63,915 nt of DNA, taken from assembly GCA_035527755.1 (NCBI GenBank), contig DATKZX010000001.1, positions 1 through 63,915 on the forward strand. The letters are read 5' to 3'. This DNA comes from Methanomassiliicoccales archaeon (lineage in GTDB: Archaea; Thermoplasmatota; Thermoplasmata; Methanomassiliicoccales; UBA472). The notes beneath the pieces are model-generated. The model searched no databases and was not told the DNA's origin. It was given only the letters and a program-made list of their open reading frames with translations. A program made the position numbers and the translations under genes. Shown in pieces: positions 1-63,915 of this stretch. Numbering within the stretch: the stretch's first letter is position 1; each line of letters opens with the position of its first letter.

Positions 1-2
1 AC

Positions 3-701
3 CGTGTCGTGCCAGGGGCCATACATGAGGCCCATGAGGGAGTGCTCTTCCTGGATGAACTACCGCACCTCGGCCATCTGCAGAGGTTCATACTTACCGC
101 CATGCAGGAGCGTCGTTTCCCCATTTCCGGCCGCAACCCTCAGAGCGCTGGAGCGAGCGTCAAGGTCGAAAACGTCCCCTGCAACTTCATTTTTGTCGGT
201 GCCTGCAACATCCAGGACCTGGAGCAGGTATTGTCGCCATTGCGTTCTCGGGTCTGCGGCAATGGATACGAAGTTCTGGTCAACACCGCCATGCCCGACA
301 CCCCCGATAACCGAAATTCACTTGTGCAGTTCATCGCTCAGGAGATCATCTCCGACGGGCGCATACCTCACGCCGACGCCTCGGCCATCAAGGCTATAAT
401 CAAGGAGGCCAAGGTGCGCGCCAATAAGGTGGACAACATCGGCTCCTCTCTGACACTGAGGTTGAGGGAGCTGGGCGGCCTGATCCGTGCCGCCGGTGAT
501 CTGGCAGTGGTCGAGGACGCGGAACTGATGAGCGCAGAGCACATCGCCAAGGCGGTGGTGCGCAGCAAGACCGCCGAGGAGCAGATAAAGGACCGTTACG
601 GTTCCTACACCAAAGGCCTCGGTACGGACATTTCCTCGGCTCAGAAGGAGAAATCACCTTACTATTTCTGGAACGAGACCAAGGACTCCATGTTCCATTA
701 G
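3..701 (+). CDS. LonB-like AAA+ ATPase module, 5'-truncated, no peptidase domain
   Basis: This is the C-terminal part of an AAA+ protein whose N-terminus lies outside the window. Counting from the GTG at 9, Walker B (LFLDE) is at residues 13-17, a sensor-1-like FVGACN at 62-67, an arginine-finger-like LRSR at 78-81, and a sensor-2/lid segment (LTLRLRELGGLIRAA) near 148-162. The order and wording match the ATPase of archaeal membrane-bound LonB (MPDTPDNR, DGRIPHAD). In LonB a serine-lysine S16 peptidase follows the lid; here the protein stops about 45 residues after it with a short polar tail, and the next gene is on the other strand. It is therefore a Lon-type ATPase without protease, perhaps a chaperone-like remodeler. 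Family assignment is strong; function is inference. Confidence 0.8.
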   Translation, partial: RVVPGAIHEAHEGVLFLDELPHLGHLQRFILTAMQERRFPISGRNPQSAGASVKVENVPCNFIFVGACNIQDLEQVLSPLRSRVCGNGYEVLVNTAMPDTPDNRNSLVQFIAQEIISDGRIPHADASAIKAIIKEAKVRANKVDNIGSSLTLRLRELGGLIRAAGDLAVVEDAELMSAEHIAKAVVRSKTAEEQIKDRYGSYTKGLGTDISSAQKEKSPYYFWNETKDSMFH

Positions 702-1132
702 AGGTACCGCATCAGGAATATGCCGTCCTCGCCGTCCGAGTAATAGCACGATGCCATCCGTACGTTGAAGAAGCCGAGACGTTGATAGAAACGCATGGCC
801 GAAAGATTGCTGACCCGGACCTCCAACGAGATCTGCCTTATGCCCCGCTTACCGCACTCGCGGAAGAACTCCTGGCAGAGCATGGTGCCCAACCCCGCCC
901 CCCGGTAACGCTGGTTGACGGCCAACATGAGTATGCGAGCCTGCTGGTGCCCGCTCATGACCCCGAACACGAAACCGATCACCCGTCCCATGTCCTCGAT
1001 GACTATGAGGCCTTCAGGCCAGAAGGGCACCAGCTGTAGGAAGAGACTGGGGTCGTACATCTCACGCAGAGAGGTCGAAGCGACCTGACAGATGTCGGTC
1101 AGGTCCCTGCCGAGGAAGTATCGGAGCTGCAA
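698..1132 (-). CDS. GNAT-family N-acetyltransferase (RimI/Ard1-like)
   Basis: A 144-residue GNAT protein. The acetyl-CoA binding motif A is visible as LAVNQRYRGAGLGTMLCQEF (about residues 70-89), with the R/Q-x-x-G-x-G/A loop, followed by the LEVRVSNLSAMRFYQRLGF segment typical of RimI and archaeal Ard1 protein N-terminal acetyltransferases. The only usable start after the upstream in-frame stop is TTG at 1132. Its last four bases overlap the end of the LonB-like gene tail to tail. Protein N-terminal or ribosomal protein acetylation is the likely role from the family; the substrate cannot be read from sequence. Confidence 0.85.
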   Translation of the reverse strand: MQLRYFLGRDLTDICQVASTSLREMYDPSLFLQLVPFWPEGLIVIEDMGRVIGFVFGVMSGHQQARILMLAVNQRYRGAGLGTMLCQEFFRECGKRGIRQISLEVRVSNLSAMRFYQRLGFFNVRMASCYYSDGEDGIFLMRYL

Positions 1133-1157
1133 CGGCGGCCAATATCACTGCCCATTA

Positions 1158-3122
1158 CTAAATCCTTCTCTTGTTGCGCCGGATGAGCAGGAGCAGGGCG
1201 ATGACCGGCAAGGGGGCGTACAGAAGAAGCCCGGGGATCGATGCCTGACCTTCAGATACCCTGACGGTCACGTTCTCGTATGCCATGTTCCCCACCGTGT
1301 CCGTGACCCGCAAGGTGACGTTATGCTCCCCGGGTATCAATGCGACGGCATGGATAGGTCCGAAAAGGTCCGATGCTCCGTCGCCATCCAGGTCCCAGGC
1401 GAACTCCGCTATGTTGGAGGTGTCATGACAGGCGGTGGCGTCCAGGAGCACGAGCTGTTGCTGGGACACCTCCAGAAAATGCCAGGGCAGGGATATCACC
1501 GGGGGAACGGCATCCCCTTTCCAGTCGTTCTCGAACAGACCGGTGAAATGATCCGCCAACTCCGTTGAACGTACCAAAAGGGCCATCTCCCGATTGCATC
1601 GCATGGAATTGTCCACCCAGTTGGCGCTGCCCACCAGAACCTGATCATCGATGATGACGCCCTTGTTGTGCAATCGTTCGAACGGAGAAGCCAGACCGGG
1701 CAGTCGGCACTCCAGGTCCCAGCCTCTTTCCGAAGCTTTGGCGTTCAAAGCTTCCGCGACCCTCTGGTTCGGTTCCTTGGTACCAAATCCGGAATCCAGG
1801 AGTATGCGCACGGTAACACCGCGGTCCGCCGCCCGGGACAAAGCGTCCATGATCTGGCCGCCATTCAACCAGTCCTCCTCGAAGTTCATCTGTTGCACCA
1901 GGATACGTTCCTGTGACCCACCCAGGGCGTTCACCAGCGTATCCTCTATCGTAAAAGGCGATGTTGATAGGAGGACGGAGGAGGTGACCTCTATGCAAGC
2001 CTTCTGGCGATCGTAGTTGAGCATTCTCCCCGGACCTCCTTCGTGAAACGGAAGACTGATGTCGAGAGGGAATACGTCCAGACCCTTTCCCCCCAGGTCC
2101 TTCTGGAAGACCGTGAGCGCGTCCCGAGCGATGGATGACGACCGGACCAGTATGGCCCATCCGCGGTTGGAGGTGAAGCTGGAGTCGGCCATGTTCTCGG
2201 AACTTACCAAAAGACGCTCCCCGTCGAACACCATGTACTTGGCATGCAGGTAGTCGTACCTACGGAACGATTCACTGGACCGCATGACCCACACGTCCAC
2301 CCCGTTCTCCTGAAGATAGTATGCCAATGCCGCCCCGTTCTCGCTGACACCTCCGACCGGCTGTCCCTCCAGCAGAAGAGTGACGTCCACGCCCCTGACG
2401 GCGGCCATGGCCAGGTGGCGGGCCAAGGTCCAGTTCTCAAGTATGTAGGTGGACACGCATATCTCTGCCAGAGCCAGGTCCACCTGCTGGACCATGACCT
2501 CCAGACCGTCGTCCGGGTACAGGACCGGAGAGGCTGAAGCGATAGACCAGGGTGATAGCAGGGAGAACGAACCGGGGACCTCCAATGACCAGGAGCCGTA
2601 TTCCGAAGGTTCGGCCGTTCTTCGCAGCATCTCACCCTTCCTGCAGGGAACTGCCGGACCGTTCCATGGGGGAGAAGGTTCGGACGTCCCGTAATAGACG
2701 ACGTCGATCAGATTCCCATTCGGGTCGAAAAGGAACACCTGGTCACCTGTATCGGCCAGCTTGAGACTCCCCTTGGTGATGGTACCGTTCGAACCCTTGT
2801 GATACACCACCTCGCCGGGGTATAGGGAGAGATATCTCTCCGGACAATCGCCCCACGTGATATCGGTCGCGGTCGGCAGCGATAAGGACCCGTTGAAGGT
2901 GACGCTTCCCTCCCCGTCGCTCAACATCCATCCTTCCAGATCGATCTGTGGGCCGTCATTGCTGATGGTGATGAACTCCCCGGGATAGGTCGGACAGAAC
3001 CGTTTGATGAAAACGCCCGACGCGCAATGAACGTCCGGAGCATCCGCGGCCTCGGCCGTGGGGGCGAACATGGATATCAGTATAATGGAAAGAACAGATA
3101 GAACGGTCAGGAGCTTTCGCAC
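1158..3122 (-). CDS. Secreted, membrane-anchored phospholipase D-like protein with lamin-tail and PKD-like domains
   Basis: A 654-residue extracytoplasmic protein starting with GTG. A signal peptide (about 1-25, cleavage near AEA-AD) precedes a lamin-tail (LTD)-like beta domain (about 33-150, with GEFITISNDG and LEGWMLSDG). Two phospholipase D repeats follow, each with a complete HxKxxxxD motif: H293/K295/D300 and H485/K487/D492, the second followed by GSANW. A PKD/Ig-like domain (about 540-622, with DGDG) leads to one transmembrane helix (about 630-647) and a basic tail (RRNKRRI). This is a surface-anchored PLD-fold hydrolase or transferase facing outside; substrate could be phosphodiester lipids, nucleic acid or wall polymers. 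LTD domains often pair with secreted nucleases, which favours a DNase-like role, but this is inference. Confidence 0.85.
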   Translation of the reverse strand: MRKLLTVLSVLSIILISMFAPTAEAADAPDVHCASGVFIKRFCPTYPGEFITISNDGPQIDLEGWMLSDGEGSVTFNGSLSLPTATDITWGDCPERYLSLYPGEVVYHKGSNGTITKGSLKLADTGDQVFLFDPNGNLIDVVYYGTSEPSPPWNGPAVPCRKGEMLRRTAEPSEYGSWSLEVPGSFSLLSPWSIASASPVLYPDDGLEVMVQQVDLALAEICVSTYILENWTLARHLAMAAVRGVDVTLLLEGQPVGGVSENGAALAYYLQENGVDVWVMRSSESFRRYDYLHAKYMVFDGERLLVSSENMADSSFTSNRGWAILVRSSSIARDALTVFQKDLGGKGLDVFPLDISLPFHEGGPGRMLNYDRQKACIEVTSSVLLSTSPFTIEDTLVNALGGSQERILVQQMNFEEDWLNGGQIMDALSRAADRGVTVRILLDSGFGTKEPNQRVAEALNAKASERGWDLECRLPGLASPFERLHNKGVIIDDQVLVGSANWVDNSMRCNREMALLVRSTELADHFTGLFENDWKGDAVPPVISLPWHFLEVSQQQLVLLDATACHDTSNIAEFAWDLDGDGASDLFGPIHAVALIPGEHNVTLRVTDTVGNMAYENVTVRVSEGQASIPGLLLYAPLPVIALLLLIRRNKRRI

Positions 3123-3173
3123 CTGAAAAAGATATTGATGGTGCCAAATAATCGAAGGTTATGCAATCAGGCT

Positions 3174-3851
3174 TCAGAGGCCACTTACCAGGTCGCGCAG
3201 TACCGCCTTTACGTCCTTGGCCTTGACCACGCCTGAAGCGAGAAGCACTCCGGACGCCCCCAGATCTAGAGCCGCCTTGACGTCCGCTCCGTTCTTCACC
3301 CCTGCACCGCAAAGCACTTTGATCGTCGGGTCGACCTTCCTGACCATGTCCACCGTCCTACTGACTATCTGGGGGTCGGCAGTGGTGACCGATATGTCCC
3401 CTCCGATCAATTCCGGGGGTTCGATGGCGATGTAATCTGGAGAATAGGCCGCCACGGCGATGGAGGTCTCTGTCGAATCTGTGCAGACGATGCTTATCAG
3501 GCCCAGGTCCCTGCAGGTCTTGACCGCGGCGGCGATGTCGTCCATGACCATGCGGTGCTCGGAATGATTGATGAGCGTACCCTTGGCCCCGGCGGCCCTG
3601 ACGCTCTGTGGGGATATGTAGCCGGTGATGGACCCCGGTCCCTTGGCGTCAACATGTTGGGAAAATACCGGGACGGTGACCGCGCAGGCCACCGTGGAAA
3701 GTTCGACCATGGGGGGGCAGACCACGAAGCCTATGCCGCTCTCGCGGGCCGCGGCCTCGCATTCCTTGGCAAGACGCATCGCCCCCGGTCCCTCCACTTC
3801 GGAGTAGACCTTGAAATTCACGACGATGATGGGCGAATTGAACTTATTCAA
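3174..3851 (-). CDS. tpiA: Triosephosphate isomerase, archaeal type
   Basis: Interconverts dihydroxyacetone phosphate and glyceraldehyde 3-phosphate. The 225-residue length is the short archaeal form. Catalytic residues are recognisable: N12 and K14 (VVNFKVY), H96 (LINHSEHR) and E144 (AIEPPELIGG), with the C-terminal phosphate-binding GASGVLLASG. The start is a TTG at 3851 inside the end of the upstream fbp gene (8-bp overlap), so the two genes are translationally coupled, which fits adjacent steps in gluconeogenesis. Confidence 0.95.
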   Translation of the reverse strand: MNKFNSPIIVVNFKVYSEVEGPGAMRLAKECEAAARESGIGFVVCPPMVELSTVACAVTVPVFSQHVDAKGPGSITGYISPQSVRAAGAKGTLINHSEHRMVMDDIAAAVKTCRDLGLISIVCTDSTETSIAVAAYSPDYIAIEPPELIGGDISVTTADPQIVSRTVDMVRKVDPTIKVLCGAGVKNGADVKAALDLGASGVLLASGVVKAKDVKAVLRDLVSGL

Positions 3852-4986
3852 TCTTCTCCATCCTGTCCTTCAACCGGGCGAGCACGGCCGGCCTGGTGGT
3901 GTACTCCATCTCTTCTGGACCGAGTATACCGGGCATGAACGGACCATGTTGGCGCATGTAGATGCTGGCGCGAACCGCCTTCCTCCGAGCCTCGTCCCAT
4001 ACGCTGCCGGAGAAATAGTCTACCGGTTCCTTGACGCCCAGCGGCGCCTCCGGGTCCTCGCATCCTTGCAGACGGCCGTTGCTTATCTGGAATCCCAGTG
4101 CGCATATTCGCGGTGGTCCGTCGAAATAGGTGGGATCGGAATCCGCCACCGAACAGGGGTACCAGGCACCGTAGTGGGAACCGCGCATCCAGCCGGCTAC
4201 CAATCCGGGGAACATGAATGGCTGCAGGACCTCGCCCACGGCGGGGAAACCGCTCTGGCAGCGCACGACCGCCACGGGGTCATCCTTGCCCACGTACTTA
4301 CCGGCGCAGATGTTCAGCTTCTCAGTGCTTATCACACAGCTGGTGCCCAGGTTCTTGTCCTTGCTCATCACGCGCTTGATGGCGTAACGGCTGGTGTCCC
4401 CCAGAAGACTGAGGATGTCGTAAGACTCCTCGGGTGCGGACATGGTGATGCTCTTGGAGTCCATGACATCCACGATCTCGAAGCGGAACCCTTCGTGAGC
4501 ACGGGGGTCTATGACCAGACCAGTGGTGGTGAACGGGTCCATGAAGACACGGGATATGGGCATGGAGTATGCGGACGGTTCGGTCTTGTCGGCCATGAAG
4601 AACACCATGGGCTCGGCGGCCCTCTCCACGAACTCCACCTCGGCGGCTCCGGGGCCCATGCCGCGAATGTTGCCGCTGAAGGCGTCCGACAGGAGGTCCT
4701 GTCCGGCGGCGTACATCTTCATTTCCTTGGCCAGCTTTGAGGCCGCCATGAAGGCCGTCCAGGCCAGAGCGTGAACGTCCTTGTTGTTCTCGCCCTTGTA
4801 GTGGGTCATGAACAAGTTGATATCGTCCCCGACACGGGTAACATAGAAATCATTGATGGTACCGGACCTGACCCCTTCCTTAAGGGTCTCCTCACACTTC
4901 TTCATCATTTTTGGGTGCGGTTTGGAGTGACCGGCGACCGAACCTACGTCAGCCTTAATGACAGATACAGTAACCTTCTGTGACAT
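3844..4986 (-). CDS. fbp: Fructose-1,6-bisphosphate aldolase/phosphatase (bifunctional, archaeal)
   Basis: A 380-residue type V FBPase/aldolase that makes fructose 6-phosphate from triose phosphates in a single active site. Metal and phosphate ligands appear at D13 and H20 (KADVGSVAGHSKPHP). The Schiff-base region GKYVGKDDP gives Y231, K234, D235 and D236, equivalent to the Tyr, Lys and Asp residues established in the Sulfolobus enzyme, and K134 fits the third catalytic lysine. It is first in an operon with tpiA. A TATA-like box lies about 40 bp upstream of the ATG. Confidence 0.96.
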   Translation of the reverse strand: MSQKVTVSVIKADVGSVAGHSKPHPKMMKKCEETLKEGVRSGTINDFYVTRVGDDINLFMTHYKGENNKDVHALAWTAFMAASKLAKEMKMYAAGQDLLSDAFSGNIRGMGPGAAEVEFVERAAEPMVFFMADKTEPSAYSMPISRVFMDPFTTTGLVIDPRAHEGFRFEIVDVMDSKSITMSAPEESYDILSLLGDTSRYAIKRVMSKDKNLGTSCVISTEKLNICAGKYVGKDDPVAVVRCQSGFPAVGEVLQPFMFPGLVAGWMRGSHYGAWYPCSVADSDPTYFDGPPRICALGFQISNGRLQGCEDPEAPLGVKEPVDYFSGSVWDEARRKAVRASIYMRQHGPFMPGILGPEEMEYTTRPAVLARLKDRMEKIE

Positions 4987-5023
4987 AATATTCCCATACC
5001 TTGGATTCTGAGAATTACTGCAT

Positions 5024-5036
5024 CCATATATAATGA
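5024..5036 (-). promoter_or_regulatory. TATA box of the fbp-tpiA operon
   Basis: The minus strand reads CATTATATATGG about 40 bases before the fbp ATG at 4986. Spacing to a start site 25-30 bases downstream would give a short leader of about 10-15 bases. Assigned by match to the archaeal TATA consensus only. Confidence 0.5.
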
Positions 5037-5079
5037 TTGATACCCTGACTTCGCTGAATGACGACGCTTACGACGGATA

Positions 5080-5098
5080 AAAAAGAAAATAAAAAGGG
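5080..5098 (-). terminator. T-rich terminator downstream of the ferredoxin gene
   Basis: The minus strand just past the ferredoxin stop codon carries CCCCTTTTTATTTTCTTTTTT, two T-runs separated by C/A. Archaeal RNA polymerase terminates at such U-tracts without a hairpin. It also separates the ferredoxin from the fbp promoter. Confidence 0.55.
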
Positions 5099-5109
5099 GT
5101 GAGCCTGGC

Positions 5110-5334
5110 TCACTCTACCTTGATGGCCGATACCGGACAGGCGTCCTCAGCGTTCTTGGCGCATCCCTTGAGGTTGTCCGGGATCTCCCCTTTGGCCTTG
5201 TCGTCCTTTTGGTACATAGGCTTGAGGTTGGAGTTGCCGTCATCCCCTTCCATGAAAACATCAGGGCATTCGTCGTTATAGCATATTCCGCAGCCAGTGC
5301 ATTCGCTCTGATCGATCGATACATTAACAGGCAT
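5110..5334 (-). CDS. Mono-cluster [4Fe-4S] ferredoxin
   Basis: A 74-residue ferredoxin of the Pyrococcus/Thermotoga mono-cluster type. Ligands are in CTGCGICYNDECP (CxxCxxC) and the remote CPVSAI near the C-terminus. Two extra cysteines (in NDEC and KGCAKNAEDAC) sit where this family often has a second pair or disulfide. Small soluble electron carrier; it could serve the oxidoreductases or hydrogenase encoded elsewhere in the window, though no partner is adjacent. It is monocistronic, with a T-rich terminator behind it. Confidence 0.93.
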   Translation of the reverse strand: MPVNVSIDQSECTGCGICYNDECPDVFMEGDDGNSNLKPMYQKDDKAKGEIPDNLKGCAKNAEDACPVSAIKVE

Positions 5335-5414
5335 AAGAGTGGAATCTCATCCTACAAGTGATTAAGGTTTCGGTCGGATCCTCTTGTTCGGCGTTGTCGC
5401 GGTGGCCACCAATT

Positions 5415-5426
5415 CTTATATAAAAA
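5415..5426 (+). promoter_or_regulatory. TATA box of aspS
   Basis: CTTATATAAAAA lies about 50 bases before the aspS ATG. With a start site some 25 bases downstream the leader would be about 20 nt, enough to hold the AAGGTG ribosome-binding site at 5456-5461. Confidence 0.55.
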
Positions 5427-5466
5427 AAGCGGTAATATCGAGTTCATTCAGTTTTAAGGTGTTCAC

Positions 5467-6771
5467 ATGTTGCACGATTCCAGATCGATCACAACAAACG
5501 ATTACGAGAAGGAGGTCACGGTAGAGGGCTGGGCCCAGGAGGTGCGCAACCTTGGCGGGATATCGTTCCTTATCCTGCGCGACCGCTACGGCGTGGTGCA
5601 GATCACCGCCCCTAAGAAGAAGATCACCCCCGAGGTCATGCATGCCATCACGTCCCTTTCCCGGGAATCCGTGGTCCGGGTGACCGGCACCGTCAAGGCC
5701 AGCGCCCAGGTGAAGAGCGGTTACGAGATCATTCCCTCCGCTTTGATCGTTCAAAGCCCGTCGGCCACCCCGCTGCCCATGGGCGTGGTCGACAAGGTAG
5801 ATGTCGAAATGGACACTCGCTTCAACCATCGCTACATGGATCTGAGGAAACCGGAGGTGCGCTCCGTCTTCGAGATCAAGTCCCTGACCATGCGCCTCAT
5901 CGACGAGTACTTGGCGGACAATGACTTCGTGGAGATCTTCACCCCTAAGCTGGTGGCCTCCGGCGCCGAAGGCGGTTCCACCCTGTTCAAGGTCGACTAC
6001 TTCGGAAAGGTGGCATACCTGGCGCAATCGCCGCAACTGTACAAGCAGATGCTCATGTCCACCGGCCTGGACCGAGTGTATGAGATCGGCCCGGCCTTCC
6101 GTGCTGAGCCTTCGGACACGGCGCGTCACGTATCGGAGTTCATCAGCTTCGATGGGGAGATGGCCCATATCGACTCGCAGGAGGACGTCATGGCCATGAT
6201 CGAGGGTTGCACGCAGTTCGTCATCTCCGGGGTCAAGGAACGGGGAGCGAGAGCCCTGGAGATCATAGGCAGCGAGGTCGTTCTGCCCAAGGCGCCGTAT
6301 CCTACCCTGTCCTATGAGAAGGCCATAGGAATGGTCCAGGGGGCTGGGTTCAAGATCGAGCTGGGAGAGGACCTGGGCACCGAAGGGGAGAAGCTGCTGG
6401 GCGATCTGATGGCCCAGGACGGGAACGAGATGTACTGGATCGCGGAGTACCCGGAAGAGGCCAAACCATTCTACATCATGGAGAAGGATGGCACGCCGTA
6501 CTCATACTCGTTCGATCTGGACTACAAAGGTCAGGAGATATCGTCCGGTGGGCAGCGGGAACACCGCCACGACCGTCTGGTGCAGAGGATGGAAAAGAAG
6601 GGATTGGAGCCGTCCTCCTTCGAGTTCTACCTCAACTCCTTCGCCTACGGAATGCCGGCGCACGGCGGTTGGGGACTGGGAGTGGAGCGCCTGGTGCAAA
6701 AGATGTTGGGATTGCCGAACATCAGGGAGACCATCCTGTTCCCGAGGGACCGCAATCGATTGGTCCCATGA
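5467..6771 (+). CDS. aspS: Aspartyl-tRNA synthetase, archaeal type
   Basis: A 434-residue class IIb synthetase charging tRNA-Asp. An N-terminal OB-fold anticodon-binding domain (about 1-100, EGWAQEVRNLGGISF) is followed by the catalytic domain with motif 2 FRAEPSDTARHVSEF (about 210-225) and motif 3 GWGLGVERLVQ (about 401-411). The short length is archaeal/eukaryal. Whether it also makes Asp-tRNA-Asn is uncertain: at the position where archaeal enzymes usually carry Trp (non-discriminating) or His (discriminating) this one reads Gln (GWAQEVR). The start is fixed by AAGGTG five bases before the ATG. Confidence 0.95.
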   Translation: MLHDSRSITTNDYEKEVTVEGWAQEVRNLGGISFLILRDRYGVVQITAPKKKITPEVMHAITSLSRESVVRVTGTVKASAQVKSGYEIIPSALIVQSPSATPLPMGVVDKVDVEMDTRFNHRYMDLRKPEVRSVFEIKSLTMRLIDEYLADNDFVEIFTPKLVASGAEGGSTLFKVDYFGKVAYLAQSPQLYKQMLMSTGLDRVYEIGPAFRAEPSDTARHVSEFISFDGEMAHIDSQEDVMAMIEGCTQFVISGVKERGARALEIIGSEVVLPKAPYPTLSYEKAIGMVQGAGFKIELGEDLGTEGEKLLGDLMAQDGNEMYWIAEYPEEAKPFYIMEKDGTPYSYSFDLDYKGQEISSGGQREHRHDRLVQRMEKKGLEPSSFEFYLNSFAYGMPAHGGWGLGVERLVQKMLGLPNIRETILFPRDRNRLVP

Positions 6772-6856
6772 AACTTTTTCATCCCATATAAGGGACGAAA
6801 AGGTAGCTTTCAGCTACTAAAATTATATTACCCAGGGGATTCATATCTATTTTGGG

Positions 6857-7378
6857 ATGCGCTTGAGTTTTGAAGGAGCGGAAGCTGAAGACTACGAGTC
6901 CGGACCAATGGAATACGTAGGCTATCGAGAGGACCGCTTCGACCAGGATCTGATCGAGTTCTTCGTGGCCGGGGAACCTGTGCCGCAGGGCAGCACCAAG
7001 GCCTTCTACATCAAGAAGCTGGAACGGGTGGTGACCACCCATACCAACGCCAACACTGACCAGTGGAGGCACCGCATCGCCACCGAGGCCCAAAGGGCGA
7101 ACGAGCTTAGGCCGGCCAACTTCTTCTCCAGCGATCGTCGCCAAGGTTACGAGATCACTCTGGACTTCGTGTTCACCCGGCCAAAGAGCCAGCCGAAGAA
7201 GTGGAAGATGAACACCAAGCGGCCGGACCTGGATAAATTGGTCAGGGCGGCGTTGGACGCCATCACCAACATATTGATACCGGACGATTCGCAGGTGGTG
7301 CGCATCACCGCCGGCAAATGTTACGGCGATGCCGATCACGTGCCCGGCCTTCAGATATCCGTCAGAAGGATGGAATGA
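6857..7378 (+). CDS. RusA-family crossover junction endonuclease
   Basis: A 173-residue protein matching RusA Holliday junction resolvases: VAGEPVPQGSTKAF starts the fold, and the acidic catalytic region KRPDLDKLVRAALDA followed by PDDSQV carries the conserved aspartates. RusA proteins resolve four-way DNA junctions as dimers and are usually phage-borne; a chromosomal copy with no phage genes nearby may be a domesticated remnant. The first 35 residues before the fold are acidic and less conserved in appearance, so the true start may be the internal ATG at 6908. Confidence 0.8.
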   Translation: MRLSFEGAEAEDYESGPMEYVGYREDRFDQDLIEFFVAGEPVPQGSTKAFYIKKLERVVTTHTNANTDQWRHRIATEAQRANELRPANFFSSDRRQGYEITLDFVFTRPKSQPKKWKMNTKRPDLDKLVRAALDAITNILIPDDSQVVRITAGKCYGDADHVPGLQISVRRME

Positions 7379-7648
7379 GGTCCTGGACCAGGATCTCTGC
7401 ACTCATAGGGTTCATCATCTCCCGGGGGATCAGCTGACCCTCTTCTCTTCATCGATCCTATAAGCAGTCCAATGACTGAATCGGTTACCGTCTGTCAGGC
7501 AATAAACGTTTCCTAGCAGACCGTGTTGAATTTGTTCATATGTCGTATTTTAGACATGCCTGCCACCATGTTGCAGATTGCCGAACAGCATTGTTATGTC
7601 CTATTCGGTCATGATCATCGATACCGCAAGATAAAGCGAGGGAAGATA

Positions 7649-7810
7649 ATGAACCAACAGCCTCTTGAATCGATGAAGAGCAGTTTCGTGGGAGTGCCAT
7701 ACTCCCTGTGCGTAGCGCATGAGATAACCTCCGAAGGATATGGCTTCTGTGTGTCCTGCGAGACCGGGACCGTCACCGACGTGTTCCATCCGTCCGGCGT
7801 GGAGGAGTGA
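7649..7810 (+). CDS. Small hypothetical protein with a CxxC motif
   Basis: A 53-residue reading frame starting at ATG 7649 behind GAGGGAAG. It contains VPYSLCVAHE, a CVSC pair and ends FHPSGVEE. The frame is open further upstream (to 7523) but that part looks non-coding and AT-rich. Not recognised. It sits between the RusA gene and the Lrp-like gene, all on the plus strand; the roughly 270 bases in front hold no other convincing gene. Confidence 0.4.
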   Translation: MNQQPLESMKSSFVGVPYSLCVAHEITSEGYGFCVSCETGTVTDVFHPSGVEE

Positions 7811-7885
7811 GTGAAATGGTCCTGCCGTCCACATTCTTCAGTAGACGGCGGTAAGTTTGATTTGTAGTAAGATCAATTGTCCCCT

Positions 7886-8125
7886 ATGAACAGCGCCATC
7901 GTAGCAATAACCAACGACATTGGTGCCGAAGGAAAGGTCATGGAATCCATGTCCAATATCCCGGCGGTACGGGAATGCTACATGGTGTATGGGGTCTACG
8001 ACGTCGTGGCCAGGGTGCAGGCGTCGAACGAGGAGGAACTGAAAATTACCATCGCTTCGATCCGGGATCTGCCCGGGGTACGTTCCACATTGACCCTGGT
8101 CGTGTGCAAAGAGCACAAAAAGTAA
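7886..8125 (+). CDS. Stand-alone Lrp/AsnC ligand-binding (RAM) domain protein
   Basis: A 79-residue protein made only of the RAM (ACT-like) domain of Lrp/AsnC regulators: VAITNDIGAEGKVMESMSNI, then GVYDVVARVQASNEEEL and IRDLPGVRSTLTLVV are the usual beta-alpha-beta elements. The DNA-binding helix-turn-helix is absent. Such stand-alone domains bind amino acids and are thought to modulate full-length Lrp proteins or act alone as sensors. The ATG at 7886 is preferred to an upstream TTG at 7877. Confidence 0.88.
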   Translation: MNSAIVAITNDIGAEGKVMESMSNIPAVRECYMVYGVYDVVARVQASNEEELKITIASIRDLPGVRSTLTLVVCKEHKK

Positions 8126-8162
8126 GCATTAGGTTTCCGTTTACCCAGCAGAGGTTCCCCAG

Positions 8163-8798
8163 TTGGATAAGTTCTCCAAGGACCTGGTAGTATTGATGAA
8201 CAAGCTCATCAAGGGCACCGATGGCGCAGGAGAGGAAGCTCTGCGCGTTCTGGAGCAACGTTTGATCGATCTACGGGAGAAGAACCTGCTCAAGATCAAT
8301 CACTCCGTTCTGGAAATGATCGTGGCCAAATATCTCATACTGGACGGATATGAGGTCGACCTGGAGCACATGATCGATTCCGGGCTAAGCTGCGATGTCC
8401 ACGCCCGCAAGGGGGATGGGGTGCTCATCGTGGAGGTGGAGACCGGATATGTTCCGCCGGCACACGCGCTCGATCCCATGGACTATATCCGGGCCAGGAT
8501 AGCTTCCAAGATAGCCCGATACAGCAATCACTGTCATAAATTCTCGTTGGCAGCACCGCCACACTACGTGATGCCGGTTATGCCGTTCTTCACCCGCCCA
8601 CCGCGGGACCGTTCCGCCAAGGACGCGGAGCTGGTGAAGCACTACTGCGACATGTATTACAAGAGCCCACCAGTGAGCATCGATGAGATCATGAACTCCC
8701 GTATCCACAGCGTCTCCATCATCGACGTGGAAAATGCTGCATTGCGCGATATGGCCCCAGACGACTACATCAACCTGACCGTTGATTGGTACCTGTGA
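8163..8798 (+). CDS. Conserved archaeal protein, possible PD-(D/E)XK nuclease-like fold
   Basis: A 211-residue soluble protein starting with TTG. The central part HSVLEMIVAKYLILDGYEVD, then CDVHARKGDGVLIVEVETGYVP, has the spacing of a PD-(D/E)XK nuclease-like core (E, then D, then ExE), as in archaeal resolvase- or restriction-like proteins, but the canonical lysine is replaced by E-V-E. It reads in the same direction as the LysE gene, 9 bases upstream, so the two are probably co-transcribed. I do not recognise a named family; the nuclease-fold suggestion is inference. Confidence 0.7.
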   Translation: MDKFSKDLVVLMNKLIKGTDGAGEEALRVLEQRLIDLREKNLLKINHSVLEMIVAKYLILDGYEVDLEHMIDSGLSCDVHARKGDGVLIVEVETGYVPPAHALDPMDYIRARIASKIARYSNHCHKFSLAAPPHYVMPVMPFFTRPPRDRSAKDAELVKHYCDMYYKSPPVSIDEIMNSRIHSVSIIDVENAALRDMAPDDYINLTVDWYL

Positions 8799-8807
8799 GG
8801 TGATGAG

Positions 8808-9434
8808 ATGAGCATCGAGACGGCATTACTGTTCCTTGGTTCCGTGGCCATCATCTCGCTCTCGGGCGTGCTCATGCCCGGGCCGGTGTTCGCGGTGACC
8901 ATCGCCTGCGGGTACAACGACCGGCGGGCGGGTTGGAAGATAGCGCTGGGACACACCCTCGTCGAGGTACCGCTGATCATCGGCATATTCTTCGGACTGA
9001 GCATCTTCCTCAGGAACGATTTCATCTTCGCCCTCATCGGATTGTTGGGCGGAGGGCTATTGATCTACATGGGCTGGGACATGGTACGTAAGCGCAAGGA
9101 GATCGTGACCAGCTGCGATACCAGATACAAGGACCCTTTCATGGCCGGCGTCATGACGACGGTGTCGAACCCGGGTTGGCTGCTGTGGTGGGCCACGGTC
9201 GGCGCGGCTTTGATCACGACGGCCATCACCTTCGGGCTGTGGATGCTCCCCATGTTCGTCGTAGTTCACATCAGCTGTGATCTGATCTGGGAGGGATTGA
9301 TCGCCATCACGGTGTTCGACACCAAGGAGAAGTGGGACAACCGGTGGCACCAGTATATGATAGCCGGGTCCGGGGTCTTGATGATAGTGTTCGCCATCGT
9401 TTTCATCGTTAACGGTGTGAACATACTTCTGTGA
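8808..9434 (+). CDS. LysE/RhtB-family amino acid exporter
   Basis: A 208-residue membrane protein with about six hydrophobic helices. The N-terminal VLMPGPVFAVTIACGY matches the LysE/RhtB signature PGP, and SNPGWLLWW matches the second conserved NP segment. The family exports amino acids or related metabolites. It follows the nuclease-like gene closely and its stop overlaps the GTG of the next, winged-helix gene (GTGA), suggesting a small operon in which the regulator may sense the exported compound. A second LysE paralogue lies at 24305-24925. Confidence 0.87.
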   Translation: MSIETALLFLGSVAIISLSGVLMPGPVFAVTIACGYNDRRAGWKIALGHTLVEVPLIIGIFFGLSIFLRNDFIFALIGLLGGGLLIYMGWDMVRKRKEIVTSCDTRYKDPFMAGVMTTVSNPGWLLWWATVGAALITTAITFGLWMLPMFVVVHISCDLIWEGLIAITVFDTKEKWDNRWHQYMIAGSGVLMIVFAIVFIVNGVNILL

Positions 9435-9871
9435 ACCAACACCTTTTAAAATCTCTCCAGACCATTTGCCACTTGAAGATGTCCAGGGCCTACAAGGATC
9501 ACAAGATCTACTGCTGCTTCACACTAAACCGGCTGGTGGCCGAACTCGGTATAGACCTTTACCAGCAGGACCTTGAATCGAAGTTGGATAAGATCCTGGC
9601 GAGCGATTCGTACGGCATCTCCAAGGAGGAGGTGAAGCACGAGATCCGATCCAACCACTTCATGACCAACAAGGTCATCGAGAAGCTGGCGGAGGACGGA
9701 CTGGTGACGGTGTTGAAGGAAGAGGGGCGTTACCAGGTGCGCATCACCCGCGAAGGGGTCATTTATATCCGCAGATACAACGAGTTCTTCCTGAGCATCT
9801 ATGACGAGCAGATCAAGGACCATTACCGTTACCGCGGTCTGCCTCACTGGGCCCGGGATGCCGAAAGGTAG
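9431..9871 (+). CDS. Winged-helix DNA-binding protein
   Basis: A 146-residue predicted transcription regulator. The segment ISKEEVKHEIRSNHFMTNK, then VIEKLAEDGLVTVLKEEG and YQVRITREGVIYIRRYN, reads as helix-turn-helix plus beta wing. The GTG at 9431 overlaps the LysE stop, but an alternative ATG at 9479 lies about 30 bases after a TATA-like CTTTTAAAATC (9443-9453), so a leaderless internal transcript is also possible. Its last 28 bases overlap the gene on the other strand. Regulation of the LysE operon is a guess from position. Confidence 0.7.
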   Translation: MNQHLLKSLQTICHLKMSRAYKDHKIYCCFTLNRLVAELGIDLYQQDLESKLDKILASDSYGISKEEVKHEIRSNHFMTNKVIEKLAEDGLVTVLKEEGRYQVRITREGVIYIRRYNEFFLSIYDEQIKDHYRYRGLPHWARDAER

Positions 9872-10683
9872 GTGTCGGCGATGTACGGTATGAACTCATA
9901 GCTGCCGTCCTGGTTCTCGATTATCAGTTCCAATGAGGAGTTGTAACGGCGGGTACGGTGCTGGAAGCTCATCGAGGAGCGCTGCAGTATGTCGTAGGCC
10001 TCGTCCTGCAGGTCCTGGTCCTCGGTCCTCTTCCACAGTACGATCGCCCGGGACGGGGGGAGCTTGTTCTGCCGGCACACCTCTTCCACCGCCCGCACCA
10101 TGGACCAGAAGGTCTCCGCGGTCGGTGTCTGGTCGATCTGCTTGATGAACAGCTGATAACCTGGGTACCCCAGGCCGAAGGATCGCCACAGCGGTCCGGA
10201 GCGCGACCTCAGGTAATAATCGAAGCTGTAGAGCATACCACCCTTGCCCTTCAGCACCGCCTGCGATCGGCCGTCGGTCTTTAGAGCCACGGTCATGGAG
10301 GGGTTCCTGCTTGCCAGGTGGGACCGCAGCCGTTCCACGGCGTTGCTTCCCTGAGGGGCGAAAACCACCGGATCGTCCTGCCGAATGCTCAGGATGACCG
10401 AGTGCCTGAGAGTGTAATAGTTCAGAAAATCGTTGAGCCGCCGCAGGGTGAACATGGTCCATGTGCCCAGGGCGAAGAGGGCGATGAGAATGGTCCCCAG
10501 CACAAAGTTTTGAATGATGTTCTGCAGTATGAGCACGAAATCAAGAAGGAGCCATATCCCTACGAAGACGCCGGCATACCATACCAGCTTCCTTAATCGG
10601 GGCGCCTCCCGGTTCACGTCCTCCGCCAGGTCGAAGATGGCGGAAATGGGGTTGTCAACCGCTCGTGGATCAGGTGCGCTCAT
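9844..10683 (-). CDS. Conserved membrane protein with two N-terminal transmembrane helices
   Basis: A 279-residue protein: about 30 cytoplasmic residues, two transmembrane helices (about 33-55 and 60-77), then a long soluble domain of roughly 190 residues that includes HSVILSIRQDDPVVF and YQLFIKQIDQTPT. No catalytic motif is evident and I do not recognise the family. It is convergent with the winged-helix gene, overlapping it by 28 bases, and divergent from the surface protein downstream. Confidence 0.7.
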   Translation of the reverse strand: MSAPDPRAVDNPISAIFDLAEDVNREAPRLRKLVWYAGVFVGIWLLLDFVLILQNIIQNFVLGTILIALFALGTWTMFTLRRLNDFLNYYTLRHSVILSIRQDDPVVFAPQGSNAVERLRSHLASRNPSMTVALKTDGRSQAVLKGKGGMLYSFDYYLRSRSGPLWRSFGLGYPGYQLFIKQIDQTPTAETFWSMVRAVEEVCRQNKLPPSRAIVLWKRTEDQDLQDEAYDILQRSSMSFQHRTRRYNSSLELIIENQDGSYEFIPYIADTYLSASRAQ

Positions 10684-10784
10684 TCCTTCCTCGTTCGGGA
10701 TTTTGAGTATATAAAATAGTAGGAAACAATCGTCAGTAACAGTTCTGCTTGGTGTTATTTGATATCCTTAGACGCTCGGAGACC

Positions 10785-10792
10785 TAGGAGGC
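10785..10792 (+). promoter_or_regulatory. Strong ribosome-binding site that sets the start of the surface protein
   Basis: TAGGAGGCT lies six to eight bases before the ATG at 10798. It makes that ATG, directly followed by a signal peptide, the real start rather than the upstream in-frame codon at 10759. Confidence 0.7.
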
Positions 10793-10797
10793 TAAAA

Positions 10798-12270
10798 ATG
10801 CTCAAATTCACAAGCACAATCGCCGTGGCCCTGGTGGCCGTGCTGATGCTCAGCGCCATCAGCTTGAACACCAGTGCCGCGGACGCCAACCCCATGGACC
10901 GCATCAGGTTGGAGATGGGCACCACCGCCGAGTATGGCGGTGGAAGCTATGTAGCGATCAACATGTCGCAAGGCCTATCCATGGCCTGGTTCGCCGTGGT
11001 CTACGGAACCGAGGCGGACCCAGCGCCCATAAGCATCATCGGGGCCAACCTGCGCTACCTTGGCGGGGCGCAAGTGGTCACCCAGGACGGTACGGTCATC
11101 CTTGACCAGGTGCCGATCCCGGTGGTCACCGTTTTCGGCCAGAGCCTGTTCGCTCTACTGGAGTTCGATGACGTCGGTTATCAGACCGCCTTCGGTCTGA
11201 ACTACGGTGCCGACAACGGACTGTTCGACTTCAACAGCGACCGGCGCCTGTTCGATGATCCGAACGGCAGCTTCGAACCTGTCTACAAGTACGTGAGCCT
11301 GGAAAGGGCCTGGAACCTATCGGAGATAGTGACCAGCATCGATGCCCAGAACCAGAGCAAACACTATGACTTCTCCGTGTACGCGGAGAACGTTCTCTAC
11401 ACCCAATTGTGGGACGGCGAGCTGCAACAGTACCGCAACGGCACCGTGGACGACGGGATCGTCGACCGTATCGAGTTCGCTTTCCACGTGACCGCGACGG
11501 CAACGGGATCGGAGGTGCAGATACCCTTCTACAAGGTGACCGTTGGAACCAACGACGGTGATGGCATCATACGCGATTCGGAGCAGATCGCCCCGCGTAA
11601 TTTCACAGGAGTGACCACCGACACCGAGTTCAAGTACGACCATATCGTCGAAGGCTGGGACCCGTATGAGAACGCGTCCGATCCGCGCCTTATGCTGGAG
11701 AACGGCATCATCCACGCGGTGTTCATACCGGACATCGTCGAGAAATGGTACTCCGCCCAGTTCGTGAAAAATGAGGTCCAGGATGGCTCGGGTGTAGCCG
11801 AGCTCGAGACCGAGGACGGCGAGGAGACCATCCGCGACACCGGAGAACTTCCGGAGAAGGCCACACTGCTGACCAGGGACCGTATAGCGTTCCGTGACAA
11901 CTGGCAGCGGACCGGCATGCTCACCTGGGTCAGCAACGTGACGGTGGACGGTCAGGATGAACTGGTCGTCTATCAGGTGCACGCAGGCTCCCGAGACATG
12001 CTGCCCAAGGATGTCAAGGACGGACAGGTGCGCTCCATCGTGATCCTTGGCGGTTACATCTACCCTGTGGGAGAGAGCATCATGCACGACCCCACGGTGG
12101 CCATCTCCGGCATGGAGATGGACATGGTACCATCGGTCCCGTTCGTCCTGGCGATCATAATCGCCATAGCGGTGGCGATATGCCTGGCACTGGTATTGGT
12201 CGTGGCCATACTTCTCTACTCGGAAAGGAAGAAGCGCGGCCGGATGCAGGTGCCCCCGCCGTTCCGGTGA
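10798..12270 (+). CDS. Secreted surface protein with C-terminal membrane anchor
   Basis: A 490-residue protein with a signal peptide (about 1-28, ending NTSAADA), an extracellular region of about 410 residues rich in Asp, Gly and aromatic residues with several N-x-S/T sequons, one long hydrophobic helix (about 452-477) and a short basic cytoplasmic tail (ERKKRGRM). No enzyme motif is recognised; it looks like a surface or S-layer-associated protein of Thermoplasmata-like archaea. A strong ribosome-binding site precedes it and a T-rich terminator follows. Confidence 0.8.
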   Translation: MLKFTSTIAVALVAVLMLSAISLNTSAADANPMDRIRLEMGTTAEYGGGSYVAINMSQGLSMAWFAVVYGTEADPAPISIIGANLRYLGGAQVVTQDGTVILDQVPIPVVTVFGQSLFALLEFDDVGYQTAFGLNYGADNGLFDFNSDRRLFDDPNGSFEPVYKYVSLERAWNLSEIVTSIDAQNQSKHYDFSVYAENVLYTQLWDGELQQYRNGTVDDGIVDRIEFAFHVTATATGSEVQIPFYKVTVGTNDGDGIIRDSEQIAPRNFTGVTTDTEFKYDHIVEGWDPYENASDPRLMLENGIIHAVFIPDIVEKWYSAQFVKNEVQDGSGVAELETEDGEETIRDTGELPEKATLLTRDRIAFRDNWQRTGMLTWVSNVTVDGQDELVVYQVHAGSRDMLPKDVKDGQVRSIVILGGYIYPVGESIMHDPTVAISGMEMDMVPSVPFVLAIIIAIAVAICLALVLVVAILLYSERKKRGRMQVPPPFR

Positions 12271-12285
12271 TCCTCCCCTCAAACC

Positions 12286-12301
12286 CCTTTTATTATTTTT
12301 T
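12286..12301 (+). terminator. T-rich terminator after the surface protein gene
   Basis: CCTTTTATTATTTTTTAT begins some 16 bases after the stop codon. It fits archaeal U-tract termination and precedes a 140-base gap before the convergent nadA. Confidence 0.5.
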
Positions 12302-12346
12302 ATCGATGCTAAGCAACCTGATCCTATCGTCCTAGTTCGATCCCCA

Positions 12347-12363
12347 CACGTAATAGTTACGTG
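12347..12363. repeat. Inverted repeat CACGTAA-tag-TTACGTG
   Basis: Perfect 7-base arms with a 3-base spacer lie in the gap between the converging surface protein and nadA genes. Being downstream of both, it is more likely a processing or termination element than an operator. Confidence 0.35.
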
Positions 12364-12442
12364 GCTGTATGGCATCGAGATGGCCGAATCCTTTGGCCGT
12401 TTAGAAACTGGGGCATCGCCCTTCCTTGAAAAGTAAGGCCAC

Positions 12443-13351
12443 TTAGTCCCCGCGGCCGATCTCCATCATGCGCTCCAGCGGTTTCCTGGCTGCCTCGATT
12501 ATCCCTGGTGCCAGAGTGATCTCCGGAGACATGGTCTCCAATGCCCTGATCAAAGATGAGACCGTAGTACGTTTCATGTTCGGGCAGATGGCGCTCGGCA
12601 CCGGGATGAACTTCTTGTCCGGCACCTCCTTGCTAAGGCGGTAGGTCATATCGACCTCGGTTCCAACGATGAACTCCCTGGCCTCGTTCGTCCGGGCGTA
12701 CTTGATCATGCCCTCGGTGGATGAGACGTTATCGGCAAGGTCGATCACATCCGGGATGCATTCCGGATGCACCATGAGCTTGGCCCTGGGGTGTTGGCAC
12801 TGAAGCTCCTTGATCTCCTGCACGGAGATGTCGTGGTGGGTCGGGCAATAGCCTGGCCATAGCAATATCTCCTTGTCGGGGTGGAATCTCTGCACATAGG
12901 CCCCAAGATTACGGTCCGGGACGAATATGATACGCTTCTGCGGAACGCTGCCAACGACCTTGACGGCGTTGGACGATGTGCAGCATACGTCCGCCAACGC
13001 CTTCACCGCAGCGGAGGTGTTGACATAGGCTACGACAGCGGCTTCAGGATACTTCTCCTTCATCGGTCCCAGTTCCAGATCGGTGCACATGGCGGACATG
13101 GGGCACATGGCGTCCGATTCGGGCAGGATCACTTTCTTTTGAGGGGAGAGTATCTTAGCGCTCTCGGCCATGAAGTCCACTCCGCAAAAGATGATGACCT
13201 CCGCGTCGGTGCTGGCCGCCTTCTGGGACAGTCCGAGGGAGTCGCCTACGAAATCAGCGATGTCCTGCACTTCCGGCGGCTGGTAGTTATGGGCCAATAT
13301 GATGGCCTTCCGCTGTGCCTTGAGCTCCTGGATACGCTCCGCGGCGTTCAT
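12443..13351 (-). CDS. nadA: Quinolinate synthase
   Basis: A 302-residue NadA that condenses iminoaspartate with dihydroxyacetone phosphate to give quinolinate for NAD synthesis, using a [4Fe-4S] cluster. Recognisable segments are ILAHNYQPPEVQDIADFVGD, IIFCGVDFMAESAKIL (first cluster Cys), DVCCTSSNAV (second) and PSAICPNMKRTT (third). nadB and nadC are not in the window, so it stands alone here. A TATA-like box 28-35 bases before the ATG implies a nearly leaderless transcript. Confidence 0.96.
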   Translation of the reverse strand: MNAAERIQELKAQRKAIILAHNYQPPEVQDIADFVGDSLGLSQKAASTDAEVIIFCGVDFMAESAKILSPQKKVILPESDAMCPMSAMCTDLELGPMKEKYPEAAVVAYVNTSAAVKALADVCCTSSNAVKVVGSVPQKRIIFVPDRNLGAYVQRFHPDKEILLWPGYCPTHHDISVQEIKELQCQHPRAKLMVHPECIPDVIDLADNVSSTEGMIKYARTNEAREFIVGTEVDMTYRLSKEVPDKKFIPVPSAICPNMKRTTVSSLIRALETMSPEITLAPGIIEAARKPLERMMEIGRGD

Positions 13352-13375
13352 TTCGGCAACTCATGTATAGGTCCG

Positions 13376-13387
13376 TATAAATATTTA
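13376..13387 (-). promoter_or_regulatory. TATA box of nadA
   Basis: The minus strand has AATATTTATACG about 28 bases before the ATG at 13351, the spacing expected for a leaderless archaeal transcript. Confidence 0.45.
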
Positions 13388-13454
13388 CTTGACCAGCGTA
13401 AAAAGCAAAGGTCACAGGGCCCAAATTATTTCTCCTAGCTGGTCAGTGTTCGAT

Positions 13455-14414
13455 ATGATGGTGATGAACACCCAGGGGAACTTAGATTGGCTATTGGAAG
13501 GGGACGCCGTTTTACAGCATCTGATCAACCGGGACCTTTTGGACGATGAGCCGGACGACGTCGCCGCCCTTCAGGACCCACGACTCCAGAGGATCGTCAA
13601 GGAGGTGTCCTCCTGGCCTTGGCCGGCGATCACCGGTCACAAGACCGCCGACCATCCTCTGCATAAGTTCGCCTTCCTGGCCGACCTGGGGATCGATGTC
13701 GAAAAGGCCTTGGGTCCCGATCTGCTCGCTTCATTGGAGGGGACGCTGGTGAACGGGCTGCCTCGTCTGCCCACCAAGACGCCGGAAAGGTTCGGAGGTT
13801 CGGGAAGGACGGAACTGGCCTGGTCTCTGTGCGACACGCCATTGCTGCTCTATTCCCTATCCAAATGCTATCCCTCCTTCGATGGTAAAGAGGGGCTTCG
13901 CACCTTGTCCACCATGAACAGGGAGAACGGCATGCCCTGTGTCGTATCACCGGAACTGGGTAAGTTCCGCGGTCCGGGGAGGAAGGACGACCCTTGCCCG
14001 TTAGCCAACCTTTACACGTTGAAGGCCATCACCCAGATCGATCTGGAAGGACACGAAGGTATGGCGAAGATCATCACCGACGAACTGCTGACACTATGGC
14101 AGGCGAGCCGGGAGCGACACCCATACATGTTCTACATGGGCACTGATTTCCGAAAACTGAAATTGCCGTTCGTGTGGTACGATGTCCTGAGCGTGACCGA
14201 GGCGCTGAGCCATTGCCCTTGGGCACATAGAGACCCTCGTTTCCTGAACATGCTGGCGGTCATCGATTCCAAACGTATTGACGACCGACGGTTCAAGGCC
14301 GAGTCGATTTGGACCGCCTGGAAGGACTGGGATTTCGGGCAGAAGAAGGAACCCTCGCGGTGGGTGACGTTCACGGTGGAACGCCTTGACCGGAGGGTCG
14401 GAAAAGGTGAGTGA
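13455..14414 (+). CDS. Conserved protein of the prenyltransferase/squalene-cyclase-like toroid type
   Basis: A 319-residue soluble protein with repeated helical segments suggestive of an alpha/alpha toroid: GMPCVVSPELGKF followed by CPLANLYTLKAI recalls prenyltransferase/squalene oxidase repeats. No DxDD or zinc motif is evident, so enzyme activity is doubtful. The start is chosen among ATGs at 13455, 13458 and 13464; an earlier in-frame codon at 13389 reads through the likely promoter. It abuts the sod gene tail to tail with no spacer. Confidence 0.6.
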   Translation: MMVMNTQGNLDWLLEGDAVLQHLINRDLLDDEPDDVAALQDPRLQRIVKEVSSWPWPAITGHKTADHPLHKFAFLADLGIDVEKALGPDLLASLEGTLVNGLPRLPTKTPERFGGSGRTELAWSLCDTPLLLYSLSKCYPSFDGKEGLRTLSTMNRENGMPCVVSPELGKFRGPGRKDDPCPLANLYTLKAITQIDLEGHEGMAKIITDELLTLWQASRERHPYMFYMGTDFRKLKLPFVWYDVLSVTEALSHCPWAHRDPRFLNMLAVIDSKRIDDRRFKAESIWTAWKDWDFGQKKEPSRWVTFTVERLDRRVGKGE

Positions 14415-15026
14415 TCACTTCAGGATCGCTTCCAACCTCTTTCCTACGGTGTCCCAGTTCACGTGGTTCCAGAACGCTTCCACGTACTTGGCTCTGAGAT
14501 TCTTGTAGTCGATGTAATAGGCGTGCTCCCAGACGTCCAACACCATTAGGATTCGGAAACCGGGAATGGCGTTGACGTTGTGCTTCTCCACCTGCATCAG
14601 CAGCGGTTTATGCGTCCCCAGACAATACACCAACACAGCCCACCCAGAGCCCTCGGCGCTACCGGCCACCGCGCTGAACTCCTTCTTGAAGCGCTCGATC
14701 GAACCGAACTCCTTGGTCAGTTCCTCCAGCAGCTTTCCTGCAGGTACACCGCCCTTGCCCGCGGGGGCCAAATTCTCCCACATGTACTTGTGCAGTATGT
14801 GACCCCCGATCTGGAACGACAGGTCCTTCATGATAGCCTTCCAATCCAGGTCGACATTGTCCTGCCGGGCCTTGTCCATCTTATCCAGAATGGCGTTGGC
14901 CGAGTTGACGTAGGCGGCGTGGTGCTTGGTATGGTGAACGGTCAACTGCTCCTCGCTCAGGAAAGGGGTTAGGTCCTTGTATCCGTAGGCGAGCTTTGGC
15001 AGTTCGTATCTCTTGACTTGTTCCAT
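14415..15026 (-). CDS. sodA: Superoxide dismutase, Fe/Mn type
   Basis: A 203-residue Fe/Mn superoxide dismutase. Metal ligands are H31 ([13 protein letters not shown]), the histidine in [15 protein letters not shown], and the Asp/His pair in [20 protein letters not shown] precedes the ATG. Its presence suggests oxygen exposure. Metal preference cannot be settled from the sequence. Confidence 0.96.
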
Positions 15027-15122
15027 CGAAAATCCTCCGATGTTTTATCACGTAGCTAGTACAACATAACGATTTTGGTCGAACAAGTTATTAATTGCCC
15101 GGACGTGTTCGAGTAAAACTAG

Positions 15123-15503
15123 ATGACGAGCAGGCGCGAAGAACTCGCTTCGAGATATTTCAATTGCACCGAGAGGGAGAGGGCGGTGTTCGAGGCCGGC
15201 ATTAAATTGGGTACGATCTATCATCAGTTCGTTGGGACCCCCGTCGCAGCGGCCAACGTTGATATTCTGGAGAGGGCCATCGAGGATGGCGTACGCGTGC
15301 AACCGTTCGTCAAGGACGTGAAGGTCAACATCTCCCGTGAGGCCCTTCGCCTGAAGAAGGACGAGTTCGACTATCAGACCCTGACCGGCAATATGCTCAA
15401 CGTGGAACTGACCATCTCCATCGATCGGACGACCGTCATCGCGGGCATGGACTTCAAGCCCGACCTGCGTTACCCTCTGATGTACGTCAAAGAAATAATG
15501 TGA
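15123..15503 (+). CDS. mptD: Dihydroneopterin aldolase, archaeal MptD family
   Basis: A 126-residue protein of the archaeal MptD family, which cleaves 7,8-dihydroneopterin to 6-hydroxymethyl-dihydropterin and glycolaldehyde, a step toward tetrahydromethanopterin or other archaeal folates. The signature ERAVFEAGIKLGTIYHQFVG is seen at about 19-38, and DFKPDLRYPLMYV near the end. It is unrelated to bacterial FolB. It shows that this organism makes a pterin C1 carrier although no methanogenesis genes are visible here. Confidence 0.88.
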   Translation: MTSRREELASRYFNCTERERAVFEAGIKLGTIYHQFVGTPVAAANVDILERAIEDGVRVQPFVKDVKVNISREALRLKKDEFDYQTLTGNMLNVELTISIDRTTVIAGMDFKPDLRYPLMYVKEIM

Positions 15504-15561
15504 TGTAATTATATTTTTATTGATATTAATCTGAATATTTTCCGATTGTACCCAGTCGCCC

Positions 15562-15595
15562 GTGAATCAGCAAAGGTAATTAAGCTAGGATTCAC
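15562..15595. repeat. Inverted repeat GTGAATC/GATTCAC, 20-base spacer
   Basis: Perfect 7-base arms about 55 bases upstream of the THEP1-like NTPase start. It could be an operator of that gene or chance; no second copy was noticed. Confidence 0.3.
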
Positions 15596-15650
15596 ATACA
15601 GGGAACCTATTGCGCCGACCTCTGTCGATGCAATTTAATCGGTGAAATTA

Positions 15651-16193
15651 ATGAATAATATTAAAATCGGCATTACTGGGCTTCCCAGCGCGGGTAAGAC
15701 CAACACTCTCATTCAGGTCATAAAAATGCTGGAGGCGGAGGGATTTAAGGTTGGCGGCATGATCACTGAGCCGATTTTGGACGATAAGAAGCGAACCGGT
15801 CTTTACGTCATCGACTGGATAACCAAGAAGAAGGCTGTTCTGGCCGCTACGGACATAGAGAGCAAGTTCACCGTGGGGAAGTATGGTATCGATATCCAGG
15901 TCCTGGAGGATATCGGCGTTCAAGCGCTCACTAACGCCTGCGCCGATGCGGATGTCATCGTCATCGATGAAGTGGGCAAGATCGAGGTGGAGAGCAAGAA
16001 GTTCGTCAAGGCGGTCGAGGACGCGTTGGAGGTTGAAAAACCAATGCTGCTCACCCTTCACAAGAAGTCCCGCAATCCCTTGTTGCAGGACATCAGACGG
16101 CGGGACGACGTGCGTATTTTGGAAGTTACGCCGATCAACCGAAACCTTTTGCCCTACAAGATCATGAAGCTGATGAAGGGCGAGCTGTTGTGA
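15651..16193 (+). CDS. Nucleoside-triphosphatase, THEP1 family
   Basis: A 180-residue P-loop NTPase: Walker A GLPSAGKT near residues 8-15, Walker B VIVIDEVGKIE near 103-113, and the family's GMITEPI segment. THEP1 enzymes hydrolyse NTPs, with unclear cellular purpose. The ATG at 15651 is chosen because GGTGA lies five bases before it. The stop codon overlaps the GTG start of trm1, so the two are co-translated. Confidence 0.88.
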   Translation: MNNIKIGITGLPSAGKTNTLIQVIKMLEAEGFKVGGMITEPILDDKKRTGLYVIDWITKKKAVLAATDIESKFTVGKYGIDIQVLEDIGVQALTNACADADVIVIDEVGKIEVESKKFVKAVEDALEVEKPMLLTLHKKSRNPLLQDIRRRDDVRILEVTPINRNLLPYKIMKLMKGELL

Positions 16194-17272
16194 ATCTGGA
16201 AGGAACGAGCATTGTCGAAGGGAGCACCGAACTGTTGGTGCCCCTTGTCATTTCTGAGAAGGGACCGGGGAAGGTCCAGGGACGAGTGTTCTTCAATCGG
16301 CAGATGGCCTTCAACCGCGACGTCTCCGTGGCCATGTTCCATTCGGTCATCCGTCCGCGCAAGTGCCTCGACGCCATGGCGGCCACCGGTGCCCGGGGTA
16401 TACGCTTATGCAAGGAGGCGAAGGGGGATTTTCACTTCGTCATCAACGACAGGGATTCCCTGGCCTGCGAGTACATAGAGGAGAACATAAGGAGGAACGG
16501 GTTGGATAACGCCGAGGTCACCAACGCCGACCTGCGCTGCCTTCTGGCGGACCAGGTGTTCGATTACGTGGACCTCGATCCCTTCGGTACGCCGATACCT
16601 TTCGTTCCCTCGGCGCTGCAGGGATTATCCCGGAAGGGAATACTGGCGGTGACCGCCACGGATACGGCGTCGTTATCGGGAACGCACCCGGGAAAATGCC
16701 GCCGGCGATACATGGCCAACAGTCAACGCAATCCTTTCCTGCATGAGAGCGGATTGCGCATAATGATCGGTACGGTGGTCAGAATGGCCGCCCAACTGGA
16801 CAAGGGCGTTACCCCGTTGCTCTGCTATTATGCAGATCATTATTTCCGATTGTTCCTCAGCATCAAGGACGGCGCTGGGGTCGCCGACCGTTCGCTGGAG
16901 CAGCTGGGAATGATGTCCTACGATCGGGACACCGGGGAGAGAAAGATCGGCGAAGGGAAGATGGGGCCGATGTGGCTCGGTCCGCTCATGGACCATGAGG
17001 CCGTGAACGAGGCGGAGGTCCCGGAAGGATTGGCCTGCGCCGAGCGCACCAAGCAGCACTTCGATATCTGGAAGGAGGAACTGGACGTGCCGTTCTACTA
17101 TGAGACGAACGAGATCGCCTCCATGCTGAAACTGTCGCCGCCGGGAAGGGACGAACTGCTGGCGGCCATGGGCGGCATAGGCAAGGTCTCCCGGACCAAC
17201 TTCTCGCCCACCGGGTTCCGCACCGACCGTCCTTTGGAGGAAGTGCTGGAAACGTTCAGGTCCATCTGTTGA
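16190..17272 (+). CDS. trm1: tRNA (guanine-N2-)-dimethyltransferase (position 26)
   Basis: A 360-residue Trm1 that dimethylates G26 of tRNAs with S-adenosylmethionine. Clear features are the N-terminal EGSTELLVP and FFNRQMAFNRDVSV, the SAM-binding CLDAMAATGARGIR, and the catalytic DLDPFGTPIPF followed by AVTATDTASLSG. It starts with GTG overlapping the stop of the NTPase gene (GTGA). It ends three bases before a convergent membrane-protein gene. Confidence 0.95.
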   Translation: MNLEGTSIVEGSTELLVPLVISEKGPGKVQGRVFFNRQMAFNRDVSVAMFHSVIRPRKCLDAMAATGARGIRLCKEAKGDFHFVINDRDSLACEYIEENIRRNGLDNAEVTNADLRCLLADQVFDYVDLDPFGTPIPFVPSALQGLSRKGILAVTATDTASLSGTHPGKCRRRYMANSQRNPFLHESGLRIMIGTVVRMAAQLDKGVTPLLCYYADHYFRLFLSIKDGAGVADRSLEQLGMMSYDRDTGERKIGEGKMGPMWLGPLMDHEAVNEAEVPEGLACAERTKQHFDIWKEELDVPFYYETNEIASMLKLSPPGRDELLAAMGGIGKVSRTNFSPTGFRTDRPLEEVLETFRSIC

Positions 17273-17275
17273 CGA

Positions 17276-17692
17276 TCAGAAGTTCCACCTGCGATTGGCG
17301 ATCAGCAGCACCAGATAGGTGAACGTCAGGCCGAGGACCACGGCGGGGATGGTGGATATGCCGCCGAAGAAAGAGTCCCAGGCCAGCAGTACCAATCCCC
17401 AGGCCAGTAAGGAGATGGTGGAGGTGACGGCGTTGCTCGTGTTGCTCAAGGAGCCCGAGGCCATCCTTGTCTCGAAGCGCATGATGTACCTACCTACGAA
17501 CTGGAACGTGAACAAAGGACCGATGGCCACCCACCCGAAGAGAGGGGAGGAGAATAGATCGCTCGTCTCCTGATCATGCACCGCCATGGACATCAGTATG
17601 CTCACGCCTATGAACCAGATCACCCAAATGATCGCTCCGACCGCGCTCGCCTCTCGCTCCTGTGGGGTGATTTTGAACCATTTGAACGCCAA
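17276..17692 (-). CDS. Small membrane protein, four predicted helices
   Basis: A 138-residue hydrophobic protein with four transmembrane segments (about 17-38, 50-72, 84-105 and 110-130). It is not recognised. It lies between trm1 and purA on the opposite strand; the 180 bases between its start and purA hold both promoters and no other gene that I can see. Confidence 0.6.
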   Translation of the reverse strand: MAFKWFKITPQEREASAVGAIIWVIWFIGVSILMSMAVHDQETSDLFSSPLFGWVAIGPLFTFQFVGRYIMRFETRMASGSLSNTSNAVTSTISLLAWGLVLLAWDSFFGGISTIPAVVLGLTFTYLVLLIANRRWNF

Positions 17693-17875
17693 GTGTCCGT
17701 TCCCTCCCTTGGTCCGAGCCCGCCCGGGTCCCCTTGTTCCAAATAATTACAGCCCTTTTCTCGGTATTAAAGGGTGATGAGAGCATTCTCATTTCGTAAG
17801 CGACATCCGGCTGGGCCAAAGCGCCGATGAAGAAGGTTTTATCTATGTTGGCCCTTTTTGCGAACCGGTGAGAAA

Positions 17876-19165
17876 TTGCCGAGCATAGCGGTCATCGGGG
17901 CCCAATGGGGAGATGAGGGCAAGGGCAAGATCACGGATTTTGAGGCCGACAGGGCTGATATGGTGGTCCGCTATCAGGGCGGTTCCAACGCCGGACATAC
18001 CATCAAGGTGGGCGAGGAAGTGTTCGCCCTTCATGTTCTTCCTTCGGGCATTGTTCGCCCGGGGGTCATCAACGTCATCGGCAACGGGGTCATCGTCGAC
18101 CTCATCAGCCTGGACAAGGAGATCGCCGAGATACAGGACCGGGGGCGGTCAGTGGACGGCCTGAGGATCTCAGACCGGGCGAACATCATCCTCAATTGGC
18201 ACCGTCTGCTGGACGGGGCGGAGGAGCGATTGCGCGGGAAGAAGGTCGTGGGAACGACCGGCAAGGGGATCGGCCCCTGTTACTCGGACAAGATCTCTCG
18301 TAGCGGTATTCGCATGGGCGACCTGCTGGACGCGGAGCTGTTGAAGGAGCGCCTCGACACGGTGATGCCGATGAAGCTCAAGACAATGGAGATGCTGGAG
18401 GTGCGGCTGGCCCAGACCAAGGACGAGCTGCTCTCCGATCTCCTCACCTACGGCAAGAAGTATGGAAGATATATCACCGACACCTCGGTGCTGGTGAACG
18501 ATGCTTTGGACCACGGAAAGAACGTTCTGTTCGAGGGGGCCCAGGGCACTATGCTGGACATCGATCACGGCACCTATCCTTTCGTCACTTCCTCCAACTG
18601 CGTCGCTGGCGCGATCTGCACCGGTGCGGGTGTGGGACCGAAGAGGGTGGACGAGATCATGGGGATACTGAAGGCCTACACCACCCGAGTGGGCGCTGGC
18701 CCTTTCCCTACGGAGTTGAACGACGCCACCGGTGAGCTGCTGATGAACGTCGGCGGAGAGTTCGGAACGACCACGGGACGTCCCCGCAGATGCGGCTGGT
18801 TGGACCTGCTCATCGTGGAGCACGCCGCCCGGTTGAACGGATTGACACAGTTCGCCGTCACCAAGCTGGACGTGCTCAATGATATGAAGAAGCTCAAGGT
18901 CGCCACGGCCTATGAGATCGACGGCAAGCACGTGGAGCACGTTCCAGGAAATTTCATGAAGCTTGAAAGGGCCGTCCCCGTCTACGAGGAACTGGACGGT
19001 TGGCAGGGCTGGAAGGCCGAGGAGACCATGGAGATCGTGCGCGGGGGTTACGATGCCCTTCCAAAGGAGATGCGCCAGTACATAGGTTATATCGAGGACA
19101 GGTCCAAGGTCCCGGTCAAGATCATCAGTATCGGAAAGGGCCGTGAAGAGACCATAAGACGGTAG
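17876..19165 (+). CDS. purA: Adenylosuccinate synthetase
   Basis: GTP-dependent ligase joining IMP and aspartate on the way to AMP. The protein begins with the GTP loop AVIGAQWGDEGKGK (catalytic Asp and Lys), then NAGHTIKVG (catalytic His) and VGTTGKGIGPCY, with FEGAQGTMLDIDHGTYPFVT mid-protein. Full length is about 429 residues. The start is taken as TTG at 17876, which has GGTGA just before it and a TATA-like TTTTATCTAT near 17837; an in-frame TTG at 17858 is the alternative. Confidence 0.96.
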   Translation: MPSIAVIGAQWGDEGKGKITDFEADRADMVVRYQGGSNAGHTIKVGEEVFALHVLPSGIVRPGVINVIGNGVIVDLISLDKEIAEIQDRGRSVDGLRISDRANIILNWHRLLDGAEERLRGKKVVGTTGKGIGPCYSDKISRSGIRMGDLLDAELLKERLDTVMPMKLKTMEMLEVRLAQTKDELLSDLLTYGKKYGRYITDTSVLVNDALDHGKNVLFEGAQGTMLDIDHGTYPFVTSSNCVAGAICTGAGVGPKRVDEIMGILKAYTTRVGAGPFPTELNDATGELLMNVGGEFGTTTGRPRRCGWLDLLIVEHAARLNGLTQFAVTKLDVLNDMKKLKVATAYEIDGKHVEHVPGNFMKLERAVPVYEELDGWQGWKAEETMEIVRGGYDALPKEMRQYIGYIEDRSKVPVKIISIGKGREETIRR

Positions 19166-19220
19166 GTTCTCCGATGTCGTAGGCTTTGGGAGCTTTCTGA
19201 ATAGACCATGTCCTGATGCT

Positions 19221-19480
19221 TCACTGATCTTTTACCCATTTCAAGATGACGGGGTCGTTCCTGGGCGTAGCAGTTCCGTCAGCCTTCTTTGGGTATCCGA
19301 AGATCAGGGGGCGATCAACCTGTGACCTTCTGGCATCTCTAGGTCCTTTAGGACCCCGGGGTCCTAACCTAGGGATGAGGCGAGATCTATCCAGCAACTT
19401 TTAATTCCTAGAGAATGGGCGGTGAGCATCATGTTACCGGCGCATAATACGCCGTTCTGAGCATGATCAACGGAATGGAC
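19221..19480 (-). pseudogene. Nitroreductase-family pseudogene (C-terminal half)
   Basis: Reading the minus strand gives strongly nitroreductase-like peptides: NMMLTAHSLGIKSCWIDLA, then LKDLEMPEGHRLIAP, then LIFGYPKKADGTATPRND with the typical ending ILKW. An in-frame TAG interrupts the frame between the first two, and a one-base deletion in a run of five C (near 19308) shifts the frame between the last two. The N-terminal half and a start codon are not recognisable toward 19660. This is the main content of the otherwise empty 500 bases between purA and the zinc-ribbon protein. An intact family member is at 31756-32301. Confidence 0.75.
19348..19367. repeat. 20-base perfect palindrome
   Basis: TTAGGACCCC and its exact complement meet with no spacer, inside the nitroreductase pseudogene and including its in-frame TAG. 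A second, competing hairpin (GGTCC-ttta-GGACC, 19342-19355) overlaps it. Either it arose after the gene decayed or it is a chance product of GC-rich codons. Confidence 0.5.
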
Positions 19481-19663
19481 ATACCCTACTGGCCAAAGAA
19501 ATGGAGGGTCCCTCATTGGGCGTTTAACATCGGAACTTTGGCGCCATTGTTCATCACAATGTTGATCGGGATAGGACCTGACGATCGATCGACAGTTCCC
19601 GGTCGATGGAACATGTTATAAAAATGAATGGAAGAGGTTTGTTCTAAAGATGGTTGGCGTACC

Positions 19664-20290
19664 TCACTTCACCAGACCCATGCGGAGCATGCCTGCGAAG
19701 AGCATGCCGAGGCCAGCGGCTGTGATCAAACCGCCTTGCATCCCGATGGTGTCGCCGAAGGTGGCGGCCAGTCCCCAGAGGATGAAGACGATACCGAACA
19801 CCAGCACCAGCATGTCCATGACCTGACCTAAGGCCTTCATCATGGCCGGCATAACGACCATGACCACAGCGAGAACGCCCACGACCAAGGCTGCGAACCC
19901 CAGGAGCACCGGTGCGAACTGCACAGGTCCCCACCAGGTCAGGGCATCCAGGTTCTGGAATCCCGCGGCCACCAAGAGGAGCGCGGAGATGATGAACAGG
20001 CTGTCGGTCAGGTCGATCTTGCGTACGGTCGGCACCCTCTGCTGTGATGGCATTGGCGGCTGCTGCTGATAGTACCCGCCCTGAGGCGGACCGAACTGCT
20101 GTGGCTGCCCTCCATATTGCTGGGGGGGCTGCTGATATTGCCCCTGGGGCGGTTGCTGATTCTGATCAGGGTACTGTTGATATTGCTGAGGGGGCTGCTG
20201 GTACCCTGGCTGTACCAGGGAAGCGCCACACTTCGGACAATTGGAACTGTTGTCCATGATGTAGTCCATTCCACAATTGTTACATCTCAT
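19664..20290 (-). CDS. Zinc-ribbon protein with Gln/Pro-rich linker and four-helix membrane domain
   Basis: A 208-residue protein in three parts: a zinc ribbon (residues 1-25, CNNCG and CPKCG), a low-complexity linker of about 70 residues dominated by Q, P, Y and G, and a C-terminal membrane domain with four hydrophobic helices (about 98-200). Such zinc-ribbon membrane proteins are common in Thermoplasmata and unassigned. The linker is likely disordered and cytoplasmic. Confidence 0.75.
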   Translation of the reverse strand: MRCNNCGMDYIMDNSSNCPKCGASLVQPGYQQPPQQYQQYPDQNQQPPQGQYQQPPQQYGGQPQQFGPPQGGYYQQQPPMPSQQRVPTVRKIDLTDSLFIISALLLVAAGFQNLDALTWWGPVQFAPVLLGFAALVVGVLAVVMVVMPAMMKALGQVMDMLVLVFGIVFILWGLAATFGDTIGMQGGLITAAGLGMLFAGMLRMGLVK

Positions 20291-20438
20291 GATCTATCCT
20301 CATTTTCAAACGGATAAGAATTGTGATTTAATAATGATTGCTGGCAATGGCTCTTATCTTGATAGACCCTGTATTCACATATCTCACCAGTGGGTGGTCG
20401 CACCATACAAATATGGCCATCCACATCGGGTTTTTACA

Positions 20439-21242
20439 ATGGAACTGGGTCTTAAGACGGACATCTGCGTAGAAAATGTGTCCAAAGAACTGAAGTATCA
20501 TGGTGGCAAGTGGGCGACCGCCCATGGCTCATATTTCTCCGACCTGATCAAGGCCGCCCCCATGTTGGACGCGGCCCATTCGACCGCTGAACGCTGTCGC
20601 CCGGAGGTCATCGCCGATATAGGCGGAGGGACAGGTTTCCTACTAAGGCATCTCGGGGACCGTTTGAACGGTCTCCGGCCACGCCTGGTCAATGTGGACA
20701 TTTCGGACGAGCAGCTCCAAGTTTGCAGGGAACGAGGGCTGGACACTTTATTCTGCTCCGCCCTGGACCTGCGACGCGAGATGCTCCTGGGCGAAGTGGA
20801 ACGGCTCATGCTGATCTCACGTTCGGTCCTGCATTATTTCGGCAGGGAGGGGCAGGACCGCTTCCTCTCCTCGCTGCGATCGGTCATGGAGGAAGGGGAG
20901 ATGCTGGTGCATCAGCCTGCATGCTTCGCCTCGAAGGAGGAGAAGGAATGCATGAACGAGCTCTATCCCATGATGGGCGTGGACAAGTTCTACATGACGC
21001 CGGATGAACTGCGTGCGGCGCACGAGCGCAACGGATGGAAGGTGGTGGAGATATTGAACGCGCCTTCCCTGGACCTATGCTCCGAGGACCTTGCCGAACG
21101 CTATGCCCTGGGGAACACCGATCTGGAAAGGTTGTGCGGCACTCTGCGCAGATACGGATTGGACCGTGGGACCTTCGAGGTCGGCGACAAACGCTTCCGC
21201 GGTCCCTTCACATACCGCATCGTCATAGCCAAGGCCAATTGA
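20439..21242 (+). CDS. Class I SAM-dependent methyltransferase
   Basis: A 267-residue methyltransferase. Motif I is VIADIGGGTGFLLRHLG, followed by VNVDISDEQLQVC (acidic motif II) and LMLISRSVLHYFG. The ATG at 20439 is preferred; the frame stays open to 20277 but that part looks unlike protein. Substrate is unknown. It ends 20 bases from the convergent UbiD gene. Confidence 0.8.
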   Translation: MELGLKTDICVENVSKELKYHGGKWATAHGSYFSDLIKAAPMLDAAHSTAERCRPEVIADIGGGTGFLLRHLGDRLNGLRPRLVNVDISDEQLQVCRERGLDTLFCSALDLRREMLLGEVERLMLISRSVLHYFGREGQDRFLSSLRSVMEEGEMLVHQPACFASKEEKECMNELYPMMGVDKFYMTPDELRAAHERNGWKVVEILNAPSLDLCSEDLAERYALGNTDLERLCGTLRRYGLDRGTFEVGDKRFRGPFTYRIVIAKAN

Positions 21243-21262
21243 TACGATCTTTGACACCATCC

Positions 21263-22531
21263 CTATGGCAGTGTGGCCTTGTCGAACGCCTTGGTGTCGC
21301 CCAAAGGCTTCGTGGCATCGATCGCCAACTTAGACGTCGTACCTTCGGCGCTGGGGTCGAGCGAGGAACCGGCGGCGTTATTGATGACCAATAGTCCGCG
21401 TGACGCCTGGAAGCGGCTCGCTACCGCCCATTCCACCTGTCGATCGTCGTAGATATCGATGTCCTGATCGACGACGATGACCTGCTTCATGGACGGGTGT
21501 CCAGTGAACGCGGCCATGGCGGCGTTCATGGCGTCGCCCTCCTTGTTCTTGGTGATGGAGATGACCCCGTTTAGCCAGCAGCACCCTCCTTCGGTAAGGC
21601 GTACGGCGTGTATCCTTGGCACCACCTGCCTCACGGTCTTGAAGATGACCGGTTCGCGGGGCAATCCCATCAACAGATAATGCTCCAATCCTCCTGGGAG
21701 TATGAGATGCAGGACCGCGTCCTTCCTCTGGTAGAGGCGGTCCACCTGGAACACCGGCTGTGTGCGGACGATGTCGTAGGTGCCGGTTATGTCAACGAAC
21801 GGTCCCTCGTCCACCATCTCGGAGGTGAGGCGTCCTTCCAGAACGTAGTCGGCGTCCGCGGGGACCGGGATTCCGGTCTTGGTGCGTCGGACCTTCAATC
21901 CCTCCTTGAGGCCGATGAAGCGTAAAGCGCTGGCGATCTCCAGCTCGTTCATCTCGAAATCGGTGGAGGTAGCTCCGGCCAACAGGACCGAGGGGCAGGT
22001 GCCAATGACGAAGGCCACTTTCAGCTCCTCACCCTTCTCCTTGGCCAGCTTGTGCATGGTGAAAAGATGACGGGGGACCAGTCGAATGGCGAACTTGTTA
22101 CCTTCCATCAGCATCAGGCGGTGGAAGGAGATGTTCAGCTTGCCTTCGAACTCGGCGATAGCTACACCGGCGGTGACGTACCTTCCGCCATCCTCCGGGA
22201 AATATTTGGGGATGGGCAGGTCCATCAGGTCGAACTTCTCTTTGACGATGTCCTCGAAACCGGCCTTCTTGACCTCTTCCACTGGCCGCGGGGATGCTAA
22301 TGCTTGCAGGAGCGCCTTGGTAAGACCGCCCTTCTTCAGCCCCAGCGCATCGGTCACCCGGTCCCGGTCGCTCCATAGATTGCCGGCGGCCATTCGCCCG
22401 TTCAGGTCCTTGAAGAGCACCGGGGAGCGCTGCTCCTCCATGAGGATGCGGGTCGGCTCGATCTCCAGCGGCACGGTACGGTCGATGGTCCTGACCCCGA
22501 CCATCCGGTCCAGGAGATTTTGGATCGCCAT
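21263..22531 (-). CDS. UbiD-family prenyl-FMN-dependent decarboxylase
   Basis: A 422-residue UbiD-family protein: NLWSDRDRV at the N-terminus, GRYVTAGVAIAEFEGKLNIS, and later EGPFVDITGTYD and GGCCWLNGVISITK are typical segments. UbiD enzymes use prenylated FMN to (de)carboxylate unsaturated acids. In archaea a member acts as trans-anhydromevalonate phosphate decarboxylase in isoprenoid synthesis, which is the leading candidate here, since archaeal genomes often have just one UbiD. It is divergent from gltX. The UbiX-type prenyl-FMN maker is not in the window. Confidence 0.88.
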   Translation of the reverse strand: MAIQNLLDRMVGVRTIDRTVPLEIEPTRILMEEQRSPVLFKDLNGRMAAGNLWSDRDRVTDALGLKKGGLTKALLQALASPRPVEEVKKAGFEDIVKEKFDLMDLPIPKYFPEDGGRYVTAGVAIAEFEGKLNISFHRLMLMEGNKFAIRLVPRHLFTMHKLAKEKGEELKVAFVIGTCPSVLLAGATSTDFEMNELEIASALRFIGLKEGLKVRRTKTGIPVPADADYVLEGRLTSEMVDEGPFVDITGTYDIVRTQPVFQVDRLYQRKDAVLHLILPGGLEHYLLMGLPREPVIFKTVRQVVPRIHAVRLTEGGCCWLNGVISITKNKEGDAMNAAMAAFTGHPSMKQVIVVDQDIDIYDDRQVEWAVASRFQASRGLLVINNAAGSSLDPSAEGTTSKLAIDATKPLGDTKAFDKATLP

Positions 22532-22618
22532 GGGCGTGAATTACCGTACCACGATATAACCAATGCGCCCCAGGGTCGCAACGAAAGTTAAAAAATAGAA
22601 GGGGGATATCGGCGAACG

Positions 22619-24304
22619 ATGACAGAGAACGACCTGGAGATGACCGTCAGGAAGTACGCCCTGCAGAACGCGGTGTTATACGCTGGAAAGGCCAACCCCA
22701 AAGCGGTTCAGGGAAAGGTACTGGCCGAATCTCCCGAATACCGTTCTCGCGTCAAGGAGGTGCTGCCTCTGATCGCCTCCATCGTGGAACAGGTCAATTC
22801 CATGACCCCGGAGGCTCAGCACATCGAACTGGAGGGTATCGATTCCTCCCTGCTGGTACGGGAGAAGAGCGAGAGGCGTGTCGGTCTGCCGCCTTTGCCC
22901 AACGCCGTTCAGGGGAAGGTCGTCATGCGCTTCGCCCCCGGTCCTTCCGGCCCTTTGCACCTGGGCCACACCCGCGTCGCCATACTCAACGATGATTATT
23001 GCCGGACATACGACGGAAAGTTCATCAACCGCATCGAGGACACCAATCCGGAAAAGATCGATCCTGACGCTTACGACATGATACCTGAGGACCTGGAATG
23101 GCTGGGCGTCAAGGTCCATCAGACCGTGGTCCAGAGCGACCGGTTCGAACTATACTACGATGTCGCCCGGCAGATCATCGAGCTGGGGAAGGCCTACGTG
23201 TGCACCTGTTCGGCGGAGGAGTGGAGAGGGCTCAAGGAGAAGTGCCTGCCCTGCCCGCATCACGAAGAGGACGTCGCGACGACCATGGAGAAGTTCGAGA
23301 AGATGCTGGCCGGACATTACGAAGAGGGGAAGGCCATCCTGGTCATCAAGACCGACCTCAAGCATCCGAACCCGGCGATACGTGATTTCGTCGGATTCCG
23401 CATCGTGACCTCCAAACCTCATCCGCTGAAGGGAAGCAAGTACTGCGTCTACCCCATGATGAACTTCTCCGTGGCCACGGACGATCATCTTCTCGGTCTC
23501 ACCCACGTGCTCCGCGGCAAGGACCATTTGAACAACACCCTGCGGCAGGCGTACATGTTCAACTACCTGGGTTGGGAGAAGCCCCACTACACCCACTACG
23601 GGCTGGTCTCCGTTCCGGACGCCATACTGAAGACCTCCACGGTCGGCATCGGCATAAGATCGGGGGAGTACAGCGGCTGGGACGACGTGCGGTTGGGAAC
23701 GGTACGCGCGCTGGCAAAAAGAGGTTTCCAGGCAGAGGCCATCCGGGCCTATTGGGTCGACTGCGGGATCAAGGAGACCGACGTCGAGTTCTCTTGGGAT
23801 AATATCTACGCGTACAACAAAGCGATAGTGGACAAGGTCGCGAACCGCTACTTCTTCGTTTGGGACCCTGTTCCGTTGCAGGTATGCGGAGCGCAGGAGC
23901 TGAGCGCCAAGGTGCCGCTCCATCCCGACCATCCCGAGCTGGGGATGAGGGAGTTCCACATGACCTCCCCCATCATCATCAACGTGGTGGAGAAGGACCT
24001 CCAGAACGGCATGGAGGCCGGCAGGGTACGCTTGAAGGACCTGGGCAACGTGGAGTTCCGTTCCGGCAAGGCCACCTATCTGGGGAACGACCTGTCGATA
24101 TTGAAGGAAGGCGTTCGCATCATCCACTGGGTACCGGACAACTGCTACCCCGCCTCCGTGCACATGCCTACGGGAGAGGTCAAGGACGGTTTCGTCGAGG
24201 CTTTGCCAAAAAGTGAGGAGGGCAAGGTCGTGCAGTTCGAGAGGTTCGGTTTCGTCAAGGTGGAGAAGGTGGCGCCGAAGCTGGTGGCCTACTTCACGCA
24301 CTGA
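22619..24304 (+). CDS. gltX: Glutamyl-tRNA synthetase, archaeal type
   Basis: A 561-residue class Ib synthetase with the archaeal/eukaryal N-terminal helical region and C-terminal beta-barrel anticodon domain. The HIGH motif is GPLHLGHTR at about 110-118, INRIEDTNPEKID follows, and the KMSKS-equivalent is the archaeal LKTSTVGI near 340, then GWDDVRLGTVRAL. It abuts the convergent LysE gene with no spacer. Confidence 0.95.
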   Translation: MTENDLEMTVRKYALQNAVLYAGKANPKAVQGKVLAESPEYRSRVKEVLPLIASIVEQVNSMTPEAQHIELEGIDSSLLVREKSERRVGLPPLPNAVQGKVVMRFAPGPSGPLHLGHTRVAILNDDYCRTYDGKFINRIEDTNPEKIDPDAYDMIPEDLEWLGVKVHQTVVQSDRFELYYDVARQIIELGKAYVCTCSAEEWRGLKEKCLPCPHHEEDVATTMEKFEKMLAGHYEEGKAILVIKTDLKHPNPAIRDFVGFRIVTSKPHPLKGSKYCVYPMMNFSVATDDHLLGLTHVLRGKDHLNNTLRQAYMFNYLGWEKPHYTHYGLVSVPDAILKTSTVGIGIRSGEYSGWDDVRLGTVRALAKRGFQAEAIRAYWVDCGIKETDVEFSWDNIYAYNKAIVDKVANRYFFVWDPVPLQVCGAQELSAKVPLHPDHPELGMREFHMTSPIIINVVEKDLQNGMEAGRVRLKDLGNVEFRSGKATYLGNDLSILKEGVRIIHWVPDNCYPASVHMPTGEVKDGFVEALPKSEEGKVVQFERFGFVKVEKVAPKLVAYFTH

Positions 24305-24925
24305 TCAGACCAGGAACGTGTTCCAGAGCAGGCTTACCGCGAAGTACATCATCACCAGGGCGCAGATGAAGCTTATGCCCCGGAACAACTTTGGTGTGAC
24401 GTATCTGCGCCCATAGCCGATGAGCGCGGAATAACCAATGCCCCATATCACGGCCCCGGTGAAGTAACCTAGGTAGAAGATGACGAAGTCCATGAGCTGC
24501 GGCTCGAGGATGATCACCGCGATGGCCGAGCTGCCGATGCCGATCCAGAAGGGTATCTGAAAGGGGTTGACGAAAGATATCACGACCCCGGTCATGAAGT
24601 CCGATCTGCCTGTGAGGACCTGAGGTTCCGGCATGTCCTTCCGCCTGGCGTCCTGAAAACCGTGGTAGGCCAGGTAGATGAGTATGGTCCCGCCCAACGC
24701 TCCCAGTACGTACCGGGCGACATCGTTATCCCAGACGAACGCCAGCCCGACCAGTGCTATCACCGCCCAGGTCATGTCCCCGACTATCGAGCCGGTCTCC
24801 ACCCTGAAGGCGCGGTGGAACCCGCCGGTGACACCGACGCGCAGCGCCTGGGTGTTGACCGCCCCGGGCATGCCGCAGAAGATGAGGCTTAGCACCAAGG
24901 CGGAGAAGAAGAGCACTTCGTACAT
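24305..24925 (-). CDS. LysE/RhtB-family exporter, second paralogue
   Basis: A 206-residue membrane protein with about six helices and the CGMPGAVNTQALR variant of the PGP signature, plus SFVNPFQIPFWIG. Probably exports an amino acid or metabolite. It begins 38 bases after feoB ends, so it could be read from the iron operon, but a TATA-like GGATTTATGAAG about 25 bases before the ATG suggests its own leaderless promoter. Confidence 0.85.
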   Translation of the reverse strand: MYEVLFFSALVLSLIFCGMPGAVNTQALRVGVTGGFHRAFRVETGSIVGDMTWAVIALVGLAFVWDNDVARYVLGALGGTILIYLAYHGFQDARRKDMPEPQVLTGRSDFMTGVVISFVNPFQIPFWIGIGSSAIAVIILEPQLMDFVIFYLGYFTGAVIWGIGYSALIGYGRRYVTPKLFRGISFICALVMMYFAVSLLWNTFLV

Positions 24926-24963
24926 CTGCCCCCAGTAATGGTTACTTCATAAATCCATTTTCC

Positions 24964-26874
24964 TCAGAGCAGGGACGATAGAATGAAGTGCGCCGTTCCC
25001 CCCAGCGCGAAGGCCAGGGTGATGGAGGCGAAGGTCACTTTAAGCGAATCCTTCAGCCCGTACTCCCTTATCATCACGGCCAGGGCCGACATGCAGGGCA
25101 TGAAGGTGGCCATTATCAAAGCGAAGACGAAGAGCTGTTCCACGGTCATCACCGATGCCAGATCCGCTGTGCCGAAGAGCACGATGAGCAGTTGAAAGGA
25201 CATTTCCTTCCTCAATATGCCGAATATCAGGGCGATGATGATGATCGCGGGCAGACCTAGGAATCCCACGGTGAAGAAGGACAGAGGGTCCACGATCGAT
25301 TGCAGGATGCCGTAGGCCGAAAGCAGTTCCAACGCGATGGAACCGACCAGCAGTATGGGGAAGGCGATGAAGAAGAACTCCTTGAGCCTCATGATGGTCT
25401 TCCGAGCCACGTTCTTTGCCAGGGGCATCGCCAGGTCGGGTATCTCGATCATCAGGCTGCTTGGTTCGAACTTGATGGCCCTGTGCAGGAGCAGCGCCAG
25501 TAAAAGCACCAATGCCAGAAGGATGAGGAGTATCGTCATCACGTAGATGAAACCGCCATAGTTGCCCACCGTTCCGACGATGACCGCCATCTGTGCCGAG
25601 CAGGGAACGGCCATGACGATTATGGTGGCGATGATCAATTTCTCCCGGTGGGACTCTATGACCCTGGTGGCCAGTATTGCCGGCACGTTGCAGCCCATAC
25701 CCACCAGCATGGGGATGATCGCCTGACCGTGCAGACCGATCTTGTGCATGACGCTGTCCAGGAGCACCACCACCCGGGGAAGGTACCCGGAATCCTCCAG
25801 CAACGCCAGGATCAGGTAGAACAGCAGTATGTACGGTATTACGATGGCCAGGATCGCCTGGATGCTGAGGTCCAGACCGGACGCTATCGCCGGTCCGAAG
25901 TCCCCGCCGATGGTCTGCCCCATTTCGATGAAGAAGTTGCCCACCAGGTCGGCGTACAATGAGAGCAGGTTCGCCTCCAGCCACGCCCCCAACAGAATGA
26001 TGGTCAGCAGCACCCCGGCCAGAACACACAATAGGATAGGTATGCCAGTGGCCGGACGCAAGGTCAGGTCGGAAAGCCTCTGCCCCCGAGTACGAGGTTG
26101 CGGCCTGGAGGTCACCACCTGAGATATTATTCGACCGGCCTCGCCGTAGCGATCGCGGTTGATGTGCACCTCCATGTCCTCGTTGTGCTCGGCCTTGAAC
26201 TCCTCCCGTAGGCGCTTGACCTTGGAGCGCGTGTCCGGGGTGATGCCCTCGGTGAAGTTGCCATCCCCCTCCAGCAATTTGATGAACGCCCCCCGGGGAG
26301 GGTATTTCAGCTTTACTTCGCCCATCCCTCGGATGAGCACTTCAAGGTAGGCCTCGATATGCGAATCGTAGCGGACCCGGAAGTCGGTCGGTCCTTTAAC
26401 ATAGCCGCCGATGGTCTTCAACAGTTCGTCGATGCCTTCCCCCGTAACGGCCACGGTGGGCACCACCGGGACGCCCAGTGCTCTTGACAGGGCAGGAACG
26501 TCAATATCGCCCCGTTTTCGGGCCACGTCCATCATATTGAGCGCCACCACCACGGGAAAGCCCAGCTCGATGAGCTGAGCGATGAGTACCAGGGACGGTT
26601 CCAGACGGGTGGCGTCGGCCACCACCAGCACCAGGTCCGGGTCGGACTCGAAGAGCATGCGCGAGGCCACTATCTGGTCCTCCGCTCCGGCGCTCAAGGA
26701 GTACAGACCGGGGAGGTCCACCACGGTGACGTTGCTTCCTTCGATCTTCACCTCCCCCTTGAGAAATTCCACGGTGGTGCCGGGATAGTTGGAAGAGATC
26801 GCGCCGATCCCGGTGAGCCTATTGAAAACGACGCTCTTTCCTACATTAGGGTTGCCAACCAGTAGGATCTCCAA
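24964..26874 (-). CDS. feoB: Ferrous iron transporter FeoB
   Basis: A 636-residue FeoB. The N-terminal G domain has G1 GNPNVGKS (7-14), G3 DLPG and G4 NMMD; a helical GDI-like spacer follows, then a membrane domain with two Gate motifs including the cysteine-containing GMGCNVPAI and AVPCSAQM. It imports Fe2+ across the membrane. It starts six bases after the DtxR-FeoA gene, forming a regulator-transporter operon; the FeoA module is fused to the regulator, so there is no separate feoA. Confidence 0.96.
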   Translation of the reverse strand: MEILLVGNPNVGKSVVFNRLTGIGAISSNYPGTTVEFLKGEVKIEGSNVTVVDLPGLYSLSAGAEDQIVASRMLFESDPDLVLVVADATRLEPSLVLIAQLIELGFPVVVALNMMDVARKRGDIDVPALSRALGVPVVPTVAVTGEGIDELLKTIGGYVKGPTDFRVRYDSHIEAYLEVLIRGMGEVKLKYPPRGAFIKLLEGDGNFTEGITPDTRSKVKRLREEFKAEHNEDMEVHINRDRYGEAGRIISQVVTSRPQPRTRGQRLSDLTLRPATGIPILLCVLAGVLLTIILLGAWLEANLLSLYADLVGNFFIEMGQTIGGDFGPAIASGLDLSIQAILAIVIPYILLFYLILALLEDSGYLPRVVVLLDSVMHKIGLHGQAIIPMLVGMGCNVPAILATRVIESHREKLIIATIIVMAVPCSAQMAVIVGTVGNYGGFIYVMTILLILLALVLLLALLLHRAIKFEPSSLMIEIPDLAMPLAKNVARKTIMRLKEFFFIAFPILLVGSIALELLSAYGILQSIVDPLSFFTVGFLGLPAIIIIALIFGILRKEMSFQLLIVLFGTADLASVMTVEQLFVFALIMATFMPCMSALAVMIREYGLKDSLKVTFASITLAFALGGTAHFILSSLL

Positions 26875-26880
26875 GTTCCA

Positions 26881-27579
26881 TCACCGTCCGCGGCGGCAGC
26901 GTCGTTTGCCGCATCCGGGCTGGACATGCACATAGACCAGATCGGCGTAGTCCTTGGCCAAGGCGACGCGGGAATCCCCCACCTTGACCAGCACCGGTCC
27001 GTTCCTGGGCAGCCTCTCTTCTATGGAAAGGCATCGGTTGGGCACGAAGCCCATGGCGATTATGCGGCGGATCTTACTGGAATCGTCGCAACGCAGGTGA
27101 GAGATCACGCCTTCGGAACCCTCCGCCAGGTCGCTCAGGGCCACCGATTCCTTCTGGGGCCGCACCTTGCATATCTGGTCCATGGCCGGTATCGGGTCAC
27201 CGTCCGGGCAGGTCGTGGGATGGTTCATGATCTCGGAGATGCGCTGCTCGCTCTCCTCCGACAACATATGTTCCAAACGGCAGGCTTCCTCATGGCTCTT
27301 CTCCTTGTCGATGCCCAGAATGTCCACCAGGAACCTTTCCAGCAGGCGGTGGCGCCGCTTGATGGTAGAACCGATGCGCCGTCCCTCCTCGGTCAGCGTG
27401 ACGCCCTTGTACTTCTCGTAGACGATGTAGCCGGAAGCGTCCAACCGCTGCATCATCTCGGTTACGCTGGCGGGTGAGAACTTCATGCGCTTCGCTATAT
27501 CGGTCGTGCGGGCGGAAGTGCCATCCTGGGTGAGCTCCCATATGCACTCCAGGTACTCCTCGACGTTCTCGCTCACCAT
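26881..27579 (-). CDS. DtxR-family metal-dependent repressor with C-terminal FeoA/SH3-like domain
   Basis: A 232-residue iron-sensing repressor. An N-terminal winged helix (about 1-65, with ARTTDIAKRMKFSPASVTEM) is followed by the metal-binding dimerisation domain (about 70-140: EEACRLEHMLS supplies E, C, E and H ligands; HPTTCPDGDPIP a further set) and an FeoA/SH3 domain (about 150-220). A cysteine/arginine-rich tail (CGKRRCRRGR) ends it. It leads the operon with feoB and its own upstream region carries three TTAGGT sites, so autoregulation of iron uptake is likely. Confidence 0.93.
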   Translation of the reverse strand: MVSENVEEYLECIWELTQDGTSARTTDIAKRMKFSPASVTEMMQRLDASGYIVYEKYKGVTLTEEGRRIGSTIKRRHRLLERFLVDILGIDKEKSHEEACRLEHMLSEESEQRISEIMNHPTTCPDGDPIPAMDQICKVRPQKESVALSDLAEGSEGVISHLRCDDSSKIRRIIAMGFVPNRCLSIEERLPRNGPVLVKVGDSRVALAKDYADLVYVHVQPGCGKRRCRRGR

Positions 27580-27590
27580 GATTTTGGGTC

Positions 27591-27664
27591 ACCTAATTGG
27601 AAATATATAACTTTTTTTACACTACCTAAATGTAGCCAATGCTAGTTAATTATGCCTTACCTAA
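27591..27664 (-). promoter_or_regulatory. Operator/promoter region of the dtxR-feoB operon with three TTAGGT sites
   Basis: On the minus strand TTAGGT occurs at 27659-27664, 27624-27629 and 27591-27596, spaced 35 and 33 bases, close to three helical turns. The outermost (27646-27664) extends to TTAGGTAAGGCATAATTAA, matching 14 of 19 positions of the DtxR/IdeR box from general knowledge of that consensus. A TATA-like AGTTATATATTT (27600-27612) lies about 25 bases from the ATG, so the innermost site sits on the start of transcription. Confidence 0.6.
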
Positions 27665-27668
27665 AAAA

Positions 27669-28687
27669 TCATAGGTCTCTGAAAGGTACGATATCGCAGC
27701 AGGTGCATTCGTGGCACATGGTGCCATAGGTCCGAGTGCTCAGACCGTTCAGGGAGAGGATCATCTTTACCTCCTGGGACAGGTGGACCAAGCGTTCTGG
27801 CGTCACCTCGGTGAGCTTTCCCAACGCTCTTTCCAAAGCGGGACGGTTGGTGGGGTTGATCTTCAGCGCCCTGATGGTCGGCACCACGCCCATTCCCGCC
27901 AAGGTCATCACCCCTTCCAGCACGTTACGGTCCGTCTCCCCCATGCCGATGATGATATTGGAGGTGACCTTTCCACGACCGAACACCTGCACCGCATGGC
28001 GCAGGAACTCCAATTGCCTACCAAGCTCCAGCTTGGGGCAGGCCATGGCGATTATCCGGGGATCATAGCTCTCGATGTTGATCTTGATCTCGTCCGCGCC
28101 TGCTTCCTTGAGGCGGTCGATGTCCTCGAAAGATTCCACGTAAGGTTCCACGCCGATGGGGATTTCCGGCAGTGCCGTTCGCACTTTTCCTATGACGTAT
28201 ACCATGCGGTCTATCGTCTGGCGTATGGAGCCGACCACCGCGGAGGTGAAGGCCACGCCCTTCATTCCGCCTCTGCCTTCAGCCTCGAGTATGAGCTCCA
28301 CCACCCGGTCCGGGTCCAGGTCCTTGGTGACATCCTTGCTGAGCTTCTTGGAAGTGCAGAAGATGCAATCGAAAATGCATTCCTGGCCGAGATTGAAGAA
28401 GGCCTGCTCCGGGGAATGATACAGTATTGGCTTCAGCTCCAGGCGCTCGATGAAAGGCTTTCCTTTCCTCAGGAGAGAATAGGTTTCCGGCCCCTCGACC
28501 AGCTCGAAATCCCCGTCCTCGCGGGATATCCCTTTCTTGACCCTCAGTCCGTCGAACGATAGGACGATGGATGCGGAACCCGCGCCCGGTCCCGCCGTCG
28601 ACCTGCTCAGACGGAAGGGAGGACGGAAGTCCTGAGATACCTTGACGGCTCCGCCGCAGATCAGTATCGCTTTCTTCTCTACCGCGC

Positions 28688-28703
<16 letters not shown>
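27669..28703 (-). CDS. Radical SAM protein, biotin-synthase-like
   Basis: A 344-residue radical SAM enzyme with C109, C113 and C116 in CIFDCIFC (CxxxCxxC). After the TIM-barrel core (NIIIGMGETDRNVLEG) it ends with a cysteine cluster, CHECTCCD (C330, C333, C335, C336), that could hold a second iron-sulfur cluster or donate sulfur. I do not recognise a named family; sulfur insertion or cofactor synthesis is plausible because it overlaps the start... of cysS's end by 16 bases and so closes the cysteine operon. Confidence 0.8.
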
Positions 28704-30088
<1,385 letters not shown>

Positions 30089-30090
30089 CC

Positions 30091-30744
30091 CTATTTTTCA
30101 TCCTTATCGTTCAGCATCTTTTCCAAACGTTCCAAGCGGTGGTCCAGCTCGGAGATGTTGTGCGTGAGTTGCATGATGGCGTCCCGCAAAGGATCGGGAA
30201 GCTCGTCGTGGCGGAGGTCCACCTTGATGCAGGTGCCCTCTCTTTTCACCACGCGTCCTGGCACACCGACCACGGTGGAATTGTGAGGGACGTCCTTGAT
30301 GACGACGGACCCAGCGCCTATCTTCACGTTCTCGCCGATCATAATGTTGCCTAGGACCACAGCTCCGGCGCCGATGGTAACATTGTCGCCTATGGTAGGA
30401 TGACGCTTGCCCTTGCTGGTGCTCACGCCGCCTAACGTAACGCCCTGGAACATGGAAACGTTGTCACCGATGATGGTCGTCTCCCCGATGACCACGCCCA
30501 CGGCATGATCGATGAAGAAACCCTTCCCTATGATAGCACCGGGGTGAATGTCCGCACCGGTGAGGAAGCGGCCGAAGTAGTTGATCGCCCGAGCCAGTTT
30601 CACGTTCCCTTTGACGAACTGACGGTGGGAGATACGTTGGAGTATGATGGCGTGCAGCCCGGGGCTGAAGTAGAACGCTTCATTGAACGATTTGGCCGCT
30701 GGATCGCGCTCCAGGACGGTGTTCACGTCATCCTTCCAGTTCAT
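30091..30744 (-). CDS. cysE: Serine O-acetyltransferase
   Basis: A 217-residue left-handed beta-helix acetyltransferase making O-acetylserine from serine and acetyl-CoA. The helix includes [20 protein letters not shown] and [17 protein letters not shown], with the catalytic His-Asp pair in FIDHAVG. The C-terminus ends in a coiled coil (about 190-217, [12 protein letters not shown]). It lies between cysK and cysS with gaps of 4 and 2 bases. Confidence 0.95.
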
Positions 30745-30748
30745 AGCT

Positions 30749-31657
30749 TCACTCTCGAAACAACGCAGTGCTCATATATCTTTCTGAGGAGTCTGGTAGT
30801 AGGACGACCACCTTTTTTCCCCGACCCAGTTCCTTGGCCATTTGCAGACCTGCCCAGAGCGCGGCCCCGGACGATATGCCGGCCATGATCCCCTCCTTGG
30901 TGGAGAGCGCCTTGGCGGTCTCGATGGCATCCTCGTCGGTGACGGTGATGATGCGGTCCACCAGCTTCATGTCCAGGACCTTAGGGACGAAACCGGCCCC
31001 GATGCCTTGTATGCCATGAGCTCCCGGGCTTCCCCCGGACAGTACCGGGGAACCGGCCGGTTCCACACCGACCACCATTACCCGCTTCCTCTCCCTCAAG
31101 TACTTGGCCACCCCGGTGATGGTGCCGCCCGTACCTATTCCGGCCACGAAGGCATCGATGGAGGGCAGGTCCCTGTATATCTCCGGACCGGTGTTCAGAT
31201 AATGAGCCTCGGGGTTAGCGGGGTTCTCGAACTGATTGGGCATGCAGTATGAACCGGAGGAGCACATGTTCTTGGCGAAGGCCACCGCCCCGGCCATGCC
31301 CTCCTTCGCCGGCGTTAGAATCACTTCCGCCCCCAGGGCCCTGAGCAGCTTGACGCGCTCCACGCTCATGTCCTCGGGCATGGTCAGAACGATCTGGTAG
31401 CCTTTGGCGGCGCATACCATCGCCAGACCGATGCCGGTGTTTCCGGAGGTGGGTTCGACCACCTTCATTTTCTTGGTCAATAGTCCCGCCCTCTCGGCCT
31501 TCTCGATCATGTGAAGGGCGACCCGGTCCTTGACCGAACCTCCAGGATTGCAGCCTTCCAACTTCACATAGACCTCAGCTATCGATGATGGTACGATGTG
31601 ATTGAGGCGCACCAGTGGGGTGCGCCCGATGGTACTTGTTACGCTATTGTGCAACAT
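30749..31657 (-). CDS. cysK: Cysteine synthase (O-acetylserine sulfhydrylase)
   Basis: A 302-residue PLP enzyme combining O-acetylserine with sulfide. The PLP lysine is K43 (GGSVKDRVA), the substrate loop is [11 protein letters not shown], and the phosphate loop [13 protein letters not shown] follows. First gene of a cysK-cysE-cysS-radical SAM operon; its promoter region is shared with the divergent nitroreductase. Confidence 0.96.
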
Positions 31658-31755
31658 CCTGTTCAGCGACGGTGCGATATGTACTATTGGCGTTAAAAGT
31701 GTGTGGTCATCGCGAAAGAGAAAAATACTTTCTGCTCCCTCGGCACGATATTATC

Positions 31756-32301
31756 ATGGAAACTTTGGATGCCATCAAGACCCGGAAGAGCGTGCGGCGA
31801 TTTCAGGACCGGCCGGTGGAAAGGGAGAAGATGAACGCCTTGCTGGAAGCGGCCGTTCAAGCTCCGTCCTGGACGAACAATCAGTGCTGGCGTTTCATAG
31901 TGGTGACGGAGAAGGAGACCATAGAAAAATTGACCAAGGCCAATTCCAACTTCAATTCCTGGCTCAAGGACGCGCCGGTGGTGATCGTGGCCTGCGCCGA
32001 TCCCAAGGATAGCGGGGATTGGAACGGTCTGCAATATTTCATGATGGACGTTTCCTTGGCCATGCACAACCTGGTGCTGATGGCCACGGACATGGGCCTG
32101 GGAACGTGCTACCTGGGCGCCTACGACGAGATGAAGGTCAAGGAGATCCTGGGAGTACCTGACAATATCAGGGTGGCGGCGATGTCCCCTCTGGGATATC
32201 CGTTGGACAAGAAGACATTGAGGGACAAGATGAAGGGCGCCATCCTCAGAAGTTCGAACAGGGAACCGATAGAAAAGGTGTCTCACTGGGAAAAATGGTG
32301 A
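31756..32301 (+). CDS. Nitroreductase-family flavoprotein
   Basis: A 181-residue FMN-dependent oxidoreductase: IKTRKSVRRFQDRPVE at the N-terminus (FMN phosphate arginines), APSWTNNQCWRFIVV, and GLGTCYLGAYDE plus SPLGYPLDKKT at the C-terminus. The ATG at 31756 directly precedes the conserved start; the frame is open further upstream but runs into the cysK promoter. Substrate unknown. It is divergent from cysK. Confidence 0.9.
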   Translation: METLDAIKTRKSVRRFQDRPVEREKMNALLEAAVQAPSWTNNQCWRFIVVTEKETIEKLTKANSNFNSWLKDAPVVIVACADPKDSGDWNGLQYFMMDVSLAMHNLVLMATDMGLGTCYLGAYDEMKVKEILGVPDNIRVAAMSPLGYPLDKKTLRDKMKGAILRSSNREPIEKVSHWEKW

Positions 32302-32400
32302 TCGGACCATAGCGATCTGTAAGATCGTTATGATTAGATAGAAGAAGTATTTTTGATCATCATCCTTATACAATATTAATCATTAAATCAATGTTAAGTT

Positions 32401-32450
32401 CGTATTTTTCCAACATGAAGGAGATCGAGGGCGCGGTCATGAAAAATACG
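32401..32450. repeat. Inverted repeat CGTATTTTTC/GAAAAATACG, 30-base spacer
   Basis: Perfect 10-base arms at 32401-32410 and 32441-32450, centres 40 bases apart, lie in the AT-rich gap between the converging nitroreductase and methyltransferase genes. The GC-rich spacer holds a tiny frame with a good ribosome-binding site (ATGAAGGAG...). It could be an RNA stem-loop, a boundary of an inserted piece, or a protein site. The rest of this 230-base gap shows nothing recognisable. Confidence 0.55.
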
Positions 32451-32534
32451 CCAGTAGATGAGGCCTTTTGAGTGATGAAACTGAAATAAAGTGTGTTTAA
32501 AAGGTTTGAAAGTGGTTTGGCGAAGAGTGTTCCA

Positions 32535-33560
32535 TCAATTCTTCTTGTAGTTCTTCACCGTGCTGGTCATAGCTATGAGGTTCTTGGACGAAACCTCAGG
32601 CGGGATGGCGCAGCCAGGCTGGATCATACGGTAGCCGGCGTCAATGTAGCGCTTGGTCGCCTCCACTACTTCCTCCTCGGTGCCCATCATCAACGGTTTG
32701 ATGGGGCCCACACTGCCGACCATGGCCACCTTGCCCTGCACGCGTTTCATCGCTTCAAAGGGATCGACCTTCTCCTCTACGGAAAGGCTGTTCGCTCCCG
32801 ATTGCGCCATGAGGTACAGCTGCTCGGTGGTATCGCCGCATATGTGCAATTGCACCCTGGTCCCAGTGGACCTTATCGCCTTGATCTCCTTTTGCACATA
32901 GGGCAGCGAGAACTCAGCGAACATATCTGGGGAAACTAGATCACCGGAGGCGGTCGGTTCGCCAGGACCGAAAACATCCGCGTCGTTGATCCCAGCTTCC
33001 ATCTCTAGCTTGTAAGCCTGCGCGTCATATTCGGCTACGAACTTCAAGAGACGGTGTACTTCCTCAGGTTCGATGGCGATGTTCAACATCAGGTTCTCAG
33101 TACCCACAAGGTGTCCAGCGGTGGTCAACGGACCCCAGCTGGTCACCCCGGTGACGGCTCCGTCCTTCCCTGCCAGCTGTCGGGCGTACTTGAAACCTTC
33201 CAAACTCCTGATGACATTGGGGTCTTTCAGGTACTTGTCCATGTCCGGCATGGTGTACTCACCGCCGAACTCCAAGGGGCTCTTCTGACAGTACGGAATT
33301 GGCACGTTGTAGTTGATCGTCGCCCCCATGGCCTCTAGGTGCGTCCATATCAGGAAAAGATTGAGGTCTTCGAACCCCAACTTGTCGTGTACGTACTTTC
33401 CTAGATTCGCCATGTCCTTCCCGCTCTGGAACATGGTAGCTGGGTTGATCCCAGTTCCCATTATTGCCTCCACGGTAATGATCCCGAATCCAGTTACCGC
33501 CGGACGGTCCATCGGTTGTAGATCGAGTGCGGCATGTATTCTTTCCCTTTCTGTAAACAT
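32535..33560 (-). CDS. UroD/MtaA-family methyltransferase (methylcobamide:CoM methyltransferase-like), copy 1
   Basis: A 341-residue member of the uroporphyrinogen decarboxylase superfamily in the MtaA/MtbA/CmuA branch. The zinc ligands that activate the thiol acceptor are complete: H239 and C241 (LHICGDT) and C317 (QPGCAIPP). These enzymes move methyl groups from a corrinoid protein to coenzyme M or a similar thiol. No corrinoid protein or substrate methyltransferase is in the window. GGAGG lies before the ATG (ATGGAGGAATCTGAATG). A second, more AT-rich paralogue is at 34814. Confidence 0.85.
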   Translation of the reverse strand: MFTERERIHAALDLQPMDRPAVTGFGIITVEAIMGTGINPATMFQSGKDMANLGKYVHDKLGFEDLNLFLIWTHLEAMGATINYNVPIPYCQKSPLEFGGEYTMPDMDKYLKDPNVIRSLEGFKYARQLAGKDGAVTGVTSWGPLTTAGHLVGTENLMLNIAIEPEEVHRLLKFVAEYDAQAYKLEMEAGINDADVFGPGEPTASGDLVSPDMFAEFSLPYVQKEIKAIRSTGTRVQLHICGDTTEQLYLMAQSGANSLSVEEKVDPFEAMKRVQGKVAMVGSVGPIKPLMMGTEEEVVEATKRYIDAGYRMIQPGCAIPPEVSSKNLIAMTSTVKNYKKN

Positions 33561-33730
33561 TCAGATTCCTCCATTTTAATGAAAGATGTTTGGAAGAGGT
33601 TTATGCGGGGATCTTCTATGGGAGAGATTCGCATCAATATTATGAGAACGTCCAGGGAATTCGTTGATCAATATAGTGCCTCCCCTGGATCGTGCTCTGA
33701 CCACGTTCTGCATCTCCATATCTTTTCATT

Positions 33731-34327
33731 TTACTTCTTTAAAAATATCGGCCAGGTCATCTTGCCCGTTGTACCGTTCACGGTCAACGCAGCCCCGAGA
33801 TACAGGGATAGGAAGGCCAGTATCATCAGGAAGAATCCGGCTACGTAGTTCATCATCTCTCCAGGGAATATGTTGCTCAGTCCTACCAAGGTCAATGCGA
33901 TCGATGCAGAGAAGGCCACGGCGGTCAAGAGCCTTACCGGCATATAGGTCGTGACTATTCCGGCCACTCCCAGGAACAGACCTACGATCATCACGAATAT
34001 TCCAGCCTCGTTTCCGCTCACCGGTGGAGCCAATCCTAAGATTGGCAGCCAGTTGAGCAGGGGGAAGGCCATCGCGAATATGCCAACGGGTCCAAAGACG
34101 AACGTTCCGAAAACACTTCCTTTAGCGAAGGATACCGCAGTGACCATCATCATGACGATACCGCCTATGAATGTCAATGCCAATACCGCAGACCCCAATG
34201 GATAGAGTCCAAAGAATGCCAGGGCCATGACCAAAGGCACCCACCCCAGGATGACGGATCCCAGGGCGTCCCCTCCGCACATTTCGCTTTTCACGCAAAC
34301 ATTATAATCCTTGCTATTTTCCTCCAC
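33731..34327 (-). CDS. GPR1/FUN34/YaaH-family acetate-type transporter
   Basis: A 198-residue membrane protein with six helices of the acetate uptake (AceTr) family, with its N-terminal GWVPLVMALAFFGLYPLG segment and FWPIF-like end. Short monocarboxylates are the expected substrates. The start is placed at GTG 34327, preceded at five bases by AGGAGGG; an in-frame ATG at 34381 falls inside the GTATAC operator sites and is rejected. It is adjacent to the RHH regulator, 95 bases from its end. Confidence 0.8.
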   Translation of the reverse strand: MEENSKDYNVCVKSEMCGGDALGSVILGWVPLVMALAFFGLYPLGSAVLALTFIGGIVMMMVTAVSFAKGSVFGTFVFGPVGIFAMAFPLLNWLPILGLAPPVSGNEAGIFVMIVGLFLGVAGIVTTYMPVRLLTAVAFSASIALTLVGLSNIFPGEMMNYVAGFFLMILAFLSLYLGAALTVNGTTGKMTWPIFLKK

Positions 34328-34373
34328 GTTTACCCTCCTAAGACGTTGATATTGGGATTGTCCCAAATAATTA

Positions 34374-34390
34374 GTATACATTTAGTATAC
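34374..34390. promoter_or_regulatory. Paired GTATAC operator sites upstream of the YaaH transporter
   Basis: TTAGTATACA occurs twice, with GTATAC cores at 34374-34379 and 34385-34390, an 11-base repeat that puts both on the same face of the helix. RHH dimers typically bind such short palindromes cooperatively. The sites are about 50 bases before the transporter start codon and just downstream of the RHH gene. Confidence 0.6.
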
Positions 34391-34421
34391 AAATAGTTAT
34401 CGAACAGTCTACAATAGGGTA

Positions 34422-34655
34422 TCACCGTGGTATATTTACAGGACGATTATTTTCCCTTTCCTCTATCCCTTCCAGATAGTTTCTAAGGGCGGCCACCATA
34501 AATTCCGATCGGGACCTGTAGAGTTCCTTTTGAACCAAATCATCGATCTTGGCGACTATACCCTGCGGAACTCTAGCGTTAATGATGATGGATTCCTTTT
34601 TCTTGTGGTAGACATCTACTATCGATGTCCGGTGTTCGTTCGATTCTTCTTGCAT
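34422..34655 (-). CDS. Ribbon-helix-helix (CopG/NikR-type) transcription regulator
   Basis: A 77-residue RHH protein: the beta strand ESIIINARVPQGI, then helix A VAKIDDLVQKELYRS and helix B RSEFMVAALRNYLEGI. It has no metal-binding ACT domain, so it is a short CopG-type repressor. GTATAC sites lie on both sides (34374-34390 and 34684-34689), which suggests it controls its own gene, the YaaH transporter and perhaps the divergent methyltransferase. Confidence 0.88.
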   Translation of the reverse strand: MQEESNEHRTSIVDVYHKKKESIIINARVPQGIVAKIDDLVQKELYRSRSEFMVAALRNYLEGIEERENNRPVNIPR

Positions 34656-34677
34656 CGTTTTGCTATACGCTTGTTCA

Positions 34678-34689
34678 TTATTTGTATAC
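34678..34689. promoter_or_regulatory. GTATAC operator site upstream of the RHH gene
   Basis: TATTTGTATACT is the exact reverse complement of AGTATACAAATA at 34384-34395, a 12-base match in opposite orientation. It lies about 25 bases before the RHH start codon, in the divergent space facing the second MtaA-like gene. Confidence 0.55.
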
Positions 34690-34696
34690 TTTTTGA

Positions 34697-34777
34697 TGGA
34701 GATGAATCTCCAATACGGGATTGATTTGATGAGCGGGCATTCTCTTGCGATTTCTATTGGAAAATGTTAAATTTTCC
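34697..34777. repeat. Two short inverted repeats in the RHH/mtaA-like divergent region
   Basis: TGGAGAT-ga-ATCTCCA (34697-34712) and GGAAAAT-gttaa-ATTTTCC (34759-34777) have perfect 7-base arms. The second is about 40 bases before the plus-strand methyltransferase start and overlaps its likely promoter. They differ from the GTATAC sites and may bind another factor. Confidence 0.4.
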
Positions 34778-34813
34778 CACCCTCTTCCGATGTTTTCAAT
34801 ATGGTAGAACCTC

Positions 34814-35851
34814 ATGAACATCCCTAATCGAGGCAAGGAGCGCATATTTTCCTGTATTAACGGAGAGGACCCCGACCAAATTCCGATCCTAGCTCCTTAT
34901 TCAGGGCATTTCTTTTGTGCCCATTCGCACCTAAAAACCCCAAATCTTTACTCTTCCATCGACAAGCTTGTAGAGAATCAGATTGCATTGACCAAAATGT
35001 GTGGGTTCGATGGAATCGAGGGGATCTTCGATTTTCTGTTGCTGACGGAGGCATGTGGTTCCAAGGTAGAGATGCGAGATTACGGACCTTTGGCAGTTAC
35101 CGAACCGATCTTCTCGAGCGTGGAGAACTTCGATTTGTTAGAATACCCTAATTTGACCGATTTCGATCGTCATAATAATTCCATGAAACTCTTAGACGGC
35201 ATCATCAATAATGCTGGACATGACCTGTTCGTCTATTGCACGATTTGCGGTCCGTTGACCTTGGCGGGTGAACTGAGAGGGCTGCCCTCACTATTTTTCG
35301 ACATGATAGTTGAGCCTGGTTTCGTTGATAAGGTAGTCAGGTTCTCAGAAAGTTTGATCAAAGAACTGGTCGATGAGATTCTCCAATATGAGATCGATGG
35401 AGTATTCATTGTCGATCCAACCGCCTCAGGCGAATTGACCAACGAGGACCAATACCTGAGGTTTGAACTACGGCCCGTTAGTCAGGTGATCTCGCAAATA
35501 AAAACTAACCACAAAGTATCATCGTTGCATATGTGCGGCAGGTCCACAAAACAATTTGAATCGTTAATATCCACTAACGTCGACATACTCAACGTAGACA
35601 CCCCGGTCAAGATGGCCGCATTGGCCAAGAAACTGCCTGGAAAGACCGTCCTAGGTAATCTTGACCCGTCCGGTTCATTGACCCATGGGGGGAAAGAGCA
35701 GATCCTCCATGATTGTCTCAGATGCTTGAATGAAATGAATGGCTACCGCTACATACTGGGCACCGGTTGTGGATTGATACCCGAGACCAATTTTGACAAC
35801 CTACTTATGCTTCAAGAAGCACGAGATGATTTTGTTAAGTATCGTACCTAA
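34814..35851 (+). CDS. UroD/MtaA-family methyltransferase, copy 2
   Basis: A 345-residue UroD-superfamily protein with the same zinc triad as copy 1, at H239 and C241 (LHMCGRS) and C319 (GTGCGLIP). The two copies are diverged (for example YSGHFFCAHSHL replaces the equivalent glycine-rich start). Codon use is visibly more AT-rich than in neighbours (many AAT, TTT, ATT and TTA), a sign of later arrival. It is divergent from the RHH gene and ends 36 bases before tRNA-Cys. Methyl transfer to a thiol is likely; donor and acceptor are unknown. Confidence 0.82.
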   Translation: MNIPNRGKERIFSCINGEDPDQIPILAPYSGHFFCAHSHLKTPNLYSSIDKLVENQIALTKMCGFDGIEGIFDFLLLTEACGSKVEMRDYGPLAVTEPIFSSVENFDLLEYPNLTDFDRHNNSMKLLDGIINNAGHDLFVYCTICGPLTLAGELRGLPSLFFDMIVEPGFVDKVVRFSESLIKELVDEILQYEIDGVFIVDPTASGELTNEDQYLRFELRPVSQVISQIKTNHKVSSLHMCGRSTKQFESLISTNVDILNVDTPVKMAALAKKLPGKTVLGNLDPSGSLTHGGKEQILHDCLRCLNEMNGYRYILGTGCGLIPETNFDNLLMLQEARDDFVKYRT

Positions 35852-35887
35852 CCGAATAAATAGATCCCAAGGGATTAAAAAATAAAA

Positions 35888-35975
35888 TGGAGCTGGGACC
35901 GAGATTTGAACTCGGGTGTGCGGATTACCGCCTTGTGGACTGCAGTCCGCCACATGGCCGCTCTGTCATCCCAGC
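35888..35975 (-). tRNA. tRNA-Cys (GCA) with a 14-nt intron, CCA encoded
   Basis: Folding the minus strand gives acceptor GCTGGGA/TCCCAGC, discriminator T73 (a Cys identity base), encoded CCA, T arm CCGAG-TTCAAAT-CTCGG and anticodon stem GCGGA/TCCGC. The loop closes properly to CTGCAGA, anticodon GCA, only when 14 bases (35926-35939) are removed between positions 37 and 38. Unspliced, the anticodon stem does not pair. Confidence 0.9.
35926..35939 (-). other. 14-nt tRNA-Cys intron at position 37/38
   Basis: The intron reads TCCACAAGGCGGTA. It forms a bulge-helix-loop splice signal: CTGC (32-35) pairs with intron GCGG as the four-base central helix, flanked by three-base bulges AG^T and TA^A at the two cut sites. 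This is the canonical archaeal endonuclease target with a minimal intron. Confidence 0.85.
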
Positions 35976-36114
35976 CTTAAAAGGTTGATTCTGTAACCCG
36001 TATAATTAGCTTTTTGTCCTGGCCTGCCACCCTGTATCGAGATTATTGAGGAATGTGGTTTACTGGATACCTGAAATGGACACAGCGATTCGATTAAATA
36101 CGCCTGGTACCTAA

Positions 36115-36969
36115 ATGCCGGTCGTGTCAATGCTCCCCGATCACTGCAAGGACGTCTCCATGCGCCAAGTGGACTTCCCTCTCACTCGCGAGAACATCAT
36201 GAAGGAGTTCCAGGGCAAGATCGCCTACACTCGCACCGATTTCATGGTCCTGCGCCACGGCGATGAGACCGCCACCGTCCGGGTCATCAAGAAGAACGGC
36301 AAGGACCTGTTCCGATCGATCACCGATCTGGAGATCATTTCCTTGCCGGAGGATACGGTCTTCGTTCACGATGAGGAGATCGACGTCCTCAACGTCTCTC
36401 AGCTGGCCCGACTGGTGAGAAAGAACGACGGAAGGACCGTGGTGGTCTACGGCATGTTCTCCCACGTCTCATTCCTGAAGACCGATCATATCCTGGACCT
36501 CCGCGTATTGGACGTGGTTCCGCCGACGCCCTCCAAGCTGGCGGTCCTTGTGGAGAGGGCGCTGTCCTCCGGTCACATCGAGAAGCCGATCGTCCCGCAC
36601 TTCGTGGACATCGACATCATGGAGAAGGAGCGGCAGGTGAAGACCCCGGGGGTCATCTTCCCCTGCAGGGCCTCCGGACTTACATCGGAGAAGAAGATGT
36701 TCTTCCTGGACGAGACACCGGAGATCGACGTGGAATCGACCCTCATAGGCTGCGACCTGTCCAAGCGCATCTTCGCCCACATCTACCGCAGACCGGTGGA
36801 GAGCCTGGACATCTGCCCCCAGAACCTGGCCCCCAAGGACGACATGCCCACCATAGTCAAATGCTGCAAGGTGAAGGAAGGGTGCGCCATCGAAGGGAAC
36901 GTGGCCTCCGTGCCCTGGGGCGCCACCATGCTAGACGTGGTCAAGGCGCTTCAGGCGCTTTTCCCCTGA
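36115..36969 (+). CDS. Conserved archaeal protein of unknown function, cysteine-rich C-terminus
   Basis: A 284-residue soluble protein that I do not recognise. It has an N-terminal alpha/beta part (IAYTRTDFMVLRHGDE, DGRTVVVYGMFSHVSF) and a C-terminal part with cysteines in FPCRASG, LIGCDLS, DICPQN and KCCKVKEGCAIEG that could hold metal or an iron-sulfur cluster. The start may be ATG 36115 or the internal ATG 36160. It is convergent with the TPR-like gene. Confidence 0.6.
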   Translation: MPVVSMLPDHCKDVSMRQVDFPLTRENIMKEFQGKIAYTRTDFMVLRHGDETATVRVIKKNGKDLFRSITDLEIISLPEDTVFVHDEEIDVLNVSQLARLVRKNDGRTVVVYGMFSHVSFLKTDHILDLRVLDVVPPTPSKLAVLVERALSSGHIEKPIVPHFVDIDIMEKERQVKTPGVIFPCRASGLTSEKKMFFLDETPEIDVESTLIGCDLSKRIFAHIYRRPVESLDICPQNLAPKDDMPTIVKCCKVKEGCAIEGNVASVPWGATMLDVVKALQALFP

Positions 36970-36971
36970 TA

Positions 36972-37421
36972 TCATTTCTGCGACAAGGACCTGGCCTTGG
37001 CCATGGCGGAAAAACCTTCTTCGGTGTTGCCCAGCTTGCATTGCGCCTCCCCTAGAATATACCAGGCGTCCGGATCGTCGGGCAACTGTCTCAATTGTCT
37101 CTCGGCCATCCTCCTGGCCCTCTCGTTGTTGCCGGCGCGCAGGGCGTTCCTGGCCTTGTCCATGTAGCCCAGTTTGGACTGTATCCGTTCGTACATGGCC
37201 TGCTCGGCCTCTTCGATGAAAACGGTAAGAGCGTTCACGGTGAGCCAGGGGTAGCGGGATGCCAATAGCTTCTTCAGCTTCTCCGCCTCCTCCGGCCTCA
37301 TGCGGAAGGTGCTTCCCTCGTACGCCGACAGGGGAACGTTCACCCGCAGGTGCCCGTGGAACACCTCGATGAAATTGGGATTCTCGTTCTCCTTCACAAC
37401 TTCCTTTTTCTTCTTTGCCAC
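36972..37421 (-). CDS. Small TPR-like protein
   Basis: A 149-residue protein with a lysine-rich start (MAKKKKEVVKEN), a helical centre, and one or two tetratricopeptide-like repeats (about 95-145: ALRAGNNERARRMAERQLRQ, then PDAWYILGEAQCKLGNTEEG). TPRs bind proteins; partner unknown. It is divergent from the homocitrate-synthase-family gene. Confidence 0.6.
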   Translation of the reverse strand: MAKKKKEVVKENENPNFIEVFHGHLRVNVPLSAYEGSTFRMRPEEAEKLKKLLASRYPWLTVNALTVFIEEAEQAMYERIQSKLGYMDKARNALRAGNNERARRMAERQLRQLPDDPDAWYILGEAQCKLGNTEEGFSAMAKARSLSQK

Positions 37422-37490
37422 TCCGCTGGCAAATACCGTCCCTTTTAAAAACCTGCCGATGATGAGCCCTCGGATCCCGATCGGCGTCCC

Positions 37491-38702
37491 ATGGAAAGCA
37501 TTTTTAAGGTACCAGGGGTTCCAGACATCATGTACGAAGTGGCCCTCAGCCCCTACAATCCCAAACTGGAGGTGGGGGAGGTCATCGTTTACGATTCTAC
37601 CTTGCGTGATGGAGAACAGACACCGGGCATATGCTTCAGCCTGGAGCAGAAGGTGGCGATAGCCCGGAAGCTTGATGAGATGCGAGTGCCGCAGATCGAG
37701 GCCGGCTTCCCCGCCGTTTCGGAGCGGGAGCAGGCCTCTGTGAAAGCGATCTGCGACCAGAAGCTGGACGCGGACATACTGGTGCTCTCACGCATAATCA
37801 AGGGGGACATCGACGCCTCCATCGACGCCGGGGTGGACATGGTGCTTCTGTTCATCGCCACCTCCGACATTCACATTCAATACAAGTTCAAGAAGGACCG
37901 GCAGTTCGTCCTGGACAAGGTGGTGGAGGGCGTGGAGTACGCCAAGTCACGCGGCGTGGGCGTGAGCCTAAGCGCCGAAGACACCACCAGAACGGACCTG
38001 GACTTCCTTCTCCAGGTATATCGAGCGGCGGAGGAGGCCGGAGCGGACCGCATCGGGGTGACCGACACCCTGGGCTGCGCCTCCCCGGAAGCGATATCAT
38101 TCCTGGTCGGCAAGGCCAAGGAGACCGTGAAGATCCCCATATCATTGCACCTGCACAACGACTACGGTTTGGCGCTGGCCAACGCCATAGCCGGGGTGAA
38201 GGCTGGGGCTACCGCCATAACCACCACGGTCAATGGCATAGGCGAACGCTGCGGCAACGTTCCGCTGGAACAGTTCGTGGCCGCCATGAAGTTCATCTAC
38301 GGCAAGGACCTGGGCATCGACTGCACCAAGCTGAAGGAGGTCTCCGATCTGGTGGAATCGTTCTCCGGGCTCTGTAAACCGGTCAACCAACCGATCGTCG
38401 GTCATAACGCCTTCTCGCATGAGTCGGGGATACATGTCGCCGCCGTTCTATGTTGCCCGCTCACCTACGAGAGCATCCCCCCGGAGCTGGTGGGAAATCA
38501 ACGCCACATCCTGATGGGCAAGCACACCGGCATCAATTACGTGCGCAAGCGGGTGGACGACCTCGGGCTGATGGCCACGGACGAGCAGCTGGCCGAGATA
38601 CTTGATAAGGTAAAGGTACTGGGCGAGAAGAAAGGAAGGGTTAACGACCACGAGTTCCGGGAGATCGCCTCCCTGATAGTACGCTCGGTGTTCACAACCT
38701 GA
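37491..38702 (+). CDS. Homocitrate/isopropylmalate/citramalate synthase family enzyme (AksA/NifV-like)
   Basis: A 403-residue DRE-TIM enzyme with the metal and substrate motif VYDSTLRDGEQTPG, the signature HLHNDYGLALANAI and NGIGERCGNVPLE. It condenses acetyl-CoA with a 2-oxoacid. It lacks the C-terminal LeuA regulatory domain, and its length fits (R)-homocitrate synthase AksA, which makes 2-oxosuberate precursors of coenzyme B, biotin or lipoate; citramalate or homocitrate for lysine are alternatives. Its end overlaps pyrK tail to tail by 11 bases. Confidence 0.85.
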   Translation: MESIFKVPGVPDIMYEVALSPYNPKLEVGEVIVYDSTLRDGEQTPGICFSLEQKVAIARKLDEMRVPQIEAGFPAVSEREQASVKAICDQKLDADILVLSRIIKGDIDASIDAGVDMVLLFIATSDIHIQYKFKKDRQFVLDKVVEGVEYAKSRGVGVSLSAEDTTRTDLDFLLQVYRAAEEAGADRIGVTDTLGCASPEAISFLVGKAKETVKIPISLHLHNDYGLALANAIAGVKAGATAITTTVNGIGERCGNVPLEQFVAAMKFIYGKDLGIDCTKLKEVSDLVESFSGLCKPVNQPIVGHNAFSHESGIHVAAVLCCPLTYESIPPELVGNQRHILMGKHTGINYVRKRVDDLGLMATDEQLAEILDKVKVLGEKKGRVNDHEFREIASLIVRSVFTT

Positions 38703-39480
38703 CGCGGCGGCCGCATTCGTCGCGGCGCTGCTTCCCGAACTCCTTCAACCCTTTCAGCTCCTCACCGCTGAACACCGGCCCTTCCTTGCAGACGCGCATT
38801 CCGTCCAGGGCGCAGGACCCGCACAGACCGGCGCCGCATTTCATGTAGCGTTCCAGGGACATCTGGCAAGGGATGTTTTTCTCCAGGCACAGCTGGTGCA
38901 GGAAGTACAGCATCTTTTCCGGACCGCATGCCAGGACCATGTCGTAGTTCCGTTCCTCCATCATCACCTTGGCCAATTGCACGGCGTTGCCGTCGAACCC
39001 TTTGGTGCCGTCATCGGTGGACACGCGCACCAGGGAGGAGGTTCTGGAAGCACGTTCCTCGAACAATAGCTCCTTGACGTTCCTGGCGCCGATGGCGGTG
39101 TCCACCTGGTCGGTCGCCACGCGTTCCATGGCCGGCAGCAAAGAGGCCATTCCAGTCCCCCCGCCGACCACCAGTATCCTGCCTTTGGGCACGTGATAGC
39201 CACGGCCGTATGGACCGCGAACGACGAACTCGTCCCCGACCTTCATGGAGGTGAGCGCTTCCGTGGCCTCTCCCACGTTCTTGACCGTGATGCCTTTCCT
39301 TTCCCCCAGATACGATAAGGACATGGGGACCTCGTCCACGCCCGGTATCCAGACCATGACGAACTGCCCCGGGGCCGCGGGCGCCTCCCAATCGAACCTC
39401 AGGGTGACGACGCCTTCCGCCTCCTCCGTACGGGAGACTACCGATACCGTCGTCTGGCTGACCATGAAACGCTCACTCAT
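38692..39480 (-). CDS. pyrK: Dihydroorotate dehydrogenase electron-transfer subunit
   Basis: A 262-residue FAD and [2Fe-2S] protein of the PyrK family that passes electrons from dihydroorotate dehydrogenase to NAD. FAD-binding RFDWEAPAAPGQFVMVW, NAD-binding ILVVGGGTGMASLLP, and cluster cysteines KCGAGLCGSCALDG plus RVCKEGPVF are seen. Its start overlaps the end of pyrD by 8 bases, so they are co-translated. Confidence 0.93.
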   Translation of the reverse strand: MSERFMVSQTTVSVVSRTEEAEGVVTLRFDWEAPAAPGQFVMVWIPGVDEVPMSLSYLGERKGITVKNVGEATEALTSMKVGDEFVVRGPYGRGYHVPKGRILVVGGGTGMASLLPAMERVATDQVDTAIGARNVKELLFEERASRTSSLVRVSTDDGTKGFDGNAVQLAKVMMEERNYDMVLACGPEKMLYFLHQLCLEKNIPCQMSLERYMKCGAGLCGSCALDGMRVCKEGPVFSGEELKGLKEFGKQRRDECGRRVRL

Positions 39481-40402
39481 GCGCTACCCCCACAAGTTGC
39501 GAGACGTCCTTGAGACCGTTCTCTGACATGTAACCGCTGATGCCGGAGCAAACGTCCCCGAAGATCGAGGACCCCTTGCGCCCCACGCCGCTGCCGATCT
39601 GCACCGCAACGGCACCGGCCATGATGTATTCCAGGGCGGAACGCCAATCCTCGACACCGCCTACACCGATGACCGGTATCTTCAGGCTTTCGAACAGCTC
39701 GTATATGCAGCGGACGCCCACGGCGCGGATGGCCGGACCGGAGAGTCCGCCATAGCGGTTCGACAGTACCGGCCGCCTCACGTCCACGTCGATCTTCATC
39801 GCCTTCAAGGTGTTGATGGCCACGATGGCGTCGGCGCCGGCTTCCTCTGCGGAAATGGCCACGTCGATCAGCCTGTGAGTGTTAGGGGTCAGTTTTGCGA
39901 AGACCGGTACGTTCACCTCGCATTTCACCGCCTTGATGATCCCGGCCACGATCTCCGGGTCGACGCCCATCTCCATGCCGTATCCTTTGGCGTGGGGACA
40001 GCTGAGGTTGAGCTCCACCGCTCTGGCGCCGTATTCCTCCATCTTCTTGGCCAGGGAGGCGAACTCCTCAGCTGACGAACCGAAGATGCTGCCGATGATG
40101 GGCACACCCCCTTTGAGCGCTTCGGCCATCTCCTCTCCGAAGGCATCTATGCCCGGGTTGGGCAATCCCATGGCGTTCATGTAGCCGTGCTCCAGCTCGA
40201 CCAGTGTGGGGTTCTTGTGCCCCTGCCGCGGAACGCTGCCGATGGACTTGGTCACCAGGGCTCCGGCCCCTCCCTTGGCCATGGCCAATAGGGAACCTCC
40301 TGTTTCACCCATGATACCGGATGCCAGCATGGTAGGGTTGTTCAGCTCAATTCCGGCCAGGACCACCTTCAAGGAAGTCATCACCGAGCGCATGCCATCC
40401 AT
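39473..40402 (-). CDS. pyrD: Dihydroorotate dehydrogenase, catalytic subunit (class 1B)
   Basis: A 309-residue FMN enzyme oxidising dihydroorotate to orotate in pyrimidine synthesis. Segments NPTMLASGIMGETGGSL, VELNLSCPHAKGYGMEMG (catalytic Cys region), FAKLTPN and GGLSGPAIRAVGVRC are typical of class 1B. The frame is open upstream to 40579, inside the methyltransferase gene; the start is set at ATG 40402 (40393 is the alternative), just after that gene's stop. Confidence 0.93.
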   Translation of the reverse strand: MDGMRSVMTSLKVVLAGIELNNPTMLASGIMGETGGSLLAMAKGGAGALVTKSIGSVPRQGHKNPTLVELEHGYMNAMGLPNPGIDAFGEEMAEALKGGVPIIGSIFGSSAEEFASLAKKMEEYGARAVELNLSCPHAKGYGMEMGVDPEIVAGIIKAVKCEVNVPVFAKLTPNTHRLIDVAISAEEAGADAIVAINTLKAMKIDVDVRRPVLSNRYGGLSGPAIRAVGVRCIYELFESLKIPVIGVGGVEDWRSALEYIMAGAVAVQIGSGVGRKGSSIFGDVCSGISGYMSENGLKDVSQLVGVAHE

Positions 40403-40407
40403 CCTTA

Positions 40408-41046
40408 TTAATTTCCTCTCTCGTTCGGCGAGGCGATCATCACGAACCATCCCTCGTCCTCCTCTGTAAAGGTCCTTATGCCATGAAAGCCGGCCTTGAC
40501 CAGCAGCTCCTGGTATCCTTCCAGGCTGTGGAAGGTCATCCTGAACCCTTTCTGCCATGATTCGTTCCTTTTCTGCCACTGCGGCGCATCCCAGGTCTCT
40601 TGGACCAGGAACAGTCTGCCGTCGTCACTGAGGACGCGCCGGCATTCCTTGAGGTCCTGACCGAGGTCCGGCCAGAAGTAGGTGGTCTCGCACGCGAGCA
40701 CCGCATCGAAAGAACCGTCCTTGAACGGCAGGGAGGATACCGAACCCCGGAGCGGGCTCAGCCTCCGTTCTTTATTGAGATCGCAGTTCACCTTGCAGGT
40801 CATACGCAGCATGTCCCGGGAAAGGTCCAGGGCCACGTACTTGGCGTCGGGTGCCTGCTTGCTCAGCATGGACAACGGGCCGCCCCCGCCGCAGCCCAGG
40901 TCGAGCATTCTTTCAACGGAGGAGATGTCCATTCGCCCCATGGCCCATTTCATCATCCCTCGGTGGTTCTGGTTCATGCGTCTCGCCATCATGATCCCCT
41001 GCACCCCCGCCGGTCTCCGAACCTGACCATAGAAATTCATTTTCAT
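40408..41046 (-). CDS. Class I SAM-dependent methyltransferase
   Basis: A 212-residue methyltransferase with motif I RMLDLGCGGGGPLSMLS, acidic motif II YVALDLSRDML, and DGSFDAVLACETTYFWPD. A UbiE/Erg6-like small-molecule or lipid methyltransferase is likely; substrate unknown. It is the first gene of the operon with pyrD and pyrK. Confidence 0.82.
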   Translation of the reverse strand: MKMNFYGQVRRPAGVQGIMMARRMNQNHRGMMKWAMGRMDISSVERMLDLGCGGGGPLSMLSKQAPDAKYVALDLSRDMLRMTCKVNCDLNKERRLSPLRGSVSSLPFKDGSFDAVLACETTYFWPDLGQDLKECRRVLSDDGRLFLVQETWDAPQWQKRNESWQKGFRMTFHSLEGYQELLVKAGFHGIRTFTEEDEGWFVMIASPNERGN

Positions 41047-41110
41047 GCCTCGACTGGACGTTATACCTTATGTCCTTACGAACCATTAATAAGAGGCTGC
41101 AACAATAGTA

Positions 41111-41329
41111 ATGACAGGGGTTCGAAACTTGTTGACCGAGGATGGAAAAGCAATGATAGCTCGCTCTGTCAGGGCCAACCTTAGCATGGATCCAGGTAAG
41201 AAGACGGATATCAAGAAGAAGGTCCTACGTCATTTCCTGGATTACAGGGAGGCCTTCGGCGGAGGGAAGGCGTCTACAGCCTTAGTTAAGGAAGTGGAGA
41301 GGTACATCGACAAGGTCATGATGGCCTGA
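41111..41329 (+). CDS. Small hypothetical protein
   Basis: A 72-residue basic protein, mostly helical, with KKTDIKKKVLRHFLDYREAFG in the middle. Not recognised. It stands between the methyltransferase (divergent) and the cysteine desulfurase, followed by a short T-run (41339-41347) that probably terminates it. Confidence 0.5.
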   Translation: MTGVRNLLTEDGKAMIARSVRANLSMDPGKKTDIKKKVLRHFLDYREAFGGGKASTALVKEVERYIDKVMMA

Positions 41330-41388
41330 CCTCTCCCAAATTTTTTCTTCGTACCAAAGGCGTTAATAATCGTTATTTCGTTCCCAGC

Positions 41389-42606
41389 ATGACTGGAATG
41401 GACGTTCAAAAATTACGTAAGGACTTCCCTCTGTATCAGCAGGAGAAGCCGCCGATCTACTTGGACAGCGCCTGTCAGAGCCTGCGCCCAAAGCAGGTCG
41501 TCGAGGCCATGAACGAATATTATTACGATTTTCCGGCCTGCAGCGGCCGCAGCGTTCATAGAATGGCTACGGAAGTGTCCATCCGCATAGACCAGGCCCG
41601 GGAGGGCATCGCCTCGTTCGTCGGCGCCCCCGACCCGGAATGCATAATCTTCACCAAGAGCGCCACCGAGGCGATGAACCTGGTGGCCAGGGGATTCCCC
41701 TTCATGAAAGGTGACAAGGTGGTCACCACCGATATGGAGCATAACAGCAACCATGTCCCTTGGCTGCGGCTCTCAAAGAAGATCGGACTGAAACGTGGGT
41801 TCATCTCTTTCAAAGCAATGGAATCGGGAGATCTGGAGCCTCTGAAGGAGGCGGTGGAGAAGGGCGTCCGCCTGGTCAGCGTGGTGCACACCAACAACGT
41901 GGACGGATGCTCCATACCCTTGAAGGACGTGGTGGAGATCGCCCACGACCATGGCGCATTGGTCATGGCCGACGGATGCCAGAGGGTGCCGCACAACCCC
42001 ACGGACCTGAAGAAGCTGGACGTGGACCTCTACGCCTGGTCCATGCACAAGATGCTCGGTCCGTCCGGCGCCGGCATTTTGTACGGGAAACGGGAGGTCC
42101 TGGAACAGATCGAGCCGCTGATCACCGGAGGCGGCGGCGTCTCCATAACCTCCTACGATAAGGCGGAGATATTGCCGATACCGGACAAGTTCGAGTCCGG
42201 ACTGCAGAACTACGCCGGGATGCTCGGCAGCGGGGCGGCGGTGCGATATCTGGAGCAGATAGGCATGGAGGAGATCGCGCAGCACGAGCAGCACTTGAAC
42301 ACGCTCCTCACGAAGGAGCTGTCCGGCCTTCCCCAGCTGTCTTTGCTGGGACCAGCGGACCCCATCAGGAGAGGGGATATCTTCTCCTTTAATCTGAAAG
42401 GGATGCTGCCTCATGATGTGGCCATGATCTTGGACGAGATCGGCATGTTCCTCATCCGCTCCGGCATGCATTGCGTGCATCCCTACTTCACCAGCCTGGG
42501 ATTGGAAGGGTGTGCCCGCGCCTCGTTCTACCTGTACAACACCGATGAAGAGGTCAGGAAGTTCGCCGAGGGCGTCAGATACCTGGCGGAGAAGTTCGCG
42601 AACTGA
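41389..42606 (+). CDS. sufS: Cysteine desulfurase, SufS type
   Basis: A 405-residue class V aminotransferase of the SufS/Csd group, which takes sulfur from cysteine for Fe-S clusters and thio-modification. The PLP lysine is K221 (WSMHKMLGPSG), and the active-site Cys is about C362 in IRSGMHCVHPYF. HTNNVDGC and GGGGVSI are typical. No sufBC or iscU is adjacent. The last 32 bases overlap the convergent pilin-operon gene. Confidence 0.93.
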   Translation: MTGMDVQKLRKDFPLYQQEKPPIYLDSACQSLRPKQVVEAMNEYYYDFPACSGRSVHRMATEVSIRIDQAREGIASFVGAPDPECIIFTKSATEAMNLVARGFPFMKGDKVVTTDMEHNSNHVPWLRLSKKIGLKRGFISFKAMESGDLEPLKEAVEKGVRLVSVVHTNNVDGCSIPLKDVVEIAHDHGALVMADGCQRVPHNPTDLKKLDVDLYAWSMHKMLGPSGAGILYGKREVLEQIEPLITGGGGVSITSYDKAEILPIPDKFESGLQNYAGMLGSGAAVRYLEQIGMEEIAQHEQHLNTLLTKELSGLPQLSLLGPADPIRRGDIFSFNLKGMLPHDVAMILDEIGMFLIRSGMHCVHPYFTSLGLEGCARASFYLYNTDEEVRKFAEGVRYLAEKFAN

Positions 42607-43015
42607 CGGTGTAGATGGTTAGTCCACCCTCGCGGGCGATCACCTTTATTATGTCCCCGGGGTGCAGGACGATCGAACTGAGAGCCTGCATCTGTCCTTG
42701 ATCGTTCCTCTCGAACATCCGCATCGAAGGTATCTCCAGCAGGAGCCTGTCGTGCAGGTCCTCCAGGACCATGTAGCTATCGTTTATCGTCAGCGTCGCT
42801 GAGCTCGGCAGTACGTCCTGAAGTTCGACCACCCTTTCAAGTCCGTCACCGATCCTCTCCATGGACATCAGAAGCTCCTGAATGCTTTCGGCCACTTCCT
42901 TCAGGGAGGAGGAACGTTCCGCCTGGGTCTGCAACTGCATCCCTTGCAACAGCACTCCCAAAAGAACTATGCCCACCAGGAAGACCCACACCTTGGAAAG
43001 AAAGAACTCCATCAT
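42575..43015 (-). CDS. Membrane-anchored protein of the pilin operon
   Basis: A 146-residue protein with an N-terminal transmembrane helix (about 7-26) and an extracellular domain containing a coiled-coil-like stretch (LKEVAESIQELLMSMERIG) and beta segments. It lacks a prepilin KG-type cleavage motif. Its start overlaps the stop of the upstream pilin-like gene (ATGA), and it ends inside the desulfurase gene on the other strand. Probably an accessory subunit of the same surface structure. Confidence 0.65.
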   Translation of the reverse strand: MMEFFLSKVWVFLVGIVLLGVLLQGMQLQTQAERSSSLKEVAESIQELLMSMERIGDGLERVVELQDVLPSSATLTINDSYMVLEDLHDRLLLEIPSMRMFERNDQGQMQALSSIVLHPGDIIKVIAREGGLTIYTVSSRTSPPGI

Positions 43016-43458
43016 AGTATCTCCGCCCTCACTTCCCCCCAGACGCCGTCCGGGGAGCTCAACCGCAGAGTCGCCCCCATGGTCAGCGTCAATGGCACCC
43101 CTTCACTGGTGATAACGGCGACATCGTTCAGATACCGGCACCCCATCTCCCTTCCCCCGGAGCTCCAGGTCAGTTTGAGGCTCTCCACCGATCCTTCCGA
43201 ACCTCCCATCCGGATGTCGCCGTCAACGGAGAGGTCCAGGGGCAGCCTCACTATCCTCACGTTGCCTGGACCGTCGGAGGCCATCTCCTCCACGGTGCGG
43301 GCGATCTCCTCGGCGGCAACCGCCAACCTATTACCGTCGACCTCCGAGGTCATCTGCCCCAGGGAGGAGAGGACCGCCGGCAAGGTCAAAGAGATGAGGA
43401 GCGCCACCAGCATGAGACGCAGCGGCAGTCCCTCGATCCCCCTCTTGTCATTCCTCAT
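43012..43458 (-). CDS. Type IV pilin-like protein
   Basis: A 148-residue protein with an archaeal class III signal peptide: a short charged leader (MRNDKRG), then IEGLPLRLMLVALLISLTLP, the hydrophobic assembly helix. Archaeal prepilin peptidase would cut after the glycine at residue 7. The rest is a beta-rich head. GGTGAGG precedes the ATG. It is the middle gene of three; no pilus ATPase or platform protein is in the window. Confidence 0.75.
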   Translation of the reverse strand: MRNDKRGIEGLPLRLMLVALLISLTLPAVLSSLGQMTSEVDGNRLAVAAEEIARTVEEMASDGPGNVRIVRLPLDLSVDGDIRMGGSEGSVESLKLTWSSGGREMGCRYLNDVAVITSEGVPLTLTMGATLRLSSPDGVWGEVRAEIL

Positions 43459-43462
43459 ATCC

Positions 43463-43942
43463 TCACCGGGAGATCACCGGCACCTGAAGCGAAGAATCGG
43501 TCCCCATGCCGCCCTTGGCCACCGTCACTTGGACGAAGCCTATGCCCGTCCCGTAGCGTGAGACGCTGAGAGAATCGAACCGAACCTTCCCTTCAGCGTC
43601 GGTCGAACCGTAAACGACCGAACCGTCGGCATTACAGACGTTACACCCGTCCAACACCACAGAGGCACCGGGAACCGCATCTCCGTTCTGGTCCCGGACG
43701 AATATGGTGATCGAGACCGCATCGTTCTCGAAGGTGCCGTCCATGTTGCCATCGGTGATCATTATCTCCGACGGATCGCCGTTCACCGTGGCGATCGCGC
43801 TAGGCGCTGAAAGACCGCCCATCCATCCCACGAGCACTGCTGTGCCGAGCCCGGCCACCAGCACCATTATCATCAGTTGCAGCGGCAATCCCTCGATGCC
43901 ACCCTTCCTGTCCCCACTTATCGATCTCTTTACGAACCTCAT
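43463..43942 (-). CDS. Type IV pilin-like protein with Ig-like domain
   Basis: A 159-residue protein: a leader ending SGDRKGG, then the assembly helix IEGLPLQLMIMVLVAGLGTA, then an Ig/Big-1-like domain (about 75-150: ITIFVRDQNGDAVPGASVVL, GKVRFDSLSV) with a possible CNVC disulfide. The start at 43942 is set by GGAG five bases before the ATG; an upstream ATG at 44026 would bury the signal. First gene of the pilin operon. Confidence 0.75.
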   Translation of the reverse strand: MRFVKRSISGDRKGGIEGLPLQLMIMVLVAGLGTAVLVGWMGGLSAPSAIATVNGDPSEIMITDGNMDGTFENDAVSITIFVRDQNGDAVPGASVVLDGCNVCNADGSVVYGSTDAEGKVRFDSLSVSRYGTGIGFVQVTVAKGGMGTDSSLQVPVISR

Positions 43943-44196
43943 GATATCTCCAAAAGGACCAGGGACGAAAGGGGTCAAGGCGTTCGTGTTTACAATGAGA
44001 CTAACTCCATGGAATGCAATTAGCATTCGAAAAACGATTTTATAAGATATATCGCTTGATTCTTATCATAAATCGGATATTCCATTCGAAATCAAGTGAA
44101 ATCGTTAGCCAAACGCAGGCGAAATTATTATAAAAACCTGGAACATTCCCTGCCACGCAGTCACATGCCTGTTCCATATGTGTCTGAGGGTTGAAG

Positions 44197-45588
44197 ATGT
44201 TCAACAAAGTGCTCATAGCAAACAGAGGGGAGATCGCCATCCGGGTGATCAACACCTGCAAAAGACTCGGAGTGCTCACCGTAGGTATCTACACCCCATC
44301 GGACAAACAATGCAAGCACGTGCATCTGGCCGATAAAAGTGTGGAGCTTCAGACCGACGGCACCGGCATCGGATATCTGGACATCGACGCGATCATCGAC
44401 GTGGCCAACCGGATGAGGGTGGACGCCATCCATCCTGGCTACGGTTTCCTTTCCGAGAAATCGGAATTTTCCGAGAGATGCGAAGAGGAGGGCATCGCCT
44501 TCCTGGGCCCCAGCCCAAGGGCCATGAAACTGCTGGGAAGCAAGCTCTCGGCCCGAGAGTTCATGTCCAAGGTGGGAGTGCCCATCATGCCGGGGACGCT
44601 CGAGGCGCTGGAGACCCCTGACGATGCGATCAAGCACGCCAACAAGATCGGTTACCCCGTTCTGCTCAAGGCCTCCGGAGGCGGCGGCGGCCGGGGAATG
44701 CGATTGGTGAACAATGACGACGAGATGGAGAACGCCCTTGCGTCCGCTAAGAACGAGGCGGACAAGGCCTTCAAGAACCCGACCATCTATCTGGAAAGGG
44801 CCTTACTGAAAGCGCGCCACATCGAGTTCCAGGTGGTGGGCGATTCCCGAGGGAACGCCTATTGCCTGGGAGAGAGGGAATGCTCGGTACAGCGCCGGCA
44901 CCAGAAGATCATCGAGGAGACGCCGTCCTGCGCCGTTTCCCCGGAGCTCAGGGAAAAGATGTCCGAGCTGTGCGTGGCGGCGGTAAAAAGGGCCAACTAC
45001 ACCTCACTGGGAACGTTCGAGTTCCTCATGAGCGCCGAGGGAGAACTGTTCTTCCTGGAAGCGAACACCCGTATTCAGGTGGAGCACCCCATAACCGAAT
45101 CGGTGACCGGGCTGGACCTGGTGGAACTGCAGCTCAAGATAGGTTCCGACCGCGAGGTGGAGGAGGAGCTCACCGACCTGAAGCCGAAAGGGCACGCCAT
45201 GGAGTTCAGGATCAATGCGGAGAACCCCTTCAATAACTTCTTCCCAGCCCCCGGGCGCATAGAGAAGTACATGGAACCGGCAGGCGAGGGCGTGCGGGTC
45301 GATTCCCACGCCTATGAAGGATACGTGGTCCCCACGGAATTCGATAACCTGCTGGCCAAGCTCATAATCTCCGGACGTAACCGGGAAGAGGTGCTCAGGC
45401 GGGCGCATGATGCCTTGGACCGGTATACGGTCACCGGCATCAAGACCACCATACCGTACCACCGCCTGGTCGTCCGCAACGCCGACTTCCGCGTCGGGAA
45501 CTACAGCATCGATTACGTCAAGGACCACGCACCGGCGGACCTGCTGAAGATGAACGAGTTCTCCCTGTTCGAGAGCATCGGACGTTAA
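44197..45588 (+). CDS. Biotin carboxylase subunit (pyruvate or acetyl-CoA carboxylase subunit A)
   Basis: A 463-residue ATP-grasp biotin carboxylase that carboxylates biotin with ATP and bicarbonate. It begins FNKVLIANRGEIAIRVI, has HPGYGFLSEKSEF, the glycine loop KASGGGGGRGMR and the catalytic EANTRIQVEHPITE. In archaea this is the PycA or AccC subunit; its partner with the biotin domain is not in the window, so the acceptor (pyruvate or acyl-CoA) is open. TATA-like ATTATTATAAAA lies at 44125-44136. Confidence 0.92.
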   Translation: MFNKVLIANRGEIAIRVINTCKRLGVLTVGIYTPSDKQCKHVHLADKSVELQTDGTGIGYLDIDAIIDVANRMRVDAIHPGYGFLSEKSEFSERCEEEGIAFLGPSPRAMKLLGSKLSAREFMSKVGVPIMPGTLEALETPDDAIKHANKIGYPVLLKASGGGGGRGMRLVNNDDEMENALASAKNEADKAFKNPTIYLERALLKARHIEFQVVGDSRGNAYCLGERECSVQRRHQKIIEETPSCAVSPELREKMSELCVAAVKRANYTSLGTFEFLMSAEGELFFLEANTRIQVEHPITESVTGLDLVELQLKIGSDREVEEELTDLKPKGHAMEFRINAENPFNNFFPAPGRIEKYMEPAGEGVRVDSHAYEGYVVPTEFDNLLAKLIISGRNREEVLRRAHDALDRYTVTGIKTTIPYHRLVVRNADFRVGNYSIDYVKDHAPADLLKMNEFSLFESIGR

Positions 45589-46133
45589 AGGGCGGCCTCG
45601 ATCACGTCGGAGTATATCGGTCCGGAGGGCGTCAGCACGCTCTTCTTCAGTTTTATCCTGTCCACGGTGAAGGAACCGAACTCCTTGCCCTGGTGGTCCT
45701 GCAGAAATCCTAAAAGGTCCGGCTTGTGGCCTTCACGCACCCTTGCCAATGTAAGATGGGGAGAGAAGGCCCGCTTCTCCCGGGGGAAGCCGAGCGTTCC
45801 ACATCCCTCGTCCAATGAAGATGCCAGCTTGACCAGCGGTTCCGCCCCCTGCATCCCCGCCCAGATGACCCGGGGGCTGCGTGCGTTCGGGAACACCCCG
45901 GTGCCGACCAGACCTATATGGAACGGTGGAGCGTCGGCGACCGCCTGACGCATGACCGCCTCGATCTCAGGCACGATCCTCTCATCCGTATCCCCCAGGA
46001 ACTTCAGCGTGATGTGGACGATGTCGGGCGAGACCGGTTTCAGCGGCCTGCCGTATCCCCTCAGTTCTTCTATCGCCTTTCGAAGCTCCTCGCCGCATCG
46101 GACGTCCACTGCTATGAACGCTCGAAAGCTCAT
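45585..46133 (-). CDS. thpR: RNA 2',3'-cyclic phosphodiesterase (ThpR/LigT family)
   Basis: A 182-residue 2H phosphoesterase with two HxT(L) motifs: H40-T42 (VHITLKFLG) and H126-T128 (SPHLTLARV). These enzymes open 2',3'-cyclic phosphates and in archaea are linked with RNA end and tRNA-splicing chemistry. It overlaps the next gene upstream by 4 bases (co-translated) and the biotin carboxylase tail to tail. Confidence 0.93.
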   Translation of the reverse strand: MSFRAFIAVDVRCGEELRKAIEELRGYGRPLKPVSPDIVHITLKFLGDTDERIVPEIEAVMRQAVADAPPFHIGLVGTGVFPNARSPRVIWAGMQGAEPLVKLASSLDEGCGTLGFPREKRAFSPHLTLARVREGHKPDLLGFLQDHQGKEFGSFTVDRIKLKKSVLTPSGPIYSDVIEAAL

Positions 46134-46699
46134 TCCTCACCCAGGGTCACATGGCATTCCTGGAGCACTTTCTGCGACGCCTCCAGTTCCAGGATGTCGA
46201 TCGTTGGTCTCACCCCGGGAATGATGTAGGGATGCACCTCGGTGAATCCCAGCGTTCCGTAGGCGGAGTACATGCGGTCCTTGAGGTTGGCGTAGAGCTC
46301 GTTCCCCTTGCCATTGCCGCAGGTGAACACGATGATGGCCTTCTTGGTGCCTTTGATCTTGGACGTGTATATCCCCGGTCCGCTGCCGAAGTTCAGCATG
46401 GCGTACATGCGGTCGAGGAACGCTTTCGTCGGGGCGGTCTCGGCTCCGAAATACACCGGGGAGCCGATGACCAATGCCTCGGCGCGCTGTATCTTGTGGT
46501 AGAGCATGGTCATGTCATCCTTGATGGCACAGCCCTCGTTCTTCTTGCAATAGAAGCAACTGATGCAGTCCTTGATCTTCAGATCGCCCAGGTCGAAGTA
46601 ATCCAGGTCGACGTCCTTGTGTTCCTTGGTCAGTTCCTTCAGGAACTTCGCGGTGTTCCCATCCTTGCGCGGACTGCCGTTCAAAGCCAATATCCTCAT
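46130..46699 (-). CDS. Iron-sulfur flavoprotein (NADPH-dependent FMN reductase family)
   Basis: A 189-residue flavodoxin-like protein. The FMN phosphate loop is ALNGSPRKDGNTAKFL, and the compact cysteine motif C45-C48-C51-C57 (CISCFYCKKNEGC) is the Isf-type [4Fe-4S] site. Isf proteins reduce O2, H2O2 or quinone-like acceptors using ferredoxin. It is co-translated with the phosphodiesterase gene, but no functional link is evident. Confidence 0.88.
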   Translation of the reverse strand: MRILALNGSPRKDGNTAKFLKELTKEHKDVDLDYFDLGDLKIKDCISCFYCKKNEGCAIKDDMTMLYHKIQRAEALVIGSPVYFGAETAPTKAFLDRMYAMLNFGSGPGIYTSKIKGTKKAIIVFTCGNGKGNELYANLKDRMYSAYGTLGFTEVHPYIIPGVRPTIDILELEASQKVLQECHVTLGEE

Positions 46700-47021
46700 C
46701 TTGTCTCACCTGGTGAACCACAGAGAAACTACGAAAATAAATAGATTGGCCAGTGCCAGTCTGGGATGGCTGGTTTGGGGAAGGTGTGAAAAGCTCGCCG
46801 TTCTCGATGAGGATTTTCATCTGGTCGGGTCATCGTGCTCGGTTGGCTTACGAACTATCGACCATATGCATTAAATAATTCACCTATTATGCAATCAAAT
46901 GCGTCAAAGACGCAAGCCATCTAGGGTCCATGAAGATCGTCATCGTCTGCAAAACATATATAAAAAAATGTTGAGGAGAATGACCCGATCAGTAGACACC
47001 TAGGACCCTGGGGGATCATTG
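46700..47021 (+). promoter_or_regulatory. Promoter region of the hydrogenase operon
   Basis: This 320-base gap holds no convincing gene. A TATA box ATATATAAAAAAA lies at 46956-46968, so transcription should start near 46990. Upstream at 46900-46914 is an inverted repeat TGCGTC-aaa-GACGCA, about 45 bases before the TATA box, a plausible activator or repressor site. Just before the first gene GAGGAG (46973-46978) precedes ATG 46980, which opens a seven-codon frame ending at 47003. Confidence 0.5.
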
Positions 47022-48227
47022 ATGAACGATAAATGCCTCGCCGCCGTGAAAATTGACCAGGACCTATGCAGCCGATGCGGGGTGTGTTACTCCATCTGTC
47101 CGTTCGATGCCATCGACCGTCAGCCCGATGGCGGCCAGGTGAGCATCGACATTCAGAAGTGCCAGGTCTGCGGGATATGCTACAGCGCCTGTCCGGTGAC
47201 GGCCATCGAGATGGCGTACTACGATTACGAGGGTCTGCTGGACCTTGCCCGCACCACGAACGCTAACGCGGAAACGCTGGTCATGATGTGCAGGGGCAAC
47301 TCACCTAGCAGCGGTGAGGTGGAGGACATACTTGCCAGCCACGGACTTAGCGCCGAGGACCATATCTCCATGCGCATCCCCTGCGCCGGACGGGTGCCTA
47401 CCGACTTCGTCTTCAACGCCCTGCGATCGGGCATAAAGCACATCGTCTCCATCCAATGCCAGGACGGGTTCTGCCGCATGAAGGAGGGGACCATGATCGA
47501 GACCAGGCGCATGCTTCTCGGCATGGCGGTCCTGCGACAGCTCGGTTATCCGGAGGATTCGCTCAAGGTGGTGAAGTATTCCCGGAAGGCCGTCTGGATC
47601 AGCAAGGATTGCGTCGGATGCGGCAAATGCGTCTTCATCTGCCCCTACGACGCCATCACAGCGGAACCGTTCTCCTCGCCCACCGTGGACGTCGAGAAAT
47701 GCGTGGGCTGCGGGGCGTGTCAGATGGTCTGTCCGCAGCACGCCATCCAGGTAAAGGGATACGAGTTCGAGACCGTGCTCGCCGCCTACGGTGAGACGGC
47801 GGTAAAACTGAAGGCCCGAAGCGATCGGCCAACCTTACTGGTCTTCAGCTGCCAATGGTCGGAGTTCTCCGCTCTGGACAACCCTGAGATGCTGCTCAAG
47901 GGCAAGAACGCCTTGATCCTGGAGGTCCCCTGCTTCAAGGGCATGGACCCGGTGCACGTGATCAACGCCTTTCAACAGGGGTTCGATGGGGTCATGGCCG
48001 TGGTATGTTCGGCCGATGATTGCAAGCTAAAGAACGGAAGGGACACCGCGGAAAGGCAGCTGGATGTTCTACAAGTGGCCCTGAAGAAGCTAGGATTGCT
48101 CGATCGGTTCGAGATCCACGAACTGTCACCGAGATGCGAGGGCGAGTTCACCGTGAAGTTCGAGGCGTTCTGCCAGAAGATCGCCGCGATGACGCCAGCC
48201 GCTGGGTCCCCGAAGGAGGTCCAGTGA
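47022..48227 (+). CDS. Hydrogenase-associated iron-sulfur protein with tandem ferredoxin-MvhD modules
   Basis: A 401-residue electron-transfer subunit with a duplicated layout: 2[4Fe-4S] ferredoxin domain (C16, C19, C22, C26; C47, C50, C53, C57), MvhD-like domain (C90, C121, C146, C151), second ferredoxin domain (C197-C207; C227-C237) and second MvhD-like domain (C277, C304, C329, C334). The MvhD cysteines keep the same order in both copies. MvhD normally links F420-nonreducing hydrogenase to HdrA; here no HdrA is present. It opens the hydrogenase operon, and its stop overlaps the next start (TGATG). GGGGATC before ATG 47022 sets the start. Confidence 0.88.
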   Translation: MNDKCLAAVKIDQDLCSRCGVCYSICPFDAIDRQPDGGQVSIDIQKCQVCGICYSACPVTAIEMAYYDYEGLLDLARTTNANAETLVMMCRGNSPSSGEVEDILASHGLSAEDHISMRIPCAGRVPTDFVFNALRSGIKHIVSIQCQDGFCRMKEGTMIETRRMLLGMAVLRQLGYPEDSLKVVKYSRKAVWISKDCVGCGKCVFICPYDAITAEPFSSPTVDVEKCVGCGACQMVCPQHAIQVKGYEFETVLAAYGETAVKLKARSDRPTLLVFSCQWSEFSALDNPEMLLKGKNALILEVPCFKGMDPVHVINAFQQGFDGVMAVVCSADDCKLKNGRDTAERQLDVLQVALKKLGLLDRFEIHELSPRCEGEFTVKFEAFCQKIAAMTPAAGSPKEVQ

Positions 48228-49066
48228 TGTACCGGATAGTGTCCAAGGAACGGCTGGCGCACAAGCAGACGCTGTTCGAGGTCGAGGCCCCGGAAATTGC
48301 GGCAAAAGCTCAGCCAGGGCAGTTCCTGATCGTCATCCCGACCGAGGGAGGCGAGAGGGTGCCCCTCACCATCTGTGATTATGAGGCGGACAAGGGGACG
48401 GTGTCCTTCGCCTTCCATGAGGTGGGCAAGACCACCAAGGAGCTGGGGACGTTCGAGAAGGGCGACCGCCTCTTCAACGTCACCGGACCGCTGGGCAATC
48501 CATCCCAGATCGGAAAATATGGGCGCGTGCTGTGCGTGGGCGGAGGCATAATGATCGCTCCGGTCCTGCTGCAGGCCAAGGCCATGAAGGCGGCCGGGAA
48601 CCACGTGACGACCGTGCTGGGCTCCCGCAGCGAGGAGTTCCTGTTCATGAGGGAGAAGGCCGCGTCATTAAGCGACGAGGTCCACCTGGCCACGGACGAT
48701 GGCTCGGTGGGCGAGAAGGGATTGGAGTTCCTGACGGACCTGCTGAAGAAGGAGAGGTTCGACCGCTGCGTGGTCATGGGACCGGTCGTAATGATGAAGA
48801 TGGTGAGCGAGATCACCAGACCGTTCAATCTACCGACCATAGTGTCCTTGACCCCCATCATGATAGACGGCATGGGCATGTGCGGCGTCTGCCGGGTGAC
48901 GGTGGGCGGGAACATGCTGTTCGGCTGCGTGGACGGCCCGGAGTTCGACGGACACCTGACGAACTTCGACGAGCTCATCAAACGCCAGCGCACCATGCTC
49001 CCGGAGGAGCGATTGAGCTCCATCCTCTGGGAAAACAAAGGGAGGTGCAAGTGTGGAAGGAACTGA
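48227..49066 (+). CDS. NfnA/SudB-like FAD/NAD(P)-binding reductase subunit
   Basis: A 279-residue ferredoxin:NADP reductase-like protein: FAD part with QPGQFLIVIPTEGGERVPLT, nucleotide-binding VLCVGGGIMIAPVLL, and a C-terminal [2Fe-2S] site with C219, C222 and C234 (GMCGVCRV, LFGCVDGPEF). This is the pattern of sulfide dehydrogenase subunit B and of NfnA, the partner of NfnB. Start ATG 48227 overlaps the previous stop. It should exchange electrons between NAD(P)H and the hydrogenase/NfnB parts. Confidence 0.9.
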   Translation: MYRIVSKERLAHKQTLFEVEAPEIAAKAQPGQFLIVIPTEGGERVPLTICDYEADKGTVSFAFHEVGKTTKELGTFEKGDRLFNVTGPLGNPSQIGKYGRVLCVGGGIMIAPVLLQAKAMKAAGNHVTTVLGSRSEEFLFMREKAASLSDEVHLATDDGSVGEKGLEFLTDLLKKERFDRCVVMGPVVMMKMVSEITRPFNLPTIVSLTPIMIDGMGMCGVCRVTVGGNMLFGCVDGPEFDGHLTNFDELIKRQRTMLPEERLSSILWENKGRCKCGRN

Positions 49067-50498
49067 GGAGAAGACCGCATCCAACCCCATGAACGTGGAC
49101 GTGGAGATGCCCAGGCAGAGGCCCAAGGAACGGGTCAAGAACTTCAAGGAGGTCGCTCTGGGCTACACGGAAGAGATGGCGATCCAGGAGGCCCGGCGGT
49201 GCATGCAGTGCAAGAACCCCCCGTGCATAAAGGGCTGTCCGGTGGACGTACCGATCCCCAGTTTCATAGACTGCATCTTACAGGGCAAGTATGCCGAGGG
49301 CATAGCTGTCATCAAGACCAAGAACTCACTGCCGGCCGTTTGCGGGCGAGTATGCCCCCAGGAAGGGCAGTGTCAGATGAACTGCGTCCGGGGCAAGAAG
49401 GGCGACCCGGTCAACATCGGCCGATTGGAGCGGTTCCTGGCGGATTGGGAGCGGGAACATGGGGCCCAGATACCGGAGAGAACCCCTTCCACCGGCAAGA
49501 AGATAGCGGTGATCGGCGGAGGTCCAGCGGGATTGACGGCCGCTGCCGACCTGGTGAAAATGGGTCATGCGGTGACCCTGTTCGAAGCGCTGCACGTGGC
49601 CGGAGGCGTTCTCAGCTACGGCATACCGGAGTTCCGTTTGCCCAAGGACATCGTGCAGAAGGAGATCGAGTACGTCCAGAAGCTGGGCGTGGACCTTCGG
49701 CTGGGCAATCTCATCGGCCGGATCCACACCATACCCGAGCTTATGGAACAGGGCTACCATGCCATCTTCATCAGCAGCGGGGCAGGGCTGCCGCAGTGGA
49801 CCGGCTGCCCGGGCGAGAACCTGGGCGGCATCTACTCGGCCAACGAGTTCCTGATACGGGTCAATTTAATGAAAGCGTACAATTTCCCGGAGCAGGACAC
49901 GCCCATCCGCATAGGCAAGCACGTCGTGGTCATCGGCGGAGGGAACGTGGCCATGGACTGCGCCCGCATCTCGATGAGGTTGGGGGCCAAGGTCTGCTTG
50001 AACTACCGGCGCTCCCGGACGGAGCTGCCGGCCAGGCGCGAGGAGATCGAGAACGCCGAGGAGGAGGGGCTGATGTGCAACTTCCTCAACGCCCCCGCCG
50101 AGTTCTATGGTGACGAGAAGGGCTGGGTCAGGTCCATGAGGTGCACCTGCATGGAGCTGACCGAATCGGATGAAAAAGGACGACAGGGGGTCAAGCCCAT
50201 CGCCTGTTCCGATTTCGAGGTGGATGCCGACACCATCATCGTGGCCATCGGACAGACGCCCAATCCCATCATCCAGCGCACCACCGCCGGGTTGAAGACC
50301 GATCCCCGGAACGGGACCATCATCGTCGACGAGGACGGACGGACCAACCTGGACGGAGTGTTCGCCGGCGGAGACGTGGCCACCGGGGCGGCCACGGTCA
50401 TCAGCGCCATGGGGGCCGGAAAACGTGCCGCTAAGGCCATGCACGAGTATCTCATGAACGAAGGACCGAGGGGGGAGCGACCATCGACCGGAAACTGA
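49053..50498 (+). CDS. NfnB/SudA/GltD-like NADPH oxidoreductase subunit
   Basis: A 481-residue flavoprotein of the glutamate synthase small-chain type. The N-terminal cysteine clusters CMQCKNPPCIKGCP and VCGRVCPQEGQCQMNC bind two [4Fe-4S]; the FAD loop VIGGGPAGLTAAADL and NADPH loop VIGGGNVAMDCAR follow. Next to an NfnA-like gene and hydrogenase subunits it is more likely NfnB (electron-bifurcating FAD) or SudA than true glutamate synthase, since no large chain is near. It starts with GTG, overlapping the preceding gene by 14 bases. Confidence 0.9.
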   Translation: MEGTEEKTASNPMNVDVEMPRQRPKERVKNFKEVALGYTEEMAIQEARRCMQCKNPPCIKGCPVDVPIPSFIDCILQGKYAEGIAVIKTKNSLPAVCGRVCPQEGQCQMNCVRGKKGDPVNIGRLERFLADWEREHGAQIPERTPSTGKKIAVIGGGPAGLTAAADLVKMGHAVTLFEALHVAGGVLSYGIPEFRLPKDIVQKEIEYVQKLGVDLRLGNLIGRIHTIPELMEQGYHAIFISSGAGLPQWTGCPGENLGGIYSANEFLIRVNLMKAYNFPEQDTPIRIGKHVVVIGGGNVAMDCARISMRLGAKVCLNYRRSRTELPARREEIENAEEEGLMCNFLNAPAEFYGDEKGWVRSMRCTCMELTESDEKGRQGVKPIACSDFEVDADTIIVAIGQTPNPIIQRTTAGLKTDPRNGTIIVDEDGRTNLDGVFAGGDVATGAATVISAMGAGKRAAKAMHEYLMNEGPRGERPSTGN

Positions 50499-51460
50499 GG
50501 ATCGCTTTCTACTGGGCCGCCAGCTGCGGCGGCTGCGAGATCGCCGTTCTGGACGTGAACGAGAAGATACTCGATCTTGTGGAGCACGCGGACATCGTCT
50601 TCTGGCCGGTGGCCATGGACATCAAGTATGACGACGTCGAGGCGATGCCTGACGGCCACATCGACGTCACCTTCTTCAACGGCTCGATCCGCAACAGCGA
50701 ACAGGAGCATATGGCCAAGCTCCTCCGCGCCAAATCCCGGACCCTGATCGCCTTCGGTTCATGCGCCAACGAGGGTTCCATACCCGGGCTGGCGAACCTG
50801 AGTGACGCTGACAGCATACTGAAGCTCGTCTACCAGGACCTGGGAGAGGGAACGAAGGACAAGGTCATTCCCAGACCGGAATCGAAGGTGAAGGAAGGGG
50901 TACTGAGCATACCGACCTTCTATGACACCGTCAGAACGTTGGCTCAGACCGTGGAGGTAGATTATTACCTACCTGGCTGCCCGCCGCCGGTCTCCCTGAT
51001 AAACAAAGCATTGGAAGCTATCGTGAAGGGCGAGCTGCCCCCCAAAGGTTCCGTCCTGGCGCCATTGCCGGCGGTGTGCGATGAATGCCCGCGCAAGCGG
51101 GAGAACAAGAAGATCACCACCATCCACCGCGTGCACGAGGTGGTCCCGGACCCGGAGCGCTGCCTGATGGAGCAGGGGATCATCTGCATGGGGATGGCCA
51201 CCCGCAGCGGATGCGGAGCGCAATGCCTCAAGGTGAACATGCCCTGCACCGGCTGCGGCGGGGCTACACCCAACCAATCGGACATGGGCACGGGAATGAT
51301 CACGGCCCTGGCCTCCATATTGAACCTGGACAAGGAACCGGGGTCCTACACCGAAGAGGAAGTGGTGGACCTCATATCGCAGATCAAGGACCCGGTGGGC
51401 ATCTTCTACATGTACAGCCTGCCGTCGTCCATCCTGCAAAGAAAGGTGATGAAGAAATGA
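50483..51460 (+). CDS. [NiFe]-hydrogenase small subunit, group 3 (MvhG-like), with non-canonical start
   Basis: About 325 residues. The reading frame clearly includes IAFYWAASCGGCEIAVLD from 50501, the proximal-cluster motif (C15, C18), yet between the upstream in-frame stop at 50432 and 50555 there is no ATG, GTG or TTG. The best start is ATC at 50483, five bases after GGGGGAG. A start at the GTG 50555 would delete the cluster ligands. C-terminal cysteines (CDECP, GCGAQC, CTGCGG) bind further clusters. It overlaps the NfnB-like gene and the large subunit gene. Confidence 0.88.
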   Translation: MDRKLRIAFYWAASCGGCEIAVLDVNEKILDLVEHADIVFWPVAMDIKYDDVEAMPDGHIDVTFFNGSIRNSEQEHMAKLLRAKSRTLIAFGSCANEGSIPGLANLSDADSILKLVYQDLGEGTKDKVIPRPESKVKEGVLSIPTFYDTVRTLAQTVEVDYYLPGCPPPVSLINKALEAIVKGELPPKGSVLAPLPAVCDECPRKRENKKITTIHRVHEVVPDPERCLMEQGIICMGMATRSGCGAQCLKVNMPCTGCGGATPNQSDMGTGMITALASILNLDKEPGSYTEEEVVDLISQIKDPVGIFYMYSLPSSILQRKVMKK

Positions 51461-52908
51461 AGGAGATCAAGATCGACCCTATCACCAGACTGGAAGGGCA
51501 CGGCAGCGTGTCCATCTTCCTCAATGACCAAGGCGAGGTGGAGAACGCCTACCTCAAGGTCCCTGAGCTGAGAGGCTTCGAGGCCTTCTGCGTCGGACGC
51601 CCGGCCGAACTTATGCCCATCCTCACCACCCGTATCTGCGGGGTATGCCCGGTGGCCCATCATTACGCTTCGGTGAAGGCCTTGGACGCGGCCTTCCAGG
51701 TCGAACCCCCTTCAGCGGCGAAGAAGCTGCGGGAGCTGCAGTACATGGGCTATATCTCCTATGACCACACCCTGCACTTCTATTATCTGGGGGGACCGGA
51801 CTTCATCGTGGGTCCGGACGCCCCGCCGGAGAAGCGGAACATCCTGGGCGTCATCGAGAAAGCGGGTCTGGACGTGGCGAAGGAGGTTATCAAGCACCGC
51901 GCCTACGGGCAAAAGATAACCGAGATCATCGGGGGCAAGGCCACCCATCCGGTCAGCGGATTGCCGGGCGGAGTGAGCAAGCCTCTCGGCGAGGAGGACC
52001 GGGTCTCCATCCTGGAGATGTCGAGATCTTTGGTCAAGTTCGCCCAGTTCTCCCTGCAGCTCTTCAACGACCTGGTGCTTGACAATTCCAAGTACCTGGA
52101 GATGATCAAGAGCGAGGCCTTCACCCAGAGGACCTATTATATGGGCATGGTGGACGCCAGGAACCGGGTCAACTTCTTTGACGGCGAGGTCCGAGTGGTC
52201 GATCCTTCGGGGAAGGAGTTCGTCAAGTTCAGGGCGGAGGACTATGCCCAGCACATCGAGGAAAGGTCGGAGGAATGGACATACTCCAAGTTCCCCTTCC
52301 TGAAGAAGATCGGCTGGAAGGGTTTCACCGACGGAGCTGGCAACGGTATCTACAGGGTAGGTCCCCTGGGGCGGCTCAACGCCGCGGACGGGATGGCCAC
52401 GCCTCTGGCCCAGGCGGAGTACGAGAGGATGTTCGGTATGCTGGGCAAGCCGGCCCACGGCACCCTGGTGTTCCATTGGGCGCGGTTGATCGAACTGCTC
52501 TACGCCGCCGAGCGCGCGGTGGAGCTGGCCAGCGATCCGGAGATAACCAGCACTGACGTTCGCAACATGCCAGGGAAGCCGGGCGAGGGCGTGGGCATCG
52601 TAGAGGCGGCCAGAGGGACGCTGTTCCACCATTACAAACTGGACCAGAACGCGCTGGTCAAGAACGTCAACATGATCGTGGCCACCACCAACAACTACCC
52701 CTCCATCTGCATGAGCATACGCGACGCCGCCAAAGGCCTGATCCATGAGGGAAAGGTCGACGAAGCGATACTGAACAAGGTGGAGATGGCCTTCCGGGCC
52801 TACGACCCATGCTTCGGCTGCGCCACCCACTTCGCGGTCGGTCAGATGCCCCTGGAAGTATTGGTCTATGATAAGAACGAAAATTTGCTTAGCAGGACGT
52901 CACGCTAG
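51457..52908 (+). CDS. [NiFe]-hydrogenase large subunit, group 3 (MvhA-like)
   Basis: A 483-residue catalytic subunit. L1 ligands are C61 and C64 (RICGVCPVAHH) and L2 ligands C452 and C455 (DPCFGCATH). The 25 residues after H458 are the C-terminal peptide removed by a maturation protease, whose gene follows. N-terminal IDPITRLEGHG and RGFEAFCVGRP place it near the Mvh-type soluble hydrogenases (group 3c/3b). Its ATG overlaps the small-subunit stop (ATGA). Confidence 0.95.
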   Translation: MKEIKIDPITRLEGHGSVSIFLNDQGEVENAYLKVPELRGFEAFCVGRPAELMPILTTRICGVCPVAHHYASVKALDAAFQVEPPSAAKKLRELQYMGYISYDHTLHFYYLGGPDFIVGPDAPPEKRNILGVIEKAGLDVAKEVIKHRAYGQKITEIIGGKATHPVSGLPGGVSKPLGEEDRVSILEMSRSLVKFAQFSLQLFNDLVLDNSKYLEMIKSEAFTQRTYYMGMVDARNRVNFFDGEVRVVDPSGKEFVKFRAEDYAQHIEERSEEWTYSKFPFLKKIGWKGFTDGAGNGIYRVGPLGRLNAADGMATPLAQAEYERMFGMLGKPAHGTLVFHWARLIELLYAAERAVELASDPEITSTDVRNMPGKPGEGVGIVEAARGTLFHHYKLDQNALVKNVNMIVATTNNYPSICMSIRDAAKGLIHEGKVDEAILNKVEMAFRAYDPCFGCATHFAVGQMPLEVLVYDKNENLLSRTSR

Positions 52909-52920
52909 GCGGATAGCCAA

Positions 52921-52929
52921 CCTTTTTTC
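52921..52929 (+). terminator. T-run after the hydrogenase large subunit gene
   Basis: CCTTTTTTCC lies 12 bases after the large-subunit stop and 16 before the protease ATG. It may cause partial termination, giving fewer transcripts for the protease than for the structural subunits, or simply overlap that gene's own promoter. Confidence 0.35.
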
Positions 52930-52944
52930 CTTGGTTCGCATATC

Positions 52945-53460
52945 ATGTTCAGGCGGTCGCACCAATTGAAAGAGCACACCCGGGAATTGGAAGATGAACT
53001 GCGGACCTGGCTGGGGGACGCGACCAGCGTCGTCGTGGCCGGAGTGGGGAACGCCATCCGCCTGGACGATTATATCGGGGTAAGAGTGGTGGAGGACCTG
53101 CACGGCAAGGTGTCGGAGAAGGTGCATCTCATCGAGTGCGAGACGGTACCGGAGAGCTTCGTGGACGAGATCATCGAGGTCTGTCCCTCCCACGTGCTGC
53201 TCGTCGACGCCGCCGTTCTGGGATTGAGACCGGGGACGGCCCACCTGTACGACGCCGAGGAAGTGATGAACGTCTCTACCATCTCCACGCACACTCTGCC
53301 GCTGAGGGTGTTCTGCGAGTATGTCGTGAAGCTGACGGGAGCGAGGATCGCCCTGCTGCTCATCGAACCGAAGGACACGGACTTCGGCGAGGGACTGACC
53401 CCTGAGATCGAAGCGGCCGCGTCCAGGGTAGAGGCCGCCCTTCAGGACCATCTGCCTTGA
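52945..53460 (+). CDS. Hydrogenase maturation protease (HycI/HyaD family)
   Basis: A 171-residue endopeptidase that trims the large subunit C-terminus after nickel insertion. Family motif VVVAGVGNAIRLDDYIGVRV supplies the first metal-binding residue region, and LLVDAAVLGLRPG plus STHTLPLRVF the others (including the conserved His). It sits 36 bases after the large subunit. A 40-residue N-terminal extension (RRSHQLKEHTRELEDELRTW) is longer than usual. Confidence 0.92.
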   Translation: MFRRSHQLKEHTRELEDELRTWLGDATSVVVAGVGNAIRLDDYIGVRVVEDLHGKVSEKVHLIECETVPESFVDEIIEVCPSHVLLVDAAVLGLRPGTAHLYDAEEVMNVSTISTHTLPLRVFCEYVVKLTGARIALLLIEPKDTDFGEGLTPEIEAAASRVEAALQDHLP

Positions 53461-53655
53461 GCCTGGTGTTCAACGGACCTTAAGGGGAACGGAACGTTGC
53501 CTCGGTGCGGTGAACGTTCGCATGATGGTATCCAAAGACCATAACGGAACAGATGCGGCCGTTCAGTTTCCTTCGGGACCTTTGTCCCTCGGAACAAAAA
53601 ATTTGAGAACCAAAGAGGAAAGTGGTTTTAATGGGGGTCGTGGACCACCCTTTCT

Positions 53656-53823
53656 TTACAAGGCCAAGGCGCTGCTGGGACACTCTTCTACGCAAGTGCC
53701 ACAGTCCGTGCACTTCGCAGCGTCGACGACAGCTATATCGTCGACGGAAATGGCCCCACTGGGGCAGGAATCCTCGCAAGCTCCGCAACCAACACACTCG
53801 TCCGCGTTAACCTTTACAACCAT
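53656..53823 (-). CDS. 2[4Fe-4S] ferredoxin
   Basis: A 55-residue clostridial-type ferredoxin with two full motifs, CVGCGACEDSCP and CTDCGTCVEECP. It starts at ATG 53823 (VVKVNADEC follows) and ends at the TAA at 53656. A T-run on the same strand about 50 bases downstream may terminate it. Lying next to the hydrogenase operon on the other strand, it is a good candidate for the low-potential partner of that complex. The 195 bases between it and the protease gene show nothing else. Confidence 0.93.
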   Translation of the reverse strand: MVVKVNADECVGCGACEDSCPSGAISVDDIAVVDAAKCTDCGTCVEECPSSALAL

Positions 53824-53893
53824 TGGTAAAGCACCTTTGGGAGGGTGGAAGAAAAGATATGGTATTTATGTTTTACCAAATCTGGACAGTTGG

Positions 53894-54319
53894 TCACCTA
53901 ACGATGAGCACCGAGGTGTTGGCCCTCTTGGAAAGTGAGGCCGACACGCTGCCGATGAGCGTTCCCTTGGTGGCGCCCATGCCTCGGCTGCCGGTGACGA
54001 TCATATCGGGACGGAACTCCTCGGCGAACTCCAGTATCTTGCTCACCGGCGGTCCGTGCAGCATATGCGGGGTCGCCTGGACCCCTTCCGAGACCAGTAT
54101 CTCCAGCGATTCCTGCAGGACCTTGCTCCCCTGGACCTCCATCTCCTTGGTGGTGACCTCGGCCATCAATGAAGCGTACTCCCGGACCTCCACGACGAAA
54201 ACGACGGCGATCTCGTAGGCCGGAGCGGCCAGCGCCAGCAAGGCCGCCTTCCGCAACGCTTTTTCCCCGTGGACCGATCCGTCCACCGCCACCAGTAATC
54301 TCAGCTTCTGTCCTTCCAT
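53894..54319 (-). CDS. Universal stress protein (UspA family)
   Basis: A 141-residue UspA-like protein: RLLVAVDGSVHGEKALRKA at the start and the ATP-binding GSRGMGATKGTLIGSVSASL near the end, followed by the usual SVLIV strand. ATG 54319 is used; it overlaps the end of the antiporter gene by 19 bases, so the Usp and antiporter are an operon, a pairing often seen for regulation of transport by Usp domains. Confidence 0.9.
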   Translation of the reverse strand: MEGQKLRLLVAVDGSVHGEKALRKAALLALAAPAYEIAVVFVVEVREYASLMAEVTTKEMEVQGSKVLQESLEILVSEGVQATPHMLHGPPVSKILEFAEEFRPDMIVTGSRGMGATKGTLIGSVSASLSKRANTSVLIVR

Positions 54320-55422
54320 GGGTCGAACCACCTTTGTGCAACTAACGTAGGCGCCAATGCCCCTATGATGATTGTTCCCACCAATATTGAGAATTGCGCT
54401 TGATCGATCAATCCCTGATCGGCGCCGAACTGCAGGAAAACGAGTCCGAACGTGAGCGAGGTGGCCATTAGCAGGGAGACGTAGGCATGGTCCTTCCTGA
54501 TGGTCAGAAAGGTCACCGGCAGCACCGCGGCCACCTTCAAGCATATGCGGGCCAGGGAAAGCAGCAGTATGATGCCTATGCCGGCGTACAGGGCCTCCAT
54601 GGAAACGTTGGAACCGGCGGCGATGAAGAACAGGGAGACCATGAAACCCAGGAACACCGTGCGGACCTTGGACCAGGCCTCCTGCCGCTTGGCCAAGGTG
54701 GAGGAGCAGGCGAATCCCAAAAGGTAGGCGGGGAGCACCGCGGCGACGCCGGCGAGGGAAGCTAGACCGCCAAGCAACAGCAACGGCAGCAGCATGATCT
54801 TCACCTCCGGTTCGCCGGGGCGGCCTTTGAAACGGTCCAGCGCTCGCCCGAGATATCTAGCGCTCAGCGGGATGACCAGCAGGGAAACGAGGACCAATAT
54901 CAGCACCTCGTTGCCCGGCGGGGCGAAGAGCACCGCCAGGGCGACGGAGGCCAGCAGATTGGTCAGGAAGCACGCGGCAAGCACCAGCGATCCCACCTCC
55001 GTCCGGGCCTTCCCCCCTTCCACCAGGACCACGTAGACGATGGCGACCGATGTTTCCGAGAGAGCGACGCCCGCGAGCAATGACGAATCCCAGGACCATC
55101 CGGCGAAGAGGTGCAGCAACGGCGGCAATATTAAAAACACGGATAGGAAGGATGCCAGGGCCAGGGGGAGGCTGCTCCTCCATTGCGCCTTCACCCTCTG
55201 GATCTCCATCTCCGTTCCTGCCAGGAAGGTCAGGCCGATACCGGCCAGCACCGCCAGGAAGGCGAACCAGGGGATCTCCGACGATCTTATGCCCAGGACC
55301 TCGCCGATGGCCAGCCCCAGCAGTATCTCGAAGATGGCCGCGGAAAGGCCGAAGCGCGCCGCCACCATTTGGGCCGTGACCGCCAGGAACAACAATAGCG
55401 CTAAGGTCAGCAGATCGTTCAA
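54301..55422 (-). CDS. Cation:proton antiporter (CPA2/KefB-type)
   Basis: A 373-residue membrane protein with about 11-12 helices of the Na+/H+ or K+/H+ exchanger family. GLTFLAGTEMEIQ and LAGVALSETSVAIVYVVLVE carry the family's conserved segments; the CPA2 acidic pair is represented by glutamates. The C-terminal TrkA-N regulatory domain of full KefB is absent. It is co-transcribed with the UspA gene. Confidence 0.88.
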   Translation of the reverse strand: MNDLLTLALLLFLAVTAQMVAARFGLSAAIFEILLGLAIGEVLGIRSSEIPWFAFLAVLAGIGLTFLAGTEMEIQRVKAQWRSSLPLALASFLSVFLILPPLLHLFAGWSWDSSLLAGVALSETSVAIVYVVLVEGGKARTEVGSLVLAACFLTNLLASVALAVLFAPPGNEVLILVLVSLLVIPLSARYLGRALDRFKGRPGEPEVKIMLLPLLLLGGLASLAGVAAVLPAYLLGFACSSTLAKRQEAWSKVRTVFLGFMVSLFFIAAGSNVSMEALYAGIGIILLLSLARICLKVAAVLPVTFLTIRKDHAYVSLLMATSLTFGLVFLQFGADQGLIDQAQFSILVGTIIIGALAPTLVAQRWFDPWKDRS

Positions 55423-55509
55423 TGGCGCACTTCCGGGGGTTCAACGCCGAGGGAACATTTGGTCTTTACCACCACGCGCTTAAAATATTCTCAGCCTGAT
55501 TAGGTGATC

Positions 55510-56571
55510 ATGCGTTACGTCTCAGGCCTAGTGCTCGGCCAGAACGGCTTTTTCCCCGGGCACGTGGGCTTTGAGGGCGGCACCATAATGGAAGTGGGGC
55601 GGGGGGAACGCCCCGACGCCGAGGCCAAGGGCCTCATCGTTCCGACGTTCGTGAACGCACATACTCACATCGCCGATTACCTGGTGCCGGTGGACCCGTC
55701 GCTCTCGTTGGAGGAGCTGGTGGCCCCGCCCGACGGGTTGAAGCACCGCTGCCTGAACAACGCCTCCTCTGAGGAGCTCATCGGCTCCATGCGGGAGATG
55801 AAGAACTTCATGGCGAGAAGAGGCGTCTCCCATTTCCTGGATTTCCGGGAGGGCGGCCTCGAAGGAACGCAATGCCTGCGTCAATTGGACGGCGAAGGGG
55901 CCAAGGCGATCATCATGGGGCGGCCGAAGATGATGGAGTTCTGCCGCCAGGGCGTCCGCAACCTGCTGAAGGTGGCGGACGGGGTGGCCGTCTCCTCCAT
56001 ATCCGACTGGGAGTACGACGAGCTGCAGAAACTGTCCAAAGAGGTCCGTTCACAGGGGAAGCCGTTCGCCATCCACGTGAGCGAAAGGGTCCGCGAGGAC
56101 ATCGATGACGTACTGGACCTCAAGCCCTCGTACCTGGTGCACATGGTGGAGGCGACCGCTGGCGACATGGAGGCGGTGGCGCAGGAGAACGTCCCGGTGG
56201 TGGTGTGTCCCCGCTCCAACCTGTACTTCGGAAAGATACCTCCGCTCAGAGCGTTGATCGAGAGCGGCGTCACACTGGCCTTGGGCACTGACAACGCCAT
56301 GATATGCCTGCCGGACATGCTGACGGAGATGGAGCAAACTGCCCGGACACTACGTTCCCAGGGCATGAACGGCATCAAGGAGACGCTGGAAATGGCCTTG
56401 AACGGAAGAAAATTATTAAATGGCCAGGAAGCGTTAAGTATAGAACCGGGAGCACGGTGTGAGCTAATGGTGCTCAGGCACAGGGGTGGGGACCCGATAA
56501 CCGACCTTGTTCTGAGAAGCGCATCGGACGCACTTGAGCTCGTATGCATTGAAGATACTATTTGGAGATGA
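55510..56571 (+). CDS. Amidohydrolase-family protein (chlorohydrolase/deaminase-like)
   Basis: A 353-residue metal-dependent hydrolase. Metal ligands H51 and H53 are in VNAHTHIADY, a third is in AIHVSERVRED, and the acidic ligand in LGTDNAMIC. The fold is that of guanine/SAH deaminases and chlorohydrolases; the substrate is unknown. The ATG at 55510 follows TTAGGTGATC. Its end overlaps nothing; the UspA-like gene starts four bases later. Confidence 0.85.
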   Translation: MRYVSGLVLGQNGFFPGHVGFEGGTIMEVGRGERPDAEAKGLIVPTFVNAHTHIADYLVPVDPSLSLEELVAPPDGLKHRCLNNASSEELIGSMREMKNFMARRGVSHFLDFREGGLEGTQCLRQLDGEGAKAIIMGRPKMMEFCRQGVRNLLKVADGVAVSSISDWEYDELQKLSKEVRSQGKPFAIHVSERVREDIDDVLDLKPSYLVHMVEATAGDMEAVAQENVPVVVCPRSNLYFGKIPPLRALIESGVTLALGTDNAMICLPDMLTEMEQTARTLRSQGMNGIKETLEMALNGRKLLNGQEALSIEPGARCELMVLRHRGGDPITDLVLRSASDALELVCIEDTIWR

Positions 56572-56575
56572 AAGG

Positions 56576-57019
56576 ATGGTCCTGTTCAAGAAGATACTGA
56601 TACCCACAGACGGGAGCGATTACACCAAGGCGGCCGTCACGAAAGGGTTGGAATTGGCAAAGGTCATGGGGGCGGAGGTGACCGCTCTCTACGTGGTGGA
56701 CCAGACATCGTTCATCAACTTTCCCATGGATTCCACCATCGTCAGCGTCTACACGCTGTTGGAGAGGGAAGGCGCGGAAGCTATGGAATACGTGAGAAAG
56801 GAGGCGGAGAACATGGGTGTCAAGTTGAACACCCGTGTCGAGGAAGGCTCCCCGTCCCGTAAGATAGTGGACCTGTCTCACGATCACGACCTGGTGGTCA
56901 TGGGCACCCTGGGTCGGACCGGGTTCTCAAAATTGCTGTTGGGCAGCGTCGCCGAGCGCGTGGTGCGTTTCGCCGAATGTCCTGTGCTTGTGATCAGGTC
57001 CCAGGGGGAGGAAAACTAA
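56576..57019 (+). CDS. Universal stress protein (UspA family)
   Basis: A 147-residue UspA with KKILIPTDGSDYTKAAV at the start and the nucleotide-binding GTLGRTGFSKLLLGSVAERV at the end, followed by CPVLVI. The ATG at 56576 is preceded by GGAGATGAAAGG. It directly abuts the CBS-domain gene and probably forms an operon running amidohydrolase-usp-CBS-glyS-CBS/HPF. Confidence 0.92.
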   Translation: MVLFKKILIPTDGSDYTKAAVTKGLELAKVMGAEVTALYVVDQTSFINFPMDSTIVSVYTLLEREGAEAMEYVRKEAENMGVKLNTRVEEGSPSRKIVDLSHDHDLVVMGTLGRTGFSKLLLGSVAERVVRFAECPVLVIRSQGEEN

Positions 57020-57868
57020 ATGGCCAACGTAGGGGACGTGATGACGTCCAATCCCATAGTCGCCCAGGTGCCCGGTTCACGCCAGGAGGTGCTGAAGATC
57101 ATGGTGCAGCACAATCTGACAGGGCTACCGGTGGTACGCCGCGCCGATGGTTCGCTGGCGGGAATGATCACCCGCCAGGACATATTCGACCACGCGGACG
57201 AGGACCAGGCGGCCATGATCATGCAGAGGGAACATCTGTCCATCTCCCCCAAGGACTCGGTCGAGGACGCGGCCAGGCTCCTGGTCGAAGGGGGCATTCG
57301 CCACCTCCCGGTGGTCGAAGACAACCGTCTCGTGGGCATATTGACGCCGACGGACCTGCTGTGCATCGTGGAGAAAAGAGGGATCGATGCTCCGGTGGAG
57401 AGCGTCATACGCTCGCCCTGCGTCCCCATCTTCATGGAAACGCCCTTGGCGGCGGCGGCCGTAATACTGAAGGTCTCCAAGTCCACGGCGCTGCCGGTGC
57501 TTGACGATCAGGGGCGGCTGACCGGTATCATCACCGACCGGGACATATTCAACAAGAGCTACATCGAAGGCGCCACGGTCATATCCGACATGGGCATGGC
57601 CGAGGACGAGGACCAATGGTCCTGGGAAGGACTGCGCAACGTCATGAAGCTGTGGTACGAGGTATCCAAGATCGAACTGCCGGGCATGCCCATCAAGGAG
57701 ATCATGGTCAAGGACCCCACCACCGTCTTCAAGAAGACCGCCATCTCGGAGGCGGCCCGCATCATGCGCAAGAACGACTTCGGACAGCTGCCGGTCAGGG
57801 ACACCAAGGACTGTCTGCTGGCCATGATATACGATCACGACATCATTTCCGTGCTCATAAAGGAGTAA
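57020..57868 (+). CDS. Protein with four CBS domains
   Basis: A 282-residue protein made of two Bateman pairs: CBS1-2 (about 5-120, with GLPVVRRADGSLAGMITRQD and HLPVVEDNRLVGILTPTD) and CBS3-4 (about 125-280, with ALPVLDDQGRLTGIITDRDI and FGQLPVRDTKDCLLAMIYDH). CBS pairs bind adenosine nucleotides. Its stop overlaps the glyS start (TAATG), suggesting a link between energy sensing and translation. Confidence 0.9.
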   Translation: MANVGDVMTSNPIVAQVPGSRQEVLKIMVQHNLTGLPVVRRADGSLAGMITRQDIFDHADEDQAAMIMQREHLSISPKDSVEDAARLLVEGGIRHLPVVEDNRLVGILTPTDLLCIVEKRGIDAPVESVIRSPCVPIFMETPLAAAAVILKVSKSTALPVLDDQGRLTGIITDRDIFNKSYIEGATVISDMGMAEDEDQWSWEGLRNVMKLWYEVSKIELPGMPIKEIMVKDPTTVFKKTAISEAARIMRKNDFGQLPVRDTKDCLLAMIYDHDIISVLIKE

Positions 57869-59562
57869 TGAACCAGATGAAGGAGGTCAGCTCTGGGGAC
57901 GTCCTCTCCCTGTGCAAGAGGAGAGGGTTCATCTACCCCGCCTACGAGATCTACGGCGGTATCGCCGGTCTGTATGACTACGGGCCGTTGGGCACGGCCC
58001 TGAAGAGCAATATAGTCGACCTGTGGCGCAGGATCTACGGCCTGCAGGAGGGCTTCGTAGAAATAGACGGTGTCAACGTCGGACCGGAAGCGGTGTTCAA
58101 AGCGTCCGGTCACGTGGACAACTTCACCGATCTTTCCGTTACGTGCAAAGCGTGCGGCGAATCGTTCCGCGCCGATCATTTGGCCAAGGAGTTCCACCCC
58201 AACCCCGATTCCCTGCCGAAGGAGGAACTGCAGAAGCTGCTCCGTGAGAACGACGTCCGCTGCCAGTGCGGCGGGGAGTTCGCCGACGTGGAGGAGTTCA
58301 ACCTCATGTTCAAGACCAAGATCGGCCCCGGTAACGGCCGTACGGGCTATCTGCGTCCTGAGACCGCCCAGTCCATCTTTGTCAATTATACGAACTTGTA
58401 CAGGCACTGCCGCGAGAAGCTGCCTTTCGGCGTCATTCAGGTAGGTCGCGGTTTCCGCAACGAGATATCGCCCCGGCAGGGCGTCATCCGCCTACGGGAG
58501 TTCAACATGATGGAGGCGGAGCTGTTCGTAGACCCGGAGGACAAGACGTGGCCCCGCTACGAGGGCATCAAGGGGAGGACGGTCAAGCTGGTCCCCAACG
58601 AGGGGGAGCAGGAGATCGAGACCACCTACGGGGAGGCGGTGGAGAAGGGTACCATAGGCAACGAGACCCTGGCCTACTTCATATGGGTGACCTACGACTT
58701 TCTGACCTCGGCCGGTGTCGATCCGGCCAGATTACGTTTCCGACAGCACCTCAAGACCGAGATGGCCCACTACGCCTCCGATTGCTGGGATGCTGAAGTG
58801 CTCATCAGTTTCGGGTGGACCGAGATCGTGGGCATAGCGGACCGCGGCTGCTGGGACCTCTCCCGGCACATGGAGCATTCGAAAGCGGACCTCACCGCCT
58901 TCAAGCGCTTCGAGCAACCGGAGGACGTGGAGCGGGACGTGATCCGCCCGAAGTTCGGGGCCTTAGGACCAAAGTTTAAAGGGGCCGCTGGTGACATAAA
59001 GAAGCAATTAGAGGTGATGGAAGCTTCGAAGGTGCACGAGGGAACGGTGACCGTGGTGGTCAACGGAGAGAACGTGGAACTTGACGGCACTTACTTCGAG
59101 ATGGTAAGGGTCAAGGAGAAGGTCAACGGCGTGAAGGTCACGCCGCACGTTATCGAACCGTCCCACGGCCTGGACCGCATATTGTACAGCTGCCTGGAGC
59201 ATGCCTACGGTGAGAGGGACGGGTACGTGACCCTGGGCCTGAAGCCGACGGTGGCGCCGATCAAGGTGGGCGTGTTCCCACTGATGTCCAAGGACGGCAT
59301 GGAGGAGGTGGCCATGGCCCTGGACCTGGCATTGCGCCAGGAGGGGATAACCACCCATTACGATGATTCCGGGTCCATCGGGCGAAGGTACGCTCGCATG
59401 GACGAAGCGGGGACGCCCTGGTGCGTCACCGTGGACTATGAGACCCTGGACAAGGGAGATGTGACCATAAGGGACCGGGACAGCACCGAACAGGTGCGGA
59501 TCTCGGCCGATGAGGTCGTGACCTTCGTAAGACAGAGGCTGCGACACGAACTCTCATCCTAA
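57868..59562 (+). CDS. glyS: Glycyl-tRNA synthetase (alpha2, archaeal/eukaryal type)
   Basis: A 564-residue class II synthetase. It begins DVLSLCKRRGFIYPAYEIYG and YDYGPLGTALKSNI, has FKTKIGPGNGRTGYLRPETA and motif 2 VGRGFRNEISPRQGVIRLRE, and motif 3 EPSHGLDRILYS, then the anticodon domain. Its start overlaps the CBS-protein stop. The CBS/HPF gene follows 22 bases later. Confidence 0.95.
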   Translation: MNQMKEVSSGDVLSLCKRRGFIYPAYEIYGGIAGLYDYGPLGTALKSNIVDLWRRIYGLQEGFVEIDGVNVGPEAVFKASGHVDNFTDLSVTCKACGESFRADHLAKEFHPNPDSLPKEELQKLLRENDVRCQCGGEFADVEEFNLMFKTKIGPGNGRTGYLRPETAQSIFVNYTNLYRHCREKLPFGVIQVGRGFRNEISPRQGVIRLREFNMMEAELFVDPEDKTWPRYEGIKGRTVKLVPNEGEQEIETTYGEAVEKGTIGNETLAYFIWVTYDFLTSAGVDPARLRFRQHLKTEMAHYASDCWDAEVLISFGWTEIVGIADRGCWDLSRHMEHSKADLTAFKRFEQPEDVERDVIRPKFGALGPKFKGAAGDIKKQLEVMEASKVHEGTVTVVVNGENVELDGTYFEMVRVKEKVNGVKVTPHVIEPSHGLDRILYSCLEHAYGERDGYVTLGLKPTVAPIKVGVFPLMSKDGMEEVAMALDLALRQEGITTHYDDSGSIGRRYARMDEAGTPWCVTVDYETLDKGDVTIRDRDSTEQVRISADEVVTFVRQRLRHELSS

Positions 59563-59584
59563 ACGACGAGGAAGGTGAGCCAAA

Positions 59585-60772
59585 ATGGTAGGAGAAAGCA
59601 TCGAGGGAATGAAGAAGAGAGAACTGCTCAGGTCTCTGATCGACTCCAACAGGGTCGAGGACCTGATGAACAAGAAGTTCGAGACCGTAGACCCAGAGAT
59701 GGCCCTCTCCGAGGTGGTGGCCAAGATGCGGTCGGCCGACCTGCATGAGATCCCGGTGGTGGAGGGCAAGAAGCTGCAGGGAGTGGTCAGCTACGGCACG
59801 GTCATCAGGAAGAAGAGCCTGGTGCTCGGAACCAAGGCCAAGAGCATGATGGAGAGCACCCCGGAAATAACTCTGGACACTCCGGTCACCGAGATAGCCG
59901 AGCATTTCCTTTCCTCGGGATACCGGCAGCTGCCGGTGACCAAGGGGAAGCTGATCCAAGGCATCATCACCCGCGCCCACGTCATATCCGTGCTTCCCAA
60001 GCTGAAGGACGTGAAGACCGTGAAGGTCGGCGACCTGATGAGCGACGACGCCCATTCGGTGCATGAGAAGGACCACATCAAGAGCGCCATGTCGCTGATG
60101 AGGCAGCTGGAGGTGCGCACGGTACCCGTGGTCGATGATTACGACCGGCTGACGGGCATCATCGGCATCAAGGACATCGTACAGTACTCCTGGACCGGGT
60201 CCGGTACGCCCAACCAAGGCCGTATGGACAAGGCCGGCGTCAATAACCCGGTGGAGCTGGAGGTGCGTTCGCTGATGCACAACTCCCCGGTCACCCTGGG
60301 TTCGGACGCTCCCCTGACCGAGGCCATCGGGATCATGGTGGACAAGAACATCTCCACCATCCCCATCGTGAAGGGCGACAGGATGGTCGGCATCATCACC
60401 AAGTACGACATACTGGAGATGGTGGCGTCCGTTCGCAACAGGGACATGGTCTACACCCAGATCTCCGGTCTGGAGGAAGAGGACCGTTTCTCCCTGGACA
60501 GCATGGAGAAGGAGATACAGTCCGGACTGGCCAAGATCGCCAAGTTCACTCGGCCGCTCTTGTTCAACGTACACGTCAGCAAGTACAACGGCGGCGGCAA
60601 CAACGCCAAGTACTCGCTGACCGGCCGTCTGAGCACCGAGAACTCCCAGTTCATGGCCAAGGCCGTCGATTGGAGCCTGGGACAGGCCACCGTGGAACTG
60701 ATGGACAAGCTGGACCGCATCGTCAAGGGGAAGAAGGAGCAGGACGAGCGCAAAAAGAAGACAATACGCTGA
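59585..60772 (+). CDS. Four-CBS-domain protein with C-terminal HPF/RaiA-like domain
   Basis: A 395-residue protein. Four CBS domains (about 20-75, 80-140, 148-205 and 232-290; e.g. EIPVVEGKKLQGVVSYGTV, TVPVVDDYDRLTGIIGIKDI) are followed by a 100-residue domain whose pattern (MEKEIQSGLAKIAKF, LLFNVHVSKYN, AKYSLTGRLST, FMAKAVDWSLGQATVELMDK, KGKKEQDERKKK) resembles hibernation factor HPF/RaiA. A nucleotide-gated ribosome-binding factor is the natural reading; the HPF match is by eye. It lies between glyS and valS. Confidence 0.8.
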   Translation: MVGESIEGMKKRELLRSLIDSNRVEDLMNKKFETVDPEMALSEVVAKMRSADLHEIPVVEGKKLQGVVSYGTVIRKKSLVLGTKAKSMMESTPEITLDTPVTEIAEHFLSSGYRQLPVTKGKLIQGIITRAHVISVLPKLKDVKTVKVGDLMSDDAHSVHEKDHIKSAMSLMRQLEVRTVPVVDDYDRLTGIIGIKDIVQYSWTGSGTPNQGRMDKAGVNNPVELEVRSLMHNSPVTLGSDAPLTEAIGIMVDKNISTIPIVKGDRMVGIITKYDILEMVASVRNRDMVYTQISGLEEEDRFSLDSMEKEIQSGLAKIAKFTRPLLFNVHVSKYNGGGNNAKYSLTGRLSTENSQFMAKAVDWSLGQATVELMDKLDRIVKGKKEQDERKKKTIR

Positions 60773-60785
60773 GCTCCAGCTCAGT

Positions 60786-60797
60786 AACCTTTTTTAA
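60786..60797 (+). promoter_or_regulatory. TATA-like promoter element of valS
   Basis: CCTTTTTTAAACC lies about 30 bases before the valS ATG at 60824, the spacing expected for a leaderless archaeal transcript. It could equally serve as a U-tract terminator for the CBS/HPF gene just upstream. Confidence 0.4.
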
Positions 60798-60823
60798 ACC
60801 TCTTTTCATATCTTCTCCAGTCT

Positions 60824-63439
60824 ATGTCACAATACGAGGCGATCCCCACTGAAAGGAAGTGGCAGAAGCAGTGGAAGGACTGGGAGCTCTACAAGTTCGA
60901 TCTTGACTCCGATCGACCGGTCTATTCCATCGACAATCCCCCGCGCTACGCTTCCGGCGCATTGCATCTGGGTCACGCCACCGGTTACTCTCTCATCGAT
61001 TTCGCCGCCCGCTATCGTCGGCAGCGGGGCTACAACGTCATGTTCCCGTTGTGCTTCGACGTGAACGGCACGCCGGTCGAGGTGCGCGTGGAGAAGAAGT
61101 TCGGCATCAACAAGTATTCCGTTCCTCGCCAGGAGTACATCAAGATGTGCGAGGAGTACGCCAACTCCTTCATCTCCTCCATGATCTCCCAGTTCGAGTT
61201 GCTGGGCGAGAGCATGGACGCCTCGGTTTACTATCAGACGGACGCTCCCTACTACCGGCGCATCACCCAGATATCCTTCATCAAGATGTTGGCGAAGGGG
61301 CTGGCCTACAAAGGTGAGTACCCGGTCAACTGGTGCCCCCGGTGCATCACGGCGTTGGCTGACGCCGAGGTCGAATACGAGCAGAACGTCACCAAGCTCA
61401 ACTACATCCGTTTCGCCGTGAAGGACGGCGAGGACATCCTCATCGCCACGACGCGCCCGGAGCTCATCTGCACCTGCCAGACCATCGCCGTGCATCCCAC
61501 GGACGTGCGCTATTCGGAACTGGTGGGTAAGTGGGTCATCACCCCGCTGTTCGAAAAGATGGTGATGGTGATCGCCGACGAGAAGGTGGACCCGGACTTC
61601 GGCTCGGGCATCGTCATGATCTGCACCATAGGCGATAAAACGGATCTGGAATGGGTCATGAAGTACAAGCTGCCCTTGGACAAGGGTATCGACGAAGAGG
61701 GGCGCATGACGTCGCTGGCGGGCCCGTACGAAGGAATGCCCGTCAAGGACGCCAGGGCGAAGGTGATCGAGGACCTCAAGGCGAAAGGGCTTCTCCTCAA
61801 CCAGGAGGACCAGCCGCAGAACGTCAGCGTCTGCTGGAGATGCCACGCGCCCATCGAGTATCTGCAGGTGAACCAATGGTTCATCCGCACCATGGACTTC
61901 AAGAAGGAGGTATTGGCGAAAGCGGACAGCATCAAGTGGTTCCCGGAGTTCATGAAAGTGCGCTTGCAGGATTGGGTGAACTCCCTGCAGTGGGACTGGG
62001 TGGTTTCCCGGCAGCGTTACTTCGCCACGCCCATACCGGTGTGGGAATGCCAGAACTGTAATTACGTTCTACCGGCGCGCGAGGAGGACTGCTACATCGA
62101 CGTGACCGTCACGCCTCCGTACCTTGAGAAGTGCCCCGACTGCGGCGGCGAGCTAAAGGGATGCCCGGACGTCTTCGATACCTGGATGGATTCATCCGTT
62201 TCCGCGCTGTACAATACTTTCTGGCAAAGGGACGAGGAGCGCTTCAAGAAGATGTTCCCCATGTCCCTGAGGCCGCAGTCCCACGATATCATTCGGACAT
62301 GGGCGTTCTATTCCATTCTGAGGGAGCATCTGCTGACGGACGAGATCCCTTGGGAGCACATCATGATCCACGGGTTCATCATGGCGCCGGACGGCACTCC
62401 GATGCACACCTCGACGGGCAACGTCATCGACCCCATGCCTTTACTGGAGACGTACGGCACGGACGCGCTGCGATACTACGCTTGTACCTGCTCGTTGGGT
62501 GAGGACCATGCTTTCAGAGAGAGGGACGTGGTGCACGGCAAGAAGCTCTGCACCAAGATGTGGAACCTGGGCAAGCTGATCGAGATGACCGTTACGGAAA
62601 AGCCGGAACGGGTGCAGCTGAAGCCCATCGACCGCTGGATCATGAGCCGCTTCACCCGGGTGGTGGAAGCGGTCACCGGTTACTATGAGACGTACAATTT
62701 CGATAAGGCCATGAGGGAAGTGGAGAACTTCGCCTGGAAGGAGTTCGCCGACCATTACGTGGAGATGTCCAAGTACCGGACGAGGGACGGGGACAAGTCG
62801 GTCAAGTATACTCTTTACACCATCTATCTGGGCATATTGAAGATGATGGCGCCGATGCTTCCGCACGTGACCGAGGACGCCTACCAGCCGTTCGCGGAGA
62901 TGGACGGTTCGAAGAGCATACATGTCAGCAAGTGGCCGGAGGCGGAGCGCATAGACGAGGAGGCCGAAGCCAAGGGCGAACTTACCAAAGAGGTCATCGC
63001 CGCCGTACGCAACTGGAAGGCGGAGAAGAAATACCCCTTGAACAAGGAACTGCTGGCGGTGGAGATCGTCGGTGACGGTGCCTTTGCTTTGAAAGGTTAC
63101 GAGAACGATATCGCCAGGACGGTTCGGGCGGATCGTCTGGACCTGCTGGAGAAAGCGCAATTGGACCGCTGCCCCGTCAAGGTCAAGCCGGTGCACGCCA
63201 AGATCGGCCCCCTGTTCAAGACCCAGGCGGGGAACGTGATCGCGGAGATCGCCACCATGGACCCCGATGACGTCATGAAACGCATAGCGGAAGGCGGGTT
63301 CGAAGTGCTCCTGCAGGACGGACGCATGGCCATGATCACCGACGAGCTGGTGGAAGTGGTGTGCGAGATGCGCTATCAGGGCAAGTCCGTGGAGACCATT
63401 CAGATCGGGGACCTGTTAGTGGTGGTAGAAGTCAAGTGA
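60824..63439 (+). CDS. valS: Valyl-tRNA synthetase
   Basis: An 871-residue class Ia synthetase. HIGH is HLGH (48-51) in NPPRYASGALHLGHATGYS; editing (CP1) domain includes IATTRPELICTC; zinc-like CPRC, CWRC, CQNC and CPDC pairs are present, and WDWVVSRQRYFATPIPVW is typical. The KMSKS loop, however, reads PMHTSTGN (526-533), with neither usual lysine, although STGN is kept. The C-terminal helical anticodon domain is complete. A T-run follows the stop. Confidence 0.9.
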   Translation: MSQYEAIPTERKWQKQWKDWELYKFDLDSDRPVYSIDNPPRYASGALHLGHATGYSLIDFAARYRRQRGYNVMFPLCFDVNGTPVEVRVEKKFGINKYSVPRQEYIKMCEEYANSFISSMISQFELLGESMDASVYYQTDAPYYRRITQISFIKMLAKGLAYKGEYPVNWCPRCITALADAEVEYEQNVTKLNYIRFAVKDGEDILIATTRPELICTCQTIAVHPTDVRYSELVGKWVITPLFEKMVMVIADEKVDPDFGSGIVMICTIGDKTDLEWVMKYKLPLDKGIDEEGRMTSLAGPYEGMPVKDARAKVIEDLKAKGLLLNQEDQPQNVSVCWRCHAPIEYLQVNQWFIRTMDFKKEVLAKADSIKWFPEFMKVRLQDWVNSLQWDWVVSRQRYFATPIPVWECQNCNYVLPAREEDCYIDVTVTPPYLEKCPDCGGELKGCPDVFDTWMDSSVSALYNTFWQRDEERFKKMFPMSLRPQSHDIIRTWAFYSILREHLLTDEIPWEHIMIHGFIMAPDGTPMHTSTGNVIDPMPLLETYGTDALRYYACTCSLGEDHAFRERDVVHGKKLCTKMWNLGKLIEMTVTEKPERVQLKPIDRWIMSRFTRVVEAVTGYYETYNFDKAMREVENFAWKEFADHYVEMSKYRTRDGDKSVKYTLYTIYLGILKMMAPMLPHVTEDAYQPFAEMDGSKSIHVSKWPEAERIDEEAEAKGELTKEVIAAVRNWKAEKKYPLNKELLAVEIVGDGAFALKGYENDIARTVRADRLDLLEKAQLDRCPVKVKPVHAKIGPLFKTQAGNVIAEIATMDPDDVMKRIAEGGFEVLLQDGRMAMITDELVEVVCEMRYQGKSVETIQIGDLLVVVEVK

Positions 63440-63467
63440 AACGATGCGGGCCGGTGATGGCACCGGC

Positions 63468-63881
63468 TCAGCGCCTTCTTTTTTTGTAGGAAAGGTAAAC
63501 GGTCAGCTTCCAGAGCAGAACGGATATCAGGAAGAAGAGCACGCCCCGCTCGCTCACCAGAAGGTAGTATCCTCCCAGGAACGCCAGGACCAGGGAGATG
63601 ATGGCCAGCACACCCCCCCACTTGAAGGCATGCATCAGCTGCTGCAAGGGAATGAGGACCTGATCGTACAGTAGGTATATCGTCAGAGCTAGAAAGAGCA
63701 GGACGGCCACTTGGACGTAGGGTGAGATGTATGAGACGACGCTGTCGAATATCAGGGAGCCGGGGCTGACCCCTAGCACCAGGAACAGCCCGAACAGGAA
63801 CATTGACAGTACCGGTAGGATCGAGCGGTCCCGACGTCTCCTTTTCCTGCGGACCATACGTTCCGGTGAAGTATAGCGCAA
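63468..63881 (-). CDS. Small membrane protein, four predicted helices
   Basis: A 137-residue protein with a strongly basic start (RRKRRRRD, residues 11-18) and four hydrophobic helices (about 21-40, 50-70, 85-107 and 112-130) ending KKRRR. Positive charge at both ends puts both termini inside. Not recognised. Its ATG is 34 bases from the window edge. Confidence 0.65.
   Translation of the reverse strand: MRYTSPERMVRRKRRRRDRSILPVLSMFLFGLFLVLGVSPGSLIFDSVVSYISPYVQVAVLLFLALTIYLLYDQVLIPLQQLMHAFKWGGVLAIISLVLAFLGGYYLLVSERGVLFFLISVLLWKLTVYLSYKKRRR
63475..63486 (+). terminator. T-run after valS
   Basis: CCTTCTTTTTTTG about 35 bases past the valS stop, overlapping the end of the convergent membrane-protein gene, fits a U-tract terminator. 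Confidence 0.45.
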
Positions 63882-63915
63882 TATATGAACCTGGAGGTCT
63901 GGTATGCTGGATACC

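Follow-up and report, generated by a model that had tools for sequence, protein, structure and literature searches.

A six-gene operon at positions 47022-53460 on the forward strand of a Methanomassiliicoccales archaeon window (the whole stretch of DNA analysed, 63,915 nt) was found to encode, in this order, a doubled ferredoxin-MvhD protein, (Fd-MvhD)x2, NfnA, NfnB, an MvhG-type hydrogenase small subunit, an MvhA-type large subunit and a maturation protease (genes A to F), and parts of the Mvh-Hdr and Nfn systems are thereby united in one operon. Judged by gene order and phylogeny, the operon is a Bathyarchaeia-type cassette joined to mvhGA-protease genes, with Nfn in the place held by Hdr in most relatives. 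The products probably constitute a hydrogenase-adaptor-Nfn enzyme that, in one way or another, links H2 with both NADP(H) and ferredoxin, i.e., one enzyme in which a Mvh-type (group 3c) [NiFe]-hydrogenase would be joined via the doubled ferredoxin-MvhD adaptor to a bifurcating Nfn module. For this complex we infer a path in which H2 would be split in MvhAG and electrons, having left the MvhG clusters, would cross the adaptor by way of its [2Fe-2S] and [4Fe-4S] centres and arrive on the NfnA side ([2Fe-2S]/a-FAD), where an ordinary Nfn would react with NAD(H); NADP(H) would react at the bifurcating b-FAD of NfnB, and soluble ferredoxin at the distal [4Fe-4S] cluster of the same subunit. That H2 takes the NAD(H) position of a bifurcating Nfn in this manner, according to H2 + reduced ferredoxin + 2 NADP+ <-> 2 NADPH + oxidised ferredoxin, is a reading that we favour tentatively, with slightly less than even confidence; the reaction would probably run towards NADPH, the host order being without the F420H2:NADP+ enzyme.

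Genes A to E overlap pairwise, while F begins 36 nt past E, and the arrangement of six same-strand genes, the first five overlapping, that had been reported in an earlier note on this DNA is indeed present. The gene names proposed there were likewise correct according to family scans of the six proteins, in which bit scores against Pfam/NCBIfam-type profiles were compared with curated cut-offs. A candidate TATA-like box, TATATAAA (46957-46964, forward strand), was noted by eye approximately 57 nt 5' of gene A, and an Rfam scan over the window returned no match at gathering scores. A close orthologue of E occurs in 17 of the 147 host-order genomes, the window counted, indicating that the operon is more than a chance arrangement; the orthologues in the other operon genomes share 77-89% identity, with one 122-residue fragment at 98%. 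Twelve of the 17 operon genomes possess all six genes with a complete A, two possess all six but with A truncated where the contig stops, and in three the set itself is broken by contig ends.

Gene D (50483-51460) encodes the MvhG-type small subunit, of 325 aa if translation starts at the ATC at 50483, behind GGGGGGAG. No ATG, GTG or TTG lies in frame in the window between the upstream stop and the first cluster motif, which implies a non-canonical start, and the ATC at 50483 is the likely one. In an alignment with the genome's own canonical MvhG, all 12 Cys of the deduced protein are shared. Gene E (51457-52908, 483 aa) encodes a group 3c-type [NiFe]-hydrogenase large subunit with RICGVC and DPCFGCATH motifs, and gene F (52945-53460, 171 aa) a HycI-type hydrogenase maturation protease (TIGR00072, 100 bits, cut-off 47). 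The best NCBIfam matches of D and E are VhuG (212 bits, under the cut-off of 450) and VhuA (440 bits, under the cut-off of 800), respectively. In a quick large-subunit tree, with reference rows drawn from the loci found here and assigned by their neighbouring genes, not from a curated hydrogenase set, 16 operon rows nest among Bathyarchaeia rows (99* for the set of 25), and the four 3b-like rows as well as the HydABCSL-like rows fall outside that clade. Matches covering fewer than 380 query residues, containing stops or identical to others were left out of the tree input; of the 119 kept, 85 are in the tree. One other homologue search covered the best 80 of 573 confirmed stretches. On the strength of the MvhA-clade placement and the MvhG-type small subunit, the hydrogenase is MvhA/MvhG-like and of group 3c.

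Identity as a group 3b sulfhydrogenase was rejected by the tree and by the scores of the large subunit (HydA 124 against VhuA 440 bits). Group 3b enzymes, with the subunit set HydBGDA, resemble the operon in that an FNR-like flavoprotein subunit and NADP(H) accompany the [NiFe]-hydrogenase, but their large subunits lie far off in the tree, and gene B scores 354 bits with PRK06222 and only 44 bits with HydG. Clustering with plain 3b enzymes, which the earlier note had named as an outcome that would speak against its proposal, was not observed.

The adaptor (gene A, 47022-48227, 401 aa) was delineated by family scans, alignment and a structure model, and consists of a 2[4Fe-4S] ferredoxin followed by an MvhD [2Fe-2S] domain, twice over. 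The first ferredoxin domain spans 47043-47216 (approximately residues 8-65), the first MvhD domain 47274-47576 (approximately residues 85-185, with Cys 90, 121, 146 and 151), the second ferredoxin domain 47589-47756 (approximately residues 190-245) and the second MvhD domain, identified by its fold match to MvhD, 47823-48197 (residues 268-392). Domain scans returned Fer4 in four stretches and FlpD/MvhD in two, and the 24 cluster-type Cys (16 in the ferredoxin and eight in the MvhD domains) are invariant in all 28 aligned homologues. The MvhD subunit characteristic of group 3c is therefore present in altered form, as two domains fused to ferredoxins. The structure model improved from a mean pLDDT of 66 with 13 sequences to 84, with a pTM of 0.82, with 28 sequences. 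A fold search with this model matched MvhD (Z 12.3 to 12.9) and ferredoxins; the second MvhD domain matched 5odc_D, the MvhD of the Hdr-Mvh complex, with Z 12.6 and rmsd 2.5 over 124 residues. The same search found no match over the whole length, an absence to which no weight is attached.

Residues 193-392 of the adaptor resemble the Fd-MvhD region at the C-terminus of HdrA2 (163 bits), and in Hdr-Mvh, as far as its available description goes, electrons from MvhD reach the bifurcating FAD via a ferredoxin domain. This likeness would suit a different role for H2, namely that of a two-electron donor to b-FAD, from where, in the manner of Mvh-HdrABC, electrons would bifurcate to ferredoxin and to NADP+ or NAD+. 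Such a role appears improbable to us, given that very low-potential clusters, hardly reducible by H2, flank one side of the Nfn b-FAD (PMC6405883), and that NfnB, in which b-FAD is fed by NADP(H), has an intact NADP motif.

A doubled MvhD unique to this operon was rejected, as it also occurs in Bathyarchaeota, in one Hadesarchaea genome (G500, where the contig ends right after it) and in three other genomes of the phylum. Distant doubled Fd-MvhD proteins with 33-37% identity adjoin MetF-type genes (G400, G473 and G162); of the MetF-type genes scanned, L184 matched Pfam MTHFR and L186 the methylenetetrahydrofolate reductase domain of PRK08645, while a MetV-like ORF of L186 gave no NCBIfam match at 1e-30. 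The order (Fd-MvhD)x2-NfnA-NfnB is found in 14 of the 15 tandem-bearing Bathyarchaeota genomes, and in the 15th a contig end interrupts it. The exact set with a doubled MvhD had been unfamiliar to the author of the earlier note; it is not isolated, its doubled Fd-MvhD and nfnA-nfnB part being a Bathyarchaeia cassette. The search for the same gene order in other genomes that had been suggested there thus succeeded, the full order being found in further Methanomassiliicoccales and the A-NfnA-NfnB part also in Bathyarchaeia.

Hydrogenase-linked genes occur near some Bathyarchaeia cassettes: a HypA gene adjoins nfnB in L226, HypD and HypF genes (Pfam) lie within approximately 6 kb of the cassette in L221, and mvhGA lies approximately 3 kb away in L223 and L227. 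Cassette and mvhGA are nevertheless apart in most Bathyarchaeia seen, so that their association may be loose or shared. This separation, together with an HdrA located elsewhere in the host, would be expected if the genes were merely co-expressed, with free NfnAB beside a hydrogenase that uses the adaptor as a soluble ferredoxin, or with a hydrogenase shared with HdrABC. We give such co-expression little credence, as the overlapping operon is present in each Methanomassiliicoccales genome where the contig permits, and MvhD is by precedent, with which the fold match agrees, a subunit that transfers electrons from hydrogenase to flavoprotein. A joint hydrogenase-Nfn enzyme is the reading followed here.

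None of HdrA, HdrB and HdrC was detected among the six operon proteins in the family scans. The absence of HdrA that had been reported earlier accordingly holds for the operon itself but not for the genome: an Hdr-less genome was rejected, a separate mvhDGA-hdrA locus being present elsewhere (at C8), and one hydrogenase copy thus appears dedicated to Nfn. Among 31 mvhGA loci of Bathyarchaeia and neighbouring lineages, hdrC-hdrB lies directly upstream in 22; of the other nine, two have hdrB up to the contig end, two are cut by contig ends and five have none within 2.6 kb. The earlier proposal that Nfn stands where Hdr would be expected is therefore true with respect to most near relatives. Replacement of Hdr in every near relative was not borne out, in view of the 22 of 31 loci and of L105 (G480, which lies close by in the NfnA tree), where no hdrCB was found in the 7 kb upstream of mvhG-mvhA-protease.

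Gene C (49053-50498, 481 aa, GTG start) encodes NfnB, the b-FAD subunit, and scores 603 bits against TIGR01316 (GltA/NfnB, cut-off 472). It carries two [4Fe-4S] cluster motifs and the NADP-type motifs GGGNVA and YRRSR. Its Arg195 (codon 49635-49637, forward strand) aligns with Arg187 of Thermotoga maritima NfnB, which we take to be the bifurcation arginine near b-FAD, and is Arg in all 64 aligned matches, a comparison made at motif level only. The Nfn motif comparison was performed by tblastn and included the references L074 and L077, whose sequences extend across a stop. The cluster ligands, the CPQE cluster motif, Arg195 and the NADP motif are all retained, and NfnB hence possesses, at motif level only, both an NADP(H) site and the Arg near b-FAD. 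The earlier view that Nfn brings its own bifurcating flavin agrees with this retention of bifurcation motifs.

Gene B (48227-49066, 279 aa) encodes NfnA, the subunit with a-FAD and an Asp-ligated [2Fe-2S] cluster, as assigned by scans and motifs; as a Nfn/DHODB-type FAD/NAD subunit it exceeds the PRK06222 cut-off of 220 bits. The reference Nfn motifs are ERxPxT and DGTGMCGxCRx10CV in NfnA, and RCx2Cx4Cx3CPV and GRVCPQExQCx3C in NfnB (PMC6405883). NfnA of the operon contains ERVPLT and DGxGMCGxCRx10CV, the NfnAB motifs thus being present with small departures: the [2Fe-2S] motif has Met at the Thr position, and Gx2ER is preceded by 11 rather than 13 residues, a spacing also seen in Pyrococcus furiosus NfnI. 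At E <= 1e-50, true NfnA occurs in 21 of the 147 host-order genomes, 17 of which are the operon genomes, and a second NfnA was found at this threshold in none of those 17.

In the NAD-binding GGGxG loop of the operon's NfnA, Met109 (codon 48551-48553, forward strand; alignment and tree) stands where a conserved Gly is otherwise found, although DDGSVGxKG of the NAD site and other NfnA positions are kept, and NAD binding may survive. Position 109 is non-Gly in 28 of 28 NfnA sequences whose gene adjoins that of the adaptor (27 Met, one Trp) and Gly in 16 of 16 without it, five further sequences being unclassed; in this count, to which the window sequence does not belong, identical sequences were taken once, L086 does not cover the position, and 30 of 62 NfnA matches were taken as loci. 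Gly is kept in L253 and L261, which are Bathyarchaeota nfnA-nfnB loci with a thioredoxin-reductase-like gene (by eye) and no adaptor between, and in L173 despite an MvhD gene downstream. Phe occurs in L252, where no MvhD gene was seen in 1.5 kb, and Met in L219 (behind HdrA-MvhD), in L249 and L264 (at contig ends) and in L255, which has a glutamate dehydrogenase-like gene (by eye) upstream and an HdrA-FdMvhD gene beyond nfnB. Repeated independent loss of the glycine was rejected: Gly-to-Met is a single change on the NfnA tree, and the link between lost Gly and adaptor accordingly rests on one event. An ordinary, NAD(H)-using Nfn had been assumed earlier; the altered loop hints that the hydrogenase stands in for NAD(H).

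Energetics are compatible with this exchange. The H+/H2 couple is estimated (Nernst) to lie near -296 mV at approximately 10 Pa H2, compared to about -280 mV for NAD+/NADH (PMC9304861), -370 mV for NADPH, and -513 and -718 mV for the low-potential clusters (PMC6405883). As the couple is close to NAD+/NADH and above NADPH, substituting H2 for NADH could be energetically cheap. The hydrogenase might instead occupy the place of ferredoxin, with the adaptor at the distal [4Fe-4S] of NfnB (H2 + NADH + 2 NADP+ <-> 2 NADPH + NAD+ + H+): ferredoxin is predicted to bind near that cluster (PMC6405883), half of the adaptor consists of ferredoxin domains, and DDGSVGxKG and other NfnA positions are retained. 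We consider this unlikely, because H2 at low pressure would be a poor low-potential partner for the -513 and -718 mV clusters, and the loss of the loop glycine in all 28 adaptor-linked NfnA would go unexplained.

With regard to NADPH supply, npdG (F420H2:NADP+ oxidoreductase) was above cut-off in none of the 147 host-order genomes, the same search being over cut-off in three of 14 control genomes. A trade-off between operon and npdG offers no contrast, as npdG is missing throughout the order, and the 130 genomes without either must have other NADPH sources. The lack of npdG and the NADP-type motif of NfnB would also suit a plain H2:NADP+ oxidoreductase similar to group 3b, in which Nfn acts as a FAD/NADP module without bifurcation, the simplest biosynthetic use of H2. 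This is a distinctly unlikely solution, since it leaves the conservation of the bifurcation-tied motifs (Arg195, the CPQE cluster motif and the Asp-ligated [2Fe-2S] motif) without a role, and has no need of NfnA or of an adaptor carrying ligands for four [4Fe-4S] and two [2Fe-2S] clusters. Placing H2 where NAD(H) normally acts continues to be preferred, and a wider form of this reading, which we put forward more hesitantly, is a separate class of bifurcating enzymes common to Bathyarchaeia and Methanomassiliicoccales, in which H+/H2 would occupy the NAD(H) seat, the MvhD adaptor would dock where NADH bound, and H2 and reduced ferredoxin would confurcate to NADPH; in Bathyarchaeia, HdrABC and Nfn may draw on a single MvhGA, and in the methanogen a second MvhGA may have become dedicated to Nfn.

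Several known systems share parts with the operon. MvhADG-HdrABC (5ODC) has MvhA, MvhG and MvhD-type parts, and by precedent a bifurcating flavoprotein receives the H2 electrons from MvhD by way of a ferredoxin domain; the operon differs in lacking HdrA, HdrB and HdrC, in its doubled, ferredoxin-fused MvhD and in NfnAB as flavoprotein, with pyridine nucleotide presumably in the place of heterodisulfide. NfnAB (T. maritima 4YRY, P. furiosus 5JCA) shares both subunits, the cluster and FAD motifs, the bifurcation arginine and the NADP-type motif, whereas here these are co-encoded with a hydrogenase and MvhD adaptor, and the NAD-loop Gly of NfnA is Met. P. furiosus NfnII/Xfn (5VJ7) has no NAD+-dependent activity (PMC6405883), but the departures in its NAD domain are different ones, with Gly retained at the position of Met109, and the available text names no hydrogenase partner. 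Type III HdrA of Bathyarchaeota, encoded with mvhADG (PMC12054007), also links a GltD/NfnB-like module to Mvh hydrogenase, yet its GltD is inserted in a retained HdrA with an NAD-type motif, and NfnA is unmentioned in the accessible text. In the Stn transhydrogenase (PMC10482914), a NfnB-like module is likewise recombined with other electron-transfer modules; there the Nfn-like part has lost bifurcation, a HydBC-like core bifurcates, and the enzyme is not a hydrogenase. A description of the six-gene set was not found in an open-licence literature search, which misses most subscription papers, and its novelty is not thereby proved.

Partner genes beside the group 3c hydrogenase have evidently been exchanged among close relatives, and the operon represents a candidate H2-to-NADPH route in methyl-reducing methanogens, whose order is without the F420H2:NADP+ enzyme, and in Bathyarchaeia. 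If H2 does take the NAD(H) place, rewired Nfn enzymes could be recognised in metagenomes by Met109, and partner choice by bifurcating flavoenzymes would have a natural test in this family. NiFe-HydABCSL (PMC8880783) is also a bifurcating NiFe hydrogenase, although with a NuoF-type flavoprotein in contrast to the Nfn and MvhD found here, and family scans detected no NuoE- or NuoF-like domains (NiFe-HydABCSL/Bfu) among the six proteins. A set of NuoE/NuoF/NuoG-like and [NiFe] genes similar to that of NiFe-HydABCSL was seen by eye in other families of the host order (L087 and L088).

The six genes that an earlier note had placed at 47022-53460 of the window were confirmed there, the first five (A to E) overlapping, and the operon is real, correctly read and conserved, being present in 17 of the 147 genomes of the order. 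Gene A encodes an adaptor in which a 2[4Fe-4S] ferredoxin-MvhD unit occurs twice, and fold comparison of its predicted model (pLDDT 84, pTM 0.82) matched the second MvhD domain to 5odc_D with a Z of 12.6. The 24 cluster-type cysteines of A (residues 16, 19, 22, 26, 47, 50, 53, 57, 90, 121, 146, 151, 197, 200, 203, 207, 227, 230, 233, 237, 277, 304, 329 and 334) are all invariant in 28 of 28 homologues, at identities down to 33%, and four [4Fe-4S] and two [2Fe-2S] clusters are therefore expected. The C-terminal ferredoxin-MvhD part of HdrA2 resembles the second half of A (163 bits). NfnA (gene B) carries ERVPLT and the motif for an Asp-ligated [2Fe-2S] cluster, and NfnB (gene C) has the two [4Fe-4S] motifs together with YRRSR and a GGGNVA of NADP type. 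Its Arg195 corresponds in the alignment to Arg187 of T. maritima NfnB. A conserved arginine has been described at N5 of the b-FAD in Nfn (PMC6405883). The MvhG and MvhA ligand motifs are present in D and E, respectively, and F is the maturation protease; judged by sequence, the hydrogenase is group 3c-like and the flavoprotein is Nfn.

Gene D seems to start at an ATC (50483-50485). Such a start, ATC or ATA preceded by a G-rich ribosome site, seems to be used in 12 of 16 genomes (the window, L071, L072, L076-L082, L085 and L086). In eight of the 16 (the window, L072, L076, L077, L079, L080, L084 and L085), the reading frame from the preceding stop codon to the first cluster motif contains no ATG, GTG or TTG, whereas an ATG stands near the corresponding position in six of the seven Bathyarchaeia relatives inspected.

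Across the order, an MvhA-like match (E-value <= 1e-30) occurs in 129 of 147 genomes and a close orthologue of E in 17, the window included, these comprising 14 of 22 genomes in family f1, three of 15 in f5 and none of 110 elsewhere. Twelve of the 17 possess the full set of six with an intact A, two more have the six but with A running off the contig, and three are cut within the set, one of which (G139) has A on another contig. True NfnA (E-value <= 1e-50) is found in 21 genomes, these being the 17 plus four more f1 genomes (G127, G129, G132 and G133) that lack the operon and have nfnA elsewhere; matches in the remaining 109 of the 130 matching genomes reach only 61 to 106 bits and are read, by score and size, as PyrK. 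G133 and G132, without a close orthologue of E, hold NfnA and NfnB genes (L198 3175-9641, and L199), those of L198 coming after NuoF-like and NuoG/molybdopterin-type genes. G001 and G004 (families f2 and f3) possess, by eye, a NuoE/NuoF/NuoG-like set with [NiFe] small and large subunits (L087 3795-8541; L088 2041-6877) that resembles bifurcating NiFe-HydABCSL.

The earlier suggestion that the gene set is an isolated one is not borne out. Relative loci come from 50 genomes, 27 of them titled Bathyarchaeota, and tandem A is at or near full length in 15 of these 27 (one copy split over two contigs, another of 356 residues at a contig end); the order A-NfnA-NfnB is seen in 14 of the 15, the last breaking off at a contig end. 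A tandem A of 35% identity, likewise at a contig end, occurs in one Hadesarchaea genome. The Bathyarchaeota cassette lies about 3 kb from mvhGA in L223 and L227 and is followed by hdrC-hdrB, one more ORF and a protease gene in L233. In L221 it lies no more than about 6 kb from HypF and HypD genes, and in L226 nfnB is adjoined by a HypA gene. Distant tandem (Fd-MvhD)2 proteins lie beside methylenetetrahydrofolate reductase-type genes in L184-L186 (G400, G473 and G162), which suggests that the tandem protein is a reusable adaptor.

In the FNR family, the glycine aligned with NfnA position 109 belongs to the dinucleotide-binding loop, and it is present in T. maritima NfnA and both P. furiosus NfnA proteins. 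Position 109 is bulky in all 28 distinct sequences with an adjacent adaptor gene (27 Met, one Trp) and Gly in all 16 distinct sequences seen to have no adaptor, the flank inspected being 1.5 kb only for many loci. The 16 include L173, although an MvhD gene lies downstream of its nfnB. Gly is also present in L253 and L261, where a thioredoxin-reductase-like gene precedes nfnA-nfnB and there is no adaptor. Five NfnA proteins fall in neither class, namely those of L219 (Met, HdrA-MvhD upstream), L249 and L264 (Met, contig ends), L255 (Met) and L252 (Phe). Met-type rows (n=28) differ from other rows (n=13) at 109 (Met versus Gly) and 114-116 (LLQ versus YPI), further separating positions including 37, 102, 129, 130, 181, 203, 209, 230 and 233, and the Gly-to-Met change is a single event on the NfnA tree (98/84). 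Since Met replaces the loop glycine, NAD(H) binding should be weakened or blocked. As to gene order, NfnA-NfnB directly follows HdrA-MvhD in L219 (G488:C112, Bathyarchaeota), while L173 (1-9945, a Dehalococcoidia contig) reads HdrA (with a GltD-like insert)-HdrA-NfnA-NfnB-MvhD-MvhG-MvhA-protease-like.

In Nfn, NADPH reacts at the b-FAD and NAD(H) at the a-FAD, with the predicted ferredoxin site close to the distal [4Fe-4S] cluster (PMC6405883). As the operon Nfn keeps its NADP and cluster arms but has a changed NAD arm, its vacant seat would be the high-potential one. By analogy with Mvh, in which H2 electrons are passed to MvhD, they would here go from the hydrogenase to MvhD, and we estimate the H+/H2 couple at about -296 mV at 10 Pa (environmental H2), near NAD+/NADH. 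Given this potential and the free seat, H2 could take the place of NAD(H) in the reaction H2 + reduced ferredoxin + 2 NADP+ <-> 2 NADPH + oxidised ferredoxin; we infer that NADPH formation from H2 and reduced ferredoxin is the most likely function of the operon. The F420H2:NADP+ oxidoreductase gene npdG scored above the cut-off in none of the 147 genomes (one partial match, in G128, fell under it), which makes an NADPH supply fed by H2 plausible in the order. Other NADPH sources must exist, since 130 of the 147 have neither the operon nor npdG above the cut-off.

The proposal that Nfn here replaces Hdr is strengthened by the relatives of E. Among the best 80 of 573 confirmed in the species-genome collection, many are from Bathyarchaeota (up to 77%), with Thermoplasmatota, Methanofastidiosum, Chloroflexi and others also represented. 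Searches with HdrC and HdrB of L107 (Pfam: 4Fe-4S dicluster and CCG proteins) placed hdrC-hdrB directly upstream of mvhGA in 22 of 31 Bathyarchaeota and neighbouring loci among these 80; two have hdrB up to a contig end, two are cut by contig ends, and five (L105, L125, L126, L129 and L132) have no hdrC or hdrB within 2.6 kb of mvhGA. Neither this count nor hyp gene placement bears on where H2 enters Nfn. In a quick-method tree of 85 large subunits (SH-aLRT support only, groups assigned from gene context), the 16 operon rows form one clade (100*) that nests in Bathyarchaeia, the set of 25 having 99*, far from the canonical MvhA of the order and the HydABCSL-like and 3b-like rows. The NfnA rows of the order lie next to G484 and G480 (99/98*). 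The same two genomes contain close relatives of E (L109 and L105), and cassette and hydrogenase may thus come from a single Bathyarchaeia-like source. G484 has the hdrCB-mvhGA arrangement. The mvhG-mvhA-protease set standing alone in G480 is plausibly an intermediate; this Bathyarchaeota locus (L105 7024-9996) has no hdrCB upstream and, by eye, chemotaxis-like genes alongside, and the cassette is on a different contig of the genome.

The gene set as a whole is distinct from a plain Nfn and, since the operon encodes no Hdr protein, from an Mvh-Hdr complex. Recombinations of a similar kind, in which HdrA is kept or another core used, have been described for type III HdrA with GltD and mvhADG (PMC12054007), ANME-1 HdrA with NfnB-like insertions (PMC9012536) and Stn (PMC10482914), and mvhADG and hdrABC figure in a 2024 survey covering 243 Methanomassiliicoccales genomes. 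No description of the hydrogenase-adaptor-Nfn set was found in the open-licence literature searched.

The host genome (1.68 Mb, 26 contigs, 99.7% complete) has one mcrA copy. Its HdrA-MvhD-MvhG-MvhA locus is on a different contig (C8) from the window; a long HdrA adjoining mvhDGA has been reported for Methanomassiliicoccales, and on these genes the host is assigned to that order. A family search returned two [NiFe] large subunits above the cut-off, E and the C8 copy, and one weak match under it. A 385-residue protein (L038 7984-9141, contig C2) resembles the HdrA N-terminal part plus ferredoxin and MvhD, and contig C7 of this methanogen holds, mostly by eye, a row of an fhs-like gene, HdrA-like proteins, an MvhD-like protein and MetV- and MetF-like genes (L037 3110-10835). 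Upstream of the operon lies, by eye, a flavodoxin/FMN-reductase-like gene (46130-46699, minus strand), with homologues near the operon in six related loci, and apart from gene B the genome has one NfnA relative at an E-value <= 1e-15, a PyrK-like gene (38755-39384, minus strand).

Follow-up and report, generated by a model that had tools for sequence, protein, structure and literature searches.

A probable HibA ribosome hibernation factor encoded between glyS and valS in a Methanomassiliicoccales archaeon

In the window (the whole stretch of DNA that was analysed, 63,915 nucleotides of a Methanomassiliicoccales contig), an open reading frame between glyS and valS joins four CBS domains to a small C-terminal domain. 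This raises the question whether the product is, as an earlier note on this DNA had suggested, a fusion of CBS and HPF domains that silences ribosomes, and whether adenine nucleotides would gate it. With regard to identity, sequence comparison and fold prediction make it very probable that the gene is the HibA of a Methanomassiliicoccales archaeon and a typical representative of an established family. HibA, a hibernation factor built from a CBS module and an HPF/RaiA domain, occurs in 47% of archaeal genomes (PMC13324472, Nat Commun 27 April 2026). In stressed P. abyssi cells it was seen by cryo-EM on the majority of hibernating-like 70S particles, and it inhibits translation in vitro, while T. 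barophilus needs it for normal stationary-phase recovery and 70S pools in vivo (PMC13324472). Its traits are an N-terminal module of about 270 residues with four CBS domains, a long insert between CBS3 and CBS4 (the PTC loop) and two archaeal-specific insertions in the HPF domain, and it binds the mRNA/tRNA channel of the 30S subunit (PMC13324472). Neither the combined CBS and HPF/RaiA architecture nor its function is therefore new, both having been published in April 2026 (PMC13324472). The present case is a sequence-only rediscovery of the family published in that month, in a lineage of mesophilic methanogens akin to those of the gut. To our knowledge, no HibA member from Thermoplasmatota has been tested on ribosomes.

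Gene layout and relation to P. abyssi HibA

The gene starts with ATG and runs for 395 codons. It lies between glyS and valS, as the earlier note had stated, with gaps of 22 and 51 bases respectively. The start is backed by relatives (33-82% identity), among them homologues from various genera of the order, that align from or near residue 1. The features of the locus are as follows.

57020..57868, + strand: stand-alone four-CBS protein, HhpR/PH1780-like (NCBIfam HhpR; phmmer to PH1780, 2yzq)
57868..59562, + strand: glyS, glycyl-tRNA synthetase, upstream neighbour (open reading frame; conserved position in sampled loci)
59570..59579, + strand: putative Shine-Dalgarno-like GGAAGGTGAG upstream of the hibA ATG (from sequence)
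59585..60772, + strand: hibA homologue, whole gene, 395 aa (open reading frame; collinear full-length profile match, E=5.3e-46, and phmmer match, E=5.8e-19, to 9sr9 chain H, taken to be P. abyssi HibA)
59654..60424, + strand: CBS module (CM), four CBS domains (PF00571 over cut-off; AlphaFold secondary structure; Foldseek to ribosome-bound CBS-module proteins and AMPK gamma)
59654-59809, + strand: CBS1, residues ~24-75 (PF00571)
59849-59998, + strand: CBS2, residues 89-138 (PF00571)
60026-60187, + strand: CBS3, residues 148-201 (PF00571)
60191..60262, + strand: loop or insert between CBS3 and CBS4, residues 203-226, in the place of the P. abyssi HibA PTC loop (alignment; low pLDDT at 212-219; putative role after PMC13324472)
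60263-60424, + strand: CBS4, residues 227-280 (PF00571)
60407..60409, + strand: Asp275 of CBS4, expected to bind ribose (invariant in 44/44 homologues; putative role from CBS-domain knowledge and PMC13324472)
60452..60772, + strand: HPF/RaiA-like C-terminal domain and basic tail, residues 290-395 (PF02482, E=0.002; AF2; Foldseek)
60824..63439, + strand: valS, valyl-tRNA synthetase, downstream neighbour (Pfam; conserved position)

The four CBS domains of the product are recognized by Pfam at E=1.7e-46, and the protein ends in a basic tail (...KGKKEQDERKKKTIR), as had been described before. About 20 additional N-terminal residues are modelled as a helix by AlphaFold. Where hibA ends, ahead of valS (window 60766-60800), an inverted repeat, TGAGCTCCAGCTCA, precedes TTTTTTAAA; this may be a terminator or else a promoter element of valS.

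The best PDB relative is the 392-aa chain H of 9sr9, which carries the file name 'Dehydrogenase' and is taken to be the P. abyssi HibA (Q9UYR4) of PMC13324472, a paper that mentions 9SR9. The profile alignment pairs residues 22-390 with residues 4-380 of this chain, so that homology spans both domains in the same order. Residues 203-226 co-align with the P. abyssi insert between CBS3 and CBS4, an insert that varies in length in family f2 of the order. A second PDB chain, 9l96_a (406 aa), shows this architecture too when aligned. The proposed role in ribosome hibernation is supported by the homology to P. abyssi HibA; in this role the two parts of the protein together would stop translation and shield 70S ribosomes until cells grow again.

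Assignment of the C-terminal domain

A comparison of residues 290-395 with HPF/RaiA profiles had been proposed as a check: PF02482 (Ribosomal_S30AE) matched the C-terminal part alone (residues 290-394) at E=0.002, but its 19.3 bits fall below the gathering score of 23.7 bits. As the domain scores under this cut-off, a PF02482 search of the whole genome returned no match. A single-sequence phmmer search with the domain retrieved one HPF at E=0.78, and this weakness made profile and fold searches necessary for the assignment. An alignment of 42 homologous C-terminal domains underlay a profile, a Pfam scan of every member and the fold tests described below. In the Pfam scan PF02482 was by far the commonest family (13 of 42 members, best E=4.8e-4; 3 for the runner-up). 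The profile scored 17.0 bits against the C-terminal fragment of P. abyssi HibA, where the reported shuffles, from a set of 5000, reached 8.2 at most, and 15.3 bits against a P. urativorans RaiA fragment (shuffle maximum 12.2). The 9l96 fragment gave no support, with 6.3 bits and five shuffles equally high, and the match to the P. abyssi C-terminal domain alone was weak (E=0.18). Matches of the profile to VPS4/SKD1, covering 25 residues and absent from the Foldseek matches listed, were taken as chance.

The AlphaFold2 model of the domain (pLDDT 90.4, pTM 0.82) arranges strands (E) and helices (H) as E H E E E H, which is also reported for HibA and bacterial HPF/RaiA. Each of the 25 Foldseek matches in the PDB with E<=0.001, and each of ranks 1-35, was an HPF, a RaiA, a protein Y or a plastid form of these; the predicted structure, a check on which the earlier note had staked its reading, is thus HPF-like. 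With the whole chain as query, Foldseek returned mostly CBS modules and AMPK gamma, which are uninformative on this domain. Nine residues of the HPF domain are invariant across the order (R286, Q292, G295, P324, H330, K342, Y343, W363 and K384), and the regions of the two archaeal-specific HPF insertions, compared with P. abyssi HibA alone, align to it with gaps of one residue only. By profile and predicted fold, the C-terminal domain is clearly assigned to HPF, and the supposed CBS-HPF fusion is borne out by this fold together with the four CBS domains and the full-length match to P. abyssi HibA.

The sub-threshold PF02482 score could alternatively reflect an unrelated CBS-domain regulator, for example of the adjoining tRNA synthetase genes, with a C-terminal alpha/beta domain that merely resembles HPF. 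Such a protein would also suit the HhpR-like neighbour at 57020-57868, as that gene and hibA both flank glyS. Fold matches exclusively to HPF/RaiA, the end-to-end match to a ribosome-bound HibA and the basic helix and tail render this explanation extremely improbable, and the gene is treated as hibA in what follows.

The nucleotide site and the question of gating

An Asp in CBS domains usually contacts ribose. Ribose-type Asp residues occur in the window protein in CBS3 (D197) and CBS4 (D275) only, while CBS1 and CBS2 are without one. D275 is invariant (44 of 44 homologues) and its flanking residues Thr272 and Tyr274 are conserved; at position 197 the same homologues have D 26 times and E or Q nine times each. 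The invariant D275 and the lack of such residues in CBS1 and CBS2 fit the single CBS3/CBS4 site of P. abyssi HibA, and adenine nucleotides probably bind at CBS3/CBS4 of the window protein as well. Because 18 of the 44 homologues carry E or Q in place of D197, binding of nucleotides is perhaps not a feature of every member.

The earlier note had gone further and had suggested that energy charge is coupled directly to the silencing of ribosomes. The binding part of this claim agrees with P. abyssi, where the CBS module of HibA has one adenylate site, at CBS3/CBS4, with Kd values of 12 uM for AMP, 65 uM for ADP and 113 uM for ATP (PMC13324472). The gating part does not: AMP left the ribosome-bound states of P. 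abyssi HibA and their distribution unchanged, ATP added one minor state, and neither nucleotide shifted the positions that HibA takes on the ribosome (PMC13324472). Because both nucleotides left these states largely unaltered, an energy-charge switch is a possibility and not a finding. Perhaps AMP turns ribosome binding on, or ATP turns it off, through CBS3/CBS4 in this lineage in particular. The CBS module, the conserved Asp275 and Thr272/Tyr274 and the P. abyssi affinities would allow for such a switch, but given the behaviour of the P. abyssi ribosome classes and the non-conserved D197 of CBS3 it is considered unlikely.

Conserved neighbourhood, inheritance and known systems

The order amidohydrolase - USP - four-CBS gene - glyS - hibA - valS is kept in nearly all of 20 loci examined, two of which are without valS inside the fetched stretch, while some stretches cut the amidohydrolase. 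The four-CBS gene, whose stop overlaps the glyS start in the window, is conserved in 20 of 20. Its product matches the NCBIfam HhpR model over residues 4-281 of 282 (E=2.5e-45, below the model's own cut-off) and PH1780 (2yzq) by phmmer (E=9.6e-34), and would by inference be of the CM-3 type of PMC13324472. The CM-3 family, including HhpR, co-occurs with HibA and has a presumed role in transcription, and an exclusion pattern is reported for CM-1/2/4/5 (PMC13324472). With the neighbour placed in CM-3, its co-occurrence with HibA here would leave that pattern unbroken. The order-wide synteny is an addition of this work, being absent from the main text of the HibA paper (PMC13324472).

Elsewhere in the window, ARAGORN called a tRNA with a two-base anticodon (gc) at 35888-35975 (- strand); Rfam at gathering threshold found no tRNA in the window, and the call is probably false or degenerate. 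An open frame at 1161-3158 (- strand) has two phospholipase D-like stretches, its best NCBIfam match, to DISARM DrmC, lying below cut-off.

The host genome of the window (1.68 Mb) is 99.7% complete, and its named relatives are Methanomassiliicoccales MAGs, e.g. UBA472 (81% identity). A tree of 44 homologues tracks families with five changes for six groups, the least possible, so that hibA is inherited vertically in the order. In the phylum, the C-terminal profile matched 85 of 243 sampled genomes (71 of 139 good ones). Two genomes of the same genus are without hibA, but an orthologous glyS is lacking from them too, so that gaps in the assemblies, and not loss of the gene, seem to explain its absence.

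Family f6, to which Methanomassiliicoccus MAGs belong, has two full-length hibA copies in tandem between glyS and valS at the following loci.

L037, 4372-6913: tandem hibA pair
L038, 4678-7219: tandem hibA pair
L039, 4106-6650: tandem hibA pair
L040, 4109-6661: tandem hibA pair
L041, 4021-6560: tandem hibA pair

In the tree the downstream copies of f6 fall together in a clade (support 98), and a second clade (99) unites the upstream and single copies. This pattern suggests a single ancient duplication at the root of the family. The nine invariant HPF residues hold in those downstream copies that are included in the alignment. This ancient duplication, too, is added here and absent from the main text of the HibA paper (PMC13324472). 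One f2 genome has three HPF-domain matches, one beside a glyS match and two close together on another contig (G204:C3:109754-111412, G204:C4:16750-17079). Taken furthest, Methanomassiliicoccales HibA could be an AMP/ATP-responsive switch co-regulated with tRNA charging through the array of four-CBS gene, glyS, hibA and valS, with tandem paralogues splitting labour between ribosome states or nucleotide signals; this is regarded as very unlikely. As a further HibA, with its conserved gene order and the paralogue pairs that exist in nature, the protein offers a setting in which the role of the CBS nucleotide site could be tested.

Among known systems, P. abyssi HibA (Q9UYR4, PDB 9sr9) shares with the window protein the order of four CBS domains and HPF/RaiA, a similar length (392 vs 395 aa), the CBS3-CBS4 insert and the basic C-terminal helix. 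It differs in its low sequence identity, the window protein coming from a different phylum (Thermoplasmatota), having about 20 extra N-terminal residues and being encoded in a tRNA-synthetase neighbourhood. Bacterial and plastid HPF, RaiA and protein Y resemble the C-terminal domain in fold and in the amphipathic basic last helix, although identity in structural alignments is about 11-23% and the bacterial proteins are without a CBS module. Dri of Pyrobaculum calidifontis (9e6q) and Methanosarcina SriA-SriD (9znf, 9zng, 9zni) likewise place CBS modules on archaeal ribosomes and give strong fold matches to the N-terminal part, but only CBS residues and no HPF/RaiA domain were matched; Dri has two four-CBS modules without an HPF domain, whereas the window protein has one module and HPF. 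Proteins of the HhpR/PH1780 type (CM-3), one of which is encoded two genes upstream of hibA, also have four CBS domains but no HPF domain, and HhpR is a transcriptional regulator (PMC13324472).
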